DNA from: a virus
Length of the DNA stretch: 26,791 nt
IMG/VR virus record: IMGVR_UViG_3300032241_001824
Span: 1-26,791 of that record
Reading direction: 5' to 3' (one strand)
Under the pieces are notes generated by a model, which saw only the letters and a list, made by a program, of their open reading frames with translations, had not been told where the DNA came from and ran no database searches. A program made the translations under genes and the position numbers. Positions within the stretch are counted from its first letter, which is position 1; each line of letters begins with the position of its first letter. Shown here one piece after another: positions 1-26,791 of this stretch.

Positions 1-1
1 G

Positions 2-202
2 CCAAAATCTCCATATAAAGTTCGCACATTAACTCCGGAAGAATTGGAACGATTGGCGAAAATTCTCAAGATGATAACCGAGATCAACGAAGTACCGAAT
101 CTGCGAAAAATTTGGACAGATGAAAAAGATTTTTTGGATTACAAAGTGAACGGGACAACTCTTAAAGATGCGTTGAATAAAAGAGTGGCGGAATTGTCGT
201 GA
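2..202 (+). CDS. C-terminal end of an unidentified protein (partial)
   Basis: An open frame enters from the left edge and stops at TGA 200-202, giving 66 visible residues. The visible part is charged and probably helical (a LTPEELERLAKIL helix followed by KDFLDYKVNGTTLKDALNKR). I do not recognise a family. The next gene starts at a GTG overlapping this stop (GTGA), which supports this frame as real coding sequence in the same transcript. Confidence 0.6.
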   Translation, partial: PKSPYKVRTLTPEELERLAKILKMITEINEVPNLRKIWTDEKDFLDYKVNGTTLKDALNKRVAELS

Positions 203-477
203 TCCAACGAACTTCGCGCGATGCGCTTGCAAAGATTGAACCAAAGATCGGAAGTATCCGGCGGCGAGTTTATGAAGCAATCTTGCTTAAAGGCTTGGAA
301 GGAATGACGGATCAAGAAATCGAGGATCAATTACATATCGACGGGAATACCGTGCGACCTATCCGCGGATCACTTGTGAAAGATGGATTCGTGGTTGATT
401 CGGGGCAAACCCGACCTAATAAAAACAATAACCAATGTATCGTGTGGCGCTTTGCCGAAGATGGGATGATGTTATGA
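199..477 (+). CDS. Small winged-helix DNA-binding protein
   Basis: 92 residues, GTG start in a GTGA overlap with the preceding stop. Residues about 22-75 read as a winged helix-turn-helix: a helix (RRVYEAILLKGLEGMTDQEI), a recognition helix (GNTVRPIRGSLVKDGFV) and a basic beta wing (SGQTRPNKNNNQC) ending in IVWR. In phages such proteins usually act as local transcription regulators or bind DNA during replication; the specific role is not visible. It is the second gene of an overlapping block that reaches to 3217. Confidence 0.75.
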   Translation: MIQRTSRDALAKIEPKIGSIRRRVYEAILLKGLEGMTDQEIEDQLHIDGNTVRPIRGSLVKDGFVVDSGQTRPNKNNNQCIVWRFAEDGMML

Positions 478-740
478 AATGGTTTTGCAAGAATGACCAG
501 CATTGGAAAATTGCTGACGGAAAATTGATTCTCGGGGCAGGTACCGACGAATACCTAGCCGAGCAACTAACCAAAATGACCGCGCGGCTTGAAGCGGAAA
601 TCCGGATCGAAATTTACAACGAAATTTGCGCGATCGATTTTGTTAATAATCGAAAACTGATCGTGAAAAACGGGATCGAAAATGTTGCGCTTCAAGTGCA
701 AGATATTTGCGCTCAAATTGCCTTGGGGGAAAAACAATGA
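474..740 (+). CDS. Hypothetical protein, 88 residues
   Basis: Not recognised. I chose ATG 474 because it forms an ATGA overlap with the upstream stop (475-477); an ATG at 435 lies inside the preceding gene and would force a longer overlap. The N-terminus has W, C and H residues (MKWFCKNDQHW), followed by a helical acidic segment and a C-terminal helix (GIENVALQVQDICAQIAL). No membrane segment or known motif is seen. Its stop overlaps the start of the next gene. Confidence 0.7.
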   Translation: MKWFCKNDQHWKIADGKLILGAGTDEYLAEQLTKMTARLEAEIRIEIYNEICAIDFVNNRKLIVKNGIENVALQVQDICAQIALGEKQ

Positions 741-934
741 AAGTGAAAAAAATTAAAATCCATTTGCTCGGGGTTCATGTAGCGGGCGAATTAGATGCTT
801 GGTTCGATTTGAATCGTTTTTATTGCGATTACTGCGACGCCGAATTTAAAAGTCGGCGGAAGCGTAACCATCATGTTAAATGGGAATGCGAGCGATCCGG
901 CAAAGATGAATGGGTGAGGTTGATGGGATTATGA
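737..934 (+). CDS. Small C2HC zinc-finger protein
   Basis: 65 residues, ATG in an ATGA overlap, preceded by GGGGGA at 725-730 as ribosome site. Residues 30-51 form a zinc-finger-like pattern: C30-x2-C33, a basic helix (KSRRKRNHH), H45 or H46, and C51. Aromatic residues precede the first cysteine (RFYC), as in classical C2H2/C2HC fingers, so nucleic-acid binding is likely. The target is unknown. It is one of many small cysteine-rich proteins in this phage. Confidence 0.7.
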   Translation: MKVKKIKIHLLGVHVAGELDAWFDLNRFYCDYCDAEFKSRRKRNHHVKWECERSGKDEWVRLMGL

Positions 935-1296
935 GCGTTGTTACTCCGATGCAAGTTGAAAGTCGGCTGAAAGATCTTAGCCGATTGGTGGATGAAGCCC
1001 ACAATGATTTAGTCGATGCGGAATCCGCGTATCACCATCACAAAGCCGAATACGAAATCGCTATGGCAAAAGCAAGATTAGCGTTAGCCTCGAAATCCTC
1101 GCCAAGCGGAAAGAATTACACCGTGGGCGAGCGGGAAGATATGGCGTTAATTGCAAATGAAGATCTTCATAAAACGGTGGCGGGCGACGAAGCGGTCGTC
1201 AAAGCCAATCGCGCAAATGTGGCAAGGCTTCGGGTGCAAGTAGATATCGCTCGATCAATAGGAACTTCGGTTCGAACAGGAATGGATGTGGCTTAA
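931..1296 (+). CDS. Coiled-coil protein next to the Cas4-like nuclease
   Basis: 121 residues; ATG 931 overlaps the upstream TGA. Nearly the whole chain is predicted helical by inspection, with heptad-like stretches at about residues 5-55 and 75-112 (DLSRLVDEAHNDLVDAESAY; VVKANRANVARLRVQVDIAR). The end (RSIGTSVRTGMDVA) follows the helix. It directly abuts the nuclease gene with no gap, so a partner role in recombination or replication is an inference from position only. No enzyme motif is visible. Confidence 0.65.
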   Translation: MSVVTPMQVESRLKDLSRLVDEAHNDLVDAESAYHHHKAEYEIAMAKARLALASKSSPSGKNYTVGEREDMALIANEDLHKTVAGDEAVVKANRANVARLRVQVDIARSIGTSVRTGMDVA

Positions 1297-1959
1297 ATGG
1301 AAATCGCAAAAATGTTAGTGGGAGCCTTGGCGGCTCATGACGATCAAAGAGATCGATCGGTGCAAGTTGATGTTGGACCTTCATCGATTGGTGATTGCAA
1401 GCGGCGAGTTTTTATGCACATTACAAATGCGCCAAAGGTAAACGATACGGATAAATTAGCCGCAATTATGGGTACTTTTATCCACTCCGGAATTGCGGAA
1501 GCAATTAAACGTGAAGATCCATTTGGCGATAACTTTTTAATTGAGCAAGAGTTTGCCATAGAAGGCTTGCGCGGTCATGTTGATCTTTACATAAAAGATC
1601 GTAAACAAATCGTCGATTGGAAAACGACTAAAGCCAAAAGTCTGCGCTATTTTCCATCGGAGCAACAAGTAATGCAGGTGCAAGTTTATGGTTATTTGCT
1701 CGAACAAAATGGATTCGAGGTCGAAAAGGTAACGCTTGTTGCCGTGGCGCGTGATGGGGGGTTTAACGATATTCGCGAACACACGGAAAATTACGATCCG
1801 GAAATCGCAAAACGCGGCTTGGCGTGGCTAGCAGAAGTTCAAGAAATGGCAAAAAACGGCGAGATTCCGGATCCGGAAAAGAGTGTCTATTTTTGCCGAT
1901 CATATTGTGATTACTATGATGCAACGGGGGTGAACGGATGTCCGGCAAAATCACAGTAG
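1297..1959 (+). CDS. Cas4/RecB-like PD-(D/E)XK exonuclease with iron-sulfur cysteines
   Basis: 220 residues. The nuclease core is visible: H63 in GTFIHSGI, GHVDLYI with D96, the IVDWKTTK strand with D107 and K109, and the QxxxY motif Q127-Y131. Four cysteines, C34 (before the core) and C200, C204, C215 (at the C-terminus), are placed as in Cas4 and AddB-type nucleases that bind a 4Fe-4S cluster. Phage members are thought to act as DNA exonucleases in recombination or replication, not in CRISPR adaptation; no CRISPR array is present here. The start abuts the previous stop and the end overlaps the next gene by 22 bases. Confidence 0.88.
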   Translation: MEIAKMLVGALAAHDDQRDRSVQVDVGPSSIGDCKRRVFMHITNAPKVNDTDKLAAIMGTFIHSGIAEAIKREDPFGDNFLIEQEFAIEGLRGHVDLYIKDRKQIVDWKTTKAKSLRYFPSEQQVMQVQVYGYLLEQNGFEVEKVTLVAVARDGGFNDIREHTENYDPEIAKRGLAWLAEVQEMAKNGEIPDPEKSVYFCRSYCDYYDATGVNGCPAKSQ

Positions 1960-2420
1960 CAAATGCGGCGATCAAATATGGAGTAACTCATCGAACAATA
2001 AATCGGTGGATAAAAAAATATGAGATCGCGCAATTTGACGATGGAACTTGCGACCTGTACCGGTTGGATGCCTTGTTCGATAATTACGCCAATCCGGAAT
2101 ATGCGGAAGTAGATTGGAGCCGTTCCGCGTGTCGGAGTTTGCCAACGGAATTCTTTTATCGAATCGAGGATCGCGGGGTCGCAAAGATTATTGATGTGGA
2201 TGTTTTTCGATCAATATGTACACCGTGTCCGATATGGCGACAATGCTTAAATTACGCGGTGAGGAATGAAAACCACGGAGTATGGGGCGGCATGACAAGC
2301 GACGAAAGAGTGGCGATCCGGAGTTTTCACTCATCCGATTTAAAGGATAAAGTTTTCAAGAGTTTTAAAAAGTACGGGATCACGAAAGAAATGATCTCTC
2401 AAGCGATAGGGAGAAAATGA
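1938..2420 (+). CDS. WhiB-family iron-sulfur regulator with N-terminal HTH
   Basis: 160 residues. Residues 64-124 carry the WhiB signature: C65, then C94-x2-C97-x5-C103, followed by the G(V/I)WGG turn at 114-118 and a basic SDERVAIR helix. WhiB proteins bind a 4Fe-4S cluster and the sigma factor or DNA; the phage TM4 WhiB is known to interfere with host WhiB2. Ahead of it, residues 4-50 look like a MerR/excisionase-type helix-turn-helix (ITVANAAIKYGVTHRTINRW) with a wing ending in LDALFDNY. The tail (130-160) is basic and helical. The start overlaps the nuclease gene by 22 bases, which couples translation. The family marks an actinobacterial host. Confidence 0.9.
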   Translation: MSGKITVANAAIKYGVTHRTINRWIKKYEIAQFDDGTCDLYRLDALFDNYANPEYAEVDWSRSACRSLPTEFFYRIEDRGVAKIIDVDVFRSICTPCPIWRQCLNYAVRNENHGVWGGMTSDERVAIRSFHSSDLKDKVFKSFKKYGITKEMISQAIGRK

Positions 2421-3217
2421 GTTCCTTGCCTTATATGCAACTTTATGTGAGCGATTATCTAGCGGATACGGCTCACCTCAATGCGGCGCAAAATGGTGCT
2501 TACCTCTTGTTACTGATGAATTATTGGCAGAGAGGAAAGCCGTTGGATAATACGGGCGATCGATTGGCGTTCGTGGCGAAAATGACCCCGGAAGAATGGG
2601 AAGATAATCGGGAAATTCTTGCGGAATTCTTTTGGGTCGATGGCGACATTTGGACTCATGCGAGAGTGGAGAATGATCTTGCAAAAGTGCGAGAGAAGTC
2701 GGAACAATCTTCATATGCGGGAAAAATGTCAGCGATTAAGCGTAAAACCAACGACCGTTCAACGACCGCTGAAAGTGATTTGGATTCCGGTTTAACGGAT
2801 GAGGAACGATCGGTGAACCATAAAGATAAAGATAAAGATAAAGATAAAGAAACTACATATACATTCGATTTATTTTGGAATACCTACCCGATCAAAATCG
2901 GAAAGGCAACGGCGGTCAAAGCGTGGGCGAAAGCTTTAAAGCGGGCGAGCGGGCAAATTATTATCGAGGGGGCGGATCGATACGCGAAAGATCCGAATCG
3001 AGATCCTCAATTTACCGCGCATCCGGCGACTTGGCTGAATGGCGATCGTTGGTTGGATGCCCCGTTACCCCAAAAGCGGGCTTCTGCGGGGTTTAGAGAG
3101 CCGAACCCGACTCCGACAATAGTTCCACCTCGGTTCGTGGCGGATGGACACGCAGTATCGTTGCCAATGCCCGAAGATGTGAAAGCGATATTTGAAGGAA
3201 TCCGGCGAAATTCGTAA
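2417..3217 (+). CDS. Replisome organiser-like protein (DUF1376-type N-terminus)
   Basis: 266 residues, ATGA overlap with the WhiB stop. The N-terminus (about 4-90: LPYMQLYVSDYLADTAHL, GAYLLLLMNYWQRG, VDGDIWTHARVENDL) matches the DUF1376/YdaU domain of phage replication-initiation proteins. A polar linker holds a (KD)4 repeat near 136-144. The C-terminal part (FDLFWNTYPIKIGKATAVKAW ... FTAHPATWLNGDRWLD) is the domain common to phage and prophage replication proteins that load the host helicase. The likely job is origin recognition and helicase loading. No origin can be identified in the window; replication origins of such phages may lie inside this gene. Confidence 0.8.
   Translation: MSSLPYMQLYVSDYLADTAHLNAAQNGAYLLLLMNYWQRGKPLDNTGDRLAFVAKMTPEEWEDNREILAEFFWVDGDIWTHARVENDLAKVREKSEQSSYAGKMSAIKRKTNDRSTTAESDLDSGLTDEERSVNHKDKDKDKDKETTYTFDLFWNTYPIKIGKATAVKAWAKALKRASGQIIIEGADRYAKDPNRDPQFTAHPATWLNGDRWLDAPLPQKRASAGFREPNPTPTIVPPRFVADGHAVSLPMPEDVKAIFEGIRRNS
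2822..2850 (+). repeat. In-frame hexanucleotide repeat AAAGAT x4.8
   Basis: Four perfect AAAGAT units plus AAAGA follow one another inside the linker of the replisome organiser and encode alternating Lys-Asp. Unit gain or loss keeps the reading frame. Confidence 0.9.
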
Positions 3218-3226
3218 TCAATCTGC

Positions 3227-3232
3227 TACGAT
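3227..3232 (+). promoter_or_regulatory. Possible extended -10 box (TGC-TACGAT)
   Basis: In the 49-base gap before the 3267 gene, TACGAT is preceded by TGC, the arrangement of an extended -10 element. No good -35 is seen 17 bases upstream. The CGTAATCAAT motif at 3213 sits 14 bases upstream, as in the other leader at 4663. Confidence 0.35.
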
Positions 3233-3266
3233 TGGCGTAACCATTACGCAACCCAAGGGAGCGAAT

Positions 3267-3449
3267 ATGACAACGGTTCAAGTATCGCCCGAATTAGTTC
3301 AGACCGGCGACCAAGTGAAGATCAAGGATTCCGTTTTCACGGTGAAATTCTTTGAATCTGATTTGAATGGTTCATATGATTTTTATGTGCAAAACGAAAG
3401 CGGGATCCAGCACGAGATCGTCACCGAATCGATTACTCTTATCGTGTGA
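3267..3449 (+). CDS. Small hypothetical protein, 60 residues
   Basis: ATG 3267 was chosen because AAGGGAG (3255-3261) lies at proper spacing; the frame is open upstream to 3192 but without a ribosome site. The protein is beta-rich (TTVQVSPELVQTGDQVKIKD, VFTVKFFES, YDFYVQNES, HEIVTESITLIV) and could be a small barrel. No family is recognised. It is translationally coupled to the RusA-like gene by GTGA. Confidence 0.65.
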   Translation: MTTVQVSPELVQTGDQVKIKDSVFTVKFFESDLNGSYDFYVQNESGIQHEIVTESITLIV

Positions 3450-3817
3450 TTTCTTTTTCGTGTGATGGAGTTCCAGTGCCGCAAGGATCGATGAAGGTAA
3501 TAAACGGACACATTCTCCATTCTCAAGGTTCCGCGCTCGCGGTGTGGCGATCGACGGTAGCCCTTGCGGCTCGATTCGCGGGAGCAAAGCCGGCGGATGG
3601 GGCGATCGGGATCGAGATCGTTTTTCGAGTCAAGCGACCCAAGACGGTTAAACGGGATTTCCCGACGGTGGCTCCGGATCTCGACAAATATATTCGCGGG
3701 GTATTGGATGCGCTTACGGGGATCGGATATCAAGATGACTCGCAAGTGACCGAAATTAAAGCGGAAAAAATCTACTCGGATGAACCGGGCGCGGATGTAA
3801 AGATTTTTCAAAAATAA
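3446..3817 (+). CDS. RusA-like Holliday-junction resolvase
   Basis: 123 residues, GTG start overlapping the upstream stop (GTGA). The RusA fold is recognisable: N-terminal VPVPQGSMKV strand-turn, a central VFRVKRPKTVKRDFPTVAP strand, the acidic PDLDKYIRGVLDAL motif (D78, D80, K81, D88) and the QDDSQVTEIKAEKIY motif (D97, D98). In E. coli RusA the corresponding acidic residues and a lysine form the active site for symmetric cleavage of four-way DNA junctions. In this phage it would resolve recombination or replication intermediates before packaging. The 98-base region after it is a leader with promoter-like boxes. Confidence 0.9.
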   Translation: MISFSCDGVPVPQGSMKVINGHILHSQGSALAVWRSTVALAARFAGAKPADGAIGIEIVFRVKRPKTVKRDFPTVAPDLDKYIRGVLDALTGIGYQDDSQVTEIKAEKIYSDEPGADVKIFQK

Positions 3818-3840
3818 TTTAAAAATTACCGTTTTTGAAC

Positions 3841-3869
3841 TTGTGTCCGTAATCTATTGATGGTACTTT
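3841..3869 (+). promoter_or_regulatory. Putative promoter TTGTGT-17-TACTTT
   Basis: TTGTGT (3841-3846) and TACTTT (3864-3869) are 17 bases apart, preceded by an A/T-rich stretch (3812-3835) after the RusA-like stop. The motif CGTAATCTAT (3848-3857) lies in the spacer. The same layout recurs at 4654-4682. Confidence 0.4.
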
Positions 3870-3879
3870 TCTGCTATCA

Positions 3880-3896
3880 GGAGCCAAGAGGACTCC
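3880..3896 (+). promoter_or_regulatory. Leader hairpin upstream of the 3916 gene
   Basis: GGAGCC, loop AAGA, then GGACTCC pair as a 6-bp stem with one bulged A (3892). It lies between the putative -10 box and the GGAAGGA ribosome site (3902-3908), at the same place as the hairpin at 4692-4707. Confidence 0.45.
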
Positions 3897-3915
3897 CCAA
3901 CGGAAGGACAGTAAA

Positions 3916-4167
3916 GTGAGCAATACAACAGTTGAATTCAATGCCGGCGATTTTGCCCCGATGCACGAAAAAGCCGCTTCAAGTTTAAATTATTGTTTTC
4001 TATGTGGTCGCAAATTAGGCAAAAACGCTTACCATTTTGAAGTGAATACCGCTTGGCAGATTATTGTTCCTGCAAGTGATGAAGAAAACTCACAAGGTTG
4101 TTTTCCAATCGGTAGCGAATGTGCCAAAAAGTTTGCTGCAAATCTACTCGTAAAAGTTGGTGCATAA
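3916..4167 (+). CDS. Small four-cysteine protein (zinc-ribbon-like)
   Basis: 83 residues, GTG start with a clear ribosome site GGAAGGA (3902-3908). Cysteines C27-x2-C30 (YCFLCGRKL) and C62...C69 (QGCFPIGSECAKKF) suggest a zinc ribbon or treble clef. The lysine-rich C-terminal helix suggests contact with nucleic acid or protein. The C-terminus ends VKVGA, and the DNA there doubles as the ribosome site of the next gene. Related small proteins are common in actinophages by my recollection, without known function. Confidence 0.7.
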   Translation: MSNTTVEFNAGDFAPMHEKAASSLNYCFLCGRKLGKNAYHFEVNTAWQIIVPASDEENSQGCFPIGSECAKKFAANLLVKVGA

Positions 4168-4169
4168 AA

Positions 4170-4436
4170 ATGCTTCCTACAAAAAAGAATTTCGACCTTA
4201 AAATGGTTCAATTCGTCACCAAGACATATAGTGGCAAATCCGGTTGCGCTTGCGGATGCGGCGGGAATTATGCGGATGGCGATTCAACTACCGGCAAAAA
4301 GCGAATTACAAAAATGTTAAATTCCGATTGCGGATCGATCGAGTTTTTCGATCTTGGCGATGGGGAAGGATGTTTTGACTTAGAAAATTTTGAAGGAACA
4401 AGAGTGCTCCGCGTTTATGTAAAGGAAGGTGCATAA
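4170..4436 (+). CDS. Small cysteine-rich protein
   Basis: 88 residues. ATG 4170 follows the previous stop by two bases and uses the shared GTTGGTGCATAAA junction as ribosome site. A CACGCGG cluster (C26, C28, C30) plus C54 and C68 suggests metal binding. The second half is acidic and beta-rich (SIEFFDLGDGEG, RVLRVYVKEGA). An internal ATG at 4203 is a weaker alternative start. No family is recognised. Confidence 0.65.
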   Translation: MLPTKKNFDLKMVQFVTKTYSGKSGCACGCGGNYADGDSTTGKKRITKMLNSDCGSIEFFDLGDGEGCFDLENFEGTRVLRVYVKEGA

Positions 4437-4437
4437 A

Positions 4438-4656
4438 GTGGCTAAATTAACCGATTACCAACTTAAAGAAAAGTTCATCGATTTCATCGACGACACAACC
4501 CCCGCGGTGATCTTATGGAAAACGGAATATCCCGCTTCTCAAATTCTACGGGAAGTTGATCCGGTGCAATTTGACCAAATGTTTTGGGATTGGATCGATT
4601 CGATGGAGTGCGAATCGTGCGAAAATTCTTTAGAAGAATGTGCGTGTGAGGACTAG
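4438..4656 (+). CDS. Small acidic protein with C-terminal CxxC...CxC
   Basis: 72 residues. I place the start at GTG 4438, one base after the upstream stop and behind GGAAGGTG, in line with the two sister junctions; GTG 4429 is in frame but lies inside the ribosome-site motif. The body is helical and acidic (YQLKEKFIDFIDD; FDQMFWDWIDSM). The end carries C58, C61, C68 and C70, a probable metal knuckle. The family is not known. Confidence 0.65.
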   Translation: MAKLTDYQLKEKFIDFIDDTTPAVILWKTEYPASQILREVDPVQFDQMFWDWIDSMECESCENSLEECACED

Positions 4657-4682
4657 ACAAAGCGTAATCTATCCCCTACTTT
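4654..4682 (+). promoter_or_regulatory. Putative promoter TAGACA-17-TACTTT
   Basis: TAGACA (4654-4659) differs from TTGACA by one base and is 17 bases from TACTTT (4677-4682), which fits the TANNNT pattern of actinobacterial -10 boxes. CGTAATCTAT (4663-4672) lies in the spacer. This is the better of the two matching leaders; the first box overlaps the stop codon of the upstream gene. Confidence 0.45.
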
Positions 4683-4691
4683 TCTACTAAC

Positions 4692-4707
4692 GGAGCGAAT
4701 CCGCTCC
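4692..4707 (+). promoter_or_regulatory. Leader hairpin upstream of the 4730 gene
   Basis: GGAGCG, loop AATC, CGCTCC form a perfect 6-bp stem. It is followed nine bases later by the GGAAGG ribosome site (4717-4722). It is too short and has no U-run to be a terminator; a 5' stabiliser or protein-binding site is possible. Confidence 0.5.
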
Positions 4708-4729
4708 ACCTTTGACGGAAGGCGAAAAA

Positions 4730-5140
4730 ATGAAACTTATTTATCAATTCAACGGAGAGCGCGTTCGAACTGTCTGCTCTGATTGCGGAAGCAATGTTCA
4801 AAAGTCAATAACAAAAGAAAATAAAGAATATTTATCAAATGGATCTCGATCATCGATTCATGGCGGAACTTTTGCTACCGCTCATCGTTGCGATTTATGG
4901 GTGGCTCAGGGTTTAATCGAAGCAGGTTACCAATCCCGCGAAATTGCTCGCGGCGAAGTTATTTCCGGCGCAACGGTAAAAGTAATCAAGGGGCGCAAAG
5001 TGCCTGTCGGATCAATCGCAAAAATCTTTTGGATCGGCGATTCCGATTACGGATTTAGCGTTGGTTTAATTCTTGAAAACGGAGAAAAAACTTTTACCGC
5101 GCTAAAAAATATTGAAACAATCGTGAAAGTTGGTGCATAA
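4730..5140 (+). CDS. Small protein with zinc-ribbon start and SH3/KOW-like end
   Basis: 136 residues. ATG 4730 has GGAAGG (4717-4722) at good spacing; TTG 4712 is rejected as it lies before that site. Residues 14-54 contain C16-x2-C19 and H52/C54 (TVCSDCGSNVQKS ... AHRCDLW), likely a zinc site. Residues about 76-130 (GEVISGATVKVIKGRKVPVG ... YGFSVGLILENGEKTFTAL) look like a KOW/SH3-like barrel of the kind seen in translation and transcription factors. The C-terminus VKVGA again overlaps the repeated junction DNA. The exact role is unknown. Confidence 0.65.
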   Translation: MKLIYQFNGERVRTVCSDCGSNVQKSITKENKEYLSNGSRSSIHGGTFATAHRCDLWVAQGLIEAGYQSREIARGEVISGATVKVIKGRKVPVGSIAKIFWIGDSDYGFSVGLILENGEKTFTALKNIETIVKVGA

Positions 5141-5142
5141 AA

Positions 5143-5370
5143 GTGCGCGCATCAAGCAATTCGGCGTTAGTAAAAAAATTCGTAGCAATGATTAATGAAG
5201 CGGATTCAATCGAGCGCAAGCAAGCGATCTACGATTCCGCTTACGCATATTGTGTTATTGCAAATCGAGATTTTGTTAAATTCCAAGGATCTTTTTTTAT
5301 GACATTTATCGAAAGCGAAACAGGATTTAAACCAACCGTGAGTTATGGATATCAGGAGGCAAGCAAATGA
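5143..5370 (+). CDS. Hypothetical protein, 75 residues
   Basis: GTG start two bases after the upstream TAA, behind the shared GTTGGTGCATAAAA junction. The chain is helical (ALVKKFVAMINEADSIERKQ; AIYDSAYAYCVIANRDFVKF) with no known motif. AGGAGGC near its 3' end (5354-5360) serves the next gene, whose ATG overlaps the stop. Confidence 0.65.
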   Translation: MRASSNSALVKKFVAMINEADSIERKQAIYDSAYAYCVIANRDFVKFQGSFFMTFIESETGFKPTVSYGYQEASK

Positions 5371-5651
5371 AAATCACCGGCGCAGATTTCAATCATTTAA
5401 CCGTGAACTCAACTAATTGGAAAAATTACCAAGAGGATTGGAAATTACAAGAGGGAAGATTCGAGGATATCGATTTCGCAAGTACGGAACCGGTGGAGTG
5501 GAATCATTCTCGCGCATATTGGGTTTCGGATTATCCAAGTGTTTTATTTGTCCGCGCGTTCCTTGAAGGTCAAAACGAAACTTACCGAGTTTATTACGAC
5601 ACCGCCGACGACAATTATATGGTGACGACAAATTATGGCGGTGATCTCTGA
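5367..5651 (+). CDS. Hypothetical protein, 94 residues
   Basis: ATGA overlap and a strong ribosome site (AGGAGGC, 5354-5360). The protein is rich in aromatic residues and acidic, with beta-strand character in the second half (SVLFVRAFLEG; ETYRVYYDTADDNYMVTTNY). No family is recognised. The stop overlaps the start of a tiny membrane protein (TGATG). Confidence 0.65.
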   Translation: MKITGADFNHLTVNSTNWKNYQEDWKLQEGRFEDIDFASTEPVEWNHSRAYWVSDYPSVLFVRAFLEGQNETYRVYYDTADDNYMVTTNYGGDL

Positions 5652-5749
5652 TGCTCGAATTTTTATTATTAGGATCTTTGGGAGTAATTGCGTTGCTAAT
5701 TTTATTTATTGCGATCGAACCCGATGACAAATGGGATGGTGGTTGGTGA
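5651..5749 (+). CDS. 32-residue single-span membrane protein
   Basis: The frame starts at ATG 5651 in a TGATG overlap and stops at TGA 5747-5749. The sequence is one hydrophobic segment (FLLLGSLGVIALLILFIAI, residues 4-22) with a short acidic tail (EPDDKWDGGW). Overlap with genes on both sides and the clean membrane segment support it despite its size. The function is unknown; it may modify the host membrane or assist lysis. Confidence 0.5.
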   Translation: MLEFLLLGSLGVIALLILFIAIEPDDKWDGGW

Positions 5750-5865
5750 TGTGCGTATGGTGCGGGACACGCGGCGGATCTCTTAACCCGTTAATCGTTT
5801 ACTCGCAAGATCTTTGCGAATGTCGTTGGTGTTTTATGATTGCAAAGCGAGAGGAAATGAAATGA
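5749..5865 (+). CDS. 38-residue zinc-ribbon miniprotein
   Basis: ATG 5749 overlaps the previous stop by one base; stop TGA 5863-5865 overlaps the next ATG. Cysteines C2, C5 (MCVWCG) and C23, C25, C28 (LCECRWC) make a likely zinc ribbon, followed by a basic tail (MIAKREEMK). The function is unknown. Its place in an unbroken chain of overlapping starts and stops is the main support. Confidence 0.5.
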   Translation: MCVWCGTRGGSLNPLIVYSQDLCECRWCFMIAKREEMK

Positions 5866-6020
5866 TTGTGACAAATATATTTGAAGATGAAAATAAAACG
5901 CAATACCTTGTAACAGTTTTTGATAATGGATTCGCGCGGTTAGCGATCCGAGAAGAAAATGCCCGCACATGGAGTGCGCCGATCGAATTGATTCGAACCG
6001 AAAGGACAGAAACAGAATGA
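5862..6020 (+). CDS. Hypothetical protein, 52 residues
   Basis: ATG 5862 in an ATGA overlap; the frame is open upstream to 5814 but that part lies in the zinc-ribbon gene. The protein is beta-rich (MIVTNIFEDENKTQYLVTVF; FARLAIREENARTW) and charged, with no known motif. Its stop overlaps the next start. Confidence 0.55.
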   Translation: MIVTNIFEDENKTQYLVTVFDNGFARLAIREENARTWSAPIELIRTERTETE

Positions 6021-6175
6021 AGATGGATCGAAAGTATGTAAATCGTCGTCGATGGGTCGCGTTTATTGTTGTTGGAATTCCATTACTTATTCTTGCGTTT
6101 TATGTTATCAACCACATTTGGTGGACAACTAACGGGTATTGCTGGGGAACTCCGGAAAAGTGTTGGGGGATGTAA
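6017..6175 (+). CDS. Small single-span membrane protein
   Basis: 52 residues, ATGA overlap. A basic head (MKMDRKYVNRRR) precedes a hydrophobic span (WVAFIVVGIPLLILAFYVI, residues 13-31). The positive-inside rule would put the N-terminus in the cytoplasm. The external tail is rich in tryptophan and holds two cysteines (NGYCWGTPEKCWGM) that could form a disulfide. A holin-like or envelope-modifying role is possible but not shown. Confidence 0.6.
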   Translation: MKMDRKYVNRRRWVAFIVVGIPLLILAFYVINHIWWTTNGYCWGTPEKCWGM

Positions 6176-6352
6176 ATGGAATGCCAGCACGATTTTGACG
6201 AAATGATCTGCTCCGAATGCGATGCCCACCGTGGTTGTATTGAATGCGGATATGACGAACACGGGGAACCAAGCGAGCATGATGATTGGGCATTTTTTGG
6301 ATTCTCTGAGAATTACGATATGGAATGGGGTTATGCAGATGAAAAATCTTAA
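6176..6352 (+). CDS. 58-residue cysteine-rich acidic protein
   Basis: ATG 6176 follows directly after the previous stop, with GGGGGA (6166-6171) as ribosome site; it ends at TAA 6350-6352. Pairs CSEC (C12, C15) and CIEC (C21, C24), together with C3, H5 and H18, suggest zinc binding. The C-terminal half is acidic and aromatic (EHDDWAFFGFSENYDMEWGY). No family is recognised. Confidence 0.55.
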   Translation: MECQHDFDEMICSECDAHRGCIECGYDEHGEPSEHDDWAFFGFSENYDMEWGYADEKS

Positions 6353-6497
6353 AGGCGAAGAACCAAAATATAAATTCCTCGGGAAAAAATTGCCGGAAGA
6401 TTCCAAAGGCATGAATTACGAAGATTGGAAAATTTTCATTCAGGAATCAAAACAATTTTTAAAAGAGTTGCGAGAAAAAGCGGAGGAATCCAAATGA
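6339..6497 (+). CDS. Hypothetical protein, 52 residues
   Basis: I take ATG 6339 as start because ATGGGG (6325-6330) is at correct spacing; ATG 6333 is too close. The gene overlaps the previous one by 14 bases. The sequence is basic then helical (YKFLGKKLPEDSKG; EDWKIFIQESKQFLKELREK). The function is unknown. GGAGGAA at its end (6482-6488) serves what follows. Confidence 0.5.
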   Translation: MKNLKGEEPKYKFLGKKLPEDSKGMNYEDWKIFIQESKQFLKELREKAEESK

Positions 6498-6547
6498 TGG
6501 AAGACCATGCAAAATTACATGAATCGGAAAAAGATGCCCACATATGA
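6494..6547 (+). CDS. 17-residue open frame, possible leader peptide
   Basis: ATGATG at 6494 sits behind the strong site GGAGGAA (6482-6488) in an ATGA overlap, but the frame (MMEDHAKLHESEKDAHI) stops at 6547, 14 bases into the FmdB-like gene. It may only carry ribosomes to the poorly served FmdB start. Confidence 0.3.
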   Translation: MMEDHAKLHESEKDAHI

Positions 6548-6698
6548 ATATAAATGTTCCGGATGTTCAATTCGGTTCGAAGTCTTTGCATCAATCAAGG
6601 AAAAACCGGCGACTCCCAAGTGTTGCGACGAAGTGGAAAGAATTTTCTCGCCGTTCGGAATCTCTTTCAAGGGTTCCGGATGGGGCAAAGATCGATAA
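6534..6698 (+). CDS. FmdB-family zinc ribbon protein
   Basis: 54 residues beginning MPTYEYKCSGC, the hallmark start of FmdB-type putative regulators. C8 and C11 form the first knuckle; the second is C30-C31 (PKCC) where the family usually has C-x2-C. The end FSPFGISFKGSGWGKDR is also typical of the family. I choose ATG 6534 because family members begin at this methionine, although the ribosome site in front of it is weak. FmdB proteins are widespread small zinc proteins with no firm biochemical role; phages carry them often. Confidence 0.8.
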   Translation: MPTYEYKCSGCSIRFEVFASIKEKPATPKCCDEVERIFSPFGISFKGSGWGKDR

Positions 6699-6731
6699 GT
6701 TTGTCGCTTATGCGGCAATAAAATGCTCTGC

Positions 6732-6756
6732 CCCTGCCCGTCAGCGGGGGACAGGG
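6732..6756 (+). terminator. GC-rich hairpin after the FmdB-like gene
   Basis: CCCTG/CAGGG (5 bp) and CCCG/CGGG (4 bp, loop TCAG) stack with a GGA bulge on the 3' side. It is followed by TATAAAATTAAAC, not by a U-run, so it may be a weak terminator or a structured boundary. It lies in the 102-base gap 6699-6800. Confidence 0.35.
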
Positions 6757-6762
6757 TATAAA
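6757..6762 (+). promoter_or_regulatory. Possible -10 box TATAAA
   Basis: TATAAAAT follows the hairpin directly and is about 40 bases before the 6801 gene. No -35 match lies 17 bases upstream, since that position falls inside the hairpin. The ribosome site for the next gene is GAAAGGA (6785-6791). Confidence 0.25.
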
Positions 6763-6800
6763 ATTAAACAATCCGCTATCTCCCGAAAGGACTAAAGAAA

Positions 6801-6899
6801 ATGGATCAAAATGTAAAGCGTTGCCGCGGATGCGGTGTTCAGTTATGGGTGGCGACCGTTTGCACCTACTGTTCGAAATGGAGCAAGGATTTACCATAA
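6801..6899 (+). CDS. 32-residue zinc-ribbon miniprotein
   Basis: ATG 6801 with GAAAGGA at 6785-6791; stop TAA 6897-6899. It has two clean knuckles, C8-x2-C11 (CRGC) and C21-x2-C24 (CTYC), spaced as in a minimal zinc ribbon. The next gene begins inside its 3' end. It may bind nucleic acid or another protein; nothing more can be said. Confidence 0.55.
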   Translation: MDQNVKRCRGCGVQLWVATVCTYCSKWSKDLP

Positions 6900-7288
6900 A
6901 AGTTATCGGCAAGATTCTTTTAATCGCCATTTTGGTTGGATCTTGTCAGACGGCGGGAGCGCAAGCGGCGTATGCGCCCCGAGCGTTTTTCTCTTTTATT
7001 ACTCATCCCAAAATGTATGCAAGGATGCAAGTCCCAAGCGATAAGCAATACGGATGCCTAGTAAAATTATGGAATCGCGAATCACATTGGAATCCAAAAG
7101 CGGTGAATCATTCATCCGGCGCATTTGGGATTGCTCAATTTCTCCCGACAACTTGGGGGAATTACAAATTTGAATATAAACCCAAAAATCCAATTAAGCA
7201 GATCGATTATGGGTTGCATTACATTTCGGTTCGCTATGGATCGGCGTGTAAGGCGTGGCGACATGAGAAAGAATACGGCTGGTATTGA
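6878..7288 (+). CDS. Exported lytic transglycosylase (SLT/lysozyme-like)
   Basis: 136 residues from ATG 6878. Residues 8-30 are a signal sequence: K, a hydrophobic core (IGKILLIAILV) and then GSCQTAGAQA, which offers both a lipobox-like VGSC (C23) and an AQA cleavage site. Residues 58-130 form a transglycosylase domain: LWNRESHWNPKAVN with catalytic E68, SSGAFGIAQFLPTTW, and QIDYGLHYISVRYGS. It would cut peptidoglycan between MurNAc and GlcNAc outside the membrane. The start lacks a good ribosome site, so translation may be coupled to the upstream miniprotein. It could be a lysis enzyme or an envelope-remodelling enzyme; its early location is unusual. Confidence 0.8.
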   Translation: MEQGFTIKVIGKILLIAILVGSCQTAGAQAAYAPRAFFSFITHPKMYARMQVPSDKQYGCLVKLWNRESHWNPKAVNHSSGAFGIAQFLPTTWGNYKFEYKPKNPIKQIDYGLHYISVRYGSACKAWRHEKEYGWY

Positions 7289-7605
7289 ATCAAGAAATCG
7301 TGGCTCTAGTTGAGGCGAGGGCGGGGTATTACTGCGAAACCTGCGGGAACCCTGCTCTCGAATCGATGGCGTTGCATCATAGGAAATTAAAATCCCGCGG
7401 GGGGAAAGATTCCGCGGCAAATCTCATAAGAGTTCACCATGAGTGCCACAACCTCGGGACTCATTCAATTCACAAAAACCCGTCAATGGCGACGGACAAA
7501 GGTTGGATGGTGAGTAGTTGGAGCGATCCGGAAGTGGAACCATTCTTACGACCGGATGGCTCATGGGTACTTTTGAAAAATGACGGAAGTGTCGAAATCG
7601 TGTAA
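7285..7605 (+). CDS. HNH endonuclease domain protein
   Basis: 106 residues from TTG 7285 in a TTGA overlap; no other in-frame start precedes the domain. The HNH motif is complete: C17-x2-C20 (YYCETCG), H31-H32 (MALHHRKLKSRGG), N46 and H51...C54-H55 (NLIRVHHECHN). HNH proteins near phage packaging genes often support terminase; this one lies 2 kb before terminase, so a role in recombination or host-DNA cutting is equally possible. The C-terminus (GWMVSSWSDPEVEPFLRPDG) is typical of small actinophage HNH proteins. Confidence 0.85.
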   Translation: MNQEIVALVEARAGYYCETCGNPALESMALHHRKLKSRGGKDSAANLIRVHHECHNLGTHSIHKNPSMATDKGWMVSSWSDPEVEPFLRPDGSWVLLKNDGSVEIV

Positions 7606-7635
7606 TGTAATCAATCAAAGAAAGAGGGCAAAGAA

Positions 7636-8016
7636 ATGAATCAAATTATTATCGAAGGCAATTTGGGGTCGGATCCGGAGTTAAAAGCGGTTCGCGATGA
7701 AACTCTTTCATCGTTTTCGCTAGCGCATACACCAAGAAAAAAAGTGAATGGGCAATATGAAGATGGGGAAACCATTTGGTTCCGCGTTACCTTTTGGAAT
7801 TCGAAAAGCGATTCAGTAATCGATAATCTTAAAAAAGGCGATCGGATCGTGGTTATTGGAAAGGTGAACCAATCGACCTATAAAACCAAAGATGGAGAAA
7901 CCAAGACATCGCTTGAAATTGCGGGGAATGATTTTTACCTCAAAGTTCGATCAGCGGGTCGCGCACAGGTTGATTCATTCGCGACTGAGCGCGTAGAGGA
8001 TGTACCAAGTTGGTAG
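7636..8016 (+). CDS. ssb: Single-stranded DNA-binding protein
   Basis: 126 residues, ribosome site AGAGGG (7623-7628). The OB-fold signature of SSB is plain: MNQIIIEGNLGSDPELKAV, then SFSLAHTPRKK, ETIWFRVTFWNSKSDSVIDN, LKKGDRIVVIGKVNQSTYKT and TSLEIAGNDF. The long acidic tail and DDxPF tip of host SSB are missing; it ends EDVPSW, a possible reduced tip. It would protect single strands during phage replication and recombination, along with the Cas4-like nuclease and RusA-like resolvase upstream. Confidence 0.92.
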   Translation: MNQIIIEGNLGSDPELKAVRDETLSSFSLAHTPRKKVNGQYEDGETIWFRVTFWNSKSDSVIDNLKKGDRIVVIGKVNQSTYKTKDGETKTSLEIAGNDFYLKVRSAGRAQVDSFATERVEDVPSW

Positions 8017-8198
8017 AGGAACTATGGAACTCGCAACAAGTGATCGATCACTTGGAAATCAATTTCAACAATTTGCGACAACTCCAATATCGAAAAACAA
8101 TCGCGTGGGTAAAAAAAGAGGGAAAATCAGTTTTTTACCTTGCGGATGATGTTCGCGCGTATAAAGAAAAACGCGAAGCGCGGAAAACTGTAAAATAA
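8010..8198 (+). CDS. Small HTH protein (excisionase/MerR-like)
   Basis: 62 residues. The only suitable start is TTG 8010, with GAGGAT (7996-8001) as a possible ribosome site and a 7-base overlap with ssb. The sequence (WNSQQVIDHLEINFNNLRQL, QYRKTIAWVKKEGKSVFYLADDV) fits a MerR/excisionase-like helix-turn-helix with a wing, followed by a basic helix. Since no integrase is seen, a regulator role is more likely than excision. Confidence 0.65.
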   Translation: MVEELWNSQQVIDHLEINFNNLRQLQYRKTIAWVKKEGKSVFYLADDVRAYKEKREARKTVK

Positions 8199-8202
8199 TT
8201 AC

Positions 8203-8388
8203 ATGAACATCGAATCGGATGAGGTGACGATCGCGGAACTAGACGAGGCGATCGGTCACCTTGCCGAAATGATGAAAGATCGATACGGCAATCGGCTGAC
8301 TCACCAAAGAAAAATTTTCCTCATGGGGGAGATGGATAGTTTGCTCGATGCTAGGCTTGAAGCGTTAGAAAAAGAAAAAAATAAATAA
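8203..8388 (+). CDS. Hypothetical helical protein, 61 residues
   Basis: ATG 8203 four bases after the previous stop; no strong ribosome site is seen, so coupling is likely. The chain is acidic and wholly helical by inspection (VTIAELDEAIGHLAEMMKDR, MGEMDSLLDARLEALEKEKNK). No family is recognised. It closes the early block just before the ParB-like gene. Confidence 0.6.
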   Translation: MNIESDEVTIAELDEAIGHLAEMMKDRYGNRLTHQRKIFLMGEMDSLLDARLEALEKEKNK

Positions 8389-8409
8389 AGCGTAATCAAC
8401 GGGGGCGAA

Positions 8410-9021
8410 ATGGAAGCGAAAAAATTACTAACCGATGACCTGAAAGAATATCCGGGCAACGCGAGGCGTGGCAATGTAACGGTACTCATGGAATCTTTGA
8501 AGGTAAACGGTCAATATCGCCCGATCGTGGTTCAAAAATCGACAAATTATGTATTAGCGGGAAATCATTTATTAAGAGCCGCAAAATCGTTGGGATGGGA
8601 AGAAATCGATGCAGTTGTCGTCGATGTTGATGATGAGCAAGCGTTAAAAATTGTTTTGGTGGATAACCGGTCGAATGACCTTGGCGAATATAACGATGAC
8701 CTTTTGAGATCGTTGCTTAAAGAGGTTGAGGATTTCACGGGTACGGGTTACACGGCGGCGGATATCGAAGAATTAGAAAAACTCGGCGGGGTTGAGCAAG
8801 AGGAGAGACCGGATATAGAGTTTTCTCTTGCGTTAAGAGAAGAAAATAATTACATCGTGCTGGTATTTGATAATGCCCTCGATTGGCAATCAGCGATTAC
8901 TACTTTTGGATTGACCACGGTTAAGGCGTGGGATTCACGACCCGGATTTTCCCGCGCGGGTATCGGTCGAGTTATTGCGGGGACACCTATTCTTGATCGG
9001 TTGAACAATGTTAATAGTTAG
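8410..9021 (+). CDS. ParB-like nuclease/sulfiredoxin-fold domain protein
   Basis: 203 residues; GGGGG (8401-8405) is the ribosome site. Residues 9-100 carry the ParB/Srx domain: DDLKEYPGNARRGNVTVLME, QYRPIVVQKSTNYVLAGNHL with the GNH motif at 51-53, and the VLVDNRSNDLGEYNDDLL helix typical of phage ParB proteins. A second conserved-looking part (about 130-203: NNYIVLVFDNALDWQSAITT ... RAGIGRVIAG) is seen in phage ParB proteins near DNA-modifying enzymes. Members have been proposed as DNases, NTP-binding switches or DNA-modification partners. It overlaps the glycosyltransferase gene by 14 bases, so the two are probably used together. Confidence 0.85.
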   Translation: MEAKKLLTDDLKEYPGNARRGNVTVLMESLKVNGQYRPIVVQKSTNYVLAGNHLLRAAKSLGWEEIDAVVVDVDDEQALKIVLVDNRSNDLGEYNDDLLRSLLKEVEDFTGTGYTAADIEELEKLGGVEQEERPDIEFSLALREENNYIVLVFDNALDWQSAITTFGLTTVKAWDSRPGFSRAGIGRVIAGTPILDRLNNVNS

Positions 9022-9742
9022 CCCATCGTATAAAAGATCGAAGGATGTAAAGATCCGGAACTGGTATCCGGATGCGATGCTTGCGGTTCACGAATTCGAA
9101 GCCGAGGAATATAGAGAAAATCAAGGCGGACAGATTATGGTTTTGCCTGATTCAACGCGTGGAAATATGGCGAAAGTTCGACAGTTCATTCTTGACCAAG
9201 CGGTCGATGGTGAATGGGTGGCGATGATCGATGATGATGTCGAGGAATTCGGTTATTTCGGGAAAGCGGAAAACAAGCAAAATTGGATGCCCTACGATGC
9301 GGATCGATTCGTCGAGTTTTTGGAAGTCGGTTGCAATATGGCGGAAGAACTCGGGACAAATTTGTGGGGCGTGAATGTATCTTTTGACCCTCGATTTTTC
9401 CGTGAGTTTACGCCGTTCGCGTTTAGTTCGCCGGTATTAGGGACATTCTGCGTTCAAAAGAAAACGGATGGAATTAGTTACGATGCGCGATTGGGGTTGA
9501 AAGAGGATTACGATATTTTTCTCCAGCATCTTCACCGATCGCATAAAGTTTTGAGATTCAATCGGTATTACTACAAAGCCGGGCATCTTGATGTTGCGGG
9601 CGGATGTGCGGTTTACCGAAATATGGCGGAAGAAAAAAAGCAAGCGGAAATCTTCACAAAAAAGTGGGGATCAAAGGTCATTAAGTGGACTCCGGAAAGA
9701 TCAACTAACCCTCGACTTTATGCGCCAATACCGGGTGTTTAA
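9008..9742 (+). CDS. Glycosyltransferase resembling the TET-associated (TAGT) family
   Basis: 244 residues. The fold is GT-A-like: N-terminal MLIVSPSYKRSKDV strand, GNMAKVRQFILDQAVDGEWV, then the metal/sugar-nucleotide motif D75-D76-D77 (VAMIDDDVEEFG). A later LKEDYDIF motif gives E166-D167, the likely catalytic region, before RFNRYYYKAGHLDVAGGC. Length and motif order resemble the phage TAGT family, described by Iyer and colleagues as partners of TET/JBP dioxygenases that sugar-modify oxidised bases. No dioxygenase lies in this window. The substrate could be a modified DNA base; a virion protein or host sugar is possible. It overlaps the ParB-like gene and, by TAATG, the small terminase gene. 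Confidence 0.75.
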   Translation: MLIVSPSYKRSKDVKIRNWYPDAMLAVHEFEAEEYRENQGGQIMVLPDSTRGNMAKVRQFILDQAVDGEWVAMIDDDVEEFGYFGKAENKQNWMPYDADRFVEFLEVGCNMAEELGTNLWGVNVSFDPRFFREFTPFAFSSPVLGTFCVQKKTDGISYDARLGLKEDYDIFLQHLHRSHKVLRFNRYYYKAGHLDVAGGCAVYRNMAEEKKQAEIFTKKWGSKVIKWTPERSTNPRLYAPIPGV

Positions 9743-10401
9743 TGAGCGATTTTGAAAATAACGCGGGGGAGATTGAAAATTACCCCGACAAGGCGGAATG
9801 GGAGTTATTAAAAAAGGAACGAAAAGTCGTCGATCTGCGCCAAATGGGGATTACTTATGAGGTGATCGCGAAAGAGGTGGGATACGCGAGTGCTTCCGGG
9901 GCTTATCACGCTTACGAAAGAGCGTTGGCAAGATATCCGCGTGAAACCTTTGACAAAAAGCGCGATCTCCAAGAGCAACGAATCGAGCGACTTTTGGCGG
10001 GCGTGTGGACTAAGGCTCTAAGGGGTGACACGGCGGCGATAATGACTACAATTAAATTATTCGAAAGGCAAGCGAAATTGCTCGGGTTGGATATGCCTCA
10101 GCGATTCGAAAATACGGTCGAAATATTCGAGGGCGGGAGTGAAGTCGATGAACAAGTTAGACGATTCGCCTACCTTATTGCCCAAGCAGAAAATCAACAA
10201 GACTCAATGGGCGACGGGGAGCCGACTCTTTTGGGAATCGAAGGCGAGATCGAATCAGATTCCACCGAAAACGGGATGGCAAACTTGGTTGATCCTCTCG
10301 GGTCGAGGTTGGGGCAAGACGAGGTGCGGGGCGGAATGGATAGCGTGGGAAGCGATCCGGAATCCGAAAACTCGATGGGCGATAGTAGCCAAGACTTTTA
10401 G
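9742..10401 (+). CDS. terS: Terminase small subunit (unusually long overlap with terL)
   Basis: 219 residues from ATG 9742 (TAATG overlap). Residues about 20-75 hold a helix-turn-helix of the kind that binds the packaging site (WELLKKERKVVDLRQMGITY, YEVIAKEVGYASASGAYHAY). A helical oligomerisation segment follows (LQEQRIERLLAGVWTKALRG, TIKLFERQAKLLGLD). The last 84 codons lie inside the terL gene in another frame and give an acidic, low-complexity tail (DSMGDGEPTLLGIEGEIES...). The role is to recognise phage DNA and hand it to the large subunit. Identity rests on HTH, position and size, not on a signature motif. Confidence 0.75.
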   Translation: MSDFENNAGEIENYPDKAEWELLKKERKVVDLRQMGITYEVIAKEVGYASASGAYHAYERALARYPRETFDKKRDLQEQRIERLLAGVWTKALRGDTAAIMTTIKLFERQAKLLGLDMPQRFENTVEIFEGGSEVDEQVRRFAYLIAQAENQQDSMGDGEPTLLGIEGEIESDSTENGMANLVDPLGSRLGQDEVRGGMDSVGSDPESENSMGDSSQDF

Positions 10402-11515
10402 CGATGCTCGCGATACTTGCGTGGAAGGTGATTCCGGTGTTTTAGGCGTGTTGAATCGCTATCAAGCGTTGCAGACTTGGAACCGATCGATCGGTGAAAT
10501 CGTTTTGACGAATGGATCGATGATTAAATTATTTTCGGCGGAAGAACCGGATCGATTGAGAGGACCCCAGCACCACGGGGCTTGGGCTGACGAATTAGCC
10601 GCGTGGGCGAAACCTGATGCGTGGGATCAAATGCAATTCGGATTACGATTGGGAAAAAATCCGAGAACTGTCGTCACGACAACGCCACGACCAATCCCGT
10701 TGATCCGGAATCTAGTTAATCGATCGGATGGAACGGTATACACGACGCTTGGATCGACTTTTGACAATGCGGCGAACCTCGCGCCATCGGCGTTGATTGA
10801 GTTGCAGTCGCGGTATGCGGGAACTCGAATGGGTCGCCAAGAATTATTCGGTGAGTTATTGAATGAATCGGATTCGGCGTTATGGACTCGATCTTTGATT
10901 GAGCAAGCAAGGATCAATATCGAAGATGCCCCGCCTTACTATCGTTGCGTAGTGGCGATCGATCCGGCGGTGACAAGTGGCGAATCAAGCGATGAAACGG
11001 GAATCGTGGTGGCGGGCGCAACGCCTGACGGTCATTATTACATCGTTGAGGATGCTTCGATGCGCGGGACTCCGGAAGCGTGGGCGCGAAAAGCGATCGA
11101 GATGTATCGCAAGCATAAGTGCGATCGGGTAATCGGTGAAGCGAACAACGGTGGAGATATGATCGAAAGCCTACTAAGGCAAGTTGATGCTTCGATTCCT
11201 TATCGGAAAGTTCACGCTTCAAGAGGAAAAAGAGTTCGAGCGGAGCCGGTGTCTGCGTTGTCGGAGCAGTTGCGGCTGCATATGGTGGGATCTAATTTTT
11301 CGGAGTTGGAAGATCAACTCGTGACTTGGGAGCCCGATTCCGATAAATCGCCCGATCGTATGGATGCGATGGTATGGGCGGTCAGCGATCTAATGAGTAA
11401 CTCCGGGGCGTTGCGGTCGTTAGCAGCGATGGCGGATTTCTGCCCGTCGTGTCGATTGCCGTTAGTAAAAGGAACTAGGATTTGCCCACGATGCCAAGCA
11501 GAGGTGAAACAATGA
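10148..11515 (+). CDS. terL: Terminase large subunit with C-terminal zinc ribbon
   Basis: 455 residues from ATG 10148, chosen for GGGAG about 8 bases upstream; GTG 10139 is an alternative. The ATPase shows Walker A SGRGWGKT (51-58) within the TWLILSGRGWGKTRCGAEW stretch, and Walker B WADE (D148, E149). The nuclease domain shows VVAIDPAVTSGESSDETGIV, DRVIGEANNGGDMIESLLR and DRMDAMVWAV with its acidic residues. It powers DNA translocation through the portal and cuts the concatemer. The last 25 residues form an extra zinc ribbon: C432-x2-C435 and C446-x2-C449. The start lies inside terS and the stop overlaps the GP88-like gene. Confidence 0.95.
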   Translation: MNKLDDSPTLLPKQKINKTQWATGSRLFWESKARSNQIPPKTGWQTWLILSGRGWGKTRCGAEWIAWEAIRNPKTRWAIVAKTFSDARDTCVEGDSGVLGVLNRYQALQTWNRSIGEIVLTNGSMIKLFSAEEPDRLRGPQHHGAWADELAAWAKPDAWDQMQFGLRLGKNPRTVVTTTPRPIPLIRNLVNRSDGTVYTTLGSTFDNAANLAPSALIELQSRYAGTRMGRQELFGELLNESDSALWTRSLIEQARINIEDAPPYYRCVVAIDPAVTSGESSDETGIVVAGATPDGHYYIVEDASMRGTPEAWARKAIEMYRKHKCDRVIGEANNGGDMIESLLRQVDASIPYRKVHASRGKRVRAEPVSALSEQLRLHMVGSNFSELEDQLVTWEPDSDKSPDRMDAMVWAVSDLMSNSGALRSLAAMADFCPSCRLPLVKGTRICPRCQAEVKQ

Positions 11516-12222
11516 AATATTTTTTAACCAATGGGAATAGAGAACTAAAAGCGGATGGGATATTTACATGGTCGCTTCCGGCGTTAGCAACAAAACTTTC
11601 GACGGGCGCGAATTTTCTCACCTGCCCCAATGCGGGAGTGTGCGCTCAGTTGTGTTACGCGCGATCGGGAACCTATAACTTTTCGAATGTAAAAGCGGCG
11701 CATACCCGTAATCTTGAAATGACGATCGACGATTTAAATGGATGGAAAAATCGAATCATCGAGGAATTAAAAGCGAAAAGATATCAAGGTGGGAAATCGG
11801 TGCGGATCCATGATTCCGGCGATTTTTATTCCGGTGAATATTTCGAAGCGTGGTTAGAAATTGCGACGGTGACTCCAAATGTGTTTTTTTATGCGTATAC
11901 AAAAGAGGTGGCGTTAATTAAAAAATATTCGTTACCCTCAAATTTCGTCATCATCTTTTCGATGGGCGGGAAGCAAGATCACCTAATCGATAAAGAAAAC
12001 GATCGCCATGCAGAAGTCTTCCCCACGATTGGCGCGTTAATAGATGCGGGATATGCGAACCAAGAGGAATCGGATTTACTAGCGGCGACCTTACCCACGA
12101 ATAAGATTGGGATCGTGTCGAACAATATTAAGCATCTTCAAAAGCGGCAAGGGAGTAAGACTTTTGGCAATCTCCAAAATGAAAGGCAAAACGGGAATAC
12201 CGCTATCATTACTCTAGCCTGA
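11512..12222 (+). CDS. GP88-like three-cysteine protein between terL and portal
   Basis: 236 residues, ATGA overlap with terL and ribosome site AGAGGTG (11500-11506). The motif C38-x5-C44-x3-C48-Y (CPNAGVCAQLCYARSGTY) and the SVRIHDSGDFYSGEYFEAW segment (96-114), followed by FFYAYTK, match my memory of the actinophage GP88 family and resemble DUF5131/gp37-type proteins. Three clustered cysteines plus strand-helix repeats suggest an iron-sulfur or radical-SAM-like TIM barrel, but the cysteine spacing differs from CxxxCxxC, so this is inference. It sits where no extra gene is needed, between terminase and portal. Confidence 0.65.
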   Translation: MKYFLTNGNRELKADGIFTWSLPALATKLSTGANFLTCPNAGVCAQLCYARSGTYNFSNVKAAHTRNLEMTIDDLNGWKNRIIEELKAKRYQGGKSVRIHDSGDFYSGEYFEAWLEIATVTPNVFFYAYTKEVALIKKYSLPSNFVIIFSMGGKQDHLIDKENDRHAEVFPTIGALIDAGYANQEESDLLAATLPTNKIGIVSNNIKHLQKRQGSKTFGNLQNERQNGNTAIITLA

Positions 12223-12251
12223 CTTACAAGGGGCGTTGATAAGGGGATGAC

Positions 12252-14573
12252 ATGGGTTTATTTGACCGATTAGCAAAAGCGATTGTAGAAGCGCAGATCG
12301 AAAAGGCTCCAAGTAATTTACCAGCGGGCGCGGTCGTGATGACCGAGCAACAAATGCGGGATGCGAATACGCAAAATACCTATGGGCAACAAACCCCATT
12401 AACGCGAAACCCGTTGATGGCGGGCGTTCCATTTGGACCCGGAATGCCGATTCAGCCGGGAGCGATTAACCCACTTCGGGATGACGGTCGCGCGGATCCT
12501 CGACGATATGAATATCAAGTCGCGCAAAACCTTAATATCGGAACCGAACAAAAATTAGTTCCATTCACAACGCTTCGCGGGGCGGCGGAGCAAATCGATA
12601 TTGTGCGCCGTTGCGTTGAAGTATTGAAGGCAAAAATTTCCGGCTTGGATTGGGATATCGTGATCGCGGAAGATGCGAGCGAAAAGATTATTGCAGAAAT
12701 TGGCGGAGATCACACCCGAGCAATGTCGATTGCGCGTTCGAAGTTTTCCGATGAGATTTATCGAATCCGTACCTTTTGGGAAAATCCGGATCGTGCGAAT
12801 GGATTGACATTCATCGATTGGATGATGATGTCACTCGAGGAAATACTTGTGCTAGATGCGTGGGCGATATGGCCTCAAAAGACCGTAGGCGGCGATCTGT
12901 ATGGGTTCCAAGTGCTAGACGGATCAACTATCAAGCCGATGCTTGATGATCGCGGTATGCGACCTATGCCGCCTCAAGTGGCGTATCAGCAGATTCTGTA
13001 TGGGTTCCCGCGATCTGAATTCACGGCGAATTCCGACGATGTGCAAGCGGATGGAGAGTTTACATCCGACGATCTTTCTTACTTCATCCGGAACCGTCGA
13101 GCGAATTCGGTTTACGGATCTTCACCGGTCGAAAGATGCTTACCTCTTGCAGACCTTTATTTGCGCCGTCAGCAATGGCTCCGAGCCGAATATACCGATG
13201 GCGTAACTCCCGAGATGATGCTTACTTCTGACGCAGATTTCGGTAACGATCCGCTCGTGATGAAGCAATACGAAAATATTATCAACGACAACCTTGCAGG
13301 TCAGACAGAGCAACGCAAACGCGCTTTGATCTTGCCTTCCGGATTGAAACCTCAATTTTATGAAGGCTACGGCGAAAAATTTAAATCCGGGCTAGATGAA
13401 TATCTTGTCACCTCAATCACCGGTCACTTCGGCGTACTACCAACAGAAATTGGATTCAGCGCAAAAGGCGGATTAGGTTCATCCGGTCACCAAGAGGGCG
13501 AAGCGGAAGCGGCGCAATCAATCGGTGTCGCGCCATTAGCGCAATGGATCTCGAAGATGATCACGAATATCTCTTATACATATTTGAAGATGCCACGCGA
13601 ATTGGAATTCCGGTTCATGGTGGCGGAAATCCGCGATAATGAGGAAGAAGCCAAAAAGGCAGACCTCGAATTACGCGGAGCAACAAAAACGATCAATGAG
13701 CGACGATCGGAATTGGGATTACCTCTCTTGGATACTCCGGCGGCAGATCAGCCAATTTTGGTTGCCGGTAGCGGAGTCTTTTTGTTTACTCCGGAAGGAA
13801 TCGTGAACGCGGCGGCTCCAACGCCGGGCGTGGAGAATGTGACGGATGATGTGGATCCGATGGCTCCAACCGAACCTGCCCCGACTGATGATTCAGGATC
13901 GTCACCGAGCGGTGACAATTCAGGGGAGCAACCGAACGGTGACAATTCTGCGCCACAAAATAACGAAACGATCGAACCCGATTTCGAAAAAGCGGGAGTT
14001 CCGTCGGTAGCGGAAGCGGAAGCCGCGCTCTCTCGATTATTTGTGCTTCCTAACCCCGCGGGGGATGCGGTGTCAGTAGATGACGATCCGCAGGATTTTG
14101 TGGAAAGCCCGTGGGAAGTAACGGCGCAAATTGTTGTCGATCCGGATGTATGGCAAAAAGCAGAATTGCAACTCGTTAATGTAAAAGATTTGACCGCGAC
14201 CGACACAATTCTTAGCCGCGAAAAAGTCGCCGATCGTATTCAGGCGATGGGGCAATCGTTGAAGCCTTATCGAAATTTCCCGCTTGTTTATGATGATGGA
14301 GAAAAGCAAATCATCATCGACGGGCATCATCGATTGTTTGCCATGTGGCTTTTAGGAATGGATCAGGTTCCCGTGTGGATGGGAACTTCGGATATGGCGA
14401 AAGAGGCAAGCGCGGAAGTCAAAGCGTTCCTCAAATGGGCGGGTAAAGGAAAACGCGCTCGACAATTTGAGTTTAAAGCCCTCGACCCAATCGTGGGGGA
14501 TGCGTTGAATCGGTGCTATTTCGATGGAGATATGGAAACCGTGAAATCTCTTGCTAAGGCTTATTTGCAATGA
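12252..14573 (+). CDS. Portal protein with C-terminal ParB-like domain
   Basis: 773 residues, ribosome site AAGGGGA (12241-12247); much longer than the usual 450-550 of siphophage portals. Residues about 95-500 are portal-like: LRGAAEQIDIVRRCVEVLKA, GLDWDIVI, the FIDWMMMSLEEILVLDAWAI wing, YGFQVLDGSTIKPMLDDRG, VYGSSPVERCL and SAKGGLGSSGHQEGEAEAAQ. A Ser/Asp/Asn/Pro-rich linker (about 540-585) repeats GDNS. Residues about 640-700 form a ParB/sulfiredoxin-like domain: QLVNVKDLTATDT, SLKPYRNFPLVYDDGEKQI and IIDGHHRLFAMWLLG with D690-G-H-H-R694. The portal ring is the gate for DNA entry. The extra domain would face the head interior or the neck; which one cannot be seen here. Confidence 0.9.
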   Translation: MGLFDRLAKAIVEAQIEKAPSNLPAGAVVMTEQQMRDANTQNTYGQQTPLTRNPLMAGVPFGPGMPIQPGAINPLRDDGRADPRRYEYQVAQNLNIGTEQKLVPFTTLRGAAEQIDIVRRCVEVLKAKISGLDWDIVIAEDASEKIIAEIGGDHTRAMSIARSKFSDEIYRIRTFWENPDRANGLTFIDWMMMSLEEILVLDAWAIWPQKTVGGDLYGFQVLDGSTIKPMLDDRGMRPMPPQVAYQQILYGFPRSEFTANSDDVQADGEFTSDDLSYFIRNRRANSVYGSSPVERCLPLADLYLRRQQWLRAEYTDGVTPEMMLTSDADFGNDPLVMKQYENIINDNLAGQTEQRKRALILPSGLKPQFYEGYGEKFKSGLDEYLVTSITGHFGVLPTEIGFSAKGGLGSSGHQEGEAEAAQSIGVAPLAQWISKMITNISYTYLKMPRELEFRFMVAEIRDNEEEAKKADLELRGATKTINERRSELGLPLLDTPAADQPILVAGSGVFLFTPEGIVNAAAPTPGVENVTDDVDPMAPTEPAPTDDSGSSPSGDNSGEQPNGDNSAPQNNETIEPDFEKAGVPSVAEAEAALSRLFVLPNPAGDAVSVDDDPQDFVESPWEVTAQIVVDPDVWQKAELQLVNVKDLTATDTILSREKVADRIQAMGQSLKPYRNFPLVYDDGEKQIIIDGHHRLFAMWLLGMDQVPVWMGTSDMAKEASAEVKAFLKWAGKGKRARQFEFKALDPIVGDALNRCYFDGDMETVKSLAKAYLQ

Positions 14574-15469
14574 TCCTTGGCGTTCATTTAGTAGATGGGC
14601 GCATCGCGAAAAGCGCGGCGATTAAGATTCGTGCCGCGCTTAAACAAAGCGTAAACGCAAAAGATGTGATCGCGGGTTATTTGCATACTCATCCGGTGGT
14701 GAGCGATTCGATTTCTCAAGATCGCGCTCGCGCTCGCGCGTGGGCTATTCACAATGTCACGCTTAACCATGAGGCGTTGGAATCCGCGTTACGCCAGCAT
14801 TATGCGGATATGTATGTGACCGGCGTTGCCTCGACTTACGATGTGCGCGGTCAATATATGCGATCGAGAAAAGCGGAAAAGGATAAAAAGATCCCGAATA
14901 ATTGGGATGCCGTCGGTTGGGTAAACCAAGTGCTAGAAAACGCGGTGAATTGGGATACTTGGACTCCGGGCAATTATGCGGCGGAAGCGTTATTAAGACC
15001 GCCCGGCGGATTGGAAAAGTTACTCGGAAATATCAAGATCCAATCTCTCGACATGAAGAAAAGTAGTTACGACTTGCTCGGAAATAAGTTGGCAGATGCG
15101 TTCGCGATCGGCGCAAGTCCTACGAAAATGGCTTCAATGATTGAGGATTCGCTATCAAGCCCGCAAAGGGCTTTGACCGTTGCGCTCACGGAAGGATCAA
15201 GGGCGGCAAATGCCGCGGCGAGAGATTCCTACAATGCGCTTGGCGTGACTCAAATTCAATGGGTGGCTTCGGATCCGGAAGATGAAGAATGCGACATCGA
15301 TGGAGAGGTAACGGATATCGATAGCGAATTCAGTAATGGATTAACGATCGATGATTTGCCAGTGCACCCAAATTGCCGATGCTCGACGACGGAAGTTCCG
15401 CCCGAGGCTTATACCGGAGCCGATTCGGAATCTGATTCCGGCGACGATTCAAGCGACAACGAAGAATAA
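14570..15469 (+). CDS. MuF-like minor head morphogenesis protein
   Basis: 299 residues, ATGA overlap with portal. The C-terminal part (about 203-276) is the Mu gpF domain: LTEGSRAANAAARDSYNALG, IQWVASDPEDEECDIDGEV and LPVHPNCRCSTTEV with the PNCRC motif. The first 200 residues are helical and not assigned. The tail (280-299) is a Ser/Asp repeat (ESDSGDDSSDNEE). MuF proteins sit at the portal inside the head, and some are ejected with DNA; many carry effector domains, but none is recognised here. Confidence 0.85.
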   Translation: MILGVHLVDGRIAKSAAIKIRAALKQSVNAKDVIAGYLHTHPVVSDSISQDRARARAWAIHNVTLNHEALESALRQHYADMYVTGVASTYDVRGQYMRSRKAEKDKKIPNNWDAVGWVNQVLENAVNWDTWTPGNYAAEALLRPPGGLEKLLGNIKIQSLDMKKSSYDLLGNKLADAFAIGASPTKMASMIEDSLSSPQRALTVALTEGSRAANAAARDSYNALGVTQIQWVASDPEDEECDIDGEVTDIDSEFSNGLTIDDLPVHPNCRCSTTEVPPEAYTGADSESDSGDDSSDNEE

Positions 15470-15506
15470 GCATTACAATTTACAACAATCCGAAAGAGGT
15501 TAAACG

Positions 15507-15788
15507 ATGGCTCTTAATCACAGCAATATTACCGTGGGAACTACACCTACTCCGCTAGTCACTTTGCCAAATGGCGTTGGTTATGTAGCGGTTCAAATAA
15601 ATAATCGAGATTCAGCCGCTATTTTTCTAGGTGATAGCGCAGTAACAAATACAGTTGGACTTAATGGTGGACAAAATCTTGCGGCTAGCGCAAGTGTTCA
15701 AATTTGGATGCACGGCAACGAAACTATTTACGCGGTATCGGCGGCAGGAACTGCTACCGGCGCGGTATCGGTTATCTATTCGGCATAA
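15507..15788 (+). CDS. Small beta-rich virion protein (decoration-like)
   Basis: 93 residues, ribosome site GAAAGAGG (15493-15500). The sequence is a small beta sandwich by inspection, rich in Gly, Ala, Ser, Thr and Val (GYVAVQINNRDSAAIFLGD; ASASVQIWMHGNETIYAVSA; GAVSVIYSA). Proteins of this pattern beside capsid genes are often head decoration or head-fibre subunits; this is inferred from context. The 37 bases before it hold only the ribosome site. Confidence 0.65.
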   Translation: MALNHSNITVGTTPTPLVTLPNGVGYVAVQINNRDSAAIFLGDSAVTNTVGLNGGQNLAASASVQIWMHGNETIYAVSAAGTATGAVSVIYSA

Positions 15789-15795
15789 ATAAAAA

Positions 15796-17655
15796 ATGAG
15801 CGATACTTTTACCCCACCAGCATCGGTCGCGACCGCGGCTAAACGCGCTCTCGGATGGATCGCGGATGGTAGTGCGGGTCAAGGGTTCACGGATACGGGG
15901 CGCGCTCGCGCATCTCAGTTAGCGAACCGAAACGCGGTGTCGAAAGATGTAATTAATCGGATGGTAAGTTTTTTTGCTCGTCACGAAGTAGATAAAAAAG
16001 CAGAAGGATTTAATCAAGGGGAAAAAGGATTCCCGTCACCCGGTCGCGTAGCGTGGGATGCTTGGGGCGGGGATGCTGGTAAATCGTGGGCAGAAAATAT
16101 CGCCTCACAGTTCAATAAGGAGAAGACAACTATGGCTCAAGATTTCGCTAATTCGTATGCCGCGATTATCAAGCAAGAGAAGCAAGACGATGGCTCTCTT
16201 TTGGTTTACGGCAAGGCGACCGATGATTCGTTAGATATCGACCAACAAATTTGCGATGATACTTGGCTATCTTCCGCGATGCCCGAGTGGTTTAAATCCG
16301 GCGGCAATATTCGCGAACAACATTCATCGATTGCGGCGGGAGTCGCAAAAGAATACGAAAGCAAACCCGATGGTCATTACATTTCGGTGCTTGTTGTCGA
16401 TCCGGTATCGGTAAAAAAAGTTGAATCCGGAGTCTTGAAGGGATTCAGTATCGGGATTAAATCGCCGCGAGTAGTGCGCGATCAAAAAGCGGCTAACGGT
16501 CGCATCATCGATGGGCAAATCGTCGAGGTATCACTTGTCGATCGCCCCGCGAACCCAAACGCTAAACTTATGCTTGCCAAATCCGTAGAGGGAGAGGCAA
16601 ACCTTGTTCAAGTTGAAGAACTCATCGAAATCGAACAATCACAGAAGGATAAATCTATGCTTGCAGAAGTAATTAAAGAAATCCACGCGGATTCCGAGAA
16701 GTTCGACCAAGCCTCTTACGATATGGCTCGCAAGGCTATTGCCCAGTTGATTATCACCGAAGCGCAAGAGATGGCGGATACTGATTCAGACGAGCGTGAT
16801 GATATTGACACGCTACTTTCCGCTTTGAAGCATCTTTTTAATTTCAAAGAGGGAGAGATCGAGGAAGGCGAAGCCCTCGCAACCGATGCGTCGATGCTTG
16901 AACTTTCCGCAAAAAAAGATGCCGATTCCGACGATGAAGCCGATGATGATTCCGATAATTCCGGTGATGACTCTTGCGATTGCGGATGCGCAATTTGCTC
17001 TGATGATTCAACCGATAAAGGTTGCGGATCAAAGGCTTGCAAATGCGGTTCAACGAAGGCAGTTAAATTTGTCGGCAAATGTCTTGAATGTGGATGTGGT
17101 CAAGTAGGCGATAACCACGGTAAAACCACAGTTCAAATTGCGGGGAATAACGGCGGGATTCGCACGACGGCGAATGTATCAACTGCGACAATCGTTACTC
17201 CGGAGCAAAATGCCGGATCCGTTAAATCCGCCGAAGGTGAATTAGTCGATGCGGAACTTCCTATCGAGGAAGAAAAACCAGCCGATGAAGTTGCCGAAGA
17301 TGGCGACATAACTGAAATTCTTGGGGAGAAGTCAATAACTTCCATCCTTGAGAAAGCAATAAAGAGTGCTACTGAAACGGTCAAGGCTGAGATCGCCGAA
17401 TCTTTGCACGCATTAAAGGCGGCGCAAGATCAGGTGGTGGCTCTTGAATCAGAACTCGAAATCGCTAAATCGGCGGCGGCTTCCGGCGGAGCAAAACGAA
17501 CCGGCAGAGTCGTCGTCAATAGTTCAAACGAATTACTAATCAAAGCCGCCGAGTACCGATTAAAGGCTCAGGCGACCTCAGACCCGATTCTTGCTAAGGG
17601 CTATAAGCAGTTGGAAAAGGAATACCTCACCAAAGCCGGCTCTCCAGCAGAATAA
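15796..17655 (+). CDS. Capsid maturation protease with scaffold and cysteine cluster
   Basis: 619 residues. Residues 12-105 form an N-terminal domain (TAAKRALGWIADGSAGQGFT, RASQLANRNAVSKDVINRM, GFPSPGRVAWDAWGGDAGKSW) that I have seen in other phage head proteins. Residues about 118-262 are an HK97-type prohead protease: H176 in NIREQHSSIAAG, S218 in VLKGFSIGIKSP and the VEVSLVDRPANPNA strand. Residues about 394-434 hold ten cysteines (SCDCGCAIC, GCGSKACKC, KCLECGCG), a probable zinc cluster flanked by acidic runs. The end (about 510-619) is a coiled coil typical of scaffolding. It processes and templates the prohead. Internal starts at 16132 and 16657 may yield shorter products. Confidence 0.85.
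   Translation: MSDTFTPPASVATAAKRALGWIADGSAGQGFTDTGRARASQLANRNAVSKDVINRMVSFFARHEVDKKAEGFNQGEKGFPSPGRVAWDAWGGDAGKSWAENIASQFNKEKTTMAQDFANSYAAIIKQEKQDDGSLLVYGKATDDSLDIDQQICDDTWLSSAMPEWFKSGGNIREQHSSIAAGVAKEYESKPDGHYISVLVVDPVSVKKVESGVLKGFSIGIKSPRVVRDQKAANGRIIDGQIVEVSLVDRPANPNAKLMLAKSVEGEANLVQVEELIEIEQSQKDKSMLAEVIKEIHADSEKFDQASYDMARKAIAQLIITEAQEMADTDSDERDDIDTLLSALKHLFNFKEGEIEEGEALATDASMLELSAKKDADSDDEADDDSDNSGDDSCDCGCAICSDDSTDKGCGSKACKCGSTKAVKFVGKCLECGCGQVGDNHGKTTVQIAGNNGGIRTTANVSTATIVTPEQNAGSVKSAEGELVDAELPIEEEKPADEVAEDGDITEILGEKSITSILEKAIKSATETVKAEIAESLHALKAAQDQVVALESELEIAKSAAASGGAKRTGRVVVNSSNELLIKAAEYRLKAQATSDPILAKGYKQLEKEYLTKAGSPAE
16117..16134 (+). promoter_or_regulatory. Internal ribosome site and in-frame ATG (16132)
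   Basis: AAGGAG (16117-16122) lies nine bases before ATG 16132, in frame with the protease gene, exactly between the N-terminal domain and the protease. Translation from here would give a 507-residue protease lacking the first domain. Confidence 0.55.
16657..17655 (+). CDS. Nested scaffold product from an internal start
   Basis: AGAAGG (16643-16648) precedes an in-frame ATG at 16657, right after the protease domain. The product would be 332 residues: a helical acidic start (MLAEVIKEIHADSEKFDQAS), the cysteine cluster and the coiled-coil scaffold end. This mirrors phage lambda, where scaffold Nu3 is made from inside the protease gene C. Whether it is really made cannot be seen from sequence alone. 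Confidence 0.5.
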   Translation: MLAEVIKEIHADSEKFDQASYDMARKAIAQLIITEAQEMADTDSDERDDIDTLLSALKHLFNFKEGEIEEGEALATDASMLELSAKKDADSDDEADDDSDNSGDDSCDCGCAICSDDSTDKGCGSKACKCGSTKAVKFVGKCLECGCGQVGDNHGKTTVQIAGNNGGIRTTANVSTATIVTPEQNAGSVKSAEGELVDAELPIEEEKPADEVAEDGDITEILGEKSITSILEKAIKSATETVKAEIAESLHALKAAQDQVVALESELEIAKSAAASGGAKRTGRVVVNSSNELLIKAAEYRLKAQATSDPILAKGYKQLEKEYLTKAGSPAE

Positions 17656-17678
17656 ATCACTCGAAAGGAAATAACCTA

Positions 17679-19340
17679 ATGGCGCTTAACGCACCGAAGG
17701 CTTCCGATCTCTTTGGCGATGTTCAATCACCGAAGAAAGCCGCGAAGCGAATGGATGAGTTCCAATCAGAACTCAACAAGTCTTTTTCATTACCAAATAC
17801 TCAAGGGATGACCCCCGCGCAAGATCCAACTGCGGCTCTCGAAGCGTTGGCGGCTACAAAGTCGCTCGCTCCGGATGCTCTCGCGGGTCTTAATAACGCG
17901 ATCGCTTCTCAGCGATTGGCGCTTCAAGATATCCAAAAGGATATAACTCTCACATCGCCACTCAGCACATCTTTTGCGGCGTTCGATCTCGAGGCTCCAG
18001 CAAAGTTGCTCACACCTCGACCAACTCCGCTTCGTAACCGTATTCCGCGCAAAAAGGGTGTCGGTACTTCTCACCGTATCAAGCGCATCACCGGCTACAC
18101 AGGTACCGGTACCGGTGGGCAAGGTCAAATTTGGCCGGGCGTAACCGAATCTACAACCACCGCTTTCGGTTCAATCAACTTCGAGCGCGGTTCAAAGATT
18201 TCCTATACCTCAGACGACATCATCTTGCCTTACAACTCTTATTCACTTTCTGATTCTGTAAGTTTTGATGCCAATTTCTCAGGTCTTGGTTATCAGGATC
18301 TCCGTCAGTTGTCATCCACATCAACTCTTTACGCAACAATGTTGATGGAAGAACGAATGATGCTTATGGCTCGCGGAACCGCTTCCGGTTATTCCGGCGC
18401 GTTGTCTGCACCTGCAACTGTAACCCTTGCCGCAGTATCACCTTCAGGTTCCGTTACTGCTCTCGCTAACAACACTTATTATGTTTATGTAACCGCGGAT
18501 GCTGGTATTTCTTCAACCGGTTTTGGTGAGTCTGTTTTGACATCGGTTCAATCTCAGGCAACAACCTCTCAGGCTCTTACCGTGACAATCTCTTCCGTTG
18601 CGGGCGCGATTGCGTACAATGTTTATGTTGGTACAACAACTGGTGCGGCTAACGCCAAATTCCAAGGTCGTACAACTGGAACTGTATTTACCCTCGGCGG
18701 AACCGGAACAACCCTTATTGGAAACCAAGCGCCATTCACCACAACCGGTGCGGTTGCGACTCGCGCTTCATCTGACACCTCAGCGTATGCGACAGGTTAC
18801 GATGGAATTCTTCCAACTTTGCTTGGTTCAAATACCGGCTACAACAACAACATCAACTCAACCTTCTCGAATACAAACCCCGGAACTGAGTTCCAAACCG
18901 TGTTCGCGAATCTTTACAATGCTGTAAAGGCTGATCCAGATGAGATCTTGATGAACGGTGCAGACCGCAAGCAACTTTCAGATTCGATCAAGGGTTCAGC
19001 GAATGCGAACTATCGTTTACAAGTCAATCAAGACGAAACAACCGGAGTCACATTCGGTTCAGTTGTAAACGGAATGGTAAACGAAACCACAGGAAAGTCA
19101 CTCGACATTACTGTCCATCCTTGGCTACCTCAGGGCGTGGCTCCGGTGCTTTCTTATACTTTGCCAATTCCCGATACTGAAATTTCCGATATTTGGAGCA
19201 ATTACCTTGTGCAAGATTATATGGGTATCCAATGGCCAGTCACTCAGTTCGCTTACGAATTTTCAACCTACTTCCGCGGCACATTTTTCTGCGCCGCGCC
19301 AGCATGGAATGGAATCGTGTCAGGAATTACTTCGGCGTAA
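17679..19340 (+). CDS. Major capsid protein, HK97 fold, with Ig-like insertion
   Basis: 553 residues, ribosome site GAAAGGA (17663-17669). The N-terminal 100 residues are a helical region that the protease would remove. Capsid-type features follow: PTPLRNRIPRKKGVGTSHRI, TESTTTAFGSINFERGSKIS, LMEERMMLMARG and, near the end, EILMNGADRKQLSDSIKG, SLDITVHPWLPQG and YLVQDYMGIQWPVTQFAYEF. Residues about 244-347 are an inserted Ig/fibronectin-like domain (TVTLAAVSPSGSVTALANN, AYNVYVGTTTG, FTLGGTGTTL). Codon choice differs from neighbouring genes, as expected for a strongly expressed gene. Confidence 0.92.
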   Translation: MALNAPKASDLFGDVQSPKKAAKRMDEFQSELNKSFSLPNTQGMTPAQDPTAALEALAATKSLAPDALAGLNNAIASQRLALQDIQKDITLTSPLSTSFAAFDLEAPAKLLTPRPTPLRNRIPRKKGVGTSHRIKRITGYTGTGTGGQGQIWPGVTESTTTAFGSINFERGSKISYTSDDIILPYNSYSLSDSVSFDANFSGLGYQDLRQLSSTSTLYATMLMEERMMLMARGTASGYSGALSAPATVTLAAVSPSGSVTALANNTYYVYVTADAGISSTGFGESVLTSVQSQATTSQALTVTISSVAGAIAYNVYVGTTTGAANAKFQGRTTGTVFTLGGTGTTLIGNQAPFTTTGAVATRASSDTSAYATGYDGILPTLLGSNTGYNNNINSTFSNTNPGTEFQTVFANLYNAVKADPDEILMNGADRKQLSDSIKGSANANYRLQVNQDETTGVTFGSVVNGMVNETTGKSLDITVHPWLPQGVAPVLSYTLPIPDTEISDIWSNYLVQDYMGIQWPVTQFAYEFSTYFRGTFFCAAPAWNGIVSGITSA

Positions 19341-19359
19341 TTGTCGGCGTAAGAATGGG

Positions 19360-19383
19360 GGGAGAGTCTTACGGCTCTCTCCC
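19360..19383 (+). terminator. Hairpin after the major capsid gene
   Basis: GGGAGAG (19360-19366) pairs with CTCTCCC (19377-19383) over a ten-base loop, 20 bases after the capsid stop. No U-run follows (TGTTCC), so it may be an attenuating terminator or an mRNA-stabilising stem that sets capsid mRNA apart from the genes behind it. Confidence 0.5.
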
Positions 19384-19412
19384 TGTTCCATAAATAAAGA
19401 GAGGCAAATAAA

Positions 19413-19703
19413 ATGGCACGACTCGTTCCGCGCGATGGTTATGTAAAGGAAGTCGATTTGAATCGACAATCCGGAACCAAGAGATTACGCGCTGACAAAG
19501 ATGGTTTATTTCGCGCGGATAATCCAAAAGATATCGCGGCGCTTAAGGCGCAAGGATTCACCGAGGGCAATTTGGCGTTACATACGACGGGCGATAATTC
19601 GCGCGGCTATAATTGTACTAATTGCGGATTTGGTTCATGGTTTAAATTGTGTTCGCGATGCGGTCACGATATGGCAAGCGATCCCAAAACAGACGGAGAT
19701 TAA
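19413..19703 (+). CDS. Zinc-ribbon protein behind the capsid gene
   Basis: 96 residues, ribosome site AGAGAGG (19399-19405). The N-terminus is basic (MARLVPRDGYVKEVDLNRQS). A short helix (KDIAALKAQGFTEGN) follows, then a zinc ribbon with C68-x2-C71 (YNCTNCGFGSW) and C80-x2-C83 (LCSRCGHDM). The function is unknown. Position between capsid and connector genes suggests a head component or assembly factor. Confidence 0.75.
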   Translation: MARLVPRDGYVKEVDLNRQSGTKRLRADKDGLFRADNPKDIAALKAQGFTEGNLALHTTGDNSRGYNCTNCGFGSWFKLCSRCGHDMASDPKTDGD

Positions 19704-19706
19704 AAA

Positions 19707-20603
19707 ATGACCTCAGCGGTATCACCGATCACCCAATTTCAATCCGGTTCGTATCTGACAATCGCTGAATATAAAAATGCTCCAACGGCGATCGACTACA
19801 ACAACCTTGTAACGGGTGGAACCTCAGCCCAACAAGATGCGGAACTTGCTTCCGTAATCCAACGCGCTTCGTCGTGGATTGATATTTATGTGAACCAACC
19901 TTTGATCGCGCAAAACTTTCAAGAGCAATCACGAACCCGAATTACGCAAGAGGGATTTATGGTTATCTCTCCCGATTACAACAATGTGGTTGCGTTGAAT
20001 TCGTTGTCGTATGGAACGGTGCCGACAAATATGGTTGTAGTAACGGATGGCGCGCTACAATCATGTTGGTTCGAAAAGTCGCAAATCATTTACCCCATGA
20101 GCCAAATCGGGTTGAGTTATTCATCGCAAGGACCTTTATCTTTTGGATTTCCGCCAACAGTTCGATCGCGAATTTATGCGGCTTACAATTATTGCGCGGG
20201 TTATTGCAACGGCTTAATTAGTACGGCAACGGCGGGGCAATCATCGTTTACCATGATCGATCCCATTGGTTTAACTGCTGGAACTGTGGTCACAATTTAT
20301 GATGGTCAATATACAGAACGCGTAGTGGTTTCATCCTCATATATTTATGGATCTAGTACAGTCGCAATTACTACACCTCTTTTGTACACCCACGCTTCCG
20401 GAGTCGCCGTAGGTAATATGCCACAAGCGGTCAAGGAAGCCGCGATCTTGACTACCACGGAGTTCCTTAAGGTTCGAGGCGATAATTCGCTTACAATGGC
20501 GGTTACGACTCGGGCATCGAGTGGACCAAGTGTTCAGGACATCATCGGTTCAGATATTGCGCTTGCAAAAGAATTGCTCGCGCCGTTCCGGAGAATGCGT
20601 TAA
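19707..20603 (+). CDS. Head-tail connector (adaptor) protein
   Basis: 298 residues; GGAG (19695-19698) upstream of ATG 19707. The first 75 residues (SYLTIAEYKNAPTAIDYNNL, SVIQRASSWIDIYVNQPL) and the last 60 (AVKEAAILTTTEFLKVRGDN, IIGSDIALAKELLAPFRRMR) form the helical core of gp6-type adaptors of actinophages. The middle (about 170-235) is a beta insertion (GQSSFTMIDPIGLTAGTVVT ... SSTVAITTPLLYTHASG) that probably decorates the neck. It would bind below the portal. It overlaps the next gene by TAATG. Confidence 0.75.
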   Translation: MTSAVSPITQFQSGSYLTIAEYKNAPTAIDYNNLVTGGTSAQQDAELASVIQRASSWIDIYVNQPLIAQNFQEQSRTRITQEGFMVISPDYNNVVALNSLSYGTVPTNMVVVTDGALQSCWFEKSQIIYPMSQIGLSYSSQGPLSFGFPPTVRSRIYAAYNYCAGYCNGLISTATAGQSSFTMIDPIGLTAGTVVTIYDGQYTERVVVSSSYIYGSSTVAITTPLLYTHASGVAVGNMPQAVKEAAILTTTEFLKVRGDNSLTMAVTTRASSGPSVQDIIGSDIALAKELLAPFRRMR

Positions 20604-21094
20604 TGGCGGTCGGCCGTACACAATTACGCTCGACGATTTATTCGTATCTCACGGGCGCGAATATTGCTACATTAAATCAAATTTTTACATCGTTCCCAAA
20701 GCGCATCAATTACCAAGTGAACGCGACCGCGGGACAAATGAGTCGAGCCGCCGCCGTAATCTTTATCGCAAGCGAGCGCGAATCTCGCATCGCAATTGGT
20801 GGCGCGACAAATGGTTGGAAGCGCGTTGATTTTCAAGTGGTGTTGCAAGTTTTTCATCATTCGTTACAAAATAACGCCGAGGATGCAATGACGGATTTTG
20901 ATACACTTATCGACAACATCAAGAATACGCTTCGGGCTAGTCATAACTTCGGCGATTCATCGCAGGTTAATGTGTGGCAAGGTGCGGAACCCGTGATCGA
21001 TTGTATCTATGGAGAACCGACGACTTCGGATAACGGAGCGACGGAAACCTTTGCAGAAATTCGATTCGATGTTACCCAAATGATTCAGGCTTAG
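20603..21094 (+). CDS. Tail terminator or head-tail joining protein
   Basis: 163 residues, TAATG overlap. Pattern and place fit the tail-terminator class: an N-terminal helix (GRTQLRSTIYSYLTGANIAT), strands around FPKRINYQVN and WKRVDFQVVLQVFHHSL, a long helix (AEDAMTDFDTLIDNIKNTLR) and a final strand (ETFAEIRFDVTQMIQA). Such proteins cap the tail tube and join it to the head. The identity is by context and secondary structure only. Confidence 0.6.
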   Translation: MAVGRTQLRSTIYSYLTGANIATLNQIFTSFPKRINYQVNATAGQMSRAAAVIFIASERESRIAIGGATNGWKRVDFQVVLQVFHHSLQNNAEDAMTDFDTLIDNIKNTLRASHNFGDSSQVNVWQGAEPVIDCIYGEPTTSDNGATETFAEIRFDVTQMIQA

Positions 21095-21102
21095 GAGATC
21101 GC

Positions 21103-21285
21103 ATGGCAACCTATCAATACAACGGCGATGGTGTCCGAGAGTTCCCTACTCTTGGAATTACCGTTGAACCCGGCGACACATTTGAGTCAAAGGATGAAGT
21201 TATTTCAGCCGATGTCACTCTCGCTACCGCAACAAAGAAAATACCAACACCGTCAGCCGCGACTGACTCAACATTAGGAGAGTGA
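21103..21285 (+). CDS. Small beta-rich protein before the major tail gene
   Basis: 60 residues; the TAGGAG at the previous stop (21092-21097) is the ribosome site. The sequence MATYQYNGDGVREFPTLGI, TVEPGDTFESKDEV is of the small SH3-like type often found among phage head and neck genes, with a polar Thr/Ala/Ser-rich tail. No specific role can be given. Confidence 0.65.
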   Translation: MATYQYNGDGVREFPTLGITVEPGDTFESKDEVISADVTLATATKKIPTPSAATDSTLGE

Positions 21286-21289
21286 AAAA

Positions 21290-22270
21290 ATGGCAGTTCA
21301 AAATACGCATCGCTCGTATATAGGTATCGCTAAGGAAACAACAAAAGGAACCGCGGTCACAACGCCAACCGCTTATATTCCAGTGATCGCAAATACCGTC
21401 AAGCCTCAAGATATCTACACGCCACTTTATGATGAAGGATTGCGCGGATCGCTTGTAAAGAATTACCAATATATTCAGGGTCGAGTGCATTCGACTTTTG
21501 ATTTCGGCGGTCAAGTATTCGCCGACACAATTATTTACCCGCTTGCCGGCGTATTGGGCGAAGATGTTGTGACCGGCTCCGCGCCATATGTTCACACCCT
21601 TGCTCTTAAAAATACAACGGCGACCGCTTCCGATCCTCAACCATCGGCTTATACGATCCTCGATTATTACGGCGCGAATGTGCGTACATGGACGGGTCAT
21701 CAGTTTTCCGACTTCTCTCTCAAGTGGAGCGCGGATGGGATGCTTGAGTACGATGCGAAATCAACCGGATGGCAATCCGCAACAGCATCGACTCCGACTC
21801 CGTCATTCTCAACGGTCGTACCAACCGCGGTATGGTATGGAACGGTAAGCGTTGCCGGTACAAATATCTCCAATTCAACCGATGGTAATATCGATTTGAA
21901 GCGACCCGTTACTCCGATTTATGGCATTTCAAATGTGCAGACTCCTTATCAAGTATTTTTGGGAGCGTTGGAAGTATCGGGCAAAGCAACATTCCTTATG
22001 GAAAACGATACGCAATTAACAAATTACCTCACAAATGTTCAGCCCGCGCTCGTGTTCAACTGGACAACGGGAACGGGTGCCTCACAGACTTCAATCCAAG
22101 CGACAATGACAAAGGGCGCTTATACGCTTGCCGTTATTGAGCGATCAAAGGATTTCGTCGAATGTCTTGTTGATTTTAACGCGCAAGGCAACTTGACCGA
22201 TGCGGGAACCGTTGGCTATTCACCCATTAAATGGGTGGTCAAGAACGCGGTTACTACTTCGGTCGCATAA
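21290..22270 (+). CDS. Major tail (tube) protein
   Basis: 326 residues, ribosome site AGGAGAG (21277-21283). The N-terminus (HRSYIGIAKETTKGTAVTTP, TAYIPVIANTVKPQDIYTPL) and the strand-rich body (VHSTFDFGGQVFADTIIYPL, SDFSLKWSADGMLEYDA, LEVSGKATFLMENDTQL) are typical of actinophage tail tube proteins. It polymerises around the tape measure to make the tube. Position directly before the chaperone frameshift pair supports this. Confidence 0.88.
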   Translation: MAVQNTHRSYIGIAKETTKGTAVTTPTAYIPVIANTVKPQDIYTPLYDEGLRGSLVKNYQYIQGRVHSTFDFGGQVFADTIIYPLAGVLGEDVVTGSAPYVHTLALKNTTATASDPQPSAYTILDYYGANVRTWTGHQFSDFSLKWSADGMLEYDAKSTGWQSATASTPTPSFSTVVPTAVWYGTVSVAGTNISNSTDGNIDLKRPVTPIYGISNVQTPYQVFLGALEVSGKATFLMENDTQLTNYLTNVQPALVFNWTTGTGASQTSIQATMTKGAYTLAVIERSKDFVECLVDFNAQGNLTDAGTVGYSPIKWVVKNAVTTSVA

Positions 22271-22271
22271 C

Positions 22272-22338
22272 CTAGAACGCAATAGGGGCGGCAGGTTGAT
22301 CCGACCGCCTTCTCGGATCCCGCGCCCCTATTGCCTAG
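22272..22338 (+). terminator. Large nested hairpin between tail tube and chaperone genes
   Basis: GCAATAGGGGCG (22279-22290) pairs with CGCCCCTATTGC (22323-22334), extended outward by CTAG/CTAG with a three-base bulge. Inside, GATCCGA (22298-22304) pairs with TCGGATC (22313-22319) over an eight-base loop. The structure starts two bases after the major tail stop. It lacks a U-run, so termination is likely but not certain; it may instead be an mRNA boundary or processing site. Confidence 0.55.
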
Positions 22339-22341
22339 ATT

Positions 22342-22350
22342 TGCTAAGAT
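22342..22350 (+). promoter_or_regulatory. Possible extended -10 promoter TGC-TAAGAT
   Basis: TAAGAT (22345-22350) with an upstream TGC follows the large hairpin and lies 28 bases before the chaperone start. No -35 match is seen at normal spacing. It could restart transcription of the tail genes. Confidence 0.35.
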
Positions 22351-22378
22351 AAAGAGAAGGCACAAACAAGGGGGCAAA

Positions 22379-22729
22379 ATGGCTAAAATAATTTCTCTAC
22401 CATCCGGCGCGACCGTAACAATTAAAGACGCGAGCGAATTAAAAGTGAAAGACCGTACTCGTATTATGACGGCGGGCGATGGTGAATCAGAATCAAGGCG
22501 TGGAGTTGCGTTAGGGAATGCGCTTCTTGCGGTAATCATTAAGGAATGGTCATACGATCTTTTGATCCCATCGGTAAAAGAGGATTCGATCGGCGAATTA
22601 CCGATTCCCGATTATGTCGCGCTTATGGAATTGACCGAGGACTATACAAATAAATTATTTCCGGATCTTGTCGGTTCCGCAGAGAATGAGGCAGACCCAA
22701 AAGCGATTACCGAAAACTCGGAAGGTTAA
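22379..22729 (+). CDS. Tail assembly chaperone, short form (G-like)
   Basis: 116 residues from ATG 22379 behind GGGGGC (22370-22375); the frame is open farther upstream but only through the hairpin region. The sequence (MAKIISLPSGATVTIKDASE, RGVALGNALLAVIIKEWSYD, LPIPDYVALMELTEDYTNKL) matches the gpG-type chaperones of siphophages, which coat the tape measure during tail assembly. The slip site CCCAAAA lies eight codons before the last residue region. Confidence 0.85.
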   Translation: MAKIISLPSGATVTIKDASELKVKDRTRIMTAGDGESESRRGVALGNALLAVIIKEWSYDLLIPSVKEDSIGELPIPDYVALMELTEDYTNKLFPDLVGSAENEADPKAITENSEG

Positions 22730-22929
22730 AAGATCTTTTCCGCGGTTTTCAACGATCGAGCGATCTCGAATATCCGGATGAAGAATGGTTTTACTTTAAA
22801 TTTGCCGATCGTTTTGGTTGGACTCCGGAGCAAGTAGATAATTTGCCGGCGGCGAAAGCCAGTTGGTTTTTAGCAATCGGAGATGCGGTCGAAGAAGTAA
22901 AGATCGAAAAGATGGAGAAATCTACATGA
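22379..22929 (+). CDS. Tail assembly chaperone, -1 frameshift fusion (GT-like)
   Basis: The second frame has no start of its own and is open from 22690 to TGA 22927-22929. Slipping back one base at CCCAAAA (22696-22702) joins 108 residues of the short form to 75 more (SDYRKLGRLKDLFRGFQ ... FRFGW-type core: EEWFYFKFADRFGWTPEQVD, KASWFLAIGDAVEEVKIEK), 183 in total, written as join(22379..22702, 22702..22929). In lambda the equivalent gpGT recruits the tube protein to the tape measure. The layout, direction of shift and position match this class exactly. Confidence 0.88.
22696..22702 (+). other. Programmed -1 ribosomal slip site CCCAAAA
   Basis: The heptamer reads C CCA AAA in the short-form frame and fits X XXY YYZ. 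Both tRNAs can re-pair after a one-base slip (CCC, AAA). It lies inside the 40-base region where both frames are open. Confidence 0.88.
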
Positions 22930-23366
22930 GCGATAACCGCGACGAAGTATTCGGGGCGTTGAATTCATGGTCGAATCGCATGGATGAAGCGGGATTCCGA
23001 GCGACTCAACTCATTACGCGCGCTCTTGTGGCAAAGGCAAAAGATAATGCGAATCAAGTTAAAAATCCGCCGCGGCGAGTAAAGGGAAAACTCCAGTACA
23101 ACCCGCACATCGGACCCCGTACCGGCGAAGGACCGAACTACGCCACGGGAAATCTTTATCGAAATATCATCGGTGCGCCTGTCCGTCGTCAAGGGTTCGA
23201 AACTTATGTCGCAAGCGCAACATCGGGTGCGGAATATTCTTATGATCTCGAAATGGGATCTAGGGTAAAATTTCCCTACATGATGCCGGCTCGCGATTAC
23301 CTAATCGAATCGGGGCAAGCGTTGGCGTATATTCGCGGCGAAGTGCTTAGAGCGTTCGGGGGTTAA
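22926..23366 (+). CDS. HK97-gp10-like tail/neck protein
   Basis: 146 residues, ATGA overlap with the GT stop. The sequence MDEAGFRATQLITRALVAKA, PNYATGNLYRNIIG and the end EYSYDLEMGSRVKFPYMMPA, RDYLIESGQALAYIRGE resemble HK97 gp10-family proteins, whose members assist tail completion or head-tail joining. In most phages they come before the major tail protein; here the gene is between chaperone and tape measure. The assignment is by pattern and is moderate. Confidence 0.6.
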   Translation: MSDNRDEVFGALNSWSNRMDEAGFRATQLITRALVAKAKDNANQVKNPPRRVKGKLQYNPHIGPRTGEGPNYATGNLYRNIIGAPVRRQGFETYVASATSGAEYSYDLEMGSRVKFPYMMPARDYLIESGQALAYIRGEVLRAFGG

Positions 23367-23368
23367 TT

Positions 23369-25936
23369 GTGGCGGGTGATGTTCCACCATTAAATGTTGA
23401 AATCCTTGTCCAACTTTCCAACCTAACCGCGGCGGTTCAAGAGGCGACCGCGGGGCTAAATAAGATTGGCGATTCCGCCAAAGGTCAAGAGTCCAAATTT
23501 TCATCGCTCAAAACTACAATGCTCGGAGTCTTTTCCGGTAACTTGATGACTGAGGGGATGAACGCCCTCACGGGTGCGCTTCACGCGGGAATTAAAGCGG
23601 TCGAAGATACTCAAGTGGCAACGGAATCTCTTTCTACTACCCTTAATAACGCAAAGCAAAATACGGCGGCGAACCGCGCGGAAATTCAAGCGACAACGGA
23701 AAAAATGTCAAGCCTTGGGTTTTCGACTTCCGCCTCGGAAAATGCTTACAACAAATTAGTGTCTGCAACGGGATCGGTAACCGAATCGACAAAATTAATG
23801 TCAATGGCGGCGGATCTTGCGCGATATAAGCATGAAGATTTAGCGACCGCGGCGGCGACCCTTGAAAAAGGAACAATGGGATCGGCTAAAGCCTTTAAAG
23901 AGTTCGGAATTACCCTTGATACCACTTTGCCCAAAAACCAAGCGATCGCAAAGGCAATGGATGAGTTAAATCAAAAAATCGGCGGTCAAGCGGTGGGATA
24001 TACCAAGACTTTTGCCGGTCAAGTGGAAGTGCTTAAATCAAAATTCGATGATATCGCGGTAAAAATTGGTTCATTCTTGATGCCTATTTTGACTAAACTC
24101 ATGGAGATTTTGCAGAATGTTTTAATTCCGGTGGCGAAATTTATTTATGAAAAAATTATTTATGCTTGGATTTTTGAACTTATTAAATTGTGGAACACCC
24201 ACGAAGGATTACGCAAAGCGGTCGTCGAGGTTATCGAAGCGATCGTGGAAGCCCTCGGATATATTGTGGGAGCGATCGCGAAGGTTATTGATGCGGCTTC
24301 TCATTTGCCTATCATCGGGAGTCATTTTAAAAGCGTGGGGCAAGGGATTGATGAAGCGGCAAAAAAGATTGGCGATTTCAGCAAAAGTATTGACGACTTA
24401 GCAAACAAAAAAATTGGGATTACTGCGGCATCTCTTAGCGATCAACTCGCAACAACGGGTACATCCGGGGATGGAAGTTATGCTGGTGTTGATGGGAATC
24501 TTGGCGCGGCGGGTAATGTAAGCAAAGCGCAAGTTGCGGCGGCGAAAGCGGCTACTGCGGCGGTTGCAAAACGCAACGCGGAAATTACAAAATACGATAA
24601 TCAACTCACGACAATTCAGGATCAAATTGCGGCGGTGATGGTTGATCGTCAAAATAAAATGGATGCGGCGGTGGCGGCGCGTAACGATGCGGAAGCAAAA
24701 GCGTTGGATACTTTCAATCAAGCCAAAGCGGATATCCAACAAAAATACAATGATGCAGTTCAAGCGGCGCAAGATACCTACAACCAAACCGTCGAGAATT
24801 TGGAAACTACGCATCAACAAAATCTCTTAGATATTCAGCAACAGTATGCGAATAAAGCGGCGCAATTAGAGCAAGCGGCGGCGGATCAACGACAATCGAT
24901 CATTCAACAATCGATCGATTTAATGACGAGCGCATTTGCCTCTGCGACAAAGATCGATATTGGAAAATTATTTACCGCGGGCGGCAGTAGCGCGGGCGGG
25001 CTTGTGTCGCAACTTCAAGATCAAATGACGCAAATTACTGCGTTGCAAAAAGATGCGGGGCAACTTGCGGCGGCGGGATTTAATCAATCGTTCATCGATG
25101 AAGTTATTTCGCAAGGACCTGCACAGGGCGATGCGTTAGCGCAATCCGTTTTGACGGCGACTCCGGCGACTCAAGATTCAATTAAACAACTTTATGCTCA
25201 GATTCAAGATACATCGCAAAATGGATTGAACGATCTTGCAAAGCAAATGAATGATGGCACTAACTTTGCTACGCAAGCGTTGGCGCAACAATATGCTCAA
25301 GTTGGCGTTACTTTAACTCAACAACTTGCGGCAAACTCTACTGCCATGCAAGATGCAATTAGCAAAGAAAATGATTCATTTAACAAGGCGATGGACACCG
25401 CGCAACAGACTTTGGATAAAGCGATCGCCGCGGCGCAAGATGCTCGTAATACGGCTCTTGCTCAAGCGCAAGATACTTACAACAAAGCGGTTCAAGCGGC
25501 GGAAGATACTTTCTTGAAATCATCTCAGGCGATTAGCGATGCGACGATGAAGCAATTAGATGCGTTACAACAAAAAGCGGAAGCGGTCGAGGCGGCGCTT
25601 GCGGCTCTTGGTGTAGTTGGTGCGGGCGTTGGTGGTGGGGGATCGAGCGGATTCGCAAGCGGAGTTGGTGGAACTTCAACAGGCGCGTTGAGTAATTCAA
25701 ACTTATTTTCATCTACGCCATCGGGATATGTGCAAAATCAAACTAATGTGGGGAATTCTAATTCAACCCTTGGAATAAATTACAATCAGCCGCCTATTAT
25801 TGGAACGCTCACACAAAATGTATATACAACCGATCCGTCGCTTCCGAGTGTTGCGAGCGCGACGATTAACGCAATTACGCTAGGGCAAACGCAGGGAGTT
25901 ATTCCTGCCACGACCGTTGCGGTTGGGGGTTTTTAA
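23369..25936 (+). CDS. Tape measure protein
   Basis: 855 residues from GTG 23369, the longest gene in the window. The start (PPLNVEILVQLSNLTAAVQE, ATAGLNKIGDSAKG) and the following TMLGVFSGNLMTEGMNALTG are typical of tape measures. Two hydrophobic regions lie at about 233-276 (IGSFLMPILTKLMEIL ... YAWIFELIKLW) and 281-317 (VVEVIEAIVEALGYIVGAIA), thought to enter the host membrane during infection. Two coiled-coil blocks with 11-residue periodicity lie at about 430-510 and 670-748. The glycine-rich end (GVGGGGSSGFASGVGG) precedes a beta C-terminus. Its length sets tail length. The stop forms TAATG with the next gene. Confidence 0.95.
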   Translation: MAGDVPPLNVEILVQLSNLTAAVQEATAGLNKIGDSAKGQESKFSSLKTTMLGVFSGNLMTEGMNALTGALHAGIKAVEDTQVATESLSTTLNNAKQNTAANRAEIQATTEKMSSLGFSTSASENAYNKLVSATGSVTESTKLMSMAADLARYKHEDLATAAATLEKGTMGSAKAFKEFGITLDTTLPKNQAIAKAMDELNQKIGGQAVGYTKTFAGQVEVLKSKFDDIAVKIGSFLMPILTKLMEILQNVLIPVAKFIYEKIIYAWIFELIKLWNTHEGLRKAVVEVIEAIVEALGYIVGAIAKVIDAASHLPIIGSHFKSVGQGIDEAAKKIGDFSKSIDDLANKKIGITAASLSDQLATTGTSGDGSYAGVDGNLGAAGNVSKAQVAAAKAATAAVAKRNAEITKYDNQLTTIQDQIAAVMVDRQNKMDAAVAARNDAEAKALDTFNQAKADIQQKYNDAVQAAQDTYNQTVENLETTHQQNLLDIQQQYANKAAQLEQAAADQRQSIIQQSIDLMTSAFASATKIDIGKLFTAGGSSAGGLVSQLQDQMTQITALQKDAGQLAAAGFNQSFIDEVISQGPAQGDALAQSVLTATPATQDSIKQLYAQIQDTSQNGLNDLAKQMNDGTNFATQALAQQYAQVGVTLTQQLAANSTAMQDAISKENDSFNKAMDTAQQTLDKAIAAAQDARNTALAQAQDTYNKAVQAAEDTFLKSSQAISDATMKQLDALQQKAEAVEAALAALGVVGAGVGGGGSSGFASGVGGTSTGALSNSNLFSSTPSGYVQNQTNVGNSNSTLGINYNQPPIIGTLTQNVYTTDPSLPSVASATINAITLGQTQGVIPATTVAVGGF

Positions 25937-26791
25937 TGGCGACTTTAACATCTCTCAACTCTTACGGGTTCGCGTGGAATGGATTCGCGTTCGGCGGGGC
26001 GAGTTCGCCATATCAAATTACTACGGCGGATGGCATCGAAGGATTGCCAACGATTCGAAATCAAGATGACAATCAGGGATTTAATGATGGAATGTTTTCC
26101 GGTCGTGACTTTTTTGGCGGTCGTACTATCACGCTGACGATTCTTACTATGTCGAGCAATATTACGGCAACGATTACGGGAGCGACGGCGACGGGATCCG
26201 GTGTAATTACCTATACTACATCTGCTTACCACGGGTTCAATACTGGGCAAATTGTCACGATTACGGGCGTTTTGTCATCCGGTAACCCAACGGGAACGGC
26301 AGGAGTGGGGTTCAATCAGACCGCGCAAACGCTTACGGTGGTCGACAATACCCACTTTACGGTTCCGGTTACTTTGACCGACACCTACACATCGGGCGGT
26401 TCGGCGAATTCAGTAATGAGCGCGCAAGCAAATTACAATCTTTTGAAGAGCAATTTGTTGCCTACTGCGAGTTACACCGCGTTTTCTAATACAAATCAAT
26501 TGCAATTTAAGTTGCCACAATCTTCCGGAATTCAATTTTTCAATGCTCGCGTTCGCGATTCGAAAACGGTCATTAACCCCGATTATACCTACGGCTATAT
26601 TACAAGCCAATGGATTTTCTTTGCGCCCGATCCAAAATTTTATGACAATACTCAGCAAACGGGATCGATGGTAGTCAGTAATCCGCTTGGTCGAACTTAC
26701 AATCGCAAATATCCGTTGCTTTATGGCGGTGGATCAAGTGCGACATCAACGACCGTAAACAATGCGGGATGGGCGAATACTTATCCAATCA
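25936..26791 (+). CDS. Distal tail protein (Dit-like), partial
   Basis: ATG 25936 in a TAATG overlap; the frame stays open to the window edge (285 residues seen). The N-terminus (LTSLNSYGFAWNGFAFGGAS, YQITTADGIEGLPTIRNQDD, FNDGMFSGRDFFGGRTITLT) is typical of siphophage distal tail or minor tail proteins that cap the tube and hold the receptor-binding device. Residues about 76-157 are an inserted beta domain of the FCCH-like kind (GSGVITYTTSAYHGFNTGQI, NTHFTVPVTL), after which the Dit core resumes (SAQANYNLLKSNLLPTASYT). The C-terminus is missing. Confidence 0.82.
   Translation, partial: MATLTSLNSYGFAWNGFAFGGASSPYQITTADGIEGLPTIRNQDDNQGFNDGMFSGRDFFGGRTITLTILTMSSNITATITGATATGSGVITYTTSAYHGFNTGQIVTITGVLSSGNPTGTAGVGFNQTAQTLTVVDNTHFTVPVTLTDTYTSGGSANSVMSAQANYNLLKSNLLPTASYTAFSNTNQLQFKLPQSSGIQFFNARVRDSKTVINPDYTYGYITSQWIFFAPDPKFYDNTQQTGSMVVSNPLGRTYNRKYPLLYGGGSSATSTTVNNAGWANTYPI

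Follow-up and report, generated by a model that had tools for sequence, protein, structure and literature searches.

The closest described counterparts of the sequence reported here are the Start-Associated Sequences (SAS) of Cluster K mycobacteriophages. These are 13-bp repeats that occupy the position of the ribosome site 3–7 nt before gene starts, occur in a single orientation, are confined to non-structural genes, and are conserved beyond the needs of pairing (PMC3203893). Cluster EF Microbacterium phages carry an SAS analogue of unrelated sequence (PMC7302621). Conserved boundary sequences have also been proposed for phages at the junctions of mosaic modules (discussed in PMC3029335). Finally, a Shine-Dalgarno (SD) sequence inside the end of an upstream gene can support reinitiation at the next gene; removal of the intragenic SD reduces reinitiation in most E. 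coli gene pairs tested (PMC6728339).

The stretch of DNA analysed here (the window) is an entire linear virus record of 26.8 kb. Its products include RusA, SSB, ParB, HNH, a primosomal protein, a Cas4-like exonuclease, a WhiB-like regulator and an SLT transglycosylase, together with terminase, portal, MuF-type head and tape-measure proteins. WhiB regulators are typical for actinobacteria and their phages, and hence the host is probably actinobacterial. The best named-phage matches of the Cas4-like protein are in Rhodococcus, Arthrobacter, Gordonia and Mycobacterium phages, all at <60% identity. DNA searches of named phage records returned no close relative of the window, and protein searches against named phages returned only distant matches (<60% identity). 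Three further products are of note. The portal protein (12252-14573, PHROG 2662) has an additional ParB-like C-terminal stretch at residues about 630-710, the terminase large subunit (10139-11515) possibly ends in a small zinc-ribbon (weak DZR match, residues 431-457), and the product of 9008-9739, which adjoins the packaging genes, matches PHROG 842, annotated as a beta-glucosyl-HMC alpha-glucosyltransferase.

The features relevant to this study lie between the RusA and SLT genes, and small genes are named by their first position:

3446-3817, RusA gene
3818-6811, plus strand, hypervariable accessory interval between the RusA and SLT genes, where the boxes are concentrated
3849-3915, plus strand, leader 1, with GTAATCTAT, hairpin GGAG/CTCC and ribosome site, ahead of the 3916 gene
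3916-4167, plus strand, small gene, 83 aa, cysteine-containing
4153-4167, plus strand, junction box 1, AAAGTTGGTGCATAA, KVGA-stop of the 3916 gene and ribosome site for the 4170 gene
4170-4436, plus strand, small gene, 88 aa, PHROG 5930 (unknown function)
4422-4436, plus strand, junction box 2, AAGGAAGGTGCATAA, KEGA-stop of the 4170 gene and ribosome site for the 4438 gene
4438-4656, plus strand, small gene, 72 aa counted from GTG, weak PHROG 37123 match (unknown function)
4664-4729, plus strand, leader 2, with GTAATCTAT, hairpin GGAGCG/CGCTCC and ribosome site, ahead of the 4730 gene
4730-5140, plus strand, small gene, 136 aa, PHROG 37790 (unknown function)
5126-5140, plus strand, junction box 3, AAAGTTGGTGCATAA, KVGA-stop of the 4730 gene and ribosome site for the 5143 gene
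5143-5370, plus strand, small gene, 75 aa, no family matched
5367-5651, plus strand, small gene, family 4 of the interval
about 6821-7288, SLT transglycosylase gene

A repeat search of the window returned one family of this kind, with three 26-nt copies at 4148, 4417 and 5121, the first and third being 92% identical. All three contain a box read in frame as K-[V/E]-G-A-stop, and the next start (ATG, GTG and GTG, respectively) lies 1-2 nt past the stop. The exact sequence GGTGCATAAA occurs in the window at these three junctions and nowhere else. The original prediction had proposed three near-identical gene junctions, in which the same bases form the end of one gene, its stop and the ribosome site of the next. 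The repeat search and the in-frame reading confirm this, and the observation had, if anything, been understated. The box sequence given at the time, 'AAAG(T/A)TGGTGCATAAA', is corrected to AAAGTTGG in both KVGA copies, with copy 2 reading AAGGAAGG. Among the window proteins upstream of the boxes, meaningful BLASTP similarity is confined to two proteins and, in these, to the final six residues. Hence, the joined proteins are dissimilar, as had been proposed, and paralogy, which would make the shared end a matter of simple descent, is ruled out.

We collected the loci in which relatives of the exonuclease, of RusA or of the 3916 gene occur; with the window, these make up 166 sequences and 2.2 Mb. 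Genes were called with a home-made caller, the contigs are fragments, and the loci overlap in origin and are phylogenetically non-independent. The consensus of the junction copies in these loci is AAGGTAGGTGCATAA, 15 nt that encode K-V-G-A-stop. On the coding strand we located GGTGCATAA at 37 distinct sites, as compared to two on the opposite strand, and 35 distinct copies are at real stop/start junctions. Boxes join many unrelated genes, with 26 families among the 34 upstream proteins and 23 families downstream. Codon usage predicts 0.66 genes ending in GGT-GCA-TAA and 0.007 with the full K[V/A]GA box; we observed 27 and 20, respectively. Thus, the box recurs far more often than expected by chance. 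Exact AAGGTNGGTGCATAANNATG was found in 37 viral stretches, most of which are true junctions, and many of these contigs carry relatives of window genes. A scan of 257 Gb of genomes for AAAGGTAGGTGCATAA gave 88 matches, in unrelated bacteria, roughly in line with the ~120 expected at random by a simple estimate; the box is thus no widespread element of hosts.

Conservation among the 35 junction copies begins abruptly at AAG, the lysine codon, ends sharply after TAA, and is about zero further upstream; since this profile was selected on GGTGCATAA, only its AAGGTA part is independent evidence. Among the 36 K[V/A/E]GA tails collected without such selection, the codons are nearly fixed (AAG in 31, GGT in 33, GCA in 32 and TAA in 34), indicating that the DNA is conserved and not the protein alone. 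A called start lies 2-5 nt from the stop in 33 of these 36 cases. Could the C-terminus itself nonetheless be under selection, for example as a tag for proteolysis, localisation or partner binding carried by unrelated small phage proteins? The recurrence of the tail across 26 unrelated protein families is what such a tag would produce, and only one four-residue tail in the lineage is commoner than KVGA. However, the codons are nearly fixed, homologous proteins occur that lack the tail, and KVGA tails with varied codons before long intergenic gaps are nearly absent here. Moreover, GA ends 8.2% of tight junctions, as compared to 0.4-1.9% of others, and the tail is rare away from tight junctions with a downstream gene. 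We consider selection on the protein tail very improbable. The box instead accounts for a C-terminus common to unrelated small proteins, which annotation could mistake for homology. The commonest four-residue tail in the lineage is VWLD, at 57 gene ends, which probably reflects simple descent of one gene.

The RusA-SLT interval spans 1.8-4.7 kb in related loci and contains small genes in ever-changing order. Relatives of the 3916 gene in other phages have variable C-termini and are followed by different genes; its product has a weak, sub-threshold match to zf-FLZ (E 0.0062). Family 4 is present in many related phages, with differing upstream genes and with the box present or absent. A short-pattern search of viral contigs found no relatives of the 4170 and 4730 genes, but tblastn found a few in the fetched related loci. 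Defining tight TAA junctions as those with the next start 2-9 nt away, the box is present at 16/118 inside the interval but only 1/155 outside (Fisher p=8.5e-6). In these incomplete contigs there are 0-3 copies per interval and, rarely, copies elsewhere. Many tight junctions within the interval have no box. The box can serve as a marker for locating accessory-gene intervals of uncultured phages.

What is the basis for such strong conservation? The box can pair with the 3ʹ end of actinobacterial 16S rRNA, for which the generally accepted anti-SD sequence was used. In the duplex with the consensus, ten base pairs form and one base is bulged out (-11.5 kcal/mol). Mean duplex energies are -11.1 kcal/mol for boxes, -7.5 kcal/mol for other tight TAA junctions, and -4.1 kcal/mol for internal coding sequence. 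Hence, the box can also be understood in ordinary functional terms, as a strong SD site that overlaps a stop codon. In 17/33 cases, AAGGNAGGTG is followed directly by CATAA, whereas the next start follows the stop at a variable distance of 2-5 nt; the unit is therefore the SD plus the stop.

Good pairing would also be expected if each junction had made its own SD in the end of the upstream gene, the genetic code then yielding KVGA-stop with no common ancestry between copies. An identical 16-mer is found at junctions in unrelated bacteria (27/80 genome hits) and in unrelated phages, and related junctions drift toward GGAGGCATAA, GCGGTGGCATAA and similar sequences. Homologous genes often end in another G-rich sequence, such as GGAGGCATAA, as they might if these ends had evolved repeatedly and independently. 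However, convergence on a ribosome site should act equally across the genome, so the concentration of boxes in the interval speaks against convergence alone. In addition, the third-last codon is GTA, GTT or GCA at boxes but mostly GAG, TGG, GAA or GGA at other tight junctions. A perfect SD, AAAGGAGGTGCATAA, would be in frame and pair more strongly, yet was found in no case in the lineage; the conserved T is thus not accounted for by SD strength alone. We regard purely independent origins as a possible but unlikely explanation. Together, the unused AAAGGAGGTGCATAA, the bulge, which is conserved as a pyrimidine, and the bias toward the interval lead us to favour shared ancestry, with re-use of box copies.

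The original prediction had also suggested that the junction is a modular splice point spread by recombination. Its proposed check, of gene content at the junctions in related loci, showed that relatives can share one flank of the box and differ on the other. In the locus pair L271/L268, sequences downstream of the box are 100% identical over 60 nt and those upstream beyond the box are 33% identical; L231/L233 likewise match downstream and not upstream. The opposite arrangement is seen in L133/L131 (90-100% upstream, 30-40% downstream) and L134/L233 (76-83% upstream, random downstream). Furthermore, one gene family occurs both with and without the box. The part of the suggestion that stands is that gene content changes exactly at the box, as in L271/L268 and L133/L131; a special role of the box in recombination is not supported. 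The proportion of breaks at tight junctions inside the interval is 0.799 with the box and 0.799 without it (permutation p=0.52). An earlier comparison with all tight small-gene junctions had given an excess of breakpoints at boxes (p=0.026), which disappeared once location was matched; the initial excess is an effect of location. Every gene border in the interval is a swap point, and the box is found at such points for that reason.

These data bear on the reading of the box as a recombination hot spot, whose short homology phage recombinases would use to splice accessory genes. In addition to the locus pairs that change gene content at the box, such a role would fit the 92% identity of window copies 1 and 3 across 26 nt, and box flanks that are slightly more alike within a genome than between genomes (3.6 vs 2.8 of 9, 19 pairs). 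Nonetheless, location-matched junctions break equally with or without it, 15 nt, some of them mismatched, make a short substrate for homologous exchange, and swaps also occur at junctions that lack the box, e.g. in L230 and L229 as compared to L234, upstream of family 4. With the breakpoint excess gone inside the interval, we rejected the hot spot as a candidate and consider it improbable.

The interval contains a second recurrent element. Both transcription blocks in the window begin with GTAATCTAT, followed by a spacer of about 20-30 nt, a hairpin and a ribosome site. The same layout precedes different small genes in related loci (L141:2659, L141:3844, L142:8086, L134:7207, L133:2050, L229:4465 and others), and GTAATCTAT leaders occur in the accessory interval and further upstream. 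A strong hairpin is predicted in 86% of 42 leaders, as compared to 6% of shuffles, and the stems covary, changing on both sides (GGGC/GCCC, GGTTCC/GGAACC, GGTCGG/CCGACC, GATCCG/CGGATC and GGAGCG/CGCTCC). RNAalifold found no structure in a MAFFT alignment of the leaders because that alignment ignores the register of the hairpin, which a register-aware test detected. A simple sigma-70 scan at its thresholds found no promoter at these promoter-like leaders. The PeSL of T4-type phages is reported to be a promoter/stem-loop cassette, a promoter-terminator composite (PMC4503421). The window leaders resemble the PeSL in combining a promoter-like motif with a stem-loop where shuffled small genes begin. 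They differ from it in sequence and phage group, and their hairpins lack a T run. This comparison concerns the leaders, not the KVGA box. One might imagine that the accessory genes of this lineage of uncultured phages are built on interchangeable parts, with a promoter/hairpin leader for each transcript and a fixed 15-nt stop-restart box in which AAGG would serve the terminating and AGGTG the restarting ribosome. We put this forward tentatively, as a scheme that is rather unlikely in full; if it were true, any incoming gene could be expressed at once, at a set ratio.

We propose that the box is probably a standardised, SAS-like termination-reinitiation signal of the accessory interval, carried between unrelated genes and re-used. 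In the 15 nt of AAGGTAGGTGCATAA, the upstream gene would have its last four codons and its stop, and the downstream gene an extended SD helix with one bulged base. With about 5 nt between it and the last sense codon, AAGG could hold the terminating ribosome through the 16S tail, and AGGTG, 4-7 nt before the next start, would then serve the ribosome as it restarts a few nucleotides downstream. Such coupling would cause adjacent small genes to be produced at linked rates. Since small genes in the interval are exchanged at their boundaries, exchange could carry the box from one gene to another, and the KVGA tail would be a by-product. Points against the proposal are the missing perfect SD, the many boxless tight junctions of the interval and the other G-rich ends of homologous genes. 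The data show directly the sequence of the box, its recurrence, location and pairing potential, and the swapping of unrelated genes around it; the coupling and the spread by descent, as opposed to independent origin, are what we infer from these patterns.

How does this signal compare with those already described? Like the boundary sequences proposed for phage modules, the box is a short shared sequence at gene borders whose neighbours differ between genomes; unlike them, it has breakpoints no more often than other tight junctions of the interval. As in termination-reinitiation with an intragenic SD (PMC6728339, PMC12548453), the SD lies inside the upstream gene, at its 3ʹ end, and stop and start are a few nucleotides apart at most. 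In those systems, however, the SD is individual to each gene pair, whereas here one sequence serves many unrelated pairs. The similarity to SAS is closest. The box is a short sequence conserved beyond an ordinary ribosome site, and the next start begins 2-5 nt on from the stop's first base; it occurs in one orientation (37 forward, 2 reverse), precedes genes of different families (23 downstream), pairs partially with the anti-SD, and shows the non-structural restriction of SAS in its preference for the interval (16/118 tight TAA junctions vs 1/155 elsewhere). SAS are present in 10-19 copies per genome, as compared to about 0-3 per interval in the incomplete contigs analysed here. A stop codon is inside SAS only sometimes; the box includes the upstream stop, fixing the KVGA tail. 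Judged by its sequence, the box is of the SAS kind and belongs to neither published set, since AAGGTAGGTGCATAA differs from the consensus of both Cluster K (GGGATAGGAGCCC) and Cluster EF (GGGAAAGGACCCC). It is thus a further SAS-like sequence, the third and unrelated to the other two, from phages whose hosts are probably actinobacteria; here it is fused to a stop codon, and this fusion makes SAS function addressable with a clean two-gene reporter.
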